Shown here piece after piece: positions 1-64,000 of a DNA stretch of 64,000 nt (positions are counted from its first letter, which is position 1; every line of letters starts with the position of its first letter). The notes under the pieces are model-generated. The model did not search any database and was not told the origin of the DNA. It saw nothing but the letters and a program-made list of their open reading frames with translations. A program made the translations under genes and the position numbers. The DNA lies in the NCBI RefSeq assembly GCF_030864355.1, contig NC_083395.1, forward strand, positions 496,001 to 560,000. Direction: 5' to 3'. Origin of the DNA: Cutaneotrichosporon cavernicola. Taxonomy: Eukaryota > Basidiomycota > Tremellomycetes > Trichosporonales > Trichosporonaceae.

Positions 1-807
1 TTCGAGGACGTGGCCGTCACGAACATGCGGAGGGTTATCGGCACCCGCCTCACAGAGAGCAAGCAACAGGTTCCCCACTATTACGTCACCGTCGAGGTCA
101 ACATGGACCGTCTGCTCAAGCTCCGCCAGGTGTTCAACAAGGCCAGCGAGGGCAAGTCCAAGCTCTCGGTCAACGACTTTATCGTCAAGGCTTCGGCGCT
201 GGCGCTTGGTGACGTGCCTGAGGCCAACTCGTCGTGGTTGGGAGACAAGATCCGGACGTGAGTAGCAAACGAGTGGAGCACACGCACGAGGCGTAGCCGC
301 GCTCCAAACGAGTGGAGAACACGCACGAGGCGTAGCCGCGCTCCATTTATACACCGGCCCTGCTAACGTGTCAGGTACAAGAACGCCGACATCTCGGTCG
401 CCGTGGCCACCCCTACCGGCTTGATCACTCCCATCGTCAAGGACGCCGGCTCCAAGGGCCTCGCGACCATCAGCGCCGAGACCAAGGCGCTCGCGACCAA
501 GGCGCGCGACGGCAAGCTCAAGCCTGAAGAGTACCAGGGCGGCACGTTCACCATCTCCAACCTGGGCATGTTCGGCGTGAGCCACTTCACGGCCATCATC
601 AACTCCCCGCAGTCGTGCATCCTTGCTATCGGCGGAACGACGCAGAAGCTCGTGCCCGCACCCGAGGAGGAGAAGGGATTCAAGGTCGTCAACGTCATGA
701 ACGTCACCCTCTCGAGTGACCACCGGACTGTCGACGGTGCCGTTGCAGCTCGCTGGCTCGGCGCGTTCAAGGGATACATGGAGCAGCCTCTGACGTTCAT
801 GCTCTAG
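1..807 (+). CDS. LAT1: Dihydrolipoamide acetyltransferase, E2 of pyruvate dehydrogenase (3' part)
   Basis: C-terminal catalytic part of the mitochondrial E2 subunit, which transfers the acetyl group from lipoamide to CoA. The gene begins left of the window; lipoyl and E1/E3-binding domains are not visible. Reading frame 1 opens directly in the catalytic domain ([16 protein letters not shown]). One intron, 258-374, has donor gtgagt, branch tgctaac and acceptor cag; joining restores [17 protein letters not shown]. The active-site motif DHRTVDG lies near the C-terminus. The motifs [11 protein letters not shown] and FTAIINSPQ favour pyruvate dehydrogenase E2 over the branched-chain or oxoglutarate paralogues. 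The intron carries a 39-bp tandem duplication, listed separately. Family assignment is firm; the gene name is by homology. Confidence 0.93.
267..344. repeat. 39-bp tandem duplication inside the E2 intron
   Basis: Two head-to-tail copies (267-305 and 306-344) differ at a single base. They lie wholly inside the 117-nt intron between its donor and branch point and do not touch the coding sequence. Without the duplication the intron would be 78 nt, closer to its neighbours in size. Confidence 0.9.
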
Positions 808-1235
808 GCGGGGGTGTTAGATACCTCGGGAGATGCAGATAGTATGTTACGGCGGTGGGGGGGGGGGGAGGGGAGGTTGTTGGTGCCCTGTCTGGTGGCG
901 TGTGTGGTGGCGGGCTGGGCGACTGACTGCGATGCTGGAGGTGGAGCGAGACAAGGTGGCGCTCGCACTGACCGCATCGACCATGGAGCGACCTGACCAC
1001 ATCACACACGGAGCGAAAGGGGTATACGCTCCAAACAAGCTGTGCTGATGGCAGATGCGAGGCATTCTGGTGCTTGTTCTTGCCAGTTGATGACCTGCCG
1101 TTGATGGCAGCAAGAGTCCTTGTGGCAGACGCATCAGGCCAACCAAGCGCAAGGATAAAGCAGCGTACCCTCGCGCTCACTCTGTTCACTAACTACCCAC
1201 CTGTCCTCATCCAACTCACATCCTGCCACTGTATC
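808..1235. other. Intergenic, 3' of E2 and 5' of the acidic orphan
   Basis: No supported gene. It holds a run of 12 G at 857-868. Short frames here lack homology. The stretch before the next ATG is pyrimidine-rich, as in the other 5' leaders of the window. Confidence 0.5.
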
Positions 1236-2264
1236 ATGGCCTCAGTCCCCGGTATCCTTCTCGACTCCTTCATAGACGCAGCCGACACGCGCCTCCCTGA
1301 TACCCTCCCAACCTGTGAGGAACTTCACACCCTCAAACCACTGGGCAACCTCTCTCGGAAGAAGGTCCGCGCCATCTTCGGGGCGCTCGAGTACGCGTGG
1401 CGCGAGGTCATGGGCGAATACTCGCCGTCCCCTGTGCTTATCGAGTTGTTGTTCAAGCGGCCGAGGAGCGCGGATGAGGCACTGGGAGTCTACCTCCAGA
1501 CGCTGTTGGAGGAGGAGGAGAGGCGCGCTGAGGCTGGAGACGAGGAAGAGGAGGAGGAAGAAGAGGCTGAGAAGAGAGAGGAGGAGGACAAGGATGAAAG
1601 GGGGTGGCGGCAGGAGGAAGGGGAGAACTGCCGGGAGATGGAGCACTTCGGCAAATACCAAGAGGAGAAGGGGGGATGTGACGAGCTTGACGTCTACGAG
1701 CCGGAGGACGAGGAGGAGGCGACGGCTGAGGAGGAGTGGACGACTGAGGAGGGGTGGACGGGGGAGTGGCACGCGACAGAGGTTGAAGAGACAGAGGCGA
1801 CAGAGGTAGAGGACTCGGTGGACGGTACGGAACAGTTTCATCCTGAAAATGACCAGTCAGCCCTCGAACAGCCCAAGATGAACGCTCCTGCAGTCATAAT
1901 ACAGCCCCTGGAGACGCCCAAGACCTCATCCAACCTCTCCATCCTCTACCCTGACCCCACCCAACCGAACCATGCCGACCAAGCCCTCCTCAACGACTGG
2001 ACAATCACCATAACTGACGTCGACGCGCTACGTACGCACCCCGTCATCGCGGACCTCACTGCTCAGCTCGACGCACTCCCAACACCCATCGACCTTGCGG
2101 GTAGTCTCCGGATCCGGCACCGGCACCGGCCCCGGCTCGAGGCCGAGCCGTGGCTCAAGGTCAACACACAGTACAACGCGACCACGGAGGGGGAGGGGGG
2201 ACCCAAGAAGGACGGTTGGAAGAGGTTGGGAAGGATGCTGAAGGGGCTGCCTGCGTGCGTGTAG
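1236..2264 (+). CDS. Hypothetical acidic Glu-rich protein
   Basis: Single-exon frame of 342 residues. I chose ATG 1236 because it follows a pyrimidine-rich leader; the same frame stays open upstream but without a convincing start. Residues 1-90 look folded and helical (LSRKKVRAIFGALEYAWREV). They are followed by about 100 residues of Glu/Asp/Lys-rich low complexity, predicted disordered or coiled coil, then a more mixed C-terminal third containing RIRHRHRPRLEAEPW. No known domain, signal peptide or membrane segment is seen. I do not recognise the protein. The long antisense frame over the Glu-rich part is a composition shadow. Confidence 0.6.
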   Translation: MASVPGILLDSFIDAADTRLPDTLPTCEELHTLKPLGNLSRKKVRAIFGALEYAWREVMGEYSPSPVLIELLFKRPRSADEALGVYLQTLLEEEERRAEAGDEEEEEEEEAEKREEEDKDERGWRQEEGENCREMEHFGKYQEEKGGCDELDVYEPEDEEEATAEEEWTTEEGWTGEWHATEVEETEATEVEDSVDGTEQFHPENDQSALEQPKMNAPAVIIQPLETPKTSSNLSILYPDPTQPNHADQALLNDWTITITDVDALRTHPVIADLTAQLDALPTPIDLAGSLRIRHRHRPRLEAEPWLKVNTQYNATTEGEGGPKKDGWKRLGRMLKGLPACV

Positions 2265-2339
2265 GAATGCAATAGAATAGTATCAGATATAGGTACAGCT
2301 TCGTCTCAAGTCCGGGATCTGAACCACCTCAGTGAGAAT

Positions 2340-3010
2340 GCATCATAGTTGCCGCTTAGGAGTGGCGCAGGGAGAATAATGCAGCTTCTGGCAATAATTC
2401 TTGATAATCGTGACTATTCTGCGTTCGAACTCCTTCTCGCGGATCGCCGTTTCTGGCCAACCAGAGAAGCTATGCAGTTTTTCTCTTGCACAGACACTCT
2501 CAACATCATCCATTATCGCCCTCATGAGAGGCTTGGCAATGACTGTCTTGCACCTGCAGTTAAGAAGAGCCAAGGTTTCATGGTTTGGGCAGGCATCTGG
2601 ATGGTGGTTGCACTCTTCTGGTTCGTTTTGACACCTCCCACTCAAGAGGCAAGAAGAAGGGTGTAACTGCCAAGATATATTGTGACCAGATCCTCAAGAA
2701 AGCGCTTCCTGGGCCATGGGATTTCATGCGCTCGTGTTGACAGAGCTGGGGAGCGACTCCTGATATCATTGAGGGCAATGCAGTTGTCCACAAGGCCAAG
2801 ATTTGTTGTGCAGAGTGGAATAAACAAGGATTTAACATTGTTTTCCACCCCCCAAGCTCGATGTCAATTGCATCAAGCATGCATGGTCAGAGCTCAAGCG
2901 TCGTCTAGCCATGGTATCCCTTCGCCCAAGCACCTTGGACGAGCTCTGGGAAGCAGCACAGCGCTCGACAGAGTGTTCGTTCCTGATCTGAACACCATTT
3001 TGGGTCACTA
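2340..3010 (+). mobile_element. Degenerate Tc1/mariner-like transposase relic
   Basis: Transposase-like peptide fragments lie in order on the plus strand but in different frames. They are a GFMVWAGIW block (about 2575-2605), a KIYCDQILKKALPGPWDF-like block (about 2671-2724), and at 2848-2994 the block LDVNCIKHAWSELKRRLA followed by STLDELWEAAQ. The last block resembles the PDLNPIE..W..LKRR end of Tc1/mariner DDE transposases. Stops and frameshifts separate the fragments, so the copy is dead. I did not find terminal inverted repeats. The relic lies beside the expanded paralogue cluster, which may be coincidence. Confidence 0.6.
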
Positions 3011-3499
3011 GGAGGCACTGCCTTACAGCGGCCGGAACGGATAGGGTGGAACGTGGGTCATCTTGTCGGCAGCGAGGCGGAACCAGAGACCAGTTCCATT
3101 CCATGTTCGCCACTACCAAAATCACAGATCGCCACTGCCAATGAATACTTTGCAGCAAGCTGCCACAAGTAAATCAACACAAACTATCAAATCATGGAAA
3201 GCTGTTCTGGACAATTAACGTACAGCCAGCAATCATCAACTAGCGAAAAAACCATACCCATTTCACTGGATTTACCACTCACAATGAAGATCAGTTAACC
3301 TCTCGCAGCACATCCACTCGAAAGTCTCGCACTCTTCCTGCGGCAAGCAACCTTCGCTCCTCGACGAACGTCTCCCACATCCCGACGAGTTGCATAAATA
3401 CCTCCCTCTCGTCGTCTCTCACTTCCTCACTCTCAACACCCTCTGACTCTAACCTCTACTACTTTCTTACTTCACAACCACTTACATTAAAAGTTAACA
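3011..3499. other. Intergenic, promoter side of the first small cluster gene
   Basis: No gene is seen. The last 100 bases contain a TATA-like element and a CT-rich leader ending in the start context of the gene at 3500. Confidence 0.5.
3393..3400 (+). promoter_or_regulatory. TATA-like box of the gene at 3500
   Basis: The element cataaata lies about 100 bases before the ATG and is followed by a CT-rich tract, the usual layout of basidiomycete core promoters. It is a position and sequence match only. Confidence 0.4.
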
Positions 3500-4182
3500 A
3501 TGGCCCGCATCACCCCGACCGTCGGCCGCACGACCCGCAACGTCGCACCATATTCTCAGCGCGACAACAAGGATTACACTGCCCGCTCGACAGAGGCGCG
3601 CAGAACCGCTACCAAGACAGCCCTAATCGTAGTCTCCCCCCCGCATGCGCCGCACTACATGTCGGGTCCCATCCGCCGCCGCCAGCCCATCCCCCAAGCC
3701 CCTCCCCCTTCCAGCCGCACCTGTACTCTAACGGCGGGCCCCCTCGCCAACGTGCACGACACGCAGGCCGCCGCCACCCTTCTCCGCTTCCGCCGCCCCG
3801 ACTGGGACCGCGTTACCCCTTCTGAGTTCCTCGCCTCAGTTGACCGCCACCTCCTCTCGCGCAGCATCCATCTCAAGACCACCGAGTTTGGCAATATGAT
3901 CCCCCTCGAGGACCTGGCACGCACCACCGCGCGCTTCGTCCTCCGTGCCGTTCACGACTCTTGGGTCGCCGCAAACCCCACCCAAGACGCGTGCAAGCCT
4001 CGCTGCGGCTGTGTTCGCGAGATCATGGCGAGTGTTCCGTTTGCCGTGACGGCCGAAAACTACCTCCGCTCTACGATGGAGGATGTTATCCGCTGGCTTC
4101 ATTGGGACGGGAAGGACGATAACGAGGGTGAGACCGAGGAGGAGACGGAGACCGAGACCGAGACGGAGACCGAGACCGAGAT

Positions 4183-4215
<33 letters not shown>

Positions 4216-4267
4216 AACCGAGGCCGAGGGCTGGACCGACACTGAGATGGAGGGCATGAGCGAGTAG
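3500..4267 (+). CDS. Cluster protein with shared N-terminal block, Cys motif and Glu-Thr repeat tail
   Basis: Single exon, 255 residues. The first 100 residues are basic and Pro-rich, unlike the other cluster members. From about residue 112 the protein shows the shared helical block (start FLASVDRHLL, end RAVHDSW), two residues longer than in most paralogues. The expected CxCx2C site follows at the right distance but keeps only a CKPRCGC arrangement. The C-terminus is a run of Glu-Thr pairs encoded by a GAGACC-type hexamer repeat (about 4127-4230), so length may vary between strains. No signal peptide or membrane segment. Membership is inferred from the block alone; this is the most divergent member. 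Confidence 0.65.
4127..4230 (+). repeat. Coding hexanucleotide repeat (Glu-Thr)n
   Basis: An array of GAGACC-like units with occasional third-position changes encodes alternating Glu and Thr at the end of the 3500 protein. The six-base period keeps frame when units are gained or lost. Confidence 0.85.
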
Positions 4268-5272
4268 GCTCAAGATGGTACTGTAGGTAGTAGAAAATGT
4301 TGTAGTACCCGAGCCCCTACGACCCGAGCCCCGCCGACCCGGGCCCTTAAATTGCGCACACGTTCAACCGTATTCTATGCATCGTACATTCACTCTACAA
4401 CAGGAAACACATCATAGTAGTTGGTGAGAGGAGGTGAGCGAGTGAGAGAGAGAGAGGGAGACAGAGTAAGTAGCTGAAAGCCGGGAGAACTAGAAGATGC
4501 ATTGAAGTAGACGACGACAGCAGATAGACTGAAGAAACTTATCTCTCACGTGTTTAGTTAAGCTGAAGCCAGCTGCAAGCCGATAATGGTCCAAAGCAAT
4601 TGACATGGTGAACCACAATGCCTCGGCTCGTCATTATTCCTAAATGTACTGAGCTCTGGTTCATGGGAAAGCCCACGGTAGCTGCGCTCTCACGACGCAA
4701 CGCCTCCGTGTGGGACGAGGAAACTCGGCTCGGAGCTATCGACCAGAACCCCGGAACATTTGTAAAGACCTTGTCTTTTTTTTTCCCGCACCCGGACGCG
4801 TAGGACTAGCTCACCTAGCCAACCCAGATCCATTGCGCTCCCCTCGGAATGATGCAGAGCACCCTACAGAGCTGCACATGCGCCCCCATGCCCGAGTCGA
4901 CTGCACGAGGTTGGTGGACGCCACCCTGCCTGTGATCCGCAGGTGCGAGAGTGCGAGAAGTGTTGAAGTGGTGGCGTGGTAAGTGGTGAAGTGGTAGGCC
5001 TAATTTCCCAGCTAGCGGTGTATGTGGAATGAGGGGTGAGAATGCTGTAAGGGAAGAGGGAGGATGATGATTTGTGGCACTGCGATGTTGGGAAATTGGG
5101 AAATTGTCACGAAATGCACACAACGCCGTAATACTCACTCTCTCACCCGGCTCTGATGCATCCCAGACCTCTCATCCCTCCCATCCTCCTCTTCCCTATT
5201 TATGCACGGACGCTTCCATCTTCGTCACCTCACAACCAAAATCTTACCTCTCACCAACAACCAACTGTACCA
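4268..5272. other. Intergenic, about 1 kb
   Basis: No supported gene. It contains a purine-rich gagagag stretch near 4440-4460. The last 80 bases form the promoter and leader of the gene at 5273. Confidence 0.5.
5196..5204 (+). promoter_or_regulatory. TATA-like box of the gene at 5273
   Basis: The element ctatttatg lies about 70 bases before the ATG and precedes a CT/CA-rich leader. Assignment is by position only. Confidence 0.4.
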
Positions 5273-5608
5273 ATGGACCAGACTCTCAACGAGACCCCTC
5301 TGTCGCCGGCCCACAAGCTCGCCTTTGAGCAGGCCATCGATACCAACTTCCGTACCTTCGGCGTCCGCACGACCTACGTCGACCTCCACAAGGACCTCAA
5401 CATGTACGACAAGAGGACTCAAGGCGTCATCATCAGGTGCATCCACGATGCGGCAGTCACGGTTGGCCTCAGGCCCGTCTTCGACCCGCTGTGCCAGTGC
5501 CGCTCGTGCGATTACAGGAAGATTCTCAACTGGCGCATCCGGGGGTGGGCCGAGGACGTTTACCACGCCACAGAGATGGCCAAGAGGGTTGCGTCAAACA
5601 TGCGCTAG
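5273..5608 (+). CDS. Small cluster protein: shared helical block plus CxCx2C
   Basis: Single exon, 111 residues. ATG 5273 follows a TATA-like box and a clean leader; the open frame upstream lacks a good start. The shared block begins at Phe in AFEQAIDTNF and ends at CIHDAA. The Phe-to-His distance of 40 residues equals that in the RING proteins at 8258, 9253 and 15155, and Asn8, Gly13, Asp29 and His41 of the block match the 8258 protein without gaps. Sixteen residues after the His comes CQCRSC, then a Trp 8 residues later (KILNW). Three close Cys could bind metal with a fourth ligand or in a dimer. No RING follows. Function is unknown. Confidence 0.75.
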   Translation: MDQTLNETPLSPAHKLAFEQAIDTNFRTFGVRTTYVDLHKDLNMYDKRTQGVIIRCIHDAAVTVGLRPVFDPLCQCRSCDYRKILNWRIRGWAEDVYHATEMAKRVASNMR

Positions 5609-5714
5609 GCTGTAAGTACTCAACCACCCTCGCTCACTCCAGGCCGCACTCAAAGGAAGTGCATAATTCAGCTTGGGGGCGGATATTGACGGCGGCAGAA
5701 CCAAGGTGCAAGGG

Positions 5715-5722
5715 GTATATAC
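5715..5722 (+). promoter_or_regulatory. TATA-like box of the gene at 5880
   Basis: The palindromic element gtatatac lies about 160 bases before the ATG, farther than at the neighbouring genes. Assignment is tentative. Confidence 0.3.
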
Positions 5723-5879
5723 CAGTATGTACCTCTGGGTCCCCTTCTGATGGGTTTTGTGCTAATCAAAACAGGGGGACACCATCAAACTCGGTCATTT
5801 GGCACCATCACCCCCACCCAGTCCATACTCTATTGTCCTCAACTTCTCCCATCCTACAGCACTCTACCTCTACCCAACA

Positions 5880-6161
5880 ATGCTCTCCATGGTACACCTC
5901 ACCCCCGATAAGCAACGGCGCTTTGTCGCGGCCCTCGACGCACGCATCCTCATCCTCTTCGACATGCCTTGGCACGAGCTCGAACCGCTCTTCGAATTCC
6001 ACGGTCCCCTCGAGCAGAGCCAGATCCTATTGGATTTGCACGACACCATGAGGGCCTTCGGCATTGCGACCATGTACGATGTGCGCTGCAAGTGTACCGA
6101 GTGCAGCACGGAAACGCGTATTCTAGGGTGGCGGGAGGAGGTGCACAAGGAGCTCGGGTAG
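5880..6161 (+). CDS. Small cluster protein: shared helical block plus CxCx2C
   Basis: Single exon, 93 residues, starting at ATG 5880 after a CT/CA-rich leader. The shared block runs from RRFVAALDAR to DLHDTM and is one residue shorter than in most paralogues. The Cys motif CKCTEC begins 16 residues after the block His, exactly as in the proteins at 5273 and 6658, and is followed by ILGW. The gene lies 271 bases after the 5273 gene in the same orientation, consistent with tandem duplication. No signal peptide, membrane segment or RING is present. The coding call rests on conservation with its neighbours. Confidence 0.72.
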   Translation: MLSMVHLTPDKQRRFVAALDARILILFDMPWHELEPLFEFHGPLEQSQILLDLHDTMRAFGIATMYDVRCKCTECSTETRILGWREEVHKELG

Positions 6162-6657
6162 ATTCCTTAGATCACGATGGTGCACGAATAGGAGTATGTA
6201 GATAAATGATGAACTCGTGACAGGATACAATGGAAACTCGTGGCTGGATACGATGGACACTGGGAGGTGCGTTCAAATCTGATTGCCCCTGGGACTGATC
6301 ACTCACGCGCCTATCTTGCACTTCGAAGTTTGTTCCTGCGAGGAATGATAGCAACTATGTCCTCGACTTGACAGACTCGAACTTCGAGGATGCTCCCGCT
6401 GCACCTCATATGACCGCGTACTGGTAGGGCAAGTGGACAGCCTTTGATAATTTGGGCAGAAGCATTGATTTTGCGACTGATTTTGGGCCATCCTTGAATC
6501 AACCCAAACACTCCATCACAATTACTAGGACCTCTTGTCATTCTCTTCTTGGATCAACATCTCTTTCAAGAGCGAGCCGATTCGGTAAATATTTCTCCAA
6601 GCGTCCTCTCTACAGGCATATAACCCGTCTCACTCTCTACCCCTCTCCTCATCTACA
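6162..6657. other. Intergenic between two small cluster genes
   Basis: No supported gene. It ends in a CT-rich leader with a TATA-like element at 6616-6623. Confidence 0.5.
6616..6623 (+). promoter_or_regulatory. TATA-like box of the gene at 6658
   Basis: The element gcatataa lies about 40 bases before the ATG within a CT-rich leader. This implies a short 5' leader if it is used. Confidence 0.4.
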
Positions 6658-6939
6658 ATGTCCACCACCTTCGCCGAGGCATTCGAGGCCGAGCTTCGCA
6701 TCAGCTTCGCCAACTGGCCTACTCACCGCCTGGCTGAAATTCACAAGACGCCCTTTGACAACCTCGACCAATTCAGCCAGGGCCTGGTGCTTACGGCCTT
6801 CCACAACGCCATGGTCCAAGTGGGAATGAGCCCTCCACTGGACAGACGGTGCGCGTGCGAATATTGCGGCATTACAGCCCGGATGCGGCGCTGGAGCGAG
6901 GTGGTGGAGGCTGAGCTTACTCGGGAGGGGTTCCTGTGA
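6658..6939 (+). CDS. Small cluster protein: shared helical block plus CxCx2C
   Basis: Single exon, 93 residues. The shared block starts at AFEAELRISF and ends at TAFHNAM, with the same 40-residue Phe-to-His spacing as the RING paralogues. Sixteen residues later comes CACEYC, then a Trp at plus 8 (MRRW). It has the same layout and length as the 5880 protein but differs at most positions outside the anchor residues, so the duplication is old or fast-evolving. No RING or targeting signal is seen. Function is unknown. Confidence 0.74.
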   Translation: MSTTFAEAFEAELRISFANWPTHRLAEIHKTPFDNLDQFSQGLVLTAFHNAMVQVGMSPPLDRRCACEYCGITARMRRWSEVVEAELTREGFL

Positions 6940-7527
6940 AGCACATCTGGCCCGTTGAGGGAGGGAGTGGGTGAGATTCGGGGGCTGTTTTCGCCCTCCT
7001 TACCTTCCATGCTCAAAATGGACCAAGACTAGCATCCTTATGGTTCACAAGCCACTGGCACGTCGTCATCTTCTTTTGGCACCTAACGCCACAATTCTCT
7101 CCTACCCTTCCACGACACGCTGGTTCCAAGCCATATACTGCCCCCACGTCAAGATCGGATGTAGATTCCAACTAGGTCCTAGCTTCCCGCTCTTCAAGGT
7201 TAGGTCGAGTGCCGTGGACACACTGTGATAAGGGAGCTGTAGTTTCCTATCTTTACATGCAGAACTTCTACGAGAACTCTGACAAAAATGATGAGGCGAA
7301 CACTGAGCTTAACAGTCCGAGCAGGAACGTTGGGATGTGATACCGAAACGTGAGCGTAGGATAGCTGCAGGGAGGTGGCACATCAATCATCTTGGCGGAA
7401 ACAGTTTGGGTATACATATTGAAATCATTGGCAACTGAGTCGATGTCATGCTAAGAATGTGGCCATGCCGACAGAACCACCGCCAGCTTGATGAGGTGGC
7501 AATTGGCTATCGCTCCTCAGCCGCTGC
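6940..7527. other. Intergenic between convergent cluster genes
   Basis: Lies between the 3' ends of the plus-strand gene at 6658 and the minus-strand gene ending at 7528. Short frames here show no block or RING motif, and no gene is supported. Confidence 0.5.
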
Positions 7528-8258
7528 CTAAATCAGAAACACCTTCCACTGCTCCCTTAAAGTGTCAGCGTGTCCTGGAAGTCATTGTAAAAAAAAAACT
7601 CACTCGCGATACCGGGTCTCCTTGCATCCAGGGCAGGGGGAGCCGGTTCCGTGAAGCACCTTGGCACAATCTGTAGTCAGCTCTGCCTTAGATCAGACGT
7701 ACCCTCACACATCATGACGTGGTTACAGGCGTGGGGCATCGTGTCAGCCTTCTTGTCCTGGCAGACGACACAGATCCCATGCTCGGACACGGTGGCCAAC
7801 TTGGCCATGGCGGCGTACATGGCAATGGTCTTGGACGCCTCAGCGTTTGCTTCGGCCACAGCGTCCGCGACCGCAGCCTTGGTGGACGCCTCAGCCTCGG
7901 CCTTGCACTTGTCCTGTGCCGCGGCGACAGCGCGGGCAGTCGCAGCCTCGGCCTTGACCACCGCATCCGACTCTGCCTGCTTGGCATCGTCCTCTGCGGA
8001 TGTCACCACTTGGTGCATGAGGATAAAAAGAATTGACGCAAAGCTTGTGAACGGCTCGTCGGGGGAGGCGATTTCGGCCATCCACGCGACCAGGAGGTCG
8101 GGACGAGTGTCGAGCGCCGCGTGGATGCTGCTCATAATGGCGGTCTTCTGCTTCCGGTCGATAGACTGGAAGTGAGGGACGCGTAGGATGCCCTCAACCG
8201 TCAAGCCATAGTCGGCGAGGTTGTCGTCGAGGCGGGCCTGGAAGTCGGAGTAGAGCAT
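7528..8258 (-). CDS. RING protein of the cluster, shared N-terminal block, C3HC4 RING
   Basis: Three exons (8258-7703, 7670-7604, 7555-7528), 216 residues. The second intron needs an AAG acceptor; the joined tail EEQWKVFLI matches its paralogues. Residues 1-55 form the shared block (DFQARLDDNL to SSIHAAL). Residues 85-155 are Ala/Glu-rich and probably helical. The RING ligands are Cys163, Cys166, Cys178, His180, Cys184, Cys187, Cys198 and Cys201. This is the C-x2-C-x11-C-x-H-x3-C-x2-C-x10-C-x2-C layout of IAP- and MUL1-type E3 ligases. The C-terminal W-x-V-F tail also resembles the IAP RING end. It is the only cluster gene on the minus strand. Ubiquitin ligase activity is inferred from the fold. 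Confidence 0.82.
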
Positions 8259-9252
8259 AGTTGCGAGGGTGGCTGCTGGTGCGTACAGTATGGGGTTGGG
8301 TGCGAGATGAGAGGTTGAGATAGTTGCTGGTTCTGTGATGGTAGAGAGGTGAGAGAAATCGATGGGACGAAGTGTCAGCGGGACGAGACCGCTTATATCC
8401 CTTAGGGAGAGTGGACCACCAGGGTGGCAGTGTGCTACCCACTAGTCAGTTGTACCATGGGAGACGGCCATGGCGATTGTGCTGGATCGTGACGCAGACC
8501 TCGGTGTGACATGGGAAAAAGGAAAGAAGATGACAAGTGGGAAATCCCACAAGCCCAATGACGGATCTGCTGCTCCTCTGTAGGGAAAGATGGTTCCCAG
8601 AGTTAGAAGCGGGCTCGGTGAGCGATGTGTGGCACGAAAGGGTTGTGTGTTGCGGAATGTGGCGATCTCGCAAACTCGGCTGTCAGTATTCCTCAACCCC
8701 AGATATTCCTTGTCTTGCCAAGATCCTGGTTGAGGCTACATCTACGCACTACGTTGGCTGGGTTTAATATGTTTATCGCGTCGAAGATTCGCCACGGGTT
8801 TCAAGAGTTTTATTAGGTTTCGGCTTGTCTACTCCAAAAACAACCGAACCTGCATAGGATGCATCAGAAAATGGTATGATCAAAATTGGAGCGGTTGGTT
8901 CGTGCTTATCCCGCTTTCTACGGCCTCATCGCCGGTTCACATCATCCCCACCTTCTTGAAAGTGGCTGGGATAGCTGTGCTTGCTCGCCTCTGTGTAAGA
9001 GCAACGGTTGTGTAACATATATCTCATGTATATGTCGAAGAACACATTTTCCTCTCGCCCCTCTTGCAGTTCCCAACATATCCAACATGGGACCCGACCA
9101 CCTACCACCTACCACCTGGAGCTCAGCGGTGTTAAATGTTTCAGTGTGCTTCCCTACCCATGTCCTACCTTCACCTCCACCTCAGCTGGGAACCAAACGG
9201 GGCGATTGACACCATTCACACCCAACACATTCATCTTACCTCCCTCAGCCTC
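8259..9252. other. Intergenic between divergent RING genes
   Basis: Shared upstream region of the RING genes at 8258 (minus) and 9253 (plus). A minus-strand TATA-like atataagc lies at 8391-8398. No gene is supported in between. Confidence 0.5.
8391..8398 (-). promoter_or_regulatory. TATA-like box of the gene at 8258
   Basis: The element reads atataagc on the minus strand, about 135 bases before the ATG. Assignment is by position only. Confidence 0.35.
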
Positions 9253-9864
9253 ATGCGCTACTCGGACTACCAGAGCTTGCTCCTCGACAGGCTGCGGAGA
9301 CGGGGGTTCTCCATCGAGGAGATACGCAAGCTCCCGTGTCTGGCCATGCTCGACTACGAGAAGCGGCATAACATCATCTCCTGCTTCCACGAGAGCCTCT
9401 GCGAACCCTTCAAAGCGGTGTGCGCGTGCGACGACCTCTTACACCTCCGCGGCACAGCTGGAGGTGAGACGCCCACCACCCTCCTCCTGGAGTGGTCGAA
9501 CACATGTGCTCGTTACGTTGAGCGCGCAGCTCCGCAACAGCCCAGACCCCAGGCGTTGTCCAAGGAGGCGGAAAATGAGTCGGAGCCCGAGGAAAACGGA
9601 AACTCGAGCTGTGTCATCTGCTGGGACAAGGCGCGCAACCAAATGCCATACATCTGCCAACATATTGTCATGTGTGAAGGTGCGTTGGCGGGAGGGCTGA
9701 ATACTGATACCAGAGTGCGTGACGAGGGTGGTGGACCCAATAAAGTTAACCGGATGTCCAATCTGTGGGAACATGGAAGAGCGCCGGTGAGTGCCCAGCG
9801 TCAGTCGGCCCGAGCAAAAGCGCTGATGTCCAGGCGTACGATGTGGCGTGTCTACTTCAGCTGA
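9253..9864 (+). CDS. RING protein of the cluster, shared N-terminal block, C3HC4 RING
   Basis: Three exons (9253-9679, 9714-9786, 9834-9864), 176 residues. The frame is open upstream of ATG 9253, but MRYSDYQSLL aligns with the starts of its paralogues. The shared block (DYQSLLLDRL to SCFHESL) has the 40-residue spacing without gaps. The middle is short and acidic and lacks the Ala-rich helix of the larger members. RING ligands are Cys120, Cys123, Cys135, His137, Cys141, Cys144, Cys157 and Cys160. The last 31-nt exon encodes the tail MWRVYFS, close to the IAP-type RING ending. Intron phases (1 then 2) and positions match the other four RING genes. Putative E3 ligase. Confidence 0.82.
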   Translation: MRYSDYQSLLLDRLRRRGFSIEEIRKLPCLAMLDYEKRHNIISCFHESLCEPFKAVCACDDLLHLRGTAGGETPTTLLLEWSNTCARYVERAAPQQPRPQALSKEAENESEPEENGNSSCVICWDKARNQMPYICQHIVMCEGALAGGLNTDTRVRDEGGGPNKVNRMSNLWEHGRAPVSAQRQSARAKALMSRRTMWRVYFS

Positions 9865-10401
9865 AGCGGGTGGCGGCCCTGCGCATCTACGACAGTCGTG
9901 GTTATTCGCGTACTGTAAAAGTATCAGTACGTTGTATCTGTTTCACTCATGTAGAGTGTTTATAGAAGCCTATCTCCCCCATGGAGCCCTCGTCGGTTCT
10001 ACTGGTTAGTCCAGACATCTGGGCCCACTTATACTGCACAAAGCCGACTTCGCAACTGGACCTCTACCTCTCTGTTGGTCCCAACAAAGTGAGCCTGAAG
10101 CGCTACGAAGACCCTCATCCATGATCTGCCTTACACATTTCTAGAACAAAACGGCGCCGCTGATGTCAGTGACACTCTGGAACTAACCACGCCACCCGTG
10201 TTGTCTCACAGCAAACAGGGAGGAGATTTGTTCTGTTTCCAGAGCCTCGAAGTCTTGTGACCGGTCGAAGGCTATGCTCACTGCTCGCGCTTCGCATAGC
10301 CTACAGCTCGTAACGTGATACTCTTCATACTCCTTCTGCTCTTTTCCATAAGGCTTTCATCTCCCCAACCTGCCCGCCATTAGCCCAGAACCGAGGCAAA
10401 G
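9865..10401. other. Intergenic with a hairpin
   Basis: No supported gene and no trace of the shared N-terminal block, although the next gene lacks that block. A perfect 9-bp inverted repeat lies at 10269-10302. Confidence 0.5.
10269..10302. repeat. Inverted repeat, 9-bp stem with 16-nt loop
   Basis: Arms AGGCTATGC (10269-10277) and GCATAGCCT (10294-10302) are perfectly complementary. The hairpin lies about 100 bases before the start of the RING gene at 10402, in its promoter or leader. Confidence 0.7.
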
Positions 10402-11026
10402 ATGTTCAGACGCTCCTCCAGCCGTGCATCCCGCAGCACTACCCGCTCCAGCGCCGGGCCAAACCTCACTGCGTCCCACCTCCAAATCGAAGTCGACAGG
10501 GCCGCTGCAGTAGCTGAAGCTCTCTCCCGCGCGGCGGCCATCGAGGCCGAGCGCATCGTTGACGCAGTGGACGCAGCTGAGGCCATCCATGCTGCCGCCC
10601 TCGTCGAAGCCACCCAAAGGGCTGAGCGGTCATGCTGTCTGACGCATCAGGCGGCCTTGGAAGATGCGGTGACCCAGGCGTTCGCTCTCGTGGAATCGGT
10701 TGTGGAAACAGCCGTTGCGGAGGCGGTCGCTGAGGCTATTGCCAAGGAACGGGCAGAGGCAAGGGAACGAGCGGACGCAACCGAATACGGTGGTATCTGT
10801 GTCGTATGTCGTGATGAGCTGGTCAACCAGATGCCCTTCAAGTGCCCTCACATCCTCTTGTGTCACGGTAAGTGGTGCCTTGGCGACTCTGACCCAGACT
10901 GCGCCCTACGTGTCGTCGAATCCAGGAGGGGATGCCCGTGGTGTAAGGTCACGGACGTGCATCCGTGAGTGCTGGTTGGGGCGTACTAACAGCAGCGCGG
11001 CCAAGTGGCGAGTGTACCTGCCATGA
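10402..11026 (+). CDS. RING protein of the cluster lacking the N-terminal block
   Basis: Three exons (10402-10867, 10898-10964, 10996-11026), 187 residues. The N-terminus is a basic Ser/Arg-rich stretch (MFRRSSSRASRS), followed by about 90 Ala/Glu-rich residues likely to form a long helix or coiled coil. The block found in the other RING members is absent, and I see no decayed copy upstream. RING ligands are Cys133, Cys136, Cys148, His150, Cys154, Cys157, Cys168 and Cys171. The tail is KWRVYLP. Exons 2 (67 nt) and 3 (31 nt) have exactly the lengths seen at 15155. Putative E3 ligase that may recognise partners differently from its relatives. Confidence 0.8.
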
Positions 11027-11898
11027 GAGGGGAGCTTGAGTGAGGAATGATCTAAGAGCGGGGTGGCAACTGCATGTACTGTACCTGTGATCGTTTCCGA
11101 AGCGGACTGGGTGGCAAATGGCAACCACTGAAGGTCCAGTACGTAACCGGTTGCCAGCTCACCAGCCAATCCGAGACAATACTGATGCCATCAAAATACG
11201 GGAATGCCGCGCATACCGTAAAGTAAAATCTAAGGTAAAATCTAAGGTACAGCTTAGATTGGTTGGGTGATTGCAGCAGCTGTCGAGTTGCACCAGCAGC
11301 AGGTTGATTTGCTCGGAGCAGTTCGGCCGTAGGTGGAAGCAGGTCGATGGTCGATGAAGTCATTGTGGCGATGCCCGGACCTGAAACGCAGAGACCAATC
11401 CATTACAGTACCACCAAGATTGAGCCCGTCAGGTCGATGATGCATTCTCGTAAGCTTGTCAACAGTATGAAGAAACGCAGGTCTGCCAATCACACTCATC
11501 GCGGCCGCTGCTTACTGTGCAGAGCATATCTCAGCTGACGGTGGCTACGTTCCTGACTCTTGCTCCGACGGCAGTGCTTTCGGCCACATGACAGATCCAA
11601 CCCTAGATAACAACTCAACCTTACCATCAGCAAACCAGCAAGCTCCAGCAGTCCGGACCTTACACTACTGGATATGCTGGGCACAGCTTATGTTCTCTCA
11701 AGAGTTACACTTCCGTACCCCGAGTCCCGACGTAACCGAGCTAACTCTACTCACTCCACTCCACTTCTGTCGAGCACAGCAGTCGACATGGCCTTCACCT
11801 GCCCAAGCATCTATTTTACCTACACCAGCATCTATTTTATCGCCACTTACTTCCTACTGAAACTTATCAGTATCATTTGACTACTCACACTCGACACC
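11027..11898. other. Intergenic between RING genes
   Basis: No supported gene. It holds small local duplications: a repeated gtaaaatctaag motif near 11220-11247 and a repeated agcatctatttta (11806 and 11827). Confidence 0.5.
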
Positions 11899-14055
11899 AT
11901 GCTCTACAAGGCTTTCAAAGAACGCCTTGAAGCCAACCTGGCTTGGGAGGGCCTGAGCGTCGATGCCCTCGCCACCAAGCCATGCTTCAACCAGCTCAGC
12001 TCCAGGATGCAGACCCAGGTCTGCAATGCCCTTGTGGCAGCCCAGGACCCAGCTTGGGACGATGCGCACCCGGGTACGCGAATGTCTCACATTACCAACG
12101 CATTCAAGAACCGCTGGACTCCGTCCCACCTCTTGTTCGCCATAGCCGATCGGGCTGCCACCGAGTCCGAGGACGAAGCCCACAAGATTGCTCAGAGGAT
12201 GGGGGTCACCTCCACCACGGTCTACACAGCTTTCAAAAAGCGCCTTGAAGCCAATCTGGCGAAAAAGGGGTTTGACATTGACGCCCTCGCCACCAAGCCA
12301 TGCCTCAATCAACTTGGCTCCCGGATGCAGGCAAACATTTACAAGGCTCTTATGGCCACAGAGGACCCCGCGTGGGACCACCCACGTTCTGTTAACCACA
12401 CTTCCCCCATCACGGACGCCCTCAAGAAAGGCTGGACTCCGTCGCACCTCATGTTCGTCATTGCCGACAGAATGGCCAGGGTGGCCGAGGAGGAGGCACG
12501 AAAGATTGTTGAGGGGACGGTAGACGCGGCCGCCGCGGCGGCCCCTCGAATGGCGACGCCTCTTTCGGTAGTGACGGGGGCGAGGGCTGATGCCGTACCT
12601 GCGACAGCGGCGGTGCCTCCGATAGCTGCGGCTGCGAGGGCAACGGCAGCACCTGCAACAGCAGCGGTACTTGCTACAGCGACGATCCCCGTACAAACGG
12701 TGGCTCCCGCTACACCGACAGGCCTGATGGGCCCAGCTCTTCCTGTGAAGACAGCCGCCCTCATTAACGCTCTCAGGCACTCTATTGCAGCCGTCGAGGT
12801 CGCGGTGGACCGATTGGAGACGATGGCTGCTCCATTCCAAAACCAACCTCAGAGGCCCGGTTCGATCCACGACACCACAAACGACGCCCATGTCACTTCC
12901 ATGGAGGCCTCTTCAATGATCGACGCCCGGTTAAAGGCAGCCTTCCAGGCCGCAAACTATGCAGCAAGTGGAGGGCACCGGTATGCCACCGAGATGGCGT
13001 TGGGCGAGATCCAACGCTTCTCGGACCAACGGCTCGCATCGTCTCTGATTGAGGGTGCACAGGCGGCCGAGAAACGCTTGGCTGCCAGTCTGGTCGACGC
13101 CGAGCTTCAATCCTGCATGCGGTTACAGGCTGCGTTGACGGCCTCACAGAAGGTTGTGGCGGGCGGAGCAGAAGTTTGGGTACGCCGTGCAGAGGCCGCC
13201 GCAGAGCAGCGCATCACTGCAGCGGTGCTGAAGGCGAAGGAAGACACTCGCCGCCAGGTACAGGAAGAGATTATCAAGCCAATGGAGGAGGAAAGGCGTC
13301 TCGCGACCCAGCGCATGGAGGGGATGATGGAAGAAGGTGAGGCTGATCTGAAAAGGAGCTGACTCCAGCACTGGCAGATGCCGAACGGCGGAATGAGTGG
13401 GCCTTGAGGAAATCACAACAGGACGCGGATAAGCGCATGGCGGCTACTTTGAAAGAGGCTGCAAGAGCAACGGACGCGAAGGTGATGGCAGCAGTGATGG
13501 ATGCAGTGGAGGTGACTACCGCCGCCGCCGACGCACGCGCCGTTGGCGCACTTATGAGGGCCGATGAAATGGCTTACCAATACACCAGTGAGATCAAGTC
13601 GTTGAAGACCACCGTTGCCAATCACCAGGCAGACCTTGCAAAGGCGAGGGAGACCTACGCGACATCGGTTAGCACCATGCGGAGAAATATCGCCATTGAA
13701 TCGGAGAAGTTGAGGGCAGATCTTCTCAAGGAGAGACAAGAGCTGGCGATCATGAGGTATTCTTGTCCACGGAAGGGGGCGGAGACGTCAGCACAGGTAG
13801 AACAGGAGGGTGGCAACACCTGTATCATCTGCCTCGATGGCCCGGCGGACCAAATGCCCTTCCAGTGCCAACACGTCGTCATGTGCTTTGGTATGTTACG
13901 TCTTTGCTGAAACTGACGCCAGGATGTTCGGAGCGCATCGTCCGGGATTCGCAACGCTGCCCGTTCTGCGTTGACCGGAAACCCCGCCCGTGCGTATGGT
14001 GTTCGATAGAGCTGACTTCAGAAAGGCGCAGTGGCGTGTGTTCCTCGCGGCGTGA
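11899..14055 (+). CDS. Large RING protein with two tandem N-terminal blocks and long Ala-rich helices
   Basis: Four exons (11899-13336, 13369-13890, 13923-13989, 14022-14055), 686 residues, by far the largest member. The first intron (32 nt, branch ctgac) is unique to this gene; it removes a stop and joins two long frames. Residues 1-100 and 108-204 are two copies of an extended block region, each with AFK[EK]RLEANLA, ALATKPC and a second conserved part WTPSHL. Residues 205-270 are Ala/Pro/Thr-rich. About 280-590 are Ala/Glu/Arg-rich, probably a long coiled coil. RING ligands are Cys631, Cys634, Cys646, His648, Cys652, Cys655, Cys666 and Cys669, and the tail is QWRVFLAA. Putative E3 ligase, perhaps oligomeric. 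Confidence 0.82.
11911..12510 (+). repeat. Internal coding duplication, about 318-bp period
   Basis: The sequence from 11911 recurs from 12229 with clear nucleotide identity, e.g. a shared stretch encoding DALATKPC. It produces the two block copies of the large RING protein. The identity suggests a relatively recent in-gene duplication. The 3' limit is approximate. Confidence 0.85.
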
Positions 14056-15154
14056 ACCGTTCCAGAACACCACGCGAATCTATCCTACATGTTTAGACAC
14101 GCCGCCTCTCGAAGTCCGAAGCCAATGCTGCGGACGAGACCACATACCCCGCGCCGACAACAGTTTCAATATGCTTCCATGGACAGCGCCTGGGCGACAC
14201 TCTGGTCCTATTCCGGGACAAGGATCACGGGCAATATGAAGCAGGGCGGACCGCAGCATTGGGTCATGCACGTGGGCAACAGTGGAGATGGCACGGGCAC
14301 GGTGATATCACCGAAGGGGTGGTGTGCCCTATGTTCTGATGGTGAGGTGAGAAGTCCTCGAGAGACAGAGGGTGTAGAGAGGGAGGGGGTGAGAAGTGCG
14401 ATTACTCATAGTTGGGATGAGTCATAGTGGATATTGTGCAATTGTCCAAGTAATCAATTTGTTAAATGTTAAGTACCTTACCAAAGAGATAGATGAGGTC
14501 TGGAAAACACAACACAGACTTTCATGTCTCCTCTCCTCTGGAACTGTAGAACACTGTACACTCAACTTTGGTAAACTTACCACGTTGCCAATTGCCACTT
14601 GACCAATACTATGTGTTATATACTCAAGGGCAAACCCCACTTCAGTTCTTCTTCATTACTCACCACTCCCTACTCTACTGAACACCGTCACCTGTACGAG
14701 CCCCAAGGCTTCATCACAATATCCACCTCCTCACCGTTTGTTTGAGCATATGCCTACACATTGCTATATACGTCCTCTGCCATACTAATCATCACTGGTA
14801 TTAGGGGAGATAAACGCGCAACTTTTTCATCGTGGAATGAGTGTGGGAAAGAAGAATGGAGAAGGACAATGACGAATCCGCCATGGTTGTTAAGGATGAG
14901 GACGGAACCCGACGCCTTCAGGATTCGGCTTGTAGCCGAAGGCCCACAGGTTGGAAGTCTCTGAGATCTGAGAAGCATAGATAACATATCACGTGTTCCT
15001 TACGCCGGGTTGCAGACTGCATTAAGCCTCAAAAAGGGAGATTGCGAGTCGAACGACAATCAAATTGGCAGGAGACTTTTAGCCAAAAACGTTTCTCATC
15101 TTCCTCTTCCTCCCTTCATTCATTACTCATTCACCTTCTTGCGCGGGCGGCATC
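14056..15154. other. Intergenic, about 1.1 kb
   Basis: Short frames (for example at 14089) have no family match. A tgttatatactc element near 14611 starts a leader-like CT/CA-rich stretch but is 540 bases from the next ATG. No gene is supported. Confidence 0.5.
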
Positions 15155-16013
15155 ATGCTCTTCTCCCAGTTCCACGAACGTCTTGAACACAACCTAGCGA
15201 AGCACAACCTCAGCGTCAAGAGCCTCCTCGACATGTACGACTTCCCAAACCTTCCCAGGTCAATCCAACTCAATGTCATGAACAGATTCCACGACTCGCT
15301 GGAGCCGCAATGCCGCCGCAGATCCAGCTGCGGGGTGAGGATGCTAGAAGAGTCCCTGGAACAACAGGTTTCGCCCTCGTTGTTTCTCTGGAGAGCCTCT
15401 GTGTTTGTTGCCACTCGGGCCGAGGCTGCCGCTAAAATTCGAGTGGAAAAGCAAGGGACTCAAGCGGCTGAGGACGCAATCTCCAAGGTGAAGCAGGTGG
15501 CAGAGTTTCAGAAGAAAGTGGCAATTACCAGAGCTCTGGGACGAGCGAAGCGCGAGGCTGCCGCTGAGCGTGCCCAAGCGGTACTGCTAGTCAAACAGCA
15601 GGCTGTGCGAAGCACTTTCGCGGCTGTCCTTAAAGCTGTGGCCTCCGGACGGGAGAGGCTCACCCAGGCCATCGAGGCAGAGCGGCAGCAGCACCGATTA
15701 GCCCTCGAGAAAGCAATGGGTTCGGCTGCAGCGGAGAAAGCCCTTGCGCTTGGGAAGGCTGTCGACGCCGCACGAGCCTGTATCGTGTGCTACGAGGACC
15801 AGGCGTCACAAATGCCGTACACTTGCCAGCACGCGATGTTTTGCAATGGTGAGTTCGTGTCATTGAAATAGCTGACGTCAGGATGCGCAGTACGCATCGT
15901 ACATGCTAAGAACGGGTGTCCAATCTGCCACAGAAGGAGTGTCCGTCCGTAAGTTCCCCCGATGTGACGGTGCTGACTTCAGTAAGAAGAAGTGGCGCGT
16001 GTTCCTCCCGTAA
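15155..16013 (+). CDS. RING protein of the cluster, shared N-terminal block, C3HC4 RING
   Basis: Three exons (15155-15848, 15882-15948, 15983-16013), 263 residues. It starts at ATG 15155 directly with the shared block (QFHERLEHNL to NRFHDSL, standard spacing, no gaps). Residues 85-205 are Ala/Glu/Lys/Arg-rich and probably helical. RING ligands are Cys209, Cys212, Cys224, His226, Cys230, Cys233, Cys244 and Cys247, all canonical. The tail is KKKWRVFLP. It is the clearest full-length member and the best reference for the family. Putative ubiquitin ligase by fold; localisation is unknown and no targeting signal is seen. Confidence 0.84.
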
Positions 16014-16547
16014 CCTGCTTATTGGATGCGGACGGCTAGATGGAGTTGTATAGAGTAGAGAAACCCCCTGTAGAGAGCTCGCCGTTGCAGATCTGGTGCC
16101 ATGAAGTTGACGACAGCTTCCCTTGAAACTATTCTCTTATATTCGTCAACTTCAGAGTGTGTGCCGTAACTTGCGAGACAGTGCAAAGTGAAGAGAAACA
16201 ACTGAATTGCGCGAGGGCCATCTTCCTTACACCACCTCCTTCCGCCTTCCCTGCCTTCCATTGGGCACTTCTGAATGTGGGGTTGTTCCCATTCCCTCCT
16301 ACCAACTCTCAGCTCTGCTCCAACTCCTAGATCGGAAGAGTACCGCCCCCGACGCTTCGAGGGCCACGCTGGAAGCGGTCGTCCCCTGTACCGCTCTCGT
16401 GGATAAATCGTTCTGGCCAGGCTGCCAGGAAAGCGCAGACGCCGTGCGCCGGTCTATGGTTAGTGTATGTTAATATTTCAAACGATCTTGTTCTGTCGTG
16501 TTGTTCCCTGCGGGAATCTCACGTGCCTGAAAATGCATAGACTTTCA
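16014..16547. other. Intergenic between the RING cluster and tRNA-Phe
   Basis: No supported protein gene. This stretch marks the right border of the paralogue cluster. Confidence 0.5.
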
Positions 16548-16633
16548 GACGCTTTAGCTCAGTGGGAGAGCGAGCGAGTGAAGCGTACATCGCCCAGTTC
16601 GTTCGGTCGTGTGTTCAATCCACACAAGCGTCA
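16548..16633 (+). tRNA. tRNA-Phe (GAA) with a 14-nt intron
   Basis: A full cloverleaf folds. Acceptor stem GACGCTT pairs with AAGCGTC (16626-16632) and the discriminator is A. D stem is GCTC/GAGC, anticodon stem AGCGA with TCGTT (one G-U pair), T stem GTGTG/CACAC with loop TTCAATC. The anticodon loop reads GTGAAG, placing GAA at 16580-16582. An intron lies one base 3' of the anticodon (16584-16597), the usual eukaryotic position. The A box (TAGCTCAGTGG) and B box are present, and a T5 Pol III terminator follows at 16655. The D loop is short (7 nt). Confidence 0.88.
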
Positions 16634-16654
16634 GAGCTGCTCGAGGAGCATGTC

Positions 16655-16659
16655 TTTTT
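16655..16659 (+). terminator. Pol III terminator of tRNA-Phe
   Basis: A run of five T lies 22 bases after the tRNA 3' end, the standard RNA polymerase III stop signal. Confidence 0.65.
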
Positions 16660-16748
16660 GGGCTGGCCAATGGGGGAGCTTCACAGTAACATATATGATC
16701 TATCTCTCAATGCAGCGTTCCGTAAGCACCATTTACTCTTGTGGCGTT

Positions 16749-17318
16749 TTATGCTCCGCGCGCCTGGTGATACTGGGGCTCTTCGGCAACGCTGCGCTTA
16801 TCGTTGTCCCGGCGCATAAGAGCGGACTCGCACTTGGTCCAATAGGGCACACACTTATCGGTGCACCAGTACCAACCAGACTGACAATTGGGCGGGGCAG
16901 GAGCGCAAACTGGAGCGCCATCGCGCCACAGGAGCACATCGGTGTCGGCACAAGTGCGGATCTGGCGCTTGGGGTTACGGGCCGAGTCAGAGTCGGCACG
17001 GGCCTTGGGCGTGATGGAGGGGTACTTGGGATTGAGCTCAGGCTCGGGTGAACGCGCGGCGAGATCGGTGGGGAGTGGGTTAACGGGCTCGCTGGAAGCA
17101 TCGCACTTGTCCCAGTACGGGATACACTTGTCGGTGCACCAGTACCATCCGCTCTGGCAGAGAGGGGCGAGGGGACCGCAGATCGGAGCGTCGGCGGCAG
17201 CGGACCAGTACAGCACCTGGTCGTCCGGACAGGTAGGGGTCTGGCGCGCGACAATGTCGGGAAGTGGGGCCGCCAAGGCGGGGACGAGGAGGACGAGGGC
17301 GAGAGTGAGGGCGAGCAT
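16749..17318 (-). CDS. Secreted protein with two Cys-rich repeats
   Basis: 189 residues from ATG 17318, which starts a clear signal peptide (MLALTLALVLLVPALAAP). An in-frame ATG at 17405 would put 29 residues before the signal, so the inner start is preferred. Two repeats of about 45 residues share the core CQSGWYWCTDKC[IV]PYW.KC. Each is preceded by a variable part with D-x-[VL]-L-[YW]-W and two more Cys, so each repeat could form disulfides. Between and after the repeats are dibasic sites (KR), which a Kex2-type protease could cut. No membrane anchor is seen. The role is unknown; the layout would suit a secreted small Cys-rich protein. Confidence 0.75.
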   Translation of the reverse strand: MLALTLALVLLVPALAAPLPDIVARQTPTCPDDQVLYWSAAADAPICGPLAPLCQSGWYWCTDKCIPYWDKCDASSEPVNPLPTDLAARSPEPELNPKYPSITPKARADSDSARNPKRQIRTCADTDVLLWRDGAPVCAPAPPNCQSGWYWCTDKCVPYWTKCESALMRRDNDKRSVAEEPQYHQARGA

Positions 17319-17931
17319 GGTGAGGCTTGCGAGAGAGAGCTTGGGGGAGAGCTGGGGCGAGAGTGTGAGGATGGGGTAAAGAATCTTTAAAGTAATGCAT
17401 GGCATTGGTAGCGGATCGGTAGAGAGTTATTCCTGGATGATAAGCAGCATCGCTATGAATGCTTACCAACATGGTCAGTCAGCGTTAGTGATGCGATGCG
17501 GCCTTGTTCGCATACCGTATGGTCGCCGATTTTCGCGCCTCCTGTGTTGTGTACGGAACCGCAGTACTCAGTGTTACCGCGACCGAGCAAGCAGCGCATT
17601 GGTCAGAATCTTCACACGGCTTACTGCTGGCCAGCATGATCAATTTGTCCAGTACCAGCATGTTGTCGGCGTCCATCTTGGCGTCCATCTTGTACAGCTC
17701 TAGGAACAAAAGTTGTGACTGAGAGTGGTAGAATGGCAAGATTCCAGTTTTGACCAACGAGGCAAGATTCCAATGTACTGTATCCATCCGATGACCCCGG
17801 GATTATGAGCCGAAACTCTGTTTCAATTCCGGTGCTGCCAAGTCTTGACTTGCTCACAGCTCTTACAGTTACAGTACCTGCCATTCTTTGCATAGCCTTC
17901 TAATCCTCTGACGTACGTCATACGTCATACG
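17319..17931. other. Intergenic between two minus-strand genes
   Basis: Promoter side of the secreted-protein gene. A short acgtac/gtacgt palindromic tract with repeated tacgtca lies near 17911-17934, beside the stop of the next gene. No other gene is seen. Confidence 0.5.
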
Positions 17932-18902
17932 TCATGGGGCGCGCCGCTCAACGCGCCATGGTGCGCCCTCGCTGTTGCGAAGGTACACGAAGCGGTCATG
18001 CAGGCGGCTGGGCTGGCCTGCCCAGAACTCGACTTCACTGGTGTCAGCTGTTCTGGGTCAAGGCTACTGAGTATATGCACTCACGTTGGAACGACGCGGA
18101 ACCCTCCCCACCCCGGAGGGCAGGGTACGTCCTTGTCCTCAAACTGAGCCTCTGCTTTCTGCACCGCAGCCTCGAGCTCTCCTTCTTCCACAACAGAGCT
18201 CTGTGCGCTTGCCCATGCACCGATGCGACTTTTCCTTGGCCGTGAAGCAAAGTATTCCTCACTATCGGCCTTTGACACCTTCTCCACAGCGCCCACCACT
18301 CGAACTTGGCGTGCAACTTCGCGCCAGTGCAGTGCGAGTGCTGCGTGTGGATTCGCCTCTAGCTCTGCACCTTTACGCGAAGCGTAGTTTGTGAAGAAGA
18401 GGAAGCCGCGGTCGTCCACTTCCTTGAGGAGGACGGCGCGTGCACTTGGCACACCTGATGGGGTGGCTGTACATAGGGTCATGGCTTCTGGCTCGCGGAC
18501 AGTGGCGAGGGCATCGTCGAGCCACTTGCGAAAGAGGGTGAAAGGATCGGTGGGGAGGTTGTCGCGGGTGAGTCGCTCTGCATGGTATTGATGATGCGAG
18601 GTGAGTTTTAGACCTTTTGGAGTAGACTCTGAGTGTTCCGAGATGGTGTTGACGTCGAGAGCCGAGGTTAGGTTGCGAGTGAGTGTGGGGGCGACTGGAG
18701 GTGAGCGTGCCGTAATGTAGGCGAGGTTGGGTGTGACATGGAGTCGTGGTCTTTGAAGTAGGAACATTGCTGAGCGAGTTGGAACGAAGTTGGATAGGAT
18801 CGAGGTGGGTTTGAGTATGACTTTGGGAGGGAGGGGGATAAGCAGAGGTTGGAAGGGAAGGTGGGCAGCAGTAGGAGGCTTGGTGCGACCTTCAGGGTCC
18901 AT
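17932..18902 (-). CDS. PDX3: Pyridoxamine 5'-phosphate oxidase
   Basis: Oxidises pyridoxine or pyridoxamine phosphate to pyridoxal 5'-phosphate with FMN, the last step of vitamin B6 synthesis and salvage. Two exons (18902-18085, 18037-17932), 307 residues. Family motifs are [42 protein letters not shown] and the C-terminal [12 protein letters not shown], ending in WRVERRAP where the family usually has RLAP/RLSP. The frame has about 100 residues before the catalytic core, longer than yeast Pdx3. A later Met (about residue 46, MFLLQRPRL) may be the real start and could begin a mitochondrial presequence. The reaction is certain by homology; the start is not. Confidence 0.9.
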
Positions 18903-19852
18903 GATCCGACTACTTGGGCTAAATTGTTTGGGTCCATGAGTATTCAGGGAAAAGACCAGTTGTTTTGTTCATCAACAAGCCATCTTATGAGGAATATCAG
19001 ATTATTAAACCCTGGACTCGATGGCTAAAGGTTCGACTCTCACTGATAACATGCCGTCACTTTAATCTACTCCCTATCCTGCATGTTGCACTGACTCTTA
19101 ATGGTCGTGCATCAGGCATTATCAAGTCCAGTGACCTAAAATAATCCCGCCCTCATGGCACTTGGGGACCACCCTTGCCCGACCTCACTTGCCCCTGAAC
19201 AATCATCCTCTCAGCGGCGCGGCCCGGCGATTGAGGTCATGTAGACTGAGGGAATCGCGGAAAAAAAGAAATCAGCCGTGGTATGACCCGCCATGTCCTC
19301 CTTAATCGTGGCGCTCATGTTACCTTCCCGTGCCCTCCTTTTCCATGTACGACGTCAGTCACCCCCTTATTCTCCCATTCCTCCATCAACTGCCGAACTA
19401 ATCAAGCGGCTTGTCGTGTGGGAAGGATATCAACACAGATTGGGGTCTTGTACGCAGGTGAACCCATTGCCAGACCAGTTGCCGTTACCTCTGGCCCAGT
19501 CTTGGATTAGCTACCCATGCCACGGGTTGACTTTTCCTTTCCATGCTGTAATGTTGACAAAGGCACCCTCGATCTCGGTACAGCCATGCTGTTTAGTCGA
19601 CCCACCATACCAACTAGGGTATAGGCCATCCCCCTCCCACGCCCCTTCCCCTGCCCCTGTCCCTGTTCCGATCCACCACCATCCACCCACTTGGTACTGT
19701 AAGAGAGTGACTTGGTGTCATACAAACAAACCACTGTAACGCACCTCCAAACTCCCAACTCTTTCATCTTTCCAACACTCCTATCATCATTCCCCCCCCC
19801 TTGTTATCAGCAGCCGTGCGTTCTACCGCTACCCTTCCGACACGCCGACCCC
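18903..19852. other. Intergenic between divergent genes
   Basis: Shared upstream region of PDX3 (minus) and the membrane-protein gene (plus). No gene is supported. A 5' exon of the membrane protein could hide here, because its current N-terminus lacks a signal peptide. Confidence 0.45.
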
Positions 19853-22800
19853 ATGCGCGCACGCAGACTGTGGTGCGCAGTCGTCGGCTGTCCGGAGAAG
19901 CGGCAGAGCTTCACCCCGGACGGCCAAGAGTTGCCTGAATGGCTGTCATGGTCGCAGGTGAGACAAGCATCCGATATCCGTACTCGGTCACTCAAATGCT
20001 GATGGGGCAGTACGTCACAGTTGTGGACGGGCAACAAGTGACAACTGGACAGGTTGTCGATCTGCCTTTGACTTGTGAGTTGAAGAAAAGAAAAATCAAT
20101 CGCGTTGGCGTTGACACCAAAAGATTATGGACCAAGTATACCACTTGGGGAAGGGTGGTCTTATGGCGGCTCAGCGTCACCAACTGGGAGCGCAGAATCA
20201 GAGACCGAGACAACCGCGTCCGGGCCATCTACGTCTGTACCCACGCCTTCGGCTTCGGCCTCAAGTTTGGCAGGGTCAGTGACGTCGGGAACAACAACAA
20301 CAACAACATTGTCCACTTTGTCATCCCCCTCACTATCGTCGTCCACAGCAGCATCCACCTCCCCAACCACATCCCCAATATCCACAACATCTTCACCACC
20401 ATCATCTTCCCCATCACCATCTCCCTCATCTTCACAACCATCTACGACAACATTGTCAACACCTTCATCATCCATATCCTCTCCACGCCCCTCCTCTTCA
20501 ACATCCCCAACGCAACCAAGTTTGGCGACAAATAACCGCACAACCTCTGGCAAGTCATCACTACCAAGCTCGTCTTCTTCGGTAGGGGCTGCAGCAACAG
20601 GAGTGACCCTCGGGAGCAACCTCGCCGTCATCCTTCCATCCATCCTCGTTCCCTTTGGTGTCCTCGCTGCCGTCATCCTCCTCGTCTTCTGTCTCCGCAA
20701 GAGGCGCAAGGAGACTGATGCGAAGAGAGCCGCCATGTACACCGCGTACCATCGAACAGCACCACAATGGGAGCCAGTGCCGACTACCGAGCCACCCGAA
20801 AAGCCCAGGGGACCCAGTGGCGGAACGGCAGTCGCTGCCAACATTGGCGCAGGGGCTGCCGCCGTTACCGGGGCACATGCCCTAGCTGCCGGCGCGCGTG
20901 GAGGGGACGACAGCAGCAGCACGTCATCGGCTGGCGATGAGCGCTCGTCTCTCCTGCACCGAGGCAGTGTCGGAGGGAGTGTGCGGGGTAGTATGCGCCA
21001 AAGTGCTGGAAGTGGTGCTGCCAGCTATGCAGGGAGCTCGAGCGGCCTCGCAGGCGTCGGAACCGCAATGGGCGCCGCTGCTGTCGCAGTAGGCGGGTTA
21101 GGTCTCCTGCGCTCTTTAGGCCTTGGTAAGCGGCCTAGAACCGAGAGCCCCACGGACGTCGACGAGCAAGAGCAGGAGCAGGACGAGGCTGCGCGAAAAG
21201 TCAGCGGCAACACAATGGAGCGCATGATCGGCCTCGTCCGTCCGAACCGCGGGAGCAAGCGATCCAGTGGGACGAGTGGACAACGTTCCGGGAGCGGGGG
21301 CACGAACAACACGTCGGCCGACCCGAAGCGCTCCTCTGGCGGCACAAGCACTGGTGCGTACGTCCCTGTTCCTGAAGACGAGCTGTTCTATGCGCCCCGA
21401 CCGATCATGGACCGCTCGATCGACAGCGATGAGATGTACCACAGCGCGAGGAGCAGGAACTCGTCCAGCGACTATGACCCAGGAACAGTCGGCACGAGGG
21501 GCTCAAATTCGTCCAGATCGTCTGGTGGGCACTCGGGCCGCTCGCATGGGAGCAAGAGCAACAGCAGTAAAAGCTCGCGCGGCTTCCGAGGCGCGGGCGG
21601 GCGCGTCCACTCGATGATCCTTGAAGAGGGTGTCCCTCCCACTGCGGCGTTTGCTGGCGGCGACCTTGGCTTGCCCGAGACGCCTACATCAGCCTCGTTC
21701 TCGATTTACGACTCGGCAGGCTCTGGGTCTGGCTCCAAAGACGGACAGGACCTAGGCGAGTTCGGCACGCGTGGAAGTGCGCGGGGCAGTCGACTGGCTC
21801 TGCCGCCTGGTTCCGCGGCTGGACGCTACTCTGAGCGCAACAGCAGCGTCGGCACGTTTGGCACTCCATTCGACCCAGACAGCCAAAGCCGGGGTTCCAC
21901 CGAGCTCCTTACGACGGGCAACAGGAACTGGATATCCGACCCGGCGCTTGTTGGCGCCGGCGCAGCCGTTGGTGTGACTGCTGCCGCTGCTGCTGGGGGT
22001 GCTCGGAGACGGTCTGTGGACAGCAGGGGCCGCTCACCATTCGCCTCACCAGAGAGCACCCGTAGCGGTCACGGCATGGCTCCTAACGACTCTGTCGACA
22101 CCACACCGCGTCTTCCCCAGGGCCCTGTGGGCATGGTGCCGCTCAACGTGCCGCGGTCTACTGAACCGCGCCCTCTCCCGCTCCCTCCTGGTGCTGCGCG
22201 TGCTGTTCACCCTGGCGCACACCAACGCTCAGGCTCGCAAGAGATGATGGCTGCTGCCGCGGCCGCGCTCGCTGAGTACCAGCGGTCGGGTGCACACCAG
22301 CGGACTGCGTCTCACCAGTTTTACGACCGCACGCCGTCACCGGTCAAGCATTCACGCAGCGCGTCGACAAGCCACGCACTCCTAGCTCCGATGCCCGGGC
22401 TGAACCGTTCTGCTCCCGGTCCTATCATTCGACCTATGCCTCTGGCCGCGAGCGCAGCAGTTGGTGGTGACATGATGCTGTCACCATTCGGCCCACCGCC
22501 TAGGTCTCAGGGATCCGGCTCCAATTCTCATCCATCGACAGGCCCCAGCCTGCCGAGTGCGAGTGCGCAAGGCTTCGTGTTCCCCGCGCCACCCGACATC
22601 AAACCCGAGGCCCAACGGTCGACAGAAAGCCTCGCAGAACCCAGACATTCTGGGACGACGGCGAGCGCGGATGGATCTCAGCGGCGGGGTAGTGCGCCAC
22701 GGTCGGCGACGTATGACGAGTTTGGCGTGCAGCAGGGCACGGCGAGTAGGGTGAGATTCACTGGGCTCGCATTGATTCAAACCCGCTGACACCAGTCCGA

Positions 22801-23113
22801 GCCGATCCTTATTCTCCTCAACTCGCCGGACATGTCGCTCTCGGATGATCGGCTAGAGCGGCGCACGAACCGCGAGTCGAGCTCGAGCGACGCGGGCAGT
22901 GGGTGGGATGAGGTCGGTACGGTGCAGCGGCTGGGACAAGAGTGGAACAGTGGGCTTGGGCGGGGCCGGTTGTCAGGCTACAGCCAAATGGGCGAGGTGG
23001 CGGAGGAAGCCGAGCCGAGCCCATTCGACCCCGTTGAGGCAGTCACACCAGAGCGTGCACGGCGCGGTGAGTTTGGGTCGCCAGTCAAGCTGCTTCAGCG
23101 GCTGTGGCGTTAG
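19853..23113 (+). CDS. Single-pass membrane protein with Ser/Thr-rich ectodomain and long cytoplasmic tail
   Basis: Four exons (19853-19957, 20011-20074, 20124-22750, 22796-23113), 1037 residues in this model. The N-terminal part ends in LTYYGPSIPLGEGWSYGG, then about 130 Ser/Thr/Pro-rich residues likely to be O-glycosylated. One membrane segment lies at about 222-246 (LAVILPSILVPFGVLAAVILLV), followed by RKRRK, so the roughly 790-residue Gly/Ser/Arg-rich tail should be cytoplasmic. The layout recalls fungal wall-stress sensors of the Mid2/Wsc type, but no WSC domain is seen. The start is uncertain: no signal peptide is present, and an upstream exon may be missing. The second intron needs an AAG acceptor. 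Confidence 0.7.
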
Positions 23114-23275
23114 TTTGGCATGTTGGGGTGGGGATATCACAAACATCTGAAGAACCTGTAGACAATACCCGGCCAGCGCCACTCACGATATTGCAAGTAT
23201 AGAGCATACACATTCATTATTGTACACATTCACTAGTACCCGATGCTATAACGGGGGCAAACTATGGCTGGGGAT

Positions 23276-24139
23276 TCATCTCGTGTTGAGGACGTCGAGG
23301 ACGGCACGGCTTGCGCCACGTACGGCCTCGCGGCGTGCGAACTGGGCTTGTGCGCGGCCCTCAGTCCAGCCCGCCAGCTCGGTTGTTGTCGGGAGGGCAT
23401 GTGCGCGGGTGGACGGCCGAGGAGGAGCAGGAGGAGGAGGAGGAGGAGGAGCAGCAGCAGTAGCAGAGGCAGCACCGTCCTCGCCATCGGGCGGTGGGGG
23501 CGTGTATCCCGCCGCGGCCGAAAGGGGAACAGGAAGCGCGCCGACGAGGTACGCCGACGACAACGAGATGAGTGCGAGGAGGGTCTGAGCGTCTGGTATG
23601 AGCTTGTGATGTAGCACGGCCATGTCTACAATGATGAAGGATATGGGGAAAGACTCACACTCAAGCTGCAGCGACGGGAGGGCCTCTACGCCTCCACCAG
23701 CGCTAAACACTGCTTTTTCCAGCACGCCCATCTCTGCGCGAATAACCTCTGCGCGTTCCAACAGTCGCGAGACATCACTCAGTGCTCGACGTGCATTATC
23801 GGCATCTGCCTCTCCAACTGCCGCGCCGGCCGCGCCGAACGGCACCCATCCTGGCGGTGGGGCTGGGGGTGCACTCAATGTTCCTGCGCCGGCAGATGCC
23901 GCAGCTGAGATGGACGCCCATGGCGTTCCGTGGGCAGGAGGAGATTTGATGCCGGGAAGAGAGGAGATGCCTGGCAATCCAGCTAGGGCGCCGAGGCCTG
24001 GCGAGGCGGTGAGGAGGGGAAGGTTGGGCGAAACGAGGGCGAGCGACGGGGTGAGTGCGTGCGCGGGAGTCAATCCAGCGTTGGCTGGGGTCGCGTTGGC
24101 CGGGGTCAGGTTTGCAAGCGGATTGAAAGGCGAGGACAT
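23276..24139 (-). CDS. Hypothetical Pro/Ala-rich protein
   Basis: The frame gives 287 residues from ATG 24139. A likely in-frame 66-nt intron (23658-23593, donor gtgagt, acceptor ccag) would shorten it to 265 and replace CESFP... with a Tyr, joining LQLE to AQTLLALI. No clear branch point is visible, so both forms are possible. The first 90 residues are Pro/Ala/Leu-rich and probably disordered. A helical core follows (ALSDVSRLLERAEVIRAEMGVLEKAV). A Pro run encoded by a GGA/GCA repeat precedes the helical C-terminus. I do not recognise the family. Confidence 0.6.
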   Translation of the reverse strand: MSSPFNPLANLTPANATPANAGLTPAHALTPSLALVSPNLPLLTASPGLGALAGLPGISSLPGIKSPPAHGTPWASISAAASAGAGTLSAPPAPPPGWVPFGAAGAAVGEADADNARRALSDVSRLLERAEVIRAEMGVLEKAVFSAGGGVEALPSLQLECESFPISFIIVDMAVLHHKLIPDAQTLLALISLSSAYLVGALPVPLSAAAGYTPPPPDGEDGAASATAAAPPPPPPPAPPRPSTRAHALPTTTELAGWTEGRAQAQFARREAVRGASRAVLDVLNTR

Positions 24140-24612
24140 TGTCAGCGGTGAGGTGAGGAGAGAGAAACAGCGTTGCCAAAGACGAAGTGGAGGCAGTGGG
24201 AGAAATCACGTGATATAAGGAATGGGCGGCCAGGTCGCTTCCGATCGAGATCGAGATCTCTCACAAGCCAAGCTGCTCCCAAGTTCTAGCGATGGGCAGT
24301 GCACAGCGCGGTGCTACACATCAACAAGACCGCCAAGACCTTGCCTCTCACTCTCACACCGTGTTATTCTCGCACCACTCGCTGCTCGAATCTATGTCAC
24401 AGATACATAATCAATACAGTTTCCACAATATACTCAGAGGGACAACAGGACACGATGGACAAGGACATTACACTCTGGGTCGCAAGAGCTCGCAGGCGTG
24501 GGATGTGCTTGCTGAATCAGTATCTTCGTACATGGGCGTGTGCTCAGCGGCACACCCCTGGAATTGCGGCACGTCACAGTGGTTCGTTGTGGGTGCAAGG
24601 AGGGTAATAGTC
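24140..24612. other. Intergenic between two minus-strand genes
   Basis: Promoter side of the Pro/Ala-rich gene and 3' flank of the RBR ligase gene. No other gene is seen. Confidence 0.5.
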
Positions 24613-27600
24613 TCAGTCGTGGTCGGGGCGGCCGGCGTTGCCAGGGCGGTTGGCGCGGTCGCGACGGCGGTTGAAAAGAGCTATAAGCTCATCTGCCCGC
24701 GCCACATGTGCCTGTGCCACATCGGCATGTGGCGCCTGTTCAGGCTGACGCCGCAGGACCCGCTCATTGATGGGCGCAAGTGGTTCGTCGTCGTCGGAAT
24801 CGGGCAGAAACAGCGCGCGACGTTCCGCTTCTTGGCACACCTGCTCTCGAACCTGATATGGAGGTTGAACAGCGGCAGCCCCTCCACCTGCCGGCGCGAG
24901 TGGAGGGAGCCGGGCCAAGCCGGCGATATCACCGTTCTGGTCGTCGACTAAGCGCGCCCTCTGCATGGCGAGCAAGGCGCGCAGCTGTGCGTCGCGCTGC
25001 TGTGCGTCGCGCGCCCGCTGCATGGCGAGCAAAGCGCGCACCTGTGCGTCGCGTACCTCCACCGCCACGCGACGTGCTCGCAGCCGATGAGCCTCGCCAG
25101 CGTCGAAGTGCGGGGGAAATGGGAGTGCCGCAGGCCAAGCTGCAAGCGGGGCAGGAGGTGCCGGCGGCGCCGGCCTGGGCGGAGGCATGGCAGCGATCTG
25201 CGCGGCTAGGGCGCGCTGGTCCACGCGGTAGCCGACCCCACCAAAGTCAACGCCAGGAGGCCAGGGTGGGACGGGTTCCAGAGGTGGGGGAAGAACCGGT
25301 TGGGGCAGCCCAGGAGGCCAGGGTGGGAGGGGTTCCAGAGGTGGGGGAAGAACCGGTTGGGGCAGCCCAGGTGGGAGGCCCTCAAACGCCATGGGCGGCG
25401 CTAAGCGAGCAATACGGTGCATCAAATGGTCACCGTGAGCGACGACCGCAGCCTGGTGTGCGTTCAGGGCGTTTTCGTGGTTGGCCAGCATGCGGCCGAG
25501 GCCGATGATGTCCTGAGGATGGTCGCGATGCTCAGGGGGCTGTAACTCTTGGAGCCGGCGGCGAGCATTCCCTAACACTCGTGCGCAGTTGATGATGTGC
25601 TGGGCATCTGCAGGTGCGTCCAAGCCACCCATCCCCGGCAGGTAAGCAAAGCGGCCAGCTCCCAACGGCCCCGGCGCCTGCGGTGCTGCAGCAGGTGCAT
25701 CGACATGGAGGTCCGCGTCGTTTAGGTCGAGGCCGCTGTCCACCGCGGCCTCCCGGGCGGCTTTCAGAGCCTCATCGCGCGCGTTGAGAATCTGCAGTCA
25801 GCCTGACCCATGCTCATCGGATCCTCGAGTACGCCCCAGTGCACATGTGACACATAGGTATCAGCCTCGGGTAAATCAATCCTTGCGACACCCATCGGCA
25901 AAGACCCAGAATGACGCTCCCGTGCAGCGACCATTCGTCACTCCCGTGACCGTGACAGTCCCGTTGCAACTTGCACTCACCCTGTCGGCCTCGGCCTGGT
26001 TCTCGTTGCCTGTATCCCAGAGTTGGCACTTGTTGGGCTTCTTGCCAACGCGGCCGGCTATGCGTTAGCGTAGTCCTCGGGCACTCAGTGGTGCGCAGCG
26101 TCGTTGCCAAGATCCAGCAGATCAGGCCTTGCGAGCCATCAGAAGGAGCAGTGCAGCTACACACACCGCGCCCTGCTAGCCGGCCCCCCACGTACGACGA
26201 CGCCATCGGCGTCGCATCTTCAGGCCAACACCCATGAGCACACTCACGCATTTGGTCAAAGTGTGCGTAGTCCTCGGGGATCGCCTTCTGACAGATGTAG
26301 CAGCTGACAGTGCGACAGTTTTGGCACTCAAGTCAGCAAGACTGACGGGACCCGCTCACAGTAATCTTGTTACACCCCGACTCCTTGAGGTACGGCTTGT
26401 CACACTTTGGACAACGCCGCATGAGCGCGGCGCTCATCGCCTCCTCGATCGCGTGGCGCTTGTCGAGCTTGAAGTTTTCCTCGACCTCCTCGCAGCGCTT
26501 GGGAATGTGGTCGGGGCGCTTGCACTTGCGACATGTCACCTTGTTGCAGTCTGGGTTGAAGCACCGGAACAGTTTCTCGTCGGGGTTTTCGATGACCATA
26601 GCGAACGGGCAGGACGGACAGCTCTCGAGGCCGTCGATGGCAGCCATCTCGAGGTCCTTTATCTGGCGCAGGCGATGGTAAAGGGACATGGTCTTCTCGC
26701 CGCACACATCAGCCAGCACTGCATCGGTGAACGCCGCGTCGCATTGCGAAATGTCCATGCAAGTGATATTCTTCAGTCAGCTGCTTCCTAACAGTTGCCC
26801 CTCACGGTCAGCTGCTCGCCCAGCTTGTTCTCGGCTAGGGAGGTCACGCATTGGCGGCAAAACATGTGGCCCTCGGGGCACGCGACCAAGTCCTCCTGCG
26901 AGTCAGCTTTTGTCGGGGTGGCGACACTCACCAGTGCCTCCTCGTCGAAGCAGCAACCGCACTCTCTGCTTCGCCCCTCGGCAACTGCCTGCTTGCGGCG
27001 TTCGACATGGTCTGTCTCTTGTTTCTCTTTCGCAGCAGCGGCAGCCGCCTCCTTCTGCTCCTTCTCGGCAGCGTTCGCTGAGATGTCAGCGCCGTTGTCA
27101 CGTGGTACACACCCATCAACTTCTTGAGGAACGCATACTCGAGGTAGAACTCGGCAAGGCCGCCCTCATTGTCCTGGCTGAAGGAGCTGCTCGAGCTCTC
27201 CTCTGGCATCTCGGCGCGCGACTTGCCCTTGACTCCCCGACGCCTCTTCAGCTCATGGTAAGGTTTGTCGGCCACTGTCGATAGGCCGTGGAGGTAGAGG
27301 TAAGTCGTGACGAGCTGGAAATTGCCATGTGAACTCCACGCATAACGGATGCTGTTGTTAGCGAAGTCACGCGTTCAAACTCGCTAGCCCACGGGGATCG
27401 TCGTGAATATGGCGTCGAGAATTGATTGTGACTTCGCGTAGTACTGGAGACCCTCCCGCGCGTGTGCACGATATTTGGGGTCCTTGAAGTCACCCTTTTC
27501 CTTCTCTTTCACTACCGCCTTGTCCGCATCTCCCACACGTGGGTATTGCTCCATTTCGAGAGCGGCGTTGATGACGTGGTCGACAGCGGCCTGCCCAGGG

Positions 27601-28240
27601 GTCACCATTCGGTTCTTCAGTGTCTCAACAATGCGTTTGAGGTTGTCGCGCACCCAGATGGGGCATGCGTCAGGGATGACTTCGAGGACCACAGGAACGA
27701 GATACTCGACGTCTGTGACGATTGTGTCGGATGCGTTGGAGGGTCCAGCGACGGGCTGGTCATCACGTTCGTGGACACGCTGCTTGCTCTTGGGTGGCGA
27801 GTCTAGTAACTCAAAGCTGTTGCTCGCCGACCGCTTAGATGGACGCTGTAGTAGAAGCTCGTCGTCATCATCTTCATCGTCGCTCGACACCACAATGGGG
27901 GACGAAGGAATGGCAGGGCGCAGATGCTCGGGTGCCTCCTCTAAGACCTGGATGTCCGAGTCGTCAGATTCCGATCTTGCGCCTTTGTCGGCAGCACCGT
28001 TGGCTTCAGGAGCGAAGGCTTGGTTTTCCCAGCCATCTAAGAGCTGGTCAAACATGTAACCGCGGTCGACCATGTCCACATCGAGAAGCTCCATGGCATC
28101 GTCGTAAAAGTCGAGGTCGTCCAAGTCCGAGTCTGAAATAGGGGTGGGGGAGCGGGGACGGTCGCCACGCCGGCGCGCGCGAGCGCGAGCGCGGGCGGCG
28201 GGCTGCAGTCAGAGACAACTCTTGGGGAAGGACTTACCAT
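24613..28240 (-). CDS. RBR-type E3 ubiquitin ligase, RNF216/TRIAD3-like
   Basis: Nine exons: 28240-28238 (ATG only), 28202-27385, 27351-27113, 27077-26932, 26895-26806, 26770-26360, 26326-26248, 26057-25981, 25791-24613. The product has 1013 residues. RING1 starts near 393 (ECGCCFDEEALEDLVAC..GHMFC), then an IBR (CPSCPFAMV..CFNPDCNKVTCRKC). RING2 (RRCPKCDKPYLKESGC) has Cys565 as the likely catalytic Cys. These enzymes take ubiquitin from E2 onto that Cys before the substrate. The region after RING2 (YAHFD, then KCQLWD) matches RNF216 proteins. The intron 27384-27352 is GC-AG, confirmed by frame. The last 390 residues are Pro/Ala-rich with a 19-residue tandem repeat, unusual for the family. 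Confidence 0.88.
25255..25368 (-). repeat. 57-bp coding tandem repeat in the RBR tail
   Basis: Two adjacent 57-bp copies encode GLPQPVLPPPLEP[LV]PPWPP. The Pro-rich unit could be a ligand for SH3 or WW domains, which is inference. Near identity implies a recent duplication. Confidence 0.85.
27352..27384 (-). other. GC-AG intron of the RBR gene
   Basis: The 33-nt intron starts GCGAGT and ends caacag with a ctaac branch point. Every canonical GT donor nearby breaks the frame or deletes residues needed between AIFTTIPV and IRYAWSSHG. The GC donor restores IPVGYIRYAW. Confidence 0.75.
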
Positions 28241-29061
28241 TAACTTGGAAAAACAGACGTTGGGTGAGTTGTTGGACGATGTTGGGTTGTTGGACGATGT
28301 TGGGTGGCGAGCGGGTTGCGGAGCGGCTTCTCAAGGCACGGGCCCGCAAGTACCAGAGGAATAGAGATGAAGATTGGGAGGTAAAGCGAGGAAGATGAAG
28401 TAGTGTGATGTTGAAAAGTGGTGGGGGGATGGGAAAGATCAAGTCGAGTTGACTGACTCGGAGTGTTGTTGTTCTAGTGCGAAGGAAGGTTGAGACGGGG
28501 TCCTAGGAATGTGCACGGATCGACAACTCACACGACTGTACGACGATGAAATGGGGGATGAATAGGTTTGAATTGTTGATATGTTTGTTAGACTGAATGG
28601 TGCGTTGCGTAGACCACGCGCAAATGTCTCTCGTACCCTCGTTTACTCGTCTGACTACCAACGCTGGGCACCCTAGTAGGTCAAAGTCTTGAGCAGATAG
28701 ATGCAGCACTTTGACTATGGATGAATATATGAACGAGGCATCTGCCCCGCTCGTGCCGTCATCTTCATCAAGCCGGATAAGGTCACGTGTCTCCAACACG
28801 CGATGTTACCTCATCACGGAAGCAAAGCCACGGTGACGCTTGCGCGGACGCGACCACTTCGTCAGTGACCAGTGACCCTCCATAATCCAGAGCCACCAAC
28901 AACACAACCTCGTTCCACTCTCCAACTTCCACCTCCTCATCCTCATCCTCCTCCTCATCCTCATCCTCCTCCTCATCCTCCACCTCCTCACTCGCAGCTC
29001 GTCATTCAAGACACCTCCTGGTGGCCCCCTCTTCCTCCGACACCCGGACTAGTCCACCACA
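28241..29061. other. Divergent promoter region, RBR ligase and PUP2
   Basis: Between the RBR start (minus) and PUP2 (plus). It contains an 18-bp tandem duplication (28269-28304) in the RBR leader and a TCC/TCA microsatellite (about 28930-28985) in the PUP2 leader. No gene is supported. Confidence 0.5.
28269..28304. repeat. 18-bp tandem duplication in the RBR leader
   Basis: Two perfect copies of ttgttggacgatgttggg lie head to tail about 30 bases upstream of the RBR start codon on the minus strand. Confidence 0.9.
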
Positions 29062-30010
29062 ATGTTCCTCACTCGGTAAGCACTTCCGTTGTCCTCCTAA
29101 CTCCCAGCTCAGAATATGACCGCGGCGTGAACACTTTCTCCCCAGAGGTAAGCTCGCCGTTAACCGTGCTGACAAACAGGGCCGTCTCTTTCAGGGTACG
29201 CCTGACCTTTGACGTAGCTGACATGTAGTTGAGTACGCCATGGAAGCCATCAAGGTGAGCTAACAGGTTATTTGCGACGCTGACAACAGCTCGGCTCTAC
29301 GACGGTTGGAATCACAACGCCCCACGGAACGGTGCTCGGCGTGGAGAAGCGTGTGCAGTCGCCGCTGCTTGAGAGCTCGTCCATCGAGAAGATTATGGAG
29401 ATCGACCGTCACATCGGCTGTGCCATGTCCGGCCTCACGGCTGACGCCCGCACGATGGTCGACCATGCGCGCGTGACGAGCCAGATGCACGCGTTCACGT
29501 ACGACGAGCAGATCGGTGTTGAGAGCTGCACACAGGCCGTGTGTGACCTTGCGCTCCGCTTCGGCGAGTCAGTCGACGACGACGATGCCCTGATGGTGAG
29601 ATGACTCCCAGACGCAGCTGACGCCAGTCCCGGCCATTCGGTGTCGCGCTGCTCATTGCGGGTGTTGATGCAAAGGGCCCACAACTGTATCACACCGACC
29701 CCTCGGGGACGTTTGTGCGCTACGAGGCCAAGGCGATCGGCTCGGGTTCGGATGCCGCCCAGCAGAGCCTGCAGGACGCCTACCACAAGGTGAGCTAATC
29801 CCATTCGATTATCGCTGACAGCAGCAAATGACGCTTGCCGAGGCGCACGTTCTCGCGCTCAAGGTGCTCAAGCAGGTTATGGAGGAGAAGCTCGACGAGA
29901 GCAACGTCCAGCTCGCACAGGTGACGCTCGACCGCGGATACGAGATTCTGAGCGAGGCGCAGCTCAAGGAGGCGATCGAGAACCTCCCCGCCGAGCGCCA
30001 GCAGTCATAG
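29062..30010 (+). CDS. PUP2: 20S proteasome subunit alpha-5
   Basis: Structural alpha-ring subunit of the 20S proteasome (nucleus and cytosol); alpha subunits are not catalytic. Seven exons: 29062-29075, 29108-29147, 29180-29195, 29229-29254, 29290-29595, 29628-29789, 29825-30010. The product has 249 residues, near the usual family length. The spliced N-terminus [19 protein letters not shown] is the alpha-5 signature, followed by [17 protein letters not shown] and later [14 protein letters not shown]. Four introns fall in the first 70 codons, with exons as short as 14 and 16 nt. At the last junction an upstream acceptor would add one Gln; 29825 is preferred by branch-point distance. Confidence 0.96.
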
Positions 30011-30103
30011 TGTGCAGAGGTCTATATGCAGGGTGTAGAATGTGACTAGAATGCAGATGCAGTGTGTAGGATGAAGCGAGAGAAGGGATGTATGGAGTTT
30101 GGG

Positions 30104-30844
30104 CTACTTCTTGGGTGTGGTGCGGAACACCTTGATGCTCGCCCAAGGCCAGCCAGCCGCGCGATCCCAAACACCACCGACGCCCTTGGCCTTGTCCTCG
30201 CTGCTCGGCTCGGCTTTAGGATCCGTGAGCTCGAGCATGATACCCACCTCCGCCCTCTCTCCCGCCGTTGTCAAAGCCACGGGACTCCACTCGAGCCAAA
30301 CTCCAACCCATCCGCCAGCGCCCTTACGGCTCGGCTCCCCGAGCGAGCGCACGATATCACGCCCCGCTGTATCCCGTTCCATTGTGAGGCTCGGGCGGGG
30401 ATACCGAATCTCCTTCTCACCCTTCTTACGCGGAGGAAGCACGACTTCGGGGTCGGCAAAAGCGAGCAACAAAGACGGCGGTGGCGCATACTGGGGTTTG
30501 GTTGAAGACGACGTAGGCGCTTTTGGGGGCAAGTTGAAGATATCGATACTGTCCAACTTGAGAGGGGAGGGGACGAAGCAAAGAGACACGCCAAGACCAT
30601 AGTAGTTGCGGTACGTCGCGTCGGGGTAGACCTTGTCCTCGTACTCCTGCAGTCCGGGGAGGACGCGTGCGAGCGCGGCAGAGAGATCGGGGCCTGGAGG
30701 TAGGCCAAGGAGCGGCGACAGGTCGCCGAGGGATAGGATCATGCCTGAGATTTTGAAGCGGACCGGGTTAGACAGGAGAGCCTGGGTGGAAGATGGTCGA
30801 ATGCCGATAACCAGGAAGGTGCTCGCATCAGTCATTGTTGACAC
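30104..30844 (-). CDS. Conserved hypothetical protein
   Basis: Single exon, 246 residues. ATG 30844 is the first start; a second Met four residues in (30832) is equally possible. The sequence has a folded look, with alternating hydrophobic patterns (YRNYYGLGVSLCFVPSPLKLDSIDIFNLPP, in parts) and a Gly/Trp-rich stretch (GGWVGVWLEWSPV). No signal peptide, membrane segment or known catalytic motif is seen. It is convergent with PUP2, 93 bases apart. I do not recognise the family. Confidence 0.65.
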   Translation of the reverse strand: MSTMTDASTFLVIGIRPSSTQALLSNPVRFKISGMILSLGDLSPLLGLPPGPDLSAALARVLPGLQEYEDKVYPDATYRNYYGLGVSLCFVPSPLKLDSIDIFNLPPKAPTSSSTKPQYAPPPSLLLAFADPEVVLPPRKKGEKEIRYPRPSLTMERDTAGRDIVRSLGEPSRKGAGGWVGVWLEWSPVALTTAGERAEVGIMLELTDPKAEPSSEDKAKGVGGVWDRAAGWPWASIKVFRTTPKK

Positions 30845-32034
30845 GGAAGCAAATGTGGCTCAAGATCTCGGTGAAACTCAACAGCCTAGACCGGGGCTTT
30901 GTTCAGTCCTCCACGACGCTTGCAAGCTGTAGTTGGGCTGCTAGCAGGGTTTACGAGTAACAGGAGGAGTACCGCCCCAATATCACCTTCCCATTACCTT
31001 TGATTCGCCGTGAGATAACGAGACATATGATGGGGATGATGGACACTGAACCACCAAACGACTGTGAACAGCAAACTTGCCATCTCGAGGCTTGGAAGGT
31101 TGTCTGTAGCGCGTCCATGACATCATGTCCACGCCTGTTTCGCGTGTTATTACAACCTCCAAACATCAGAACAAGCTTGTCCCGGGATCCTGGGGCTTCC
31201 ATCCGAAGGTGCCGACTAACAAAAAGTTGTGCTCTCCATGGCTGTCTTATAAACAAATGCCCACTAACAAAAAGTTGTGCTCTCCATGGCTGTCTTATAG
31301 ACAAAGGTGGGGAGAGTGGGGGCTCGGTGCGGTTCCGAGAGTTCCGAGGTTTGCGATAAGGTGAGGCTTTGGTTGTTGAGGGGAAATGAGCTTGATTGGG
31401 GGACCTAGAATGACACATGTCAGGGATTCAGCTGCGGCAGTCTGCGGCAAAGGAAGGTACCTTGATGTGGGGGAACGAGGCCTGGGTACCAACCTGTCCA
31501 ACTCGTCGGGGGGTTGCTTCCTTGACTTAACTGTCTAGCGGACTGTTCACTCTCCAAATCTCCATATCTCCATATCTCTTCACAGACTTTTAGTCTATTC
31601 AATCGTTAACACTCGGTACGCCGTCACGGTTAGCTTTATACTTTACAACTCACAAAACGGCTCATTCCACGTAAGTAACATTGCGACTCGCAGTGCCCAT
31701 CTGATCCCCCTCCCCTCCTCCTCGCTACCCCGTCGCTCGTCACTCTCTCCCTTAACGCGCCTAACGCGATCCGCAAGTCTGAGGCTGCGGGTCGCTGAGG
31801 CTAGGTTACCTCATTACAGCTTCTTCTAAACTATACCATTACAATTGTGCTGGTATTCCCAATGCTCGCCCCCCTCGCCTCGTCACTGGTTTAAACCAGC
31901 ATGGCACATTGTGTCTCTGTCTTAGGTCAATCCGTCGATTCACACGTTTTCCCATCGCCCATCGCGAGAATATAAACTTTTCCCCCCTCTCCCATTGCTC
32001 TTCTCATCTTCCACCTCGTCTCACACCGCTAACC
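30845..32034. other. Intergenic upstream of hexokinase
   Basis: About 1.2 kb without a supported gene. It holds a 48-bp-period tandem duplication (31215-31305). Its last 150 bases are the CT-rich hexokinase leader. Confidence 0.5.
31215..31305. repeat. Tandem duplication, 48-bp period
   Basis: Copies start at 31215 and 31263. Over 43 bases they differ at one position (tcttataaac versus tcttatagac). Each copy starts with actaac and includes ctctccatgg. It lies about 750 bases upstream of the hexokinase start. Confidence 0.9.
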
Positions 32035-33974
32035 ATGGTAGTCTACCTCGACACTTTCCATAACGACGACAACATGTCTGCTCCCCTTGAGGATGGCACC
32101 AACATCGGCGGCGGCCTCGCGCGCAAGGCGTCGGTGCACCGCACGGCTGAGCCGCTTTCTATGGAGCGCACCGAGTCGAGCGGCTCGAATCGTCGCCCAT
32201 CCAGTGGCCCTTCCTCCCGCAAGAGCAGCTTTGGCCCCGACGGCATCGGTGGCATTGTCGGCGGCATGGGCATGACTGCGATCGGGGATGACAAGACGCC
32301 CAACCGTAGCCGCAGTAACTCGCGCCGCGGATCGGGTTCGTTCTCGACCCCTAGCGGAACCCAGGTCGTGTACCACACGCGTACCCAGGTACGAACCTGT
32401 CCGTGCACGCTGACGTCAGGATGAGCTGAACGAGTTCCCGCACCCCGAGAAGAAGACAATCCGGGACCACCTGCGCAAGTATGAGGCGCTGCTTACCGTG
32501 TCCGCACCTCGCATGCGCATGATCGTCAGCGCGTTCGAGGAGACGCTCGAGAAGGGCCTTGTAAAGTACGGAGAGGTTGTGGTGAGTCGCCCTGTATGGA
32601 CGCGCTGACGCACAGCCGATGAGTGAGCTTCTGATGACATACGGCTACTGACGACAGTCCCGACCTACGTGTTCGGGTGGCCAACCGGGAACGAGACGGG
32701 CGAGTTTCTTGCGGTCGATCTCGGAGGCACCAACCTCCGTGTGTGTCTGGTCACGCTCGAGGGCCAAGGCAAGTTTGAGGTCACGCAGACCAAGTACCGC
32801 CTCACTGAGGAGCAGAAGCAGGAGGACGGCGAGAAGCTGTGAGCAACGCAAAGTGTGTTATAGCTGACAGCAGCTTTGACTTCTGTGCCGAGTGCTTGCA
32901 CTCGTTCATCTGCGACAACCTCGGACGTGACGAGAACGCCGACCACCTCCCGCTCGGCTTTACGTTCTCGTACCCGTGCGAGCAGAGACGTATTGACCAC
33001 GGCGAGCTGATCAGGTGGACCAAGGGCTTCGGTGCGCCGGGTGTCGAGGGACACGACGTCGCCGCGCTCTTTGCCAAGTCGCTCTCAAAGTTCAACGTAC
33101 GCGCCAAGCTCACAGCCCTCATCAACGACACGACCGGTACGCTCATTGCCTCCAACTATGTCGACCCAAACACCCGCATCGCGTGCATCTTTGGCACCGG
33201 TTGCAACGCCGCGTACATGGAGACTGCGGACTGCATCCCGAAGATTGCCGACATGGGCCTGCCTCCCGACCAGCCCATGGCGATCAACTGCGAGTGGGGC
33301 GCGTTCGACTCGTTCGAGCACCAGCACCTGCGTAAGCCCACTCACTGATGTATTCGACACAGCTGACAACAGCCCGCACCAAGTACGACATCATCATCGA
33401 CGAGAGCTCGAACAAGGTCGGCGAGCAGGCTTTCGAGAAGATGATCGCGGGCCTGTACCTCGGCGAGATCTTCCGCCTGATTCTCTGCGAGCTTATCGAC
33501 CAGGGAGACCTCTTCCTTGGCCAGAACACGTACAAACTTGAGAAGGCTTACGCGTTCGACACTGCATTCCTCTCTCTGATGGAGAGCGACCCGACCGATG
33601 AGCTGCTCATGTCGATCGGCATCTTCAACCACTTCTTCGGCGTCGAGACGACCATCGAGGAGCGCCAGTTCTTCCGCGAGCTCGCCAAGCTCATCGGCAC
33701 TCGCTCGGCGCGTCTCTCGGCATGCGGTATCGCTGCCATCGTGAGCAAGAAGGGGTACCTCGAGAAGGGCTGCAGCGTTGGCGCCGACGGTTCGCTTTAC
33801 TCCAAGTACCCTGGATTCGCGAAGCGGCTCCAGGGTGCGCTCGTCGAGATCTTCGGCGAGGCCGGTAAGAAGATTACGACCCACGCGGCCGAGGACGGCT
33901 CAGGTGTCGGGTCGGCCATCATCGCCGCCATGACCGTCAAGCGCAAGGCCGAGGGCATCTATGTTGATTACTAG
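32035..33974 (+). CDS. Hexokinase
   Basis: Phosphorylates glucose and other hexoses with ATP, the first step of glycolysis. Six exons: 32035-32388, 32420-32581, 32616-32622, 32658-32838, 32874-33331, 33373-33974. The product has 587 residues. Exon 3 has only 7 nt; with it the product reads [34 protein letters not shown], in parts the glucose- and phosphate-binding hexokinase signature. [10 protein letters not shown] and the later [12 protein letters not shown] are further family motifs. The first 118 residues (exon 1) are a Ser/Arg-rich extension absent from yeast hexokinases, with RKAS and RKSS sites that PKA might phosphorylate (inference). A later Met (residue 14) is an alternative start. 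Confidence 0.93.
32616..32622 (+). other. 7-nt micro-exon of hexokinase
   Basis: The exon ccgatga lies between introns of 34 and 35 nt, both with gtgag-type donors and cag acceptors. It encodes Pro-Met plus the first base of Ile. Skipping it would shift the frame. Confidence 0.8.
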
Positions 33975-34134
33975 AGGATCAAGATCGTTGTGTAAAATGT
34001 AAATTCATCCAGCAAGGGCACGGACAATACTTGTGAGAACTTGTCTGCAAGCGGGGCGTGGACAATGACTGGGTGCATGACAAAAGTTATACTAAGTACA
34101 CGGGGACTAGTTGGTGTAGCGAGAAGGTAGGCAG

Positions 34135-35874
34135 TTAGCGGATGCGCATGCGACTTGAGCCCGTCGAGGTGGCATTCTCGCTCTTCTTGGATGAGCGCGG
34201 TTCCCAGATCTTCCAGAACTTGAGGTTCTCGTCGCCCGCTCCGGTCACGACGGTGCACCCGTCAGGACTGAGAGAAGAGGCAAGCACACGCGAGTCGTGG
34301 GCAGGTACGTCGTAGATCTTGGCGAGGGCGGGGTATGACCACACGGAGAGATTGTTGTCGGGATATCCGTGGGTTGAAAGGAATTCTTTGGCGTGCGGGC
34401 TCCACACGATGCTGGTGACCTGCGAGCCAGTCTTGAGGGAGCTGGTGCGAGCACCCGTGGACGTGCTCCAAAAGTGGATGTGCTGATCCTGCGATCCGCC
34501 GCCCGTCGCGAGGAGGTTCGACTGCCACGGGCACCATGCGATCGCCTTGACGGCGGCCGTGTGGTTACGCTTCGTCCACTTGGGCACGACGCGGCTCTCA
34601 CCAATGACGCTAGTCAGAGTACGAGAGCTGGTGTCAGCTGCAAACCTTGGGAGCCGCTAGCGAACAGAATATAGGGAGAGACACCAGCGGACGGAAGATG
34701 GACTCACTCCCAGCAGTTGACCACGTTATCGTTTCCACCCGACGCGAGGAGCTGCCCATCCGCTCTCCAGGACAGACCACACACCTCAGCCGTGTGTCCA
34801 CGTAACTCGGCCGTCTTGTGCTCGGCGATGCGTACATCGTGGTGGAAGATGGTGCCGTCACGGCATCCCGAGGAGAGGATGTGTCCCGTCCACGAGAGGG
34901 ATGGGACACGTGCATTGTGCCCGAGCATGACCCGCACTCGCTTATTCTCCTCGACGTCCCAGATCTCGACGGCGCCCTGTTCCTTCCCGATGGCGAGGTA
35001 AGCACCGTCCGGGCTCCAGGACACGGAACAGACATTGGTCTCGGATTCGCTGTTATCAGCGGCTGGCAAGAGGACGGCTCACGGTCCAAGAATGATGATG
35101 TCGCCCGTCTCGGCATCCCACACATAGGGTTGCTTCTCGAGACCGATAGCGACACGGTTCGCACCGCTCCAATCGACCAAGTTGAGATAATAGTCATCCA
35201 CAAAACCTGGGGCATCGAGAACACGCTCGGGCATATACGGAGGTGTGCGCTTCTTCGTCGCTGTGCCAGCCGACGTCCCAGTACCGCGGTTCGTGGTGGC
35301 CGAGGATTGGAGGAGATAGTTGCGCTGCGCGTCGAGGTGCGAGGTCGCATGCGTTGCTAGAGGCGGGGCTGTACGGAAGGACAGGATACGAGGGTTGGTA
35401 GTGGAACGATCGGAGGCGAGCGATTCGAGTTCCTGGAACGAGGTCGAGGCCGAGCTGAGAGACTGGTTGCGCGAGGGGACGAAGCGGTCGAGCTGGGGTT
35501 AGCCGAGGTAAATGGGAGGAGAAGTGAATGTTGACAATGATGTTTGGATGGAGAATAAGTGCCCATAACCGACAGCTTTGTGTGACAGACCAGCTGCTAA
35601 TTCAACTAGTTGAATGTAACAACTGTCCTTGAAGGAACATTGAAGACTGCAAGGACACGCTGCGACGTTATACGAGGACACTCACATCACGACCCCTGTT
35701 GTCTCGGTCCCGTCGTTTAGGTGCATCTGACACAAATTCGCCCGCGCCATCGAGAACATTCATCCGGCCCAGCCCTTCGCGGAGTGCCGTGATGTTTGCG
35801 CTCTCGCGCTTAGTGCGCGGCGTCTTGGGCGTTGTCGCTCGCCGAACGAAGGGGTTAGACTCGTCGTGGGCCAT
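34135..35874 (-). CDS. CDC20: Cdc20, activator of the anaphase-promoting complex
   Basis: WD40 protein that brings substrates to APC/C at anaphase and is the target of the spindle checkpoint. Four exons (35874-35686, 35492-35083, 35049-34708, 34609-34135), 471 residues. The C-box DRFVPSR (65-71), a Mad2-interaction-like RILSFR, and PERVLDAPGFVDDYYLNL.DW identify Cdc20 rather than Cdh1. Seven WD repeats follow, including KWTKRNHTAAVKA, and the protein ends in the Ile-Arg tail that docks on APC/C. The 98-nt third intron (34707-34610) is longer than its neighbours but keeps frame (NCWD-VIGE). It is head to head with the next gene, 263 bases apart. Confidence 0.93.
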
Positions 35875-36137
35875 ATGGAGGGTGGGGATGGGAGGGAGAG
35901 AAGTGGGAGAGAGGTGTTAGACTCGGAGATGGGAGAGGAGAATGGACAGATGCGGATGCGAGGTGGGGAAGATGTGGATAGATGTGTGTTGTTGGGGCTG
36001 GTTGAGGGCAAGGGCAAAGTCAGTCGCGTATTAGCGGGACCAATTTGATCCCGCTCAAATGTCAGACTCCCTATCCGGGTGGAGGCCGTTTGTTCGCCAC
36101 CCCTCCTCCTCTTAACATTCTAGAATCAAGCCACTCG

Positions 36138-39102
36138 ATGCTGCGGTTACTCACGCGCAGCGTCGGGAGGCTGGGGCCCGGACCGACCATTTCGAACTTC
36201 CGCTCGGCGCTCCGATTTCGGTCCACTTCAGAAAGAAAGGAGCGGAAGGAACCGACGCCGCCAAAGGCGCTGCGTGACCTGGTGTCGCGCGACGTCGCCA
36301 GGGCCCGACGGAACGCGGCACGAGGGGGAACGCCGTGGCGCGAGATGAAAGACCATGTGTGTATCGTTAGGTTCTCCGCTCTTGTCTTTCCTCGCGCCTT
36401 CCTCTTACCTTCTTCCGCCTTCCTTGTCGGTCCTCCGGCCTCTCTTCGTAACCTCCGCTATGTTGGCGGAAACTTGGTTGCCTGGTCAGCCTCGTCCTCT
36501 CTGTCCAGACCCCCATTTCCCGTCGGCTGATCCAAGGACATCGCGCGGGCTGGGAAAGTCGCGCAAGACGAGGCAGCTCGCATCAAACTGGCTGAACTGC
36601 ATCGCAAGCAGTCGGAAGACCGACTAGCTGAGGTCCTCGCCGCTCACCGCGATACACCACCACAGCCGGCCGAGTCATTGCCAGGAATAGTCTCGGACCT
36701 TCCTCCTGATGTCTCTCTGCACCAGGCACACATTTCGGAGGCTGTGGTCGCTATGCGCGACGCCTTGGATGATCTCGACGTCCACGCCTTCGGGTGTACC
36801 TGGCTGGGTTTGATGGAGGCCAGGACATACACTGCCTTAACGGACGCTGACTGGGCGTCGCTCAATTGGAGACTCGCGGACGGTCTGCGCGGTAGCGAGC
36901 AGCAGCAGTTCCGGGGCGAGCTCCATGGTCATCTTTCTGGACTTGTCTACCGCGACCCAGAAGTGTTCCAGGCTGTGTGTCACTTTGTTGTCGAAGCTGC
37001 GGCACATCACCACTGGGAGAGCCTCCTCGAGACCCTCTTCGAGCTGCTACGGTCTAATCATGCCGCCATCTCCAAGATGCTGTTCGAGGCATATAAGACG
37101 CGAGGAATCGTCGTCGATGGCATCGACCTCTCTCTCGCTAATTCCCAGGAGCGCGCTGATCGCCTGGCCGCACGTCTCAAGTCGGAGGGCATGCGGCCTC
37201 TCATCCTCACATACGTCGCGGCTCTCACCATCCTCGACAAGTTTGACGAATCCACTTCCAAAACACTGCTAGGACTCAACCATGACGGGATACTACGGCG
37301 GTTCACTCGCCTTAATGATCTATGGCAGGTTCAGCGACGGGTCCTGGAAGGCCGCCACGACACCAGTACCCTTGTCGAACGCTTTCGAAACAACTGTGAA
37401 AAGATGACCCTAATCTTTTACGCTTGCCACGCGGACGCTTTCGTTCTGCATATCTACCGCTTGGGAATGGACTCGCCTGGCGACACCTCAGCCCTGGATC
37501 ACTTGTATTCTCGCGTCCTGCAAGCATCGATCGGGCCAAATCGCTACATTCTTCCTGCAGTGGACGCTGTCCGCGTGGGGAATGACATCGTTCTTCCATG
37601 CATAGTTTGGGGTGAGCTCTGGTCCATCGTCCCTATCTTACTCTAAAGCTGCCTTTGTTGTTGCATACAGCCGAATGCGGCGCCCTGACATCATTATCCG
37701 CATGATGGAGGAAGACATGCCCGCGCTCTACGACACTGTGCCACTACTGGCTCTCGAAACGACCTCCAGCTGCCTCGCTCAAAATGCAAGCAAAATGCCC
37801 GAACTTGCCCCTCGTATCCAGCGTTATTTGGATGTGTTGTGGCAGCGCATGCTATCTATGGGCGCCTCGCGTACCGCGAGTGCGGTGTACATCCGTCTCC
37901 AGACACTTTTAACGATGAACCAGTTGGAGGGCTTCCAGGCAACCGCCACTACTTTACTGTCAAGCCTTCGCAAGGCGCGCGATCCCCTAGCCGACGCCGC
38001 GGTTGTCACACAACTTATTGCATTCCAGCTGAGGATGCAGAACTACGACGAAGCTCTCCGTCTTCTGCAAGGACTCGGCAGGTTCGAGGTCCACGGTGGT
38101 TTCTCTGCCGTGGTAATCCGCGACTTGCTCAAGCTTTCGTGCTACGCCAAGTACCCCCACGCGAAACAGACCAAGTTGGTCACTGAGGTTCTTCGAAGGA
38201 TCGACCCGTCGCGACTTGGCGGCACCTCCCGAGGCCTACTGCTGAGGTTCCTGCTGGATGGCGGCAATTCGATCGAACGGGCGTGTGCTACATTGATCAG
38301 CAGCGACTCCCTATCGACAGCCTACTATTACAAGGTTCTGCGGCGACTCACACAGCCCATGAGGAACATCAGGGACATCCCAGTTGCCTATCTGGAAGCC
38401 GCCGTGCACATCCTCGAAAGGCATGTACCGACGAACAGGGCCTACGCGGGTGCAACTTACACTGTTATATGGAACACAGTGATCAAGTCAATTTCCAAGT
38501 CGAACGCTACCAAGGGCGAGCGGGCGACGTTGATCCAGCGCGCTCTGGAGTGCTTCCCAGATACATGCCAGACCAGTGAACGGCATCACCTACCACTGTT
38601 GCGCTCCGTCGTCATGTTCAGTCTCGAGCGGGATGACCCGTTCCCGGAGCTCGCGCAGCGGTGGTGGCGCAAGCTGTATGGTATGGAGAGCGGGATGTTC
38701 GATCGGACCGAGATTGAGGCGGCAGTGGTCGGCTTCGTGCACGCCGGCCTTCTCGAGTCGGCGATGGAGGTCGTCCAGATGGCCTGCAAAATGACAGTGG
38801 TGCACAAGCCGTTGCGCAGCGTTCTCGAGGAGCGCGACGAGTGGACGACCCCAGAATTCGAGGACACCCTTCACCGCGCGGGTATTACGCACGCAGACGG
38901 TGAGATGGTCGAGCGCCTTCCCCGTTTCGGTGTTGCCTACGGTAAAACGGGACGGGACGGTGATATCAGAGTCGGCGACGAGTGGGGTCGTCAGACCTGG
39001 CGCGACGAGGATACCGACAACATGGATGAGGCTGCCGAGGAGGCCGAGGAGATGGAGGCGGACGAGATGGGCGCGGACGACGTGCTCGAGGACGTCGATT
39101 AG
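36138..39102 (+). CDS. Putative mitochondrial helical-repeat (PPR/TPR-like) protein
   Basis: Three exons (36138-36356, 36537-37611, 37649-39102), 915 residues. The N-terminus is rich in Arg and Ser with no acids over 45 residues (MLRLLTRSVGRL), typical of a mitochondrial presequence. The body is a series of amphipathic helix pairs such as LQTLLTMNQLEGFQATATTL and QNYDEALRLLQGLG, as in PPR or TPR proteins. No exact consensus repeat is claimed. The C-terminus is very acidic. Both introns use AAG acceptors. The first intron is 180 nt, and the second splice is supported by the joined peptide VWAAFVVAYSRM. A role in mitochondrial RNA metabolism is inference. Confidence 0.75.
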
Positions 39103-39322
39103 GCAAGTATAATTGCACACTTGCATACATCTTAGATTCATCTCATCATGCATATAGCACTGGAAATAGCTGGATGTATCGTGACACCAGACGCGTGAAG
39201 ATGTTGTGAGACAACGTCATTCACCCGGCTAACCGGCCCGACGTTAGGCCACCCCATCTTTCAAGAGTCAGCTCAACGTTGCCCCAGCCATCATCAACTT
39301 CATCCTCTTCAGTTGCCCATCC

Positions 39323-40572
39323 ATGCTGCCGTCCAACCACCCATACAACCCCGAAGAGGTCCTTCCTCCCACTCCCCTCCCCCTCCCGGAAGAAGTGGCG
39401 GACGTCATCCCCCCGTCCGAGGTCCTCCCTCCACCAATCCCAAACTCAGCACTAGACGTGACGCTCCCGCGGATCGTCCTCGGCTGCGCTCCCTTCGGGT
39501 ATGGTGTCTACGCCGACCGTGATGCGGTACGCACGACGATGCCGGCTCGGATAGTGCGTGCAGCCCTACGCGCAGGCATGACGGCTTTTGACACGGCACC
39601 GCACTACCATCCCTCGGAGATCATTCTTGGCCACAGCCTCGCGGCCTTGAGAGACGAATACCCCCGCGAGTCATACGCTATCATAACAAAGGCGGGCAAG
39701 TATGGACCACATGTGGCGGACCACGACTATTCACCCAAAGTGATCAAGGCCAGTGTGGAACGGAGCCTGCGCCGCCTCCAGACTTTGTACTTGGACGTTG
39801 TGTGTGAGTCCTTTTTTTTTTATGGTGGCTGAGACTAGATCTACACGACGTCGAGTTTGTTGCCGACGCCCCACCCGCCCAGGGAACGCACCTCGACGCA
39901 CTGGGAGACGGGGCGGCAGAATATCACCTCACCTCCCTCGAACCCCTCGGCGCAGGGGATCAAGTCGTACTCGCCGCTCTTGATGCTCTTCGCGACCTCC
40001 AGTCCGAGGGCAAGATCCGCGCAATCGGAATCGCAGGATATCCCCTCCCGACAATGCTTCGTCTCTGTCGCCTTGCCCAGGCGGCGGGGCACCCAGTGGA
40101 CGTAGTACAGAGCTACGCGCATCAGACTGTCTTGTGCTCCACCCTCGCCTCGTTCTTGCCGGCCTTTGAAGCGGCCGGCGTGAAGCAGGTCGTCAATGCC
40201 GCCCCGCTCGCTATGGGTATCCTCACGGCTCACGGAGGACCGGAATGGCATCCCGCCAAATACGTCCCGGCCGTGTACGACGCTACTCGCGCGGCAGTGA
40301 GGTTGGCCAAGGAGATGGGGAGTACCATCGAAGACGTGGCTTGTGCGTTCGGGTACCGCCCGCTCAACATGGCGAATGGAGCGGTCGTGCCGGTGGTAAT
40401 TGGGTGTACGGACCTCAAGCAGTTGCACATGACGTTGAAGTCGTATGCCGAGGTCAACGGTGGCCAGGTGTCTGAAGCAACGTTGGAAGCTGAGGACGCA
40501 GTGGTGAAGCTCTTTGAGGAGAGGGGGGTGCATAATGTTAGCTGGCAGAGCCCCGCCCCCAAGGACCTGTAG
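39323..40572 (+). CDS. ARA2: Aldo/keto reductase, D-arabinose dehydrogenase (ARA2-like)
   Basis: NAD(P)-dependent oxidation of D-arabinose to the lactone, the penultimate step of D-erythroascorbate synthesis in fungi. Two exons (39323-39803, 39839-40572), 404 residues. The catalytic tetrad is visible as Asp90 and Tyr95 (FDTAPHY), Lys123 (ITKAGK) and His163 (VYLHDVEF, created by the splice). LPRIVLGCAPFGYGVY at about 49-63 and the late VVPVVIGC fit the ARA2/L-galactose dehydrogenase branch rather than general reductases. The first 45 residues are Pro-rich and unlike the family. It is convergent with the DUF1295 gene; the stops are 32 bases apart. Substrate is by homology. Confidence 0.85.
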
Positions 40573-40604
40573 GTATGCATAGGGACTGTTTGGTTATGGA
40601 TGGT

Positions 40605-41786
40605 CTAGTCTTGACGCACCAGAGGGTCCAGCTCGGCCTGCAACTCGGCGCGCGTGCCCCTCATCGTCGTCCAGATCCACTTGATGCCCGTCTCCATGGG
40701 CGTAAACTGGCCCACCAGCTGCTTGTACGCCCCATACGCGGGGTACTGATATCAACATTGGTCAAAGGAATGACTTACGCGGTGCGACGTGATCCACTCG
40801 GTAAGCGTCGTCGAGCCGAGGAAGAGCAAACTGAGCAAAAAGGGTGGGAGTAGACACGACCCGACCCTCGGCGCAGCGGGCCCGGCACCGAGGCCAAGCA
40901 ATCCCTGCGCGAGCCAGAATGTCTGTTCCGATGTAAAGTTTGCGTGGCGCACCACTGCGTGAATACCTTTAGTTGGGAAGCCGGGATAAAACTCGGGCGG
41001 TACTTGAGCGGGAAGGGGTTCACCATCTTCAATCACCCTTGGGGAGGGATTCGCCCGCATGGCACCATGCTTGGCCTCCTGGTAGGCGTACATTGCGTCG
41101 TCGGTTTTCTTCTGGATGTACACAGCAGTTAGGGCCAGTAGGGCAGCTAACGCGTCGCCGACATGAAGGACTGGCGTGTCGAGGGGTATGCCCAATTTCC
41201 GGGCTGTGGAGAGGAGAGGGGAAAAGGCAGCGAGGGAGATGTACGCCGAGGGAAAGGGGCCGTATGAGAGTTCGGAGGGAGGAAGGAGCATGGCTCGGAT
41301 GGGGAAACAGAGGGTCAGTAGGAGGAGGGGCTGGGCGACGACTGTCATCAGCGGTGAAAGCGATGAAACGCACCAACAGCGCAGATGTGTACGACAATCT
41401 CGAAGAACCATTTGGGCACGAGGCGCCTAACAATAGGATACCGATAATCTTCCATGTAGAGGTTATAGAAGCCCCTGCGCGCGGAATGGTATGTCAGACG
41501 AGCAGCCCAGATGAACTATGTCAGTCGGTTTCAAAGAGGAGTTTACTTGGATGATAATGGCCAGTGCGACGCGGGGCAGGCTTGCAATGAGCGGACCACG
41601 CGCCCAACTCGCCACCAGCAGAGAGCAGAGGACTGGCCAGGTGGTATAAATCCTATCTACAGTTGAGACGTTGCCGGTGATGTGGTTTATGATGTAGCAA
41701 GCGGGGATGCAGAGGGCCGTTAGGAAGCCGGGAAGTGCGAGCGGGTCGCCCCCAAGTTGGAGGTTGAGGCCGAGGGGAATTTGCAT
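40605..41786 (-). CDS. DUF1295 membrane protein (steroid reductase-like fold)
   Basis: Four exons (41786-41547, 41515-41374, 41341-40779, 40745-40605), 361 residues. Several hydrophobic segments indicate a multi-pass membrane protein (e.g. LPGFLTALCIPACYII, VAQPLLLLTLCF, SCLLPPFLLSLLFL). The motifs WAARLTYHSARRGFYNLYMEDYRY (in parts), HANFTSEQTFW and ITSHRYPAYGAYKQLV are typical of DUF1295, which is related to steroid 5-alpha reductases and isoprenylcysteine methyltransferases. Substrate and activity are unknown. Endoplasmic reticulum location is likely by analogy only. Confidence 0.85.
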
Positions 41787-41947
41787 GGCAAGTGTGACTG
41801 TGAGGGGTGAGTAGGTAGTGATTGAGACATGAAAGATGTGAGATCAAAAGATGACGGTAAGTGTAGGTAGGGGCATGACGTCGGCGAACCAAACATCTCA
41901 CGCGGGTCGCGGGTCGCTGGCGGAGGCTGGTCGACACCACATCGTCC

Positions 41948-41973
41948 CATCGTCATCGTCATCGTCATCGTCA
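41948..41973. repeat. (CATCGT)4 microsatellite
   Basis: Four perfect CATCGT units followed by cat, upstream of the DUF1295 gene. Confidence 0.9.
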
Positions 41974-42350
41974 TGGTGGGCAGATAGTCAAATGCCAGAC
42001 CCCGTATCTTGTTCGGAATCCGTAGCGTGGAGATAACGTAGCACATTACGATGCTTGGACCCCGAGCTCTCCATCACGTGTTCCGGTTTGGCGCACCAGC
42101 TTGCCCAAACAAGTCTCGTGTTGTGTCCAGAACGGTGCCAAACAAGGTTGGAGGAAGGTTGGAAAAACGTGGAAGCGGGATCAAGTCGGGTGTGCACCGC
42201 TTTACTCAACCGACTTGACTGTATTAAGCTCCCCGATCACTGCCGATCACAAGCCTCACCTAACTCTAATGCGACCTGGTTCAGAGAACATGAAAGCTCA
42301 ATGCATACTAGTTGATGGTAAGGTGGCAGGTGGCAGGTGGCAGTGTGGTG

Positions 42351-42405
42351 TAGTGTAGTGTAGTGTAGTGTAGTGTAGTGTGGTGTAGTGTAGTGTAGTG
42401 TAGTG
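42351..42405. repeat. (TAGTG)11 microsatellite
   Basis: Eleven five-base units, one changed to tggtg, lie just before the 3' end of the PKA gene and follow a short aggtggc triple repeat. Confidence 0.9.
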
Positions 42406-42451
42406 TGGCAGGAATCCGAATCTAGATCTAACAGCAAACAGGTTTGCACGA

Positions 42452-44246
42452 CTAGGCCTCGTCCATGGCGTCGTCGCGGCGCGGAGAGCTAAACTCGCGG
42501 AACATGGAAGCATATGGGTCCTCGCTCTCATCGTAAGGCGCACCAAAGATGCCAGGTAATTCGGTGGGACGGGGAGGTGGGTATCGTTGAAAGTTTTGAG
42601 AATCGCCTGATGTCAGTTGAGGAAGACTTGAACAAACTCACTCATACTGCCCACTCTTGGTACGATGGGCGCACCAATCTCCTTGCGCTCCAGTGCTCCC
42701 CAGTCGACGCCCTGGAACCAAGGGTGACTCATGACATCGCGCGCGCCGCCACGCAAGTTACCGAGGCGCTTGGTGCGGTCAGCGGCGAGGAGGTTCCGAA
42801 TCAAGTCCTTGGCATATGGGTCAATGTGCGAGGGGAACGAGACTTCGTTACGAAGGATCTTCTCGTAGATCCCCAAGGGGTGGTCATCGAAGAACGGCGG
42901 GTAGCCGGCGAGCATCTCAAAGGCGAGGATTCCGAGCGCCCACCAGTCGACAGCCTTGCCGTGCCCCTGTGACAGCACAATCTCGGGCGCAAGGTACTCG
43001 GGCGTGCCGCACAGCGTAAACGTCCGGTCCTCGACGACCTTGGAGAAACCGAAGTCCGCGATGCGTAGATACCCGCTGCGGTCGAGCAAAAGGTTTTCAG
43101 GCTTGAGGTCGCGGTAGATTATGTTCTTCGAGTGTAGGTATTCGATCGCTAGGACGATCGACGCGAGGTAGAAGCGCGTAACATCGGGCGAGAAGCGCCC
43201 CGCGCGTCGCAGGTGCGAGAAGAGCTCGCCACCAGGGACGTAGGTGAGAAGCATGTAGACGTTGAGATTGTCCTGGTATGTCGCGTGCAGTTCGACAATG
43301 AATGGATGTCGCACCTTTTCAAGAATGCGTCGTTCAGAGTTCATGTGCTCGACCTGCTTGAGACGCACAATCTCCGACTTGCGCAACACCTTCATAGCAA
43401 AGTGCGGGAGTTGTCCGTCGGCATGTTGTGTCGTGACAGGCGACGGGGCTTGCGGATCGGTGGGCTGGTACAGGTTGGGGAAGATAGGGTGGTAGGATGT
43501 TTGGCGGTAGGATGGTCTCTGGCGGACGAGCAGAACCCGCCCAAACGTGCCGGTGCCGAGGGTCTCGACGACCTCCCAGTCTGCGAGTGAAACGCGCCCA
43601 CTACTGGGGTGCGCTTGAGGCGCGAGGGGATAGCCAGCTTGCGATCGTGGCGCCAAGCCGGCTTGCCACTGCTGTACCGACGACGATGACGAGCCTTCCA
43701 TTACGTTCTCCATTCCGCCCCATGCGGATGATACTTCCCAGGCAGACGGTGGTGTTGACATGAGCGAGGCGGGTGGCGAGAGGGGTGCTGCTTGTCCGGG
43801 TGGAACTGGCACATAGTCTGTGCGGATGAGCGAAAGCCAAGATTGAGAGGGGTGTGAGGAGCGAGGTAGTGAACACGGACGGACCGGCGGGGTTACACCG
43901 TCAGATTGGTGCTCTGTCAAGTTGGGAAGAGCCCACGCGACAAAGGGGGGTTGGAAGGGGGGGGAGGGGAGGGAAGGGGAGGAGGATCTGCGCCCCAAGG
44001 TGTGACTGTTGACTCACGAGTCTGGATCGCTGGGAGCGGCTGGGGTTGGGCCTGTTGTGCGTGGAGACGCTGTTGCTGTGACTGTTGCTGCTGATGGTGA
44101 TGCTGCAGTGGTGGCCTAAACATGGCCTGTGAGCCCGGCGGAGGAGGTGGCTTTGGCTGCGCTGGTGGACCCATCATCGCGGCCCGCTCGTGAGGGAGGA
44201 GCATCGACATGGGGTCGAACTTGAACTTGCTCGGCTTGGCTTCCAT
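42452..44246 (-). CDS. PKA1: cAMP-dependent protein kinase catalytic subunit
   Basis: Ser/Thr kinase freed by cAMP, central to nutrient signalling. Three exons (44246-44018, 43913-42642, 42606-42452), 551 residues. Kinase motifs are the Gly loop LGTGTFGRV (195-203), Lys251, catalytic YRDLKPEN (Asp345), DFG Asp363, and the activation loop TFTLCGTPEYLAPE with Thr376 as the PDK1-site equivalent. The C-terminal tail carries the AGC hydrophobic motif FREF. The first 185 residues are Gln/Pro/Ser-rich and disordered. About 40 extra residues sit between the Gly loop and Lys251, where mammalian PKA has a short turn. The gene symbol follows basidiomycete usage. Confidence 0.93.
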
Positions 44247-46631
44247 TGAGGCGACTGATGACTATGTAGATACACGACGAGGCCGAAGAGGAGTGAACCA
44301 ACGTACGATGTACGAGGGCGAGGTAGCCAGAGTGGCCGCGGAGAGAGCCGAGTTGAGGGAGTGGAAGGATCAAACAAGGAGTGTGTATGGATGTCGTGTA
44401 TGAATCAAGTGACGGAGAGAAAGAGCAAGTGTACAGTGGCCGAGTTGCGGGTTGCAACGTCCACTCGACAAGGTCTAAAGACGAGACCCCGTTACACCCG
44501 TTTTGAATTCAGATTAGGGGTACTAGGGGAAGAATGATTGCAGTCGATCCAATTTGGTACCGCTTGGACTGGGAAACAACTCAATCCACCAAGGGCCAGG
44601 TGGTGATAAAGATGTTGACCGGCCGTTGATTGATAAAACTAGAAATGAAGCGGTGGCAAGTGGTGAGTGGTGGGATACGCAACAAACTCTGGACCTCCAG
44701 ACTTGAGATGAGAAAAACAAGAGGTCTGTGTCAACGCGTCAATGAGAAGGAGGTCTCGGATGCTGTGCAGAAGATTGAGACTAAAGGGAGGCCACACAGT
44801 TAACGGCATGTAAAGAAGGAGAGGAGGGAGAGAGAAGGGAGAGAGGAGTGTGGGATACTGTGATTCTGGTGTCAAGCCAGAGCAGCTAGGTTGATGAGAA
44901 TTACCTAGGGTTAAGGATAAGAAAGAGGCGTTTAGTTGAGGGACAAAAGGTTGCAAAAGACCAGACTTGGAATTTTGGTATTGCACCCGAGGTTGAGAAA
45001 TCATAAAAATATAATACAAAGACGCGACCTACTGATATTTGGATAGTTGGCTATAATACTCAAACTCTTAACTTACCCTTTAATAAGGGTAAAGAAAGGC
45101 ATGTAAAAGCGGGGAGAGAGGGTAATCAGAGATGACAGAATCTCTTCCCTGGAAACCTTGCATCACTCTTCCAACCCCGAGTTCCCAAGTCACCTATCCT
45201 ATATGATCCTATATAATACCTTTGTTAGCCCTATTAGCATCCTCCTGATTCTTGTGGCGTGCACACTCCCACCCCTCGTACCCTCGTACCCTCGTACCAT
45301 GCGACCACGAGCTCGATTGAGCCTCTAAATGTCTCCGACGTCCCCAGCTTCAGGCGCAGCATGCAAACCCCTCACCTTGATCCTGACGTCTCTTAACGCC
45401 AGCACGGTTTGATATTGACAAGCCATGCCTTCCCTATCCCCTTATCCTATCCAGAGCTACCATCATACTGCCTAACTAGAAGCCCTAACGCCATCACGCC
45501 ACGCAGGCGCGTACGCCGGCACGCCGGGCCAGTAACACTATGGCCCGAGGTCCTCCCTTTGACACCACCCTTGACAAAACACGGTGATATCATAACCTCC
45601 GCCATCCCATCCCCAACCATCATTTCACTCGTTCTCCTGCCACCTCAACCCCAACCCTAGAGGTAACTTCGGTCACCCCGCCCGCAATCCTCAACTTTTC
45701 CTTGCTTTTTTTTTTTTTTCCTTCAAGCTCTTCTTGGCGTCGTTTCCAAGAATGGCGTCTTGGCCTTTGTATTCGCCTTTGAAATGAATCAGGTACGATT
45801 TGGGACCTGTCCCGTCAAAGGCCCTGATCTGATCTAGCCAGGTCGAGACTAAACCAAACTGGGTTCTCTAATCATGGGAAAGGCTGACCCTGGCAGAGTA
45901 CTGTTCGGAAGCCCGAGGTCGTGAACCATCCAGGAGGCCAGGGGCTTGAATGAGGCTCACTCCTCGCACGGGATGGCGTCAATCTCCACCTTGAAATGCC
46001 TGTAGTACCCTACAGTACCGTTTTCCAGTGGAATGAGTAAATAGCTCCTCATCGTCGTGCGTGTAAACAGTGACGAGGGAGGAACGGAGTGTCGAACACG
46101 TTGCAAAGCTTTCAGTTGAGGTTTTGGATGTTGAGCGCATGGTAACGGGATGATGCAGGGGTCGTGGTATGCATCACCTCATGCTGACGTGTAACTCGAT
46201 CACAGGTTAGTGGTATCACGGTATACCACGTACATAATACTTACTGCTTTACCGTTCAGGTAGATGAGGTTGTGAGCTGTGAGGTTGATCGACAAGATAA
46301 AATAGCCCGTGGGAGACTACACTACCAATTGAGTATTGTCGTGGCATTGATAAGAATATATGTGCTGATCTGCTGTGGCGGGTCATTGTCAATGTCCTGT
46401 TGACGTCATTTTGTAATGTAACCCAATGGGTAGAGTTCTAGAGGTCGTGAGGCACAACTAAACATACAATCGACCCAAAAGGACTAAACAGAGTCACAGT
46501 CACAGTTACAGTCCAAAGAGACGTACTCCAGAAGTGTTACGAGGGTCAAAAGGGGAAAACACCATGGATACCACACCTCCAGGTCTACAACTCGATCTTG
46601 ACGTTAATCCATCCACCAACCCCAGGCCACC
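44247..46631. other. Long intergenic region between divergent genes
   Basis: About 2.4 kb without a supported gene, the longest internal gap. It holds a (CCCTCGTA)3 repeat at 45273-45296 and a T14 run at 45716-45729. The base composition is visibly more AT-rich around 44900-45250. It is probably a large regulatory region for PKA and the gene at 46632. An unrecognised non-coding RNA cannot be excluded. Confidence 0.5.
45273..45296. repeat. (CCCTCGTA)3 tandem repeat
   Basis: Three perfect eight-base units lie in the long PKA upstream region. Confidence 0.9.
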
Positions 46632-49600
46632 ATGAGCCCCCAACCTCCCACAACATCCACATTCTTTTCAGGTGGCTCCCCAAAGGCCCCGCGTTTCGGC
46701 ACCTCTCCTTCCTCCAAGCGTCGCCCCTTTACGCCAGGGAGCACGCGCGATGACCTAGCCCAGAAACGTGCAGCCGAGGCCGCACGGCAACAGGCCTCTC
46801 TAACCAACAGCCCGCCCAGCACGTCGCTCGGTGCATTGAGCGGTCTGGGGTTGACCGAAGAAGAGCCGAGAACGAGCTTTAGTGACGACATGGGTCGTGC
46901 GTTGGACAGTATCGGCATGGTAGCGGAGCCTCCTCCTCCCTCGATTCCTGTTGCACCACCCAAAGAGACTAAGGTGTTGAATGGTCTTCCCGCCGCCGAG
47001 GCCGAGGCCGAAGCCGACGGCATCCCGCGTCCCGTTGCAGCGCTTCCTACACCGAAAGAGACTGAAACAGTGGCCCCTCAGAATGAGAGACTAGGACCTC
47101 CCAATAGGCCAGGAGCCGTACGCCAAGTGAGCAACCCGGTCAAGGACGTCGAGACGGCCGAGTTTGACGGCGTGCCCGTCTTCTTCATTGACAGCGCGAT
47201 GAGAAGCGGGATGCTGGGACGCAGCGTTGTCTCAATTTCCGCGTCGCCCGACAAGCGTAGCCTGTCGCTGGCCAATACTCCGGGACCGCCGAGCCAGCGA
47301 GCTTCAGCGGTGCCTGGGGGGACTCTCACCGATACTCCCGAGGCGAGTCAGTGCGCCTCGGAGATGCCAGACTCTCAGGCTGCATCTCAGCCGGCCGCTC
47401 AGCCTGCCAGCTACCAATTCACATCTGCACCCGATGCGACATCTCAACCGGAACACCAGACATTTGGAACCGAAGGCTACACTCCCCAAGAGCTGTCTTC
47501 AACGCTGGGTCTCGAGGAGCATCCTCTGCATCAGCCTGACGATGGAACGTGGCGCGACTCGGGAAGGCTCGCTGATCGCGAACAGCGCCGTACGTTCGGC
47601 CAGCCGAGCGACGACGCAGCGTGGGCGTCTTCAGATATTGCTCAGGCCGTGAGCCCAGGTGCAGGCGGAACGCCCGAAATCGCGTCGAAGGGAGTAGCGG
47701 ACGCTTCGACGGGAGTCGCGGAGAAGGCGCTCTACGCGGCGGGCGCGGTTGGTGTGGGAGCGGTGGGAGCGATGGGGGCCGCCGCACTGTCTGGAAAGGA
47801 GGACGAGCCGGTCGTACCGGCCGTCTCACGTGACGCGCCCGCAGACAGCGATAAACAGGAGGGCCACGCACCTGCCGAGGGTGCCGAGGAGGACACACAG
47901 CCCTTGACTTTGACCTCTGCACCATCCCAGATGACGCAGATCTCACAGGATTCTGGCGCTCCCGCTGCAGCCGTTAACCCAGTCCAACCAGCTGGCCAAG
48001 ACGACACACCAACCATCCTAGACGCAGATGCATCAACCACGGCCAAAACCAACACCCCGATAGTTCCCGCGGCAGTCGCGGGAGCTGCAGTGGGTACCGC
48101 AGCGGGTGTCGCTGCCGGTACCGCCGCAGCAAGTACCTCCGCGTTCCCCGGCACCACCAGCACCCCCGACCGCCCACGTCGCCAGCGCGCCATGTCATCG
48201 GTCTCGGCCGTCCCGGACGACCTGGACCAGGACTGCCTCCCCGACTTGAACGAGGAGATGGATGGGATGGAGCCGCCATCGCCGCACACGCGCGACCTTG
48301 CCGCTTCACCCGCCGCCGTGCCGGACGGGTATGACGGCGCGCGTCCGGCCCGGCACACCAGCAGTTTGGCAAGTGTGCCGGTATACTCTGGGACGCAACC
48401 CAGGGAGAATACCGTGTACTCGCCTAGTAGTCCCCCGGGTTTGGACACCGTGCAAGCACCAGTCGTAAACTCTCCCGGCACCGCTAAGAGTCTGGAGAGT
48501 TCGCCGGTCGTATATTCGCCTGGTACCATTCCGGTCGCAGACACGTTTTTGGACGACGCAAGGAAGAGTGCGCCACTCGCTCCGACCGACCGGGGTTTGG
48601 TCACCGCGCCGGTCGTCTACTCTCCTGGCACGGACTCGCCTCGCGAGAAGGAGCTGGCCACCCCAGCCTGGAACGAGCAGGTGTTCTCCCCCTCTGCGGC
48701 GGAAGCGGAGGAGCTACAGCCCGCGTTCTCCGAGGATTCGGAGGGCGCGAACAAACTCGGGGTGGTGGGAATGGCGGGGGTCGCAGGGGTTGTGGGAGCG
48801 GGTGCCCTCGCGGGCGCAGCTGCACTCGGCGCCCCCAGCCAGATGCCCGAGGAGCGGAGCATGTCGGCCGCCTCAGTGGTGGCGATCAAAGATGGGCGTA
48901 CAGGTGTTCCAGGGGCCGTGAGGACTTCGAATCTGGTATGCGAGCCCGCTCCAAAGACTGGCGAGACGTTCATGACCAACTTGAGCGCGACACCGAGCGA
49001 GAACTCCCTCGGAGGCGAAACGCGGCGGGGGAACGAGGCGGCCATGTCAACGGCTAGCATTATTGCAATCAAGGGAGGGAACGAGGGCGCCCCTCCTTCT
49101 CCACCGGGACGGTCGCCGCTCGCCGCAAGCCGTACAGCTAATGAGGTGCTGGATGAGGCGGAGCGCGAGCACCCGTCACCTCTCAGTGGTACTGCGGCCG
49201 GCGCAGCGGCCGGCGCAGCCGGTGCGGGGCTTGTGCTTGCCAGCAACACACGCGATACCACCCAAGAGCGCGGCGACAGGGTCGACGACCCGCGCTGCCA
49301 CACTTCCACGAGCGAGATCCGATCCACCACACCTAGAGACGAGGGCGACTTCCATACCGGCGCGACGTCGACGCCAGCCGCTGAGTCGTTCGTGACTGGC
49401 ACGGAGGGTACATCTACTGCCGGCGAGACGACACCCCTCGCTCCGGGCGATTACCTGAGCACTGGGCGGGCAGCGACACCGCACGCACCTGGGGCGTTCC
49501 CCGTCGACCAGCCTGAGCCCGTGCGCAAGGTGGCGACACCTCCTGCCGGCCCACCAGAGAGTGTCGAGGAGCCTGATAAAGAGGCAGATACACTCCTCAA

Positions 49601-50072
49601 CAAGCCCGAGCAAGCCGCGACTGCCACTGAAGAGGCGCCTGACTCGGCATCAGGAGCACCTACGTCGGCGGATCTTTCACGGGCATCAGGAACCTCTGCC
49701 ACCGCCGCAGCTGGCGCGGCGGCTGGCGTTCTTGCCGCTGGCGCTGGAGTGGCTGCATCCAAGGCTGGCTCGAGCACCGCATCCACCATGCAGACCAACC
49801 GTGCCCAAAAGCCCGTTAGGACTATTAGCATCGAGCGCAAACCTGTGCCGAAGGTGACTGCCGAGATCTCCAGTGGGCCGAGTAGACCCGCGCCTAGACC
49901 CACACCGAGTGCGGGACACAGCCGTACAGACAGCAAGAGCAGCGCGGGGAGCGGACGCAAGGTCGGGTTCATGAGCAAGCTCAAGGGCGAGTTCAAGGTG
50001 TTGAGCGGCAAGCTCAAGAAGGACGATAAGATGATCGCCGAGGGCGAGAGAATGAAGCATGGTCAGTTGTGA
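46632..50072 (+). CDS. Large disordered protein with conserved-looking basic C-terminus
   Basis: Single exon of 1146 residues from ATG 46632, exceptional in this intron-rich region. Nearly the whole chain is Ala/Ser/Pro/Glu/Thr-rich and probably disordered. It has several Gly/Ala runs (e.g. AAGAVGVGAVGAMGAAAL, and AAGAAAGAAGAGLV) hydrophobic enough to mimic membrane segments. A motif close to VVYSPGT recurs about three times near residues 605-665, next to Ser/Pro-rich linkers. The last 35 residues are basic and helical (GFMSKLKGEFKVLSGKLKK.D), the part most likely to fold or bind lipid or protein. No known domain is recognised. One short ordered segment is EFDGVPVFFIDSAMRSGML (about 178-196). 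Confidence 0.75.
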   Translation: MSPQPPTTSTFFSGGSPKAPRFGTSPSSKRRPFTPGSTRDDLAQKRAAEAARQQASLTNSPPSTSLGALSGLGLTEEEPRTSFSDDMGRALDSIGMVAEPPPPSIPVAPPKETKVLNGLPAAEAEAEADGIPRPVAALPTPKETETVAPQNERLGPPNRPGAVRQVSNPVKDVETAEFDGVPVFFIDSAMRSGMLGRSVVSISASPDKRSLSLANTPGPPSQRASAVPGGTLTDTPEASQCASEMPDSQAASQPAAQPASYQFTSAPDATSQPEHQTFGTEGYTPQELSSTLGLEEHPLHQPDDGTWRDSGRLADREQRRTFGQPSDDAAWASSDIAQAVSPGAGGTPEIASKGVADASTGVAEKALYAAGAVGVGAVGAMGAAALSGKEDEPVVPAVSRDAPADSDKQEGHAPAEGAEEDTQPLTLTSAPSQMTQISQDSGAPAAAVNPVQPAGQDDTPTILDADASTTAKTNTPIVPAAVAGAAVGTAAGVAAGTAAASTSAFPGTTSTPDRPRRQRAMSSVSAVPDDLDQDCLPDLNEEMDGMEPPSPHTRDLAASPAAVPDGYDGARPARHTSSLASVPVYSGTQPRENTVYSPSSPPGLDTVQAPVVNSPGTAKSLESSPVVYSPGTIPVADTFLDDARKSAPLAPTDRGLVTAPVVYSPGTDSPREKELATPAWNEQVFSPSAAEAEELQPAFSEDSEGANKLGVVGMAGVAGVVGAGALAGAAALGAPSQMPEERSMSAASVVAIKDGRTGVPGAVRTSNLVCEPAPKTGETFMTNLSATPSENSLGGETRRGNEAAMSTASIIAIKGGNEGAPPSPPGRSPLAASRTANEVLDEAEREHPSPLSGTAAGAAAGAAGAGLVLASNTRDTTQERGDRVDDPRCHTSTSEIRSTTPRDEGDFHTGATSTPAAESFVTGTEGTSTAGETTPLAPGDYLSTGRAATPHAPGAFPVDQPEPVRKVATPPAGPPESVEEPDKEADTLLNKPEQAATATEEAPDSASGAPTSADLSRASGTSATAAAGAAAGVLAAGAGVAASKAGSSTASTMQTNRAQKPVRTISIERKPVPKVTAEISSGPSRPAPRPTPSAGHSRTDSKSSAGSGRKVGFMSKLKGEFKVLSGKLKKDDKMIAEGERMKHGQL

Positions 50073-50171
50073 GATAAATGGATGTAATGGACGTAATGGT
50101 AATGCTATGTACAGATGCTCTGGCTCCCTCAGTAGTACCAACGAGCGAGTGACCTGCTGTCAGCTCAGCCA

Positions 50172-50920
50172 TTACAAGCTGACGTACCCCGGCACGCCGG
50201 CCACGACGTCGTCTCCCGCCGCTAGACCTGCCTCATACTTCTCCCTCACGGTAAGGAAGACGTCCATCGTCGCGCGGGCATCTTCGAGCTTGTGTCAGAG
50301 CGTTCGGGGTGGACATACAGGACAGTGTCTCCCACACTGGATATCACGGCCCAGCACCTCCTTCGCCATATTCCGGAGGGAGGGGTACTTTCCCTCCCCC
50401 TTGACGCCGCAGCGCTCGCGAAGGGGGTAGAAGAGCGCTGTATCACGCATGTCCTCGTATACGTGCCGGTGCTGAAGGACCGCGAGGTCGTGGAAGAGGG
50501 CATGACCGATGACAATTTTGTTGGAGATGAGAGCCTTGATGATGGACTGGACGACTTCGAATGTGGGCGCTGGTGTCAGAGGAGTGACCGGGCTAGCGAG
50601 CCTGTGAGGCAACCCAAGTTGGGGGAGGGAGGCACTCACCACCATGCAGGTCATCCTTCGTCACACCCGTCACCTCCGTCTGATAACTAATCACGTCCTT
50701 GGGGTGCACAAACACAAACGAGTGATAGACCTCTGCGCCAGTATGGTCCACGACCGCGATGCTGGTATCAGAACCACTGGGCCTTAATGCCTTAAGATCC
50801 TACCGCGCGAGCGCCATGTGCGTGCGACAACGCACCATCTCGCAGTCTGCGTCAGCGTGTCCATGCGCGTGAAGGGTACTTACCAAGGGCGACGTATCGT
50901 TCAAGTGGTATTCTGGACAT
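50172..50920 (-). CDS. REX4: REX4-like 3'-5' RNA exonuclease
   Basis: DEDDh exonuclease family; yeast Rex4 acts in rRNA processing. Five exons (50920-50884, 50846-50804, 50761-50640, 50569-50319, 50288-50172), 189 residues, shorter than yeast Rex4 because the basic N-terminal extension is missing. Exo I reads RYVALDCEMV across the first splice, with Asp and Glu catalytic. Exo II is in GHALFHDLAVL and Exo III in HCPLEDARATM. The region VTGVTKDDLHGAPTFEVV also fits the family. Start MSRIPLERYVALD begins almost at Exo I. It is head to head with the next gene, 168 bases apart. Family is firm; the exact paralogue (REX4 versus ISG20-like) is not. Confidence 0.85.
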
Positions 50921-51088
50921 CGTATCATGGAATGAGAGAAGAAAGGGAGGAAGGAAGGATGTTATGGAACACCTTTGTGAGTGGGGTGGACTTGGTTGGT
51001 GGAGGTTGCAAGTCGGGAACCAGATGACCATCACTTGCATCACTTGCATCACTTGCAACCTCCCACTCCCCCATGATCCCACCATCCC

Positions 51089-52670
51089 ATGCAAGACTTA
51101 ATCCCACAGCCAGGGTTCCAACTCCCCCATCCCGGCATCTCGGGCTTCATGCCCTCCCTCGTCGCCGCGCTCAACGCCTCCCCAACCCTCCGTCACTGGC
51201 CGGTTGACGACACGTTGGTCGCCGTCCTCCTCCTTGCGCTGATGGCGCGCCGCGGCGGTGTGCTCCTCGACGCCACCAACGTATCTAAAGTCGCCAAAGT
51301 CGCCGGCGCCGTACGCCACCTAGAGACCGAGCTGACAGCAGCACACGACGTCCGTGTTCGGACTGGTGACGCGATCCGTGCACCTCTCGTCGACGAGTGT
51401 TGCGTCCGATGTGGCGCTCAAAGTGCCTGACCATCCTCCCTCCGGCACGTCCACGTCGGACACAACCACCCCGTCGGACACGTCGGACACATCTGTCCGG
51501 CCCGAACCATCTCCCTACCCACCAATGACGCCGCGCGCGATGGTGGTAACCGGACTGGAGGACGCCCCGCCGCCCGTGCTCGTTCGACTGCGGAGTGAGG
51601 TCGCAGCAGCTGAGCGCAAGGGAGACGTCCCGCTTATCATCTGGGTTCGGGATGAAGAACGTGCCGATGACGCTCCAGCTTGGCTCGTACGTTCACGCTG
51701 TCGTCCTCTCCTTTCCCACATCCTCCCGATCCACCCAGACCAGGGGAGTGGCGGTTACGTCAGGGGCCCCGCGGAACGTCTGTTCTCGCCCTTCCTGATG
51801 CACTTTCCATCAGCCGACGGCGGCGAGGTCGTCCGCCGAGCGCCCCCGTTCACACACTCCTCGGAGTGTCCAGCGTGACTCTATACTTCCCCTCGTCCTC
51901 CTCCCTCCTCCCTCCTCCCTCCCGGCCTGACAAACCTCTGACACCAGCTCGATATCTTCGTCTGCTCTGCCCTCCTGTATGCCGAGGACCTCACGCTGCC
52001 GCCTCCCAACCTCAGCTCGAATGCCCTTGTCCCTCCAGACTACATCAGGGACCTACGGTCCTTCCTTCTCCTTACACACATCCACCCCCCACTCGAGAGC
52101 CACATCAATAACCTCCTTGCAGCTCTATCCCTCCACAAAAGCCTCGAGGCGAACCTCTCCGCCAGAGCTACGGCGTCCCTCAACTCACTCGTCAAAGCCC
52201 AACGAATCCTTGCTGGTCCGTTCGACCTTCCAGGCGGGTGGCAGGAGAACCTCCACGCGTGGCAGGCTGCGAAATCGGCTGAGGCCGAGTACGAAGCTGG
52301 CGTCGGCTCTTCCCTTCCGGCCAGCGCTCTGCGCTCCCGCACGGCGGGAAACGTAGGAGGTTATGGTGGCGGACCAGGTGGTGTCGATACGTGGAGCCAA
52401 CGAGCCGGTGAGACCCCAACACCTGTGGAAATGCTCGGGCCAGGCGCGAATGACTGGTTCTGCGACCCGGGGAATGTCGAGGGCGCGTGGGAACTCGGCG
52501 TGCGCCACCGCGTCCGCCCACGCCAGCCAGGACAGGCACTGCTGTTTGCACTGAACGGGTCGGCACAGGAGCGCGTCCAATACGCCCGTCAGAGAGCCAC
52601 AAAGGAGGCGTCGCGCAGGCAGCGGAAGGAGGTCGATGACGCGCTCGTACAGATTCTCCAGGAAGTTTAG
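51089..52670 (+). CDS. Conserved fungal protein, possibly Mg-chelatase-like
   Basis: Three exons (51089-51310, 51342-51686, 51948-52670), 429 residues. The first intron has 31 nt. The second (261 nt) is unusually long and may hide a further exon, but direct joining gives a sensible PAWL-LDIFVCSALLYAE. Features are an N-terminal helical part (SLVAALNASPTLRHWPVD), a segment TGLEDAPPPVLVRLRSEVAAAERKG with PLIIWVRDE, and a helical C-terminal half (LLLTHIHPPLESHINNLLAALS). The order resembles fungal proteins annotated as magnesium-chelatase-like, but no Walker motif is visible here. This is inference from general likeness only. Confidence 0.6.
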
Positions 52671-53058
52671 TATCGTGCGTCTGTGTGTGTGATTGTCGTG
52701 GTTTCCTATGTGGATGAGAGCCGAGGAGCGCAGCACGCCGAGCAAGCGATCGGAAGTCAAACGAGTGAAGGAGTGGCCTGGTGCGAGAGGATGATGGGAA
52801 TTCAAAAGAGCGTGGACTTGAGTCCATGTGAGCATGTCATCAAGCACAGACCTCGACTTCGACAACCTTCCCTCCGCCCTCGATGATGACTATTCCCACA
52901 CCTTCTTACCATCTTCTCAACTATATTCATTTTAATCTACCTTTTACCTCATTCTCCTCACACACCCTCTCCTCTCCTTCGCCCTCTTCCCCCTTCCTCG
53001 GTCCGTTTAACCACACATACACGACCTCCTCTCGTTCTTGACTCGATACACACGCAGC
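52671..53058. other. Intergenic, promoter of the Ser-rich gene
   Basis: No supported gene. The last 150 bases are a long CT-rich leader before ATG 53059. Confidence 0.5.
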
Positions 53059-55037
53059 ATGCCTTTCACTTCGTCACTCTCTTCATTGCGGACACAAGGA
53101 TCCCGCAACCGCACTCCCCGACCTCCCTCCCCTCAAGCTGGCCGAACACCCAGCATGGATGACGTTCTCAATGGCATCTCTGACTCTTCCCCTGTGTTAT
53201 CGAAGACCAGTCGCACTGGCCGTACCCTTCCGCACGCACACACGCGGACTGGTTCGTTCGCCACCAAGATCTACAGAGCTCTCTCCGTCCCCCGCCGAGA
53301 AGCACCTTCCCCCCGCCCAACGATCAGCTCGCCCATCGCACATCACCAGTCATCAATCCAGTGCTCTGGTCACACAGTTGACACCAACCGCCGCCAGACC
53401 GGGCCGGAGACGCCAGGTATGCTGGATCTTGACCATCTGACACCAGGGCGTCCCAAGCATCCACACCTATCGCGCTCACTCGGTAAGCTGCCTTCGCTCG
53501 AAGAAGGAGGTGCGACTTGCGGTGACATAGTTCTCGACCAGCACGGCTGGCCGATCAGTCCTTCCCCGACAGCCAACGGCTCGCCAGGTACGTCAGATCT
53601 CGATCACGTCCTACGGCTACCTCTAACCGCAGTGGGCCAGCACCAGAAGCGTATGCACGCCGGTCATTCGCGCTCGCTCGACTGGTGGTCACCAGGGGAA
53701 CGTGACCGCAAACTGAACAGCGGTCCCGGCCAGATCTACGACATGATCGAGAATAGCTGCGACTGGCCGACCAGTCCTTCCTCATTTGCACCTTCCCTCG
53801 ACATCTCGATCACTCCACCTTCTTCGGCGCTGCGTGCCCCGCGCGGACGCCACCACTCGCTGTCTGCAGCCCACAAGCTGACAATCAACACGTCCCCCTC
53901 TCGTCAGAACAGCGCCGAATCGGCGCTCAGCGTCCCATCCCTTCTCTCGGCCCTGACGTCCCCGACAAACGAGAGCTCGCCGATCGCCACTGCCTCCGCG
54001 TCGACCGCGACCTCCCTACGGTCCACTGCCTCTGCCCAGTTCCGGATCAAGCGCAAGCCCGTCCCCCTTGTGGACGAGTTCGGCAATATCATGCCAGCCC
54101 GTCAGGTCTCGGCGCCGTGGCCTAGCGCCGCCGGCAAGACCCCGACGCGCGTGGCGCGCCACAAGTCGCTTGACCCGCGCAACGTGCCAGATCACAAGAG
54201 CCAAACCGAGTTCCAGGTCGAGTTAGACCGCCTCTTCGACGAGCTGTTTGACGAGTGCCGGGCAGGAGCCGCCATACCGACTGGGTGCCTATCCCCGGCG
54301 CCCCCTACTCTGGCGCACTCAACTCCTGCGCACGGCACCCACAGCCGCTCGCGCTCGGAGCATCCCCAGTCTCTCTCATCAAGCGTCCTCCGTGTCCGGT
54401 CGCTGCGCCAGTCGCGCATACTTCGCGATTCGGACGCCAACAATGCCGCGACGACAACTACCGAGACGGACAAGCGCACCCAACCCAAGGGCAATCCCTT
54501 TTTCGCTCCGGGTCGTCCGTTCGGCGCGTCCCGCTCTTCAGGTCGCCCCCGTACGACTCCAGGCGACGGTATGACTACCACGGGGCGCGTTCGCAACGCC
54601 GTTATGGAGATCGAGCGCAAGAACGTGAGTCGCGCTGTACCGGGAGGCGAGAAGCGAACCGCTCTCGTGTCCACCCTTTGACTCTATTGCCGTCGGAGGC
54701 GTTACCAGACTCGTCTGATCCCCGTCCGAGTATCTTCTATACCCGCATCCCACAGGGGCAACCCGCACTTCGCACCCAGACGCCAAGCAGAAGATCGTAG
54801 CTGACATCAGCCTACCCCAACAAGCAGCCGCGCGGCTACCCCTATCAAGAGTGAGTCGTTGTGTGTCGTTCGTTAGACTGTGAGTACTCACTTCAGCACT
54901 TGGAACCATCCTGGACCGTGCGCCACTGATCGACTCTACCGAGCTCTCCCTGGAGTCCAAGCGTATGAGTGGGTGACAGTGTGGGGAGTTGCTGACTGAT
55001 AGTGGAAGTCGCCCGCCGTCGCCGCTCAATCCGATGA
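53059..55037 (+). CDS. Hypothetical Ser/Pro-rich protein with short conserved-looking C-terminus
   Basis: Six exons (53059-54624, 54709-54729, 54811-54850, 54897-54962, 55003-55037), counting the long first exon and four short ones; five exons in all, 575 residues. The short exons were joined by frame and give a coherent end: NTRLIPVRPTPTSS, then TLGTILDRAPLIDSTELSL and a basic LEVARRRRSIR. Reading through the first donor would stop at 54681 instead. Most of the chain is Ser/Pro/Thr-rich and disordered, with many RSLxW- or SLD-type phosphosite contexts. One helical acidic patch stands out (EFQVELDRLFDELFDEC, about 383-399). No known domain is recognised. Confidence 0.68.
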
Positions 55038-55304
55038 CAATGACTCTCAAAAATGCACATACGCAAACCCATCCAATACAGCACAACCGAACGCGCTGGA
55101 TAACCACAACTGTTCATCCCTACATTCAGGTTCCTCAGCCAACTTAGTATCCTGTTGTATCATAAACGCATCGCTTGCATTGTATCACCGACCCCTCAGG
55201 TCCTGTTCCATATACATGACATGAACGAAGTGTACTGTATACAGTGCGGGCGGGAAGAAGTTAAGCAGAAGCTACACGATCCGAGGGAGGCTTGCAAGGC
55301 GCGC

Positions 55305-56956
55305 TTAATACTTAACAGTGTCGACCTCCTCAGCTGCACGAACGGCGAGGCGCGCCCAGTGCTGGAGGATGCTACGACCACGCTCGTGGACAGCAAACTT
55401 GGCAGGGTCGCGAACAACGATGACAGCATGCGCGTTGGCGACGTCGGGGAACCACGCGAGGTGGCGCCGTGGAGCAAGTTGGTTCAACCAGTGGATCATG
55501 AGGAGCTGGCGATCGGTCAGAAGCGCCTTGATTGTCGGTTCGGGGTAAGTAGGGCTGTCGGGCTCGACCTCGGGAGGTGAGGGACCGGTATCGGCATGGT
55601 CGGCAGCGTCCATAAGGTCCTGCTCGAGGGAGCGCTCGACCACGCGGATCGCTGCACGGAGGCCGTCGATGCTCTGTCCGTGGGGAGAAGGGATGAGCGC
55701 AGCCTCGCCGTCGGAAGGCAGATTAGTGTTGGCGTAGCTGCGTGCGAGGCGCTGCAGGCGGAGGCGAGAGCGAAGAGTGTCGAGGCTGAAGCGGCTGAAG
55801 ACGAACAGCGCAATGAGCGGAAGGAAGACGGGGAACAGGGCAAGAATAACCCAACTGTACGGCCAGCGGAAGCGGAGTGTGGGCGGAAGGTTGCCCAGAT
55901 GGAAGCGAACCTTGCGGCGCGGGGAACCGGGGTTGGGAAACTTCCAAGTGGACGCGATGGCGTGGTGCGCCGTGACTTCGAGCCCGCGCTCGACCCACTG
56001 CACGAAGGGGTCGATGGGTTCGATGGCCGCACTGGGATACGGAACCGTATTGTCGTTGACAATGTTGGCATAGATGTGTACCTGTGCGAAGCGAGAGAGG
56101 GCCTGGTGCCACACGTACTCTGGTGTTAGGAAGAACTATGGGTGTTGCAGAGATGAGGGACCCACTGGGATCGGCCATGACTTCGAGAAGCGGACGCCGG
56201 TCCGCCCCCGAATATCTGTCGACGAGGTGCACCTGCTCGCCAGAGCGGGATAGTAGACGTGCTCCAAGCCATCCAACAACGTTGGAAAGCAGGGTATCTG
56301 GGGTCAGGTCTGGAATTGACAGAGAAACTGACTGTAGCGGGGCACGCCTAGATGGGGCGTCGCGATCGTCGTAAATGACACGGGCGTGATCTTGTCGAAG
56401 AAGTTGGGCGTACGCGCCGCAAGCAGACCGACGAGGTACCGAGCAACGACTGGGTCAGTCCCATATTTCGGTTACTCACGGCCACCAAGCGAGTATCCGA
56501 GGATGCTGATGCGGGCGACATGGCGACCGTCGGCTTCGAGCGCGGCAATGTGCTGGTCCACCTTGGGTCAGCTCAATCGCCAAGACCTCACCTCCCACGC
56601 GACGCGGCTTGCGCACACGTCCACGCCGTCGTACGTCAATTTGGCGGTCATGCCCTGTGCCACGACGACAACGAGATCGTCTCGCGCGGTGAAGGCGAAG
56701 CTGTCGACCATTGTGCTGTCACTGTCGTCCGAGAGAGAGGGAGAAGCGCACGGCGTCCCCGAACGGCTGGGCGAAGTGGGTGGGGTGGGGCGGTTCCATG
56801 CCGCTTCGAGTTCGGCTTTGGCCTCTGCCAAGTGGACGGGGCGGCCTGGTGTTAGATAGGTTGAGAGGGAAGCGGCGGAGGAAGGAAGGCCGGGTTGTCA
56901 CAGTTGGATTCACCCCACAGGCCGTGAATAAGGAGGAACAAGTGAATGTCTGGCAT
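55305..56956 (-). CDS. DUF676 lipase-like serine esterase with membrane segment
   Basis: Putative alpha/beta-hydrolase of the ROG1 type, expected to cleave acylglycerols or phospholipids. Six exons (56956-56914, 56845-56592, 56561-56480, 56449-56333, 56297-56166, 56119-55305), 480 residues. The start MPDIHLFLLIHGLWG is the family's first strand and oxyanion region. GYSLGG gives the nucleophile Ser123, TPHLGVPR follows, and NIVNDNTVPY probably carries the acid Asp. A strong membrane segment near the middle (WVILALFPVFLPLIALFVF) and a final His-containing stretch end the protein. One donor is gtcagt and one gtgggt, both supported by frame. Substrate is unknown. Confidence 0.87.
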
Positions 56957-57763
56957 GTTCTTAGTTGTGTGATGAGATGGTGGTGAGTAGTGAGCAATGA
57001 GAATGGAGTTGAAGAGGTGATGGATGTGGAGAATTGCAAGTCAAGAGTGCGATCCGTCGTTTTGAGGTTTGGATGATGGTGAATGGGGGCCGCTGGATCG
57101 GCGTGTCAGCAGTCAGTCAGCCATCTCGGTCTGGACCCAAAATGTAAGAGGTGCGAGCGTGAGACACAAATCTGGAAGCGTATCGAGATAGAAGAACTCG
57201 TTTCAAAGCCTCCAAGCCACCCGAGCCACCCGCCACTACACACCAAAAGGTCAACAGTCCAAAGTTCCCACACACACGTGTCAGTCATGCAGGCCTCTGG
57301 CTGTCTGCATCCGCCGCGCGGGTTCACCTTCCAAACAACAGAGAGCGCAGCTGGGGAGAGGTTCCATGGATGAGATAGTCCTTGCTGAGCCGGGTCTCCG
57401 TCAGAGGCTCAACTACCTCCAACTTGCTCACCAATGATCCCAAGGATACGACGGTTGACACGTTACGGGCGGTTCTTACGCAACCACCGTCAGCGATCAT
57501 TAACCCAGAGTCACGCCCCATATCTCGCCCTGACTGATCCTAGCATCTGCCCACCCACTTGCTCCCCGGCACCGTGTCATCGCAGCTCCGCATCGATGCC
57601 GCTCCTGTTTCGCTCCAGCCCCTGCTCGCCGCTCGCCGTTCGCACTTTCGCATCTCCTTTGAATTCATCTTCAGATGTGTGCGAAATGGGAAAAACAATG
57701 CTGCTGTGAGCAGTACAGCTATAGGCTACTTGTCCCCGGATGCAGTCACCAGTGTCCGCAGAC
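56957..57763. other. Intergenic between two minus-strand genes
   Basis: Promoter of the lipase-like gene and 3' flank of the PA2G4 gene. No gene is supported; short frames have no family match. Confidence 0.5.
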
Positions 57764-59140
57764 TTAGGCCTTGGCCTCGGCGGCGGCCTTCTTGGCCTTC
57801 TTCTTGGGCGCGCGGAGGGGCGCGGCAAGAAGAGTCTTGAGCTCCTCGTCCTTGACACCCTTGGCCGACTTGACCTTGTCACTGGCGTCAGTTTGCAAAC
57901 AATGTCAACACGTACGCAGAGTACCAGGTGGGGACGGGGGAGAGCAGCAAGGGGCCGGCGGGCATGAGGGCGAGGGTGAAGAAGAACTGGGCAACGATCG
58001 AGCCAGACGGGGTCTGGGTGACCTCGTAGGGCTTGAGGAGACCGTGGGCCACAGCCTCCTGGACACCCATGCGGGCGCGCTTCTCGTCCTCGAGGGCACG
58101 GAGGGTGAAGGGGAAAGCACCGGCCTTCTTCTGGATCTCGGAGAAGGTCGTGCGCGACGTCTTCATCTTGAGCTGGTAGTTGACGTCGTTGGCGCGCTTG
58201 TAAACCGACGTGCGAGCGTCCTCAGGGCGAGCCTTGGCGTCGGTGCCGGTGACAACGAGGACATCGACGCCGTACACCTCACCCTCCTCGAAGGTACACG
58301 ACTCGTGCTCGCGCTTGAGCTCGGGCGTGGGGTTGAGGAGGATGCGCTTCTTACCGTCCGTGACGTTCTGCTCGTGGTTGCACGAGAGCATGCCCTGGAC
58401 GGGGAGGGTCTCGTACTCCTTGGCGACCTTGGTGACGACCTCGGTAACGTCCCAGTTCTTGGCGCCGACCTTGAGCGTGCGCATGGCAGCCTGCGCGGCG
58501 TCGTACGCAGCAGCGATGACGTCGGCAGTGGGACCCTCGACCTTGGAGCCGATCACGATGGTCTCGGCGTGCACAACGGCGTAGCCGTCAATGTGAACAC
58601 CGAGCTGGACCTTGACAACATCGCCGTCCTTGAGCGTGTACTCGGGGTCGGAGGGAAGGGGCGAGACGTGCGAGACAACATTGTTGACCGAGATACAGGT
58701 GGGGAACGCCGAGCCTACCAGTCAGTTGTTGGCCGCAGATAAAGCTGCAGGTCCGCGTGGACATACCCTTGGAGACCTTGACACCAGCCTTGGCCTTGTT
58801 GTAAAGGGGCGCGACGGCGTCAGCGATGTGCTTGTCGCCGCTAGATGTGAGCTTTCCGCACTGTCCATTGTCGCATCTGACTCACGCGATGCAGAGCTCA
58901 AGGACCTTCTTGCCCGCAGCGATCTCGGGGGTAAACTTCTTGAGAGCCGCAGCGAGGGCCTGGCCGGCAGTGGTGTACTTGGTGATGCTGTGGAGTGTTA
59001 GTAGGCCATCTCCGGCATGTGGAGGGCCCGAAGGTGGGTGAGACGCACATGTCGTTGGTGAGCCCCTTCTCCTCCTCCTTGGGCACCTCCGCGACGGGCG
59101 CGGGCTTCTTGAGGTCGATCTCGGCAACAGGGGCGGCCAT
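57764..59140 (-). CDS. PA2G4/Ebp1 family protein (methionine aminopeptidase-like fold)
   Basis: Orthologue of human PA2G4/Ebp1 and fission yeast Cdb4, proteins with the methionine aminopeptidase fold but no activity, linked to ribosomes, RNA binding and growth control. Five exons (59140-59049, 58987-58886, 58840-58767, 58714-57916, 57881-57764), 394 residues. Motifs are ITKYTTAGQAL, KVSKGSAFPTCISVNNVVSH (in parts), GDVVKVQLGVHIDGY and LLSCNHEQN-like PVQGMLSCNHEQ, plus YEVTQTPSGSIVAQF. The C-terminal Lys/Ala tail (APKKKAKKAAAEAKA) fits the basic RNA-binding end of the family. The next gene upstream, also on the minus strand, is the acetate transporter. Confidence 0.92.
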
Positions 59141-59894
59141 TTTGGAACGAGAGATGCGGTGAAGGGGAGGGAGAGGTGAGAGAGGGTTGGAGATTGAGGA
59201 GGTTGAGCAAGAAGAGGGTAGAGGGGGGATTGAGTTGTGGGAGTGGTCTTGCGTTGAAGGAACTCTCATCAACATTTGATCCCGCCAAACCCGGGGCTCC
59301 GCCAATGTCATAGGCACACTCACGTGGTGGATTGTGGCACTTTGTTAAGCATGCCGCCAACTCAACGCTGCATAGGTCAAACCAAAGTAATAGTTTGCTT
59401 GGGATTCTGCTGGCGATGCTGGTGAATCTGCGAAGGCTGGTGTGAGTTTGAGGATAATTCCATTTGTCCCTTCGACGTCACTGCTGTACCGCTGTTCCTG
59501 ATGGCCATCAACGTAAACACTCGCCCTCGCAGGTACAGTCATGCCTCGGGCTGATGGCATTACAGCCGTGCGTCATTCCAAAAATGGGGGCGCCTCACGC
59601 CACTCGGGATCGTGGAGCTGGTACTTGCTTGGTACGGTGCCTCCTTTTTCACTGGATCACTGGAGTACTTACTGGACACAACCGCATTGTCATGGTGGGC
59701 ATGGGTTAAAAAAATGTGCACGGACAAATAAGGATTTTAAGATGAATCACACACAATCAAATCAAGCTGTGATGGGCCGATCCAGCAAAATCTGAGCAAC
59801 GATAACTCCTATGCATCTAATCGCAGAATCAGATAAAATAATTCTGACAGCACCAGCTGCCGTACTACAAACATGATATGACCTACTCCGTGAC
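59141..59894. other. Intergenic between two minus-strand genes
   Basis: Promoter of the PA2G4 gene and 3' flank of the transporter gene. No gene is supported. Confidence 0.5.
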
Positions 59895-60688
59895 TTAGTT
59901 ACTGGGTGCGAGGTTGCCGATGGGAATGGTGAAGAATGACGTGTCGTTGGTGAGAAGACCAGCAACGGCGACGTACATGGCGCCGAGGCCGCCCAGCATA
60001 CCAAATACACCGCCAACCTTGACGAGGGCCATCTTGCCAGTCATGTCGGCGGCGCCCAGAGCGAAGAACGCGACAGCAATGACGGAGAAGACGAACACGA
60101 GGGCGATAGACGAGCGGAGGAGACAGATGGTGAGGCAGCAGGTCACGAGGCCCCACACGATGAGGTAGAGGCCGATAGCCTGGGCCAACTCGTTCTTGTC
60201 TGTGTAGGCGGACTTGATGCCGAACCAAGGGATTTGGATGGCGGCCCAGCTCATCCAGAACGCGCCGTAGCCCGTGAACGCGCAGGTGCCGAACGAGTTA
60301 CCGCACGCCCACTCGAGGATGCCACAGACGATCTGGCACATGCCGCCGTAGAACATGGCCACGCCGACGAGGACATTGGGCGTGTGGACGCTACGCGCAG
60401 AGAGGTTGTACAGGGAGAGGAGGACCGTGGTGCCGCCGAAACTGAGGTCAGTGCGGTCCTGTCCGTGCGCTTGTGGCTTGTGGCTTGTGGCACTCACGCC
60501 ATGAGACCGAGGGGAGCTGGGTTGGCAAACTTGCGGTGGAAGACGGGGAACGCGGGCTGCGAGGTGTCCATCGGGTGTCCGCCAGGTGTGATGAAGCGCG
60601 AGACACCTTGGCCGCCCTGGAAATTGGGGTTGTGGCCGGCGGCCTCCTGGTTCTTGAGGTCCTCTGTGGAGTTGATGTTCGACGACAT
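59895..60688 (-). CDS. GPR1/FUN34/YaaH family acetate transporter
   Basis: Six-helix plasma-membrane protein of the Ato/SatP family, which moves acetate (and in some members succinate or ammonium). Two exons (60688-60498, 60441-59895), 245 residues. The family signature NPAPLGL is followed by MAFGGTTVLLSLYNL across the splice. Further typical parts are GVAMFYGGMCQIVCGILEW and GNSFGTCAFTGYGAFWMSW, then IALVFVFSVIAVAFFALG. The N-terminal 50 residues are cytoplasmic and polar (HPMDTSQPAFPVFHRKF), as in Ato2. The last visible gene of the window. Substrate by homology only. Confidence 0.92.
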
Positions 60689-61411
60689 GGTGCTTTAGTA
60701 AGGGTACTGTAGGAGAGAAGACCTGTTGGAGAGGAGCTGGTGAGAGATGGGCATTTCGAGACTTTTGAGTACGAGCTTTTATGCTTTCGCGTTGACTGGC
60801 TTTCTCGCTTTGCATTGTCTTGGCGATTCGCGCCGCTAGTTGCGGGCGCCGAGCCCCGACCTTGAGGCCCTGCACCCCAGCCGGCCCCGCTACACTCGGC
60901 GCCCCACAGCAGATGGCTCGCAGAGCGCTATTGGATTTAGTCGGTTCGTGCCAGAAACCTTGAATGTAGACGAGGTCGGATACTGTACTACTATCATCCC
61001 ATCATCGGCGTATTAGGGCCAATGTGCCACCGTATTCTGTTGGAGTGGACATGTGTGACATGTCAGGTACACATCGCCGCACTATGCCCCTCTTGTGAAA
61101 CCCATCCATTCGCTCAATTTCAATCGAACAGGCACTCGATATAGTCTCCCTGTTCGCAAGTCCCTGGGCAGCTGGGCAGAGTGGTGCCGCGGGGCTTGGG
61201 GTCGTCGTCAAGACGCAAACGGCGTTTGTGTGACAAAGAGCTATTGGATGGTGCGCCGTTTGAGATGCGAATAGCCGAGCCAGCTATGCTGTTTGGATCT
61301 TTGTGCGGAGTGGAGGCCCACCGGACTGAAACCTGCGTTGGTTGCGCAGTCTGGGGCTCTCGGGCAACACAGTTAGCGGGTCGGTGGAGCTATTCTGGAC
61401 CTAGCGGGGTT

Positions 61412-61432
61412 GGGGGGGGGGGGGGGGGGGGG
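61412..61432. repeat. Run of 21 G
   Basis: An uninterrupted G homopolymer. It could form stacked G-quartets, and its length in the assembly may be unreliable. Confidence 0.9.
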
Positions 61433-62936
61433 AGTAGATGATTGGAGGCACACCGTGGGTGAAGACAGACAGCCCAAGGTGCACTTGCTTTCATCCTCCT
61501 TGACAGCATGATGACATCGACAGCCTCGGCTGTGCTGTACAGAGCACACAACGTACTGAACAGAGCACACCGAAAGTGGTACTGCTCCATACCATCACCA
61601 CTGCAACGATCTCAAGCAGACGAGGATACAACTGTAAGCGGAAGGTAGAGTGTCTCCCAGGACTAGACTTGGAACGGGAATTGCGTAATTAGCAGCATGA
61701 CGTCTTGATCGGGAACGGAGAGCGGCATCATTCGGCAAGCTTTCAAGGAACCCCCTCTTCAGCCCCCCGTGCCCCCTCCTCCTCCTCCCCCTCCCCCCCC
61801 CCAATGCCCCATGTGGGACAATCACATGATCATCCCCCGCTTGTGCAATATATGCCCCGCGTCGCCCAAGGGTTCAAATGATCTAAATGCGGACAGCCAA
61901 GTTTATGGGGGCTTAACCACATCTATCACTATCACAAGCTCATACTAAAGCCGAACGTCAATGTTAGCTGCGACCTCCGGCTAGCGCAGCCGGAGTCAGC
62001 GGTCCCACCTCGGTCACTGTAACAATCTTAGCTGGACGCTGGTTGGTCGACCGCGCCCCTTGCATCGCTGCGTTTCCCCGGCGAGCTGGAAGCCTCCCTG
62101 CCGGGGCCTTGGGTTCAACATCAGAGTGTAGCCGAAAGTGATTGCGGGGCATTGGTGGAGGTCTCGGAGGTGACTGGCTGGCAACGATGGAATGGGAGAT
62201 AGGGCTCTGGCCGAGTTGCTTATCCTCTGTCCCTCAATCCTCGGTCTTCTTCAACCCGGTAGGGCCTGCATACTCAAGCGCCACCTGGTGCGACGACGAA
62301 TGATTTTCTCTTTGATACCCTATAGACTAACGGCGACTATGCCAAGCACGCCCAAACCTCCTCTTAATCTCTTGATCCATGAGCCAAACCCCAACCAAGC
62401 CCAAGGTCACTTCCATACAATAAGTCCCAACTTTCCATGTCCAGGGACCGGATATCCGGCGGGAAGTTTGTTGTAGCGGCAACAGTGCGGCAATTGCTCA
62501 CAGCCAAACATTGCGATAGACACGTGCAGAACCAAAAAAAGACAGTTCCACCCAATTGTTCAGATTTTTGCAAGCAACGTCTTTGATTGGGTTGCCGATT
62601 GCCGAATTGCGGGCGCAGGAACCCTCCACTCGCCAAAACTTGAACTACTTGACGTACATGACTGGCAAGCTCTGTTCTGCATGTTCTGTTGACGTTTAGG
62701 CAAGGTGAGGGGCGTGGGAAAGCTGGCCACGTGCACTATGAACCCGCATTGTTCGCGTGGATTGAGAATTGAAAATTGAGGATCTGGGAAACGTCACGTC
62801 CTCGCCCCTACCACATGTGTCTCACGTGCTTTGCGCCCAAGTATGTAAGGAAATGAGGACAGATGGGTCCACACAGGGAACGAATGGTGCGAATGGAACA
62901 AAATGACGGCGATGAGCATCCATCTCTGTTTCTGAT

Positions 62937-62982
62937 CATGTTGCTCATGCTGCTCATGCTGCTCATGATACTCATGCTACTC
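62937..62982. repeat. Imperfect 9-bp repeat (tcatgctgc)
   Basis: About five units of tcatgctgc and close variants lie in tandem in the gene-poor right end. They give the Met/Ser repeats of a probably spurious minus-strand frame. Confidence 0.75.
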
Positions 62983-64000
62983 ACTGCTCGAATAATGTGA
63001 TGAGAGTTCGGGACCTTGGCTGATCCGGAAATATGCCAAACTCGTAAAGCACGCGCTCCTTGACAGAGCAGGCCGTCGGAACGGTGAGCGTGATGACTCA
63101 AGAATCCACCACCAGGCCACCAGGTTGCTGGGTTGGACGGGCATTTCAGTTGCCCGTCTTGCCCGTCCTCTCTGAAGAGGAGGATGCCGCACGTCGTGCG
63201 TCTCCGTCTAGGCGTCGATGGACCCAGGTAGTGATCCCGACGATCACTGCCATCTGTGCCAACTGTTGTGGGCCTTGCGTACCTCGCAGCTGGCAGCATC
63301 ATCGCAGTGACGCTTGGCAGATCAGCATGTGGCAGTTGACATTGAATTGCACGCTGGCTTGTTTGCGTCCCGTCCCCGCCTTCCATCGATCGACAGTTCA
63401 TTCCCGCAGTCATCCGTAACGTCGGCGCGGTAGCGGGAGATCACCAGGGCTACAAGCACCTGTTATATGTCATGTTACGTGAGGTGGGAAGACGACCAAG
63501 GGGGGTTAGCGTGTTCCATGTGGGCGACCCGGGCCAAAAGTTCGGGTAGGGATTCGGCGCCACGACGCCACGTTCCAGGGATACGTGGGCTGGATTGTTC
63601 TAGTGGGGGTGGGGATATTCTTGTAGAGTCCGATCCGGGCATTTTTCGTCAACGTAAAGCGGGCAGGAAGGATCAAGTAGGATCAAGTATGATCAAGTGA
63701 TGAGGAGCAGAGAGGTTTAAATGTACACGGGGAACGCGTCGAGTCGATGCATGAATGGACGGAATCGACGTTTCAAGTCAAAAGGAGCATGGTCCGATTA
63801 CAAGAGCTGAATACTGTAGATTACGGAAGGTTAGGTATTAGAGTTTATTCAAAGTGATCGAGAACATAGTATTCAGCTTTACGGCATGAGGGGCGTAATG
63901 CAGACTTGTAAACCCTTGCAGGTGGAGAACAGAGCTACTCACCTGTACCCATCACACCTCTGGCTAACATACGACCATTACCATCTTCGCATCTCCCAAC

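Follow-up and report, generated by a model that had tools for sequence, protein, structure and literature searches.

Nine neighbouring genes of the cave yeast Cutaneotrichosporon cavernicola probably encode a lineage-specific set of RING ubiquitin ligases, dimeric and activated by their tails, whose N-terminal domain is unclassified, together with ligase-free proteins that carry the same domain and may regulate them. The genes occupy positions 3500-16013 of the window, which here means the whole stretch of 64,000 nucleotides analysed on contig NC_083395.1, and all nine were found where the initial annotation had placed them (Table 1). The shared N-terminal segment, referred to as the block, is present in eight of the nine genes and in nine copies, two of them in 11899. 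The ligase part of this reading rests on sequence, and the regulatory part is drawn from the shared domain and the location of the genes. One of the splice models, that of 15155, is backed by a public protein, the annotated product P0001 of strain HIS471; those of 8258, 9253, 10402 and 11899 were made by hand. A point against the ligase reading is the public model P0007, which joins 9253 to 10402 and lacks the tail of 9253.

Table 1. Members of the gene cluster and one possible additional member (positions within the window; exons in order of transcription).
Gene	Position	Strand	Features
3500, 255 aa	3500..4267	+	Pro-rich N-terminal part; block 3827-3955; H..C..CxC; Glu-Thr repeat tail; no RING; HIS471 counterpart P0006
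5273, block-only, 111 aa	5273..5608	+	block 5324-5446, then CQCRSC; HIS471 P0003 87.3% identical
5880, block-only, 93 aa	5880..6161	+	block 5922-6041, then CKCTEC; HIS471 P0005 81.7% identical
6658, block-only, 93 aa	6658..6939	+	block 6682-6804, then CACEYC
8258	7528..8258	-	block (8243-8121), Ala-rich stalk, RING, tail WKVFLI; exons 8258-7703, 7670-7604, 7555-7528
9253	9253..9864	+	block (9268-9390), short linker, RING, tail WRVYFS; exons 9253-9679, 9714-9786, 9834-9864
10402	10402..11026	+	RING, tail WRVYLP, without block; exons 10402-10867, 10898-10964, 10996-11026
11899, 686 aa	11899..14055	+	blocks 11914-12036 and 12232-12354, Ala-rich region, RING, tail WRVFLAA; four exons
15155	15155..16013	+	block (15170-15292), predicted helix of ~130 residues, RING, tail WRVFLP; exons 15155-15848, 15882-15948, 15983-16013
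1236, possible divergent tenth member, uncertain	1236..2264	+	N-terminal ~60 residues block-like; acidic middle

The paralogy proposed for the eight block genes was borne out by held-out profiles and by profile-profile comparisons, both of which beat shuffled controls. When each copy was scored by a profile from which it had been removed (both copies in the case of 11899), the scores ranged from 9.1 to 38.5 bits, and for all nine copies none of 1000 shuffles of the copy's own sequence scored as high; the scores of the small proteins 5273, 5880 and 6658 are thus better than random. The weakest held-out copies were those of 5880 (9.1 bits; best shuffle 7.1) and 3500 (13.8 bits; best shuffle 8.1). 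Comparison of the RING-type with the small-type blocks gave E 8.9e-7, and that of the small group with the 3500 group E 6.3e-4, with 0 of 150 shuffles as good in either case; a second comparison of small-type and RING-type blocks gave E 5.1e-6. By these profiles, the two types are one family. Whole-genome searches with single members also join genes of the cluster, at E 3.5e-6 to 9.1e-4 for the better pairs and 0.01 to 0.4 for the weaker ones, with some alignments extending past the block into the stalk; a search with the 3500 block by itself reached no further member of the cluster. Against the 625 six-frame ORFs of the window, the nine-copy profile recovered its eight source genes at E < 1e-19. 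The next ORF, 1236, was not accepted as a firm member at E 0.096; it scores 10.8 bits against the all-member profile (0 of 2000 shuffles as good), and its hhalign score was reached by 1 of 150 shuffles for the RING group and by 37 of 150 for the small group. In the first 99 residues of 10402 the block was not recognised, 417 of 2000 shuffles scoring as well.

The alignment runs without a gap from Phe/Tyr1 to position 41 in 5273, 6658, 8258, 9253, 15155 and both copies of 11899, and the block measures 40 residues in 5880 and 43 in 3500, in line with the initial description of one copy as shorter by one and another as longer by two. That description also took the block to be a helical unit of 41 residues: the helical character agrees with prediction, whereas the unit extends to about 85-95 residues with four predicted helices. 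Fusion to a RING was confirmed as well, but CxCx2C is not an alternative fusion partner, as had been supposed, since it lies inside the block's own domain; 3500 and the RING gene 9253 have a CxC as well. An AF2 model of 6658, run as a structure check, has four helices at a mean pLDDT of 75.8. In the AF2 model of P0001, the counterpart of 15155, the N-terminal domain is helical with a pLDDT of only 59-66 over residues 51-80, and the RING and tail are placed without confidence (pLDDT < 50 over 211-245 and 248-263).

His41 and two or three downstream cysteines occur together in six of the nine block copies, the histidine being present in all six copies with cysteines and in one of the three without. 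Both 11899 copies lack His41, as first reported, and also lack cysteines after position 41. In the small group the histidine and three cysteines are invariant in all five sequences, namely three paralogues and two counterparts. His41 and the downstream cysteines make a candidate metal site, and in most copies they probably bind a single metal ion that would anchor the loop preceding helix 4 to the end of helix 3.

The five RING genes (8258, 9253, 10402, 11899 and 15155) share one RING type followed by an extra C-terminal exon with the motif W[RK]V[FY]. All five spliced models read C-x2-C-x11-C-x-H-x3-C-x2-C-x10-C-x2-C (x12 for x10 in 9253) and contain the eight zinc ligands in C3HC4 order; their GT-AG introns measure 30-48 nt, and the two introns of the RING region lie at matching places throughout. 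Against PF13920 (zf-C3HC4_3; curated cut-off 27 bits) the scores were 34.8 bits for 9253, 31 for 10402, 37.3 for 8258, 42.7 for the C-terminal piece of 11899 and 35.1 for P0001, which represented 15155. In every spliced model 15-17 residues follow the last RING cysteine, and the tail reads R-x-F/Y in four (R-V-F twice, R-V-Y twice) and K-V-F in the fifth. Directly after this cysteine, at what we take to be the linchpin position, 10402 and 8258 have Lys, 15155 has His, 9253 has Gly and 11899 has Val. A basic linchpin residue helps activity, according to the relevant part of PMC12326332; some of the proteins without Lys or Arg at this position (15155, 9253, 11899) may therefore be weak ligases or inactive partners. 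A heptad coiled coil in the stalk was considered and rejected, because the hydrophobic periodicity of five segments has no peak at 3.5, and the term long helix is preferred on this account; one of the five segments, the first of 11899, beats its shuffles (period 3.78; 0.7% of shuffles).

These features suggest an architecture in which four of the five RING proteins would carry a four-helix N-terminal domain (twice in 11899), a helical stalk or short linker, and a C-terminal RING of the cIAP/MDM2 class, and 10402 would consist of stalk and RING. In the portion of PMC6349121 that deals with cIAP1, Arg614 and Phe616 of the tail act in trans on donor ubiquitin, and a Phe/Tyr tail is common to several dimeric RING E3s. 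By analogy with cIAP1, the cluster RINGs would form pairs in which the tail of each partner clamps the ubiquitin loaded on the E2 of the other. The N-terminal domain would bring in a substrate or associate with further copies of the same domain, and the three small block-only proteins and 3500 would serve the RING proteins as adaptors or hold them back by competition.

In genome-wide scans the RING and tail combination was seen in the cluster and at one locus outside it. A PF13920 search returned at least 19 matches, a list that is incomplete because 10402 and a gene on another contig, C4, are not among them; the tail was seen close to the four matches in the cluster and to none of the remaining 15. 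These loci were rerun with a looser expression, an earlier tail scan with a stricter one having missed the tail of 8258. Across the genome the tail pattern has ten exact sites and its reversed control none; five belong to the cluster family (four in the cluster, one on C4), and the other five have no unbroken RING half within their 3-kb loci. The pattern is blind to 11899, whose tail is one residue longer. The RING core QMP[FY]xC[QP]H occurs at 17 sites with up to two mismatches, against 9 for the reversed control; of its five exact sites, four belong to the cluster and the fifth is on C4. The C4 gene encodes a sixth RING of the cluster type, with introns at the same places and the tail WRVFIP. 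Its N-terminal 130 residues looked like a block by eye and were rejected as such, their profile score being about 0 bits, a level reached by 203 of 2000 shuffles; the gene is counted as a RING-tail sibling only. Dispersed block copies at C2:1833869 (E 0.04), C5:1470865 (E 0.0026, with a stop inside) and C1:2622420 (E 0.18) were likewise not accepted; among ORFs of at least 30 aa in these loci, the block profile found none at C5, a 35-residue ORF at C2 (E 0.029) and one at C1 (E 0.081). To the left of the window, 10 kb with 159 ORFs gave nothing better than E 0.19 for the block, which is taken as absent there, and the strict expression found no tail.

The regulatory reading of the small proteins is drawn from the shared domain and location. 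It is rather unlikely, though a serious prospect, that the RING proteins are real ligases whose block binds a substrate or target, and that the small proteins are independent of them, for example as metal-dependent binders that never touch the ligases, their co-location reflecting local duplication. Paralogues often stay in tandem, and the small proteins form a subgroup of their own with 14 invariant columns in five sequences, including H, CxCx2C, R and W, unlike the RING-type blocks; such independence nevertheless leaves the common domain, putative metal ligands and locus without a functional link.

A decaying or barely functional tandem array, made of fast-drifting duplicates with no important role, is improbable. 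Relatives of the cluster were found only in C. cavernicola, in the near strain HIS471 and in one JGI protein, P0008. HIS471 returned counterparts for four of the nine genes (3500, 5273, 5880 and 15155), which are 81.7-87.9% identical in amino acids in all four pairs, a range that has no control genes alongside; the genome-wide nucleotide identity of the two is about 93.4% in the relevant section of PMC10568926. This difference speaks for drift, as do the absence of the C-terminal part of 3500 from P0006 and the lack of a public entry for 6658, 8258 and 11899 in the protein searches, where whole 11899 may exceed the length range searched. The debris adjoining the cluster, presumably transposase-like, points the same way. 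Against decay, the four single-exon genes are uninterrupted, and splicing of the five RING genes likewise yields open frames in which no RING ligand is missing. Across the nine genes GC3 runs from 0.66 to 0.86, a range that lacks a good control. The two block copies of 11899, a gene with a 300-nt direct repeat, differ by dN 0.25 and dS 1.05, and the resulting dN/dS of about 0.2 (0.24 by NG86, 0.21 by YN00) argues that the block is under protein-level constraint in 11899. P0008, which is 63% identical to 9253 over 142 aa and ends in WQVFLS, keeps the block, the first RING half and the tail.

The proposal that no existing Pfam model describes the block stands, since no family is common to more than one of the 12 members scanned (E up to 10). 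NCBIfam gave no match to the block; its only hit, to rad18, was below the cut-off and fell in the RING of P0001. Neither by sequence nor by fold comparison does a solved structure stand out for the block, and PHROGs returned nothing below E 0.088 for four proteins. A PDB profile match to ROP (E 0.054) was weak, confined to one member and judged to be chance, as were weak matches to RRM, HTH, EAL, Fur and Diaphanous, none of them common to the members. Among the open-access papers listed for the species, for RING families of Tremellomycetes or fungi and for the locus tags, no listing describes the cluster genes. By the databases searched, the block domain is unclassified; that it descends from a known domain and has diverged too far for present models to catch is somewhat unlikely. 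Because the parts of the cluster are small, ligase activity, dependence on the tail, zinc binding and block-block binding are each directly testable.

The RING of the cluster belongs to a known class, and the novelty of the block is so far narrow, covering C. cavernicola, HIS471 and one JGI protein. Close parallels are cIAP1, cIAP2 and BIRC7, which share the RING family (PF13920), the ligand order, the C-terminal position, a helix before the RING and a tail with basic-x-aromatic near the end. Unlike the cIAP/BIRC proteins, the cluster members scanned have no BIR, UBA or CARD match (no BIR family among the Pfam matches listed at E limits of 1, 1, 10 and 0.01), their N-terminal domain has no Pfam model, and the loop between the sixth and seventh ligands is four residues longer than in the aligned BIRC2 and BIRC3. 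By sequence, the best solved RING is that of MEX3C (E 2.1e-4), with MDM2 also listed (E 0.11); MDM2 has a different ligand set, and MDM2/MDMX and MEX3C carry partner domains other than the block. A Phe/Tyr tail is described for MDM2-MDMX in part of PMC6349121. The best solved match of whole P0001 is RNF8 (E 0.0011), in which a helix likewise runs straight into the RING; the alignment includes the helix and stops short of the P0001 tail. RNF8 has an FHA domain where the cluster proteins have the block. TRIM proteins begin with the RING, followed by B-box and coiled coil, whereas the cluster RING is C-terminal and no B-box is among the Pfam matches listed.

A broader comparison is with the CARD-only and PYD-only regulators of animal inflammasomes, in which one domain occurs both in large effectors and alone in small proteins. 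It is distinctly unlikely that the block represents a novel domain, stabilised by metal and associating with itself, and that the locus works as a compact fungal signalling module whose block-only proteins would switch block-RING ligases on or off in the same manner. Should the module prove to change fast within the genus, conflict would be indicated, for instance with viruses, mobile elements or non-self cells. The likeness to the animal regulators lies in domain distribution and is an analogy only. The block is predicted, at moderate confidence, to have four main helices; the death fold of the CARD class has six. No CARD or death-fold entry is among the fold matches listed, which weighs neither for nor against such a fold. 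What is known of RING ligases of the cIAP/MDM2 kind comes mostly from animals, in which N-terminal interaction domains link them to death and immune signalling; this yeast lineage appears to have a set of its own, in which such a RING and tail are joined to an unclassified helical domain that is also kept next door as stand-alone small proteins.

The 41-residue N-terminal block that the initial annotation described in eight of nine neighbouring genes (each named by its start in the window; 11899 holds two of the nine copies) is part of a real, unclassified domain, whose family is small and lineage-specific and centres on a known RING class. In a leave-one-out profile test with both 11899 copies removed together, all nine held-out copies beat all 1000 of their own shuffles, with thin margins for 5880 (9.1 bits, best shuffle 7.1) and 3500 (13.8 bits, best shuffle 8.1). 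To decide whether the RING-type copies (8258, 9253, 11899 and 15155) and those of the small proteins (5273, 5880 and 6658) form one family, separate profiles were compared; these matched at E 8.9e-7 with a score of 39.9, against 14.8 for the best of 150 shuffles. Furthermore, the group of 3500, a block gene lacking a RING, matched by profile-profile comparison with the small group at E 6.3e-4 and less strongly with the RING group at E 0.015 (probability 2.9%); in neither case did any of 150 shuffles do as well. Gene 1236 is possibly a tenth member of the cluster: of 150 shuffles, one did as well against the RING group and 37 did so against the small group.

The window is situated in contig 3 of a 20.2-Mb genome of eight contigs. 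Gene 1236 flanks the cluster on the left, next to a 2-oxoacid dehydrogenase acyltransferase gene (PF00198), and genes for a Cys-rich protein and a pyridoxamine phosphate oxidase lie on the right; no additional block was found within 10 kb left of the window.

Coordinates of features discussed in the text (window positions, except for the contig 4 gene)
Feature	Position	Strand	Observation
Tandem 39-nt pair	266-343		97% alike; apparently in an intron of the acyltransferase gene
Gene 1236	1236-2264		adjoins the acyltransferase gene; long acidic stretch and possible divergent block
Broken reading frames	~2650-3020		by eye resemble Tc1/mariner-type transposase debris; Pfam scan of the ORFs gave no transposase match
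Gene 3500	3500-4267		Glu-Thr repeat at the protein's end, absent from HIS471 counterpart P0006 (179 aa)
Public model P0007	9253-11026		joins 9253 and 10402
Gene 15155	15155-16013		P0002 is a shortened model
Cys-rich protein gene	16752-17426	-	twofold internal repeat SGWYWCTDKC.PYW; by eye perhaps secreted; no Pfam match
Contig 4 RING-tail gene	L039 823-1782 (G000 C4:708225-709184)		tail WRVFIP

Across the genome, the RING core pattern, from which 8258 deviates, has five exact sites, in four cluster genes and one gene on contig 4; one or two mismatches admitted twelve further sites, and the reversed control gave nine in all. The contig 4 gene has its introns placed as in the cluster, its N-terminal region differs, and profile search found no block in it; the RING-tail module is therefore not tied to the block. 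Seven single-sequence protein queries of the genome, covering all copies except that of 5880, brought up no further convincing block. From 5.8 billion proteins, eight entries were returned: P0002, P0004 (recorded as the window's own) and P0007 from C. cavernicola, P0001, P0003, P0005 and P0006 from C. aff. cavernicola HIS471, and P0008 from JGI. Since these searches rely on shared 5-residue words, and one scored just the 8000 candidates richest in them, they could have overlooked distant orthologues elsewhere among the Tremellomycetes. PMC10568926 traces four C. cavernicola strains to bat-inhabited caves in Japan. P0008 lies on two contigs, the longer of 20,298 bases, and is distinct from the genes of both named strains.

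Half of each RING is concealed from ORF reading by short introns. Hand-splicing of 8258, 9253, 10402 (a RING gene without the block), 11899 and 15155 yielded five complete C3HC4 RINGs of uniform spacing, except for two extra residues in 9253. Two introns occupy matching places in all five genes: one interrupts the RING, the other precedes a terminal exon encoding W[RK]V[FY], a few flanking residues and little more. Pairwise identity among six RING-tail modules, including that on contig 4, is 34-49%. The 15155 model is consistent with the annotated HIS471 protein P0001. P0007, a C. cavernicola HIS641 protein to which the first exon of 9253 is identical, would make one gene of 9253 and 10402; this model omits the 9253 tail exon and leaves in place a 30-nt intron of 10402 that must be removed for the 10402 RING to have normal spacing. 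P0008 shares 63% identity with the first exon of 9253; with its introns apparently read straight through, it still has the C-terminal end WQVFLS, which favours separate genes over the fusion.

The AF2 model of the 6658 protein (13 sequences, mean pLDDT 75.8, pTM 0.57) has helices at 5-18, 22-30, 38-54 and 72-89. That of P0001, the counterpart of 15155 (14 sequences, mean pLDDT 73.0, pTM 0.33), has helices at 3-15, 21-26, 35-48, 51-54 and 57-70, followed by a single helix at 74-206 with pLDDT 93-96 across 101-190 and lower values at both ends; residues 51-80 reach pLDDT 59-66, and no confident RING appears. The 41 residues of the block, initially described as helical, correspond to predicted helices 1-3 and make up part of a unit of about 85-95 residues; the CxCx2C motif of the small proteins, once read as a separate fusion partner, sits in the modelled loop preceding helix 4. 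His41, the last residue of the block, falls within helix 3 and is followed within ~25 residues by two or three Cys in six of the nine copies; the other three have no Cys in that stretch, and two of them also lack His. The His and three Cys do not vary among the five small-group sequences (three paralogues and two counterparts). The simplest reading would be a putative common metal site, lost in 11899 and with its Cys gone in 8258.

Identities of the four HIS471 counterparts (96/110, 76/93, 148/179 and 204/232 aligned residues; 87.3, 81.7, 82.7 and 87.9%) are amino-acid values that all fall below the genome-wide nucleotide identity of 93.4% (PMC10568926); provisionally, the cluster proteins change fast. 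Within 11899, the two block copies differ by dN 0.25 and dS 1.05, and so the block is constrained there.

In a proposed working scheme, the RING would pair and recruit a charged E2, as is known for the class, and each tail may, by analogy, clamp ubiquitin in trans. A predicted stalk, replaced in 9253 by a short linker, would separate the RING from the N-terminal domain, which could bind a target or another block, while block proteins lacking a RING might compete or bridge. The genes 9253 and 11899, non-basic at the linchpin position, would fit partners acting in mixed dimers. In cIAP1, as PMC6349121 describes, Arg614 and Phe616 in the tail of one subunit contact the ubiquitin held by the other, and the basic and aromatic residues of the cluster tails are equally far apart as in cIAP1.
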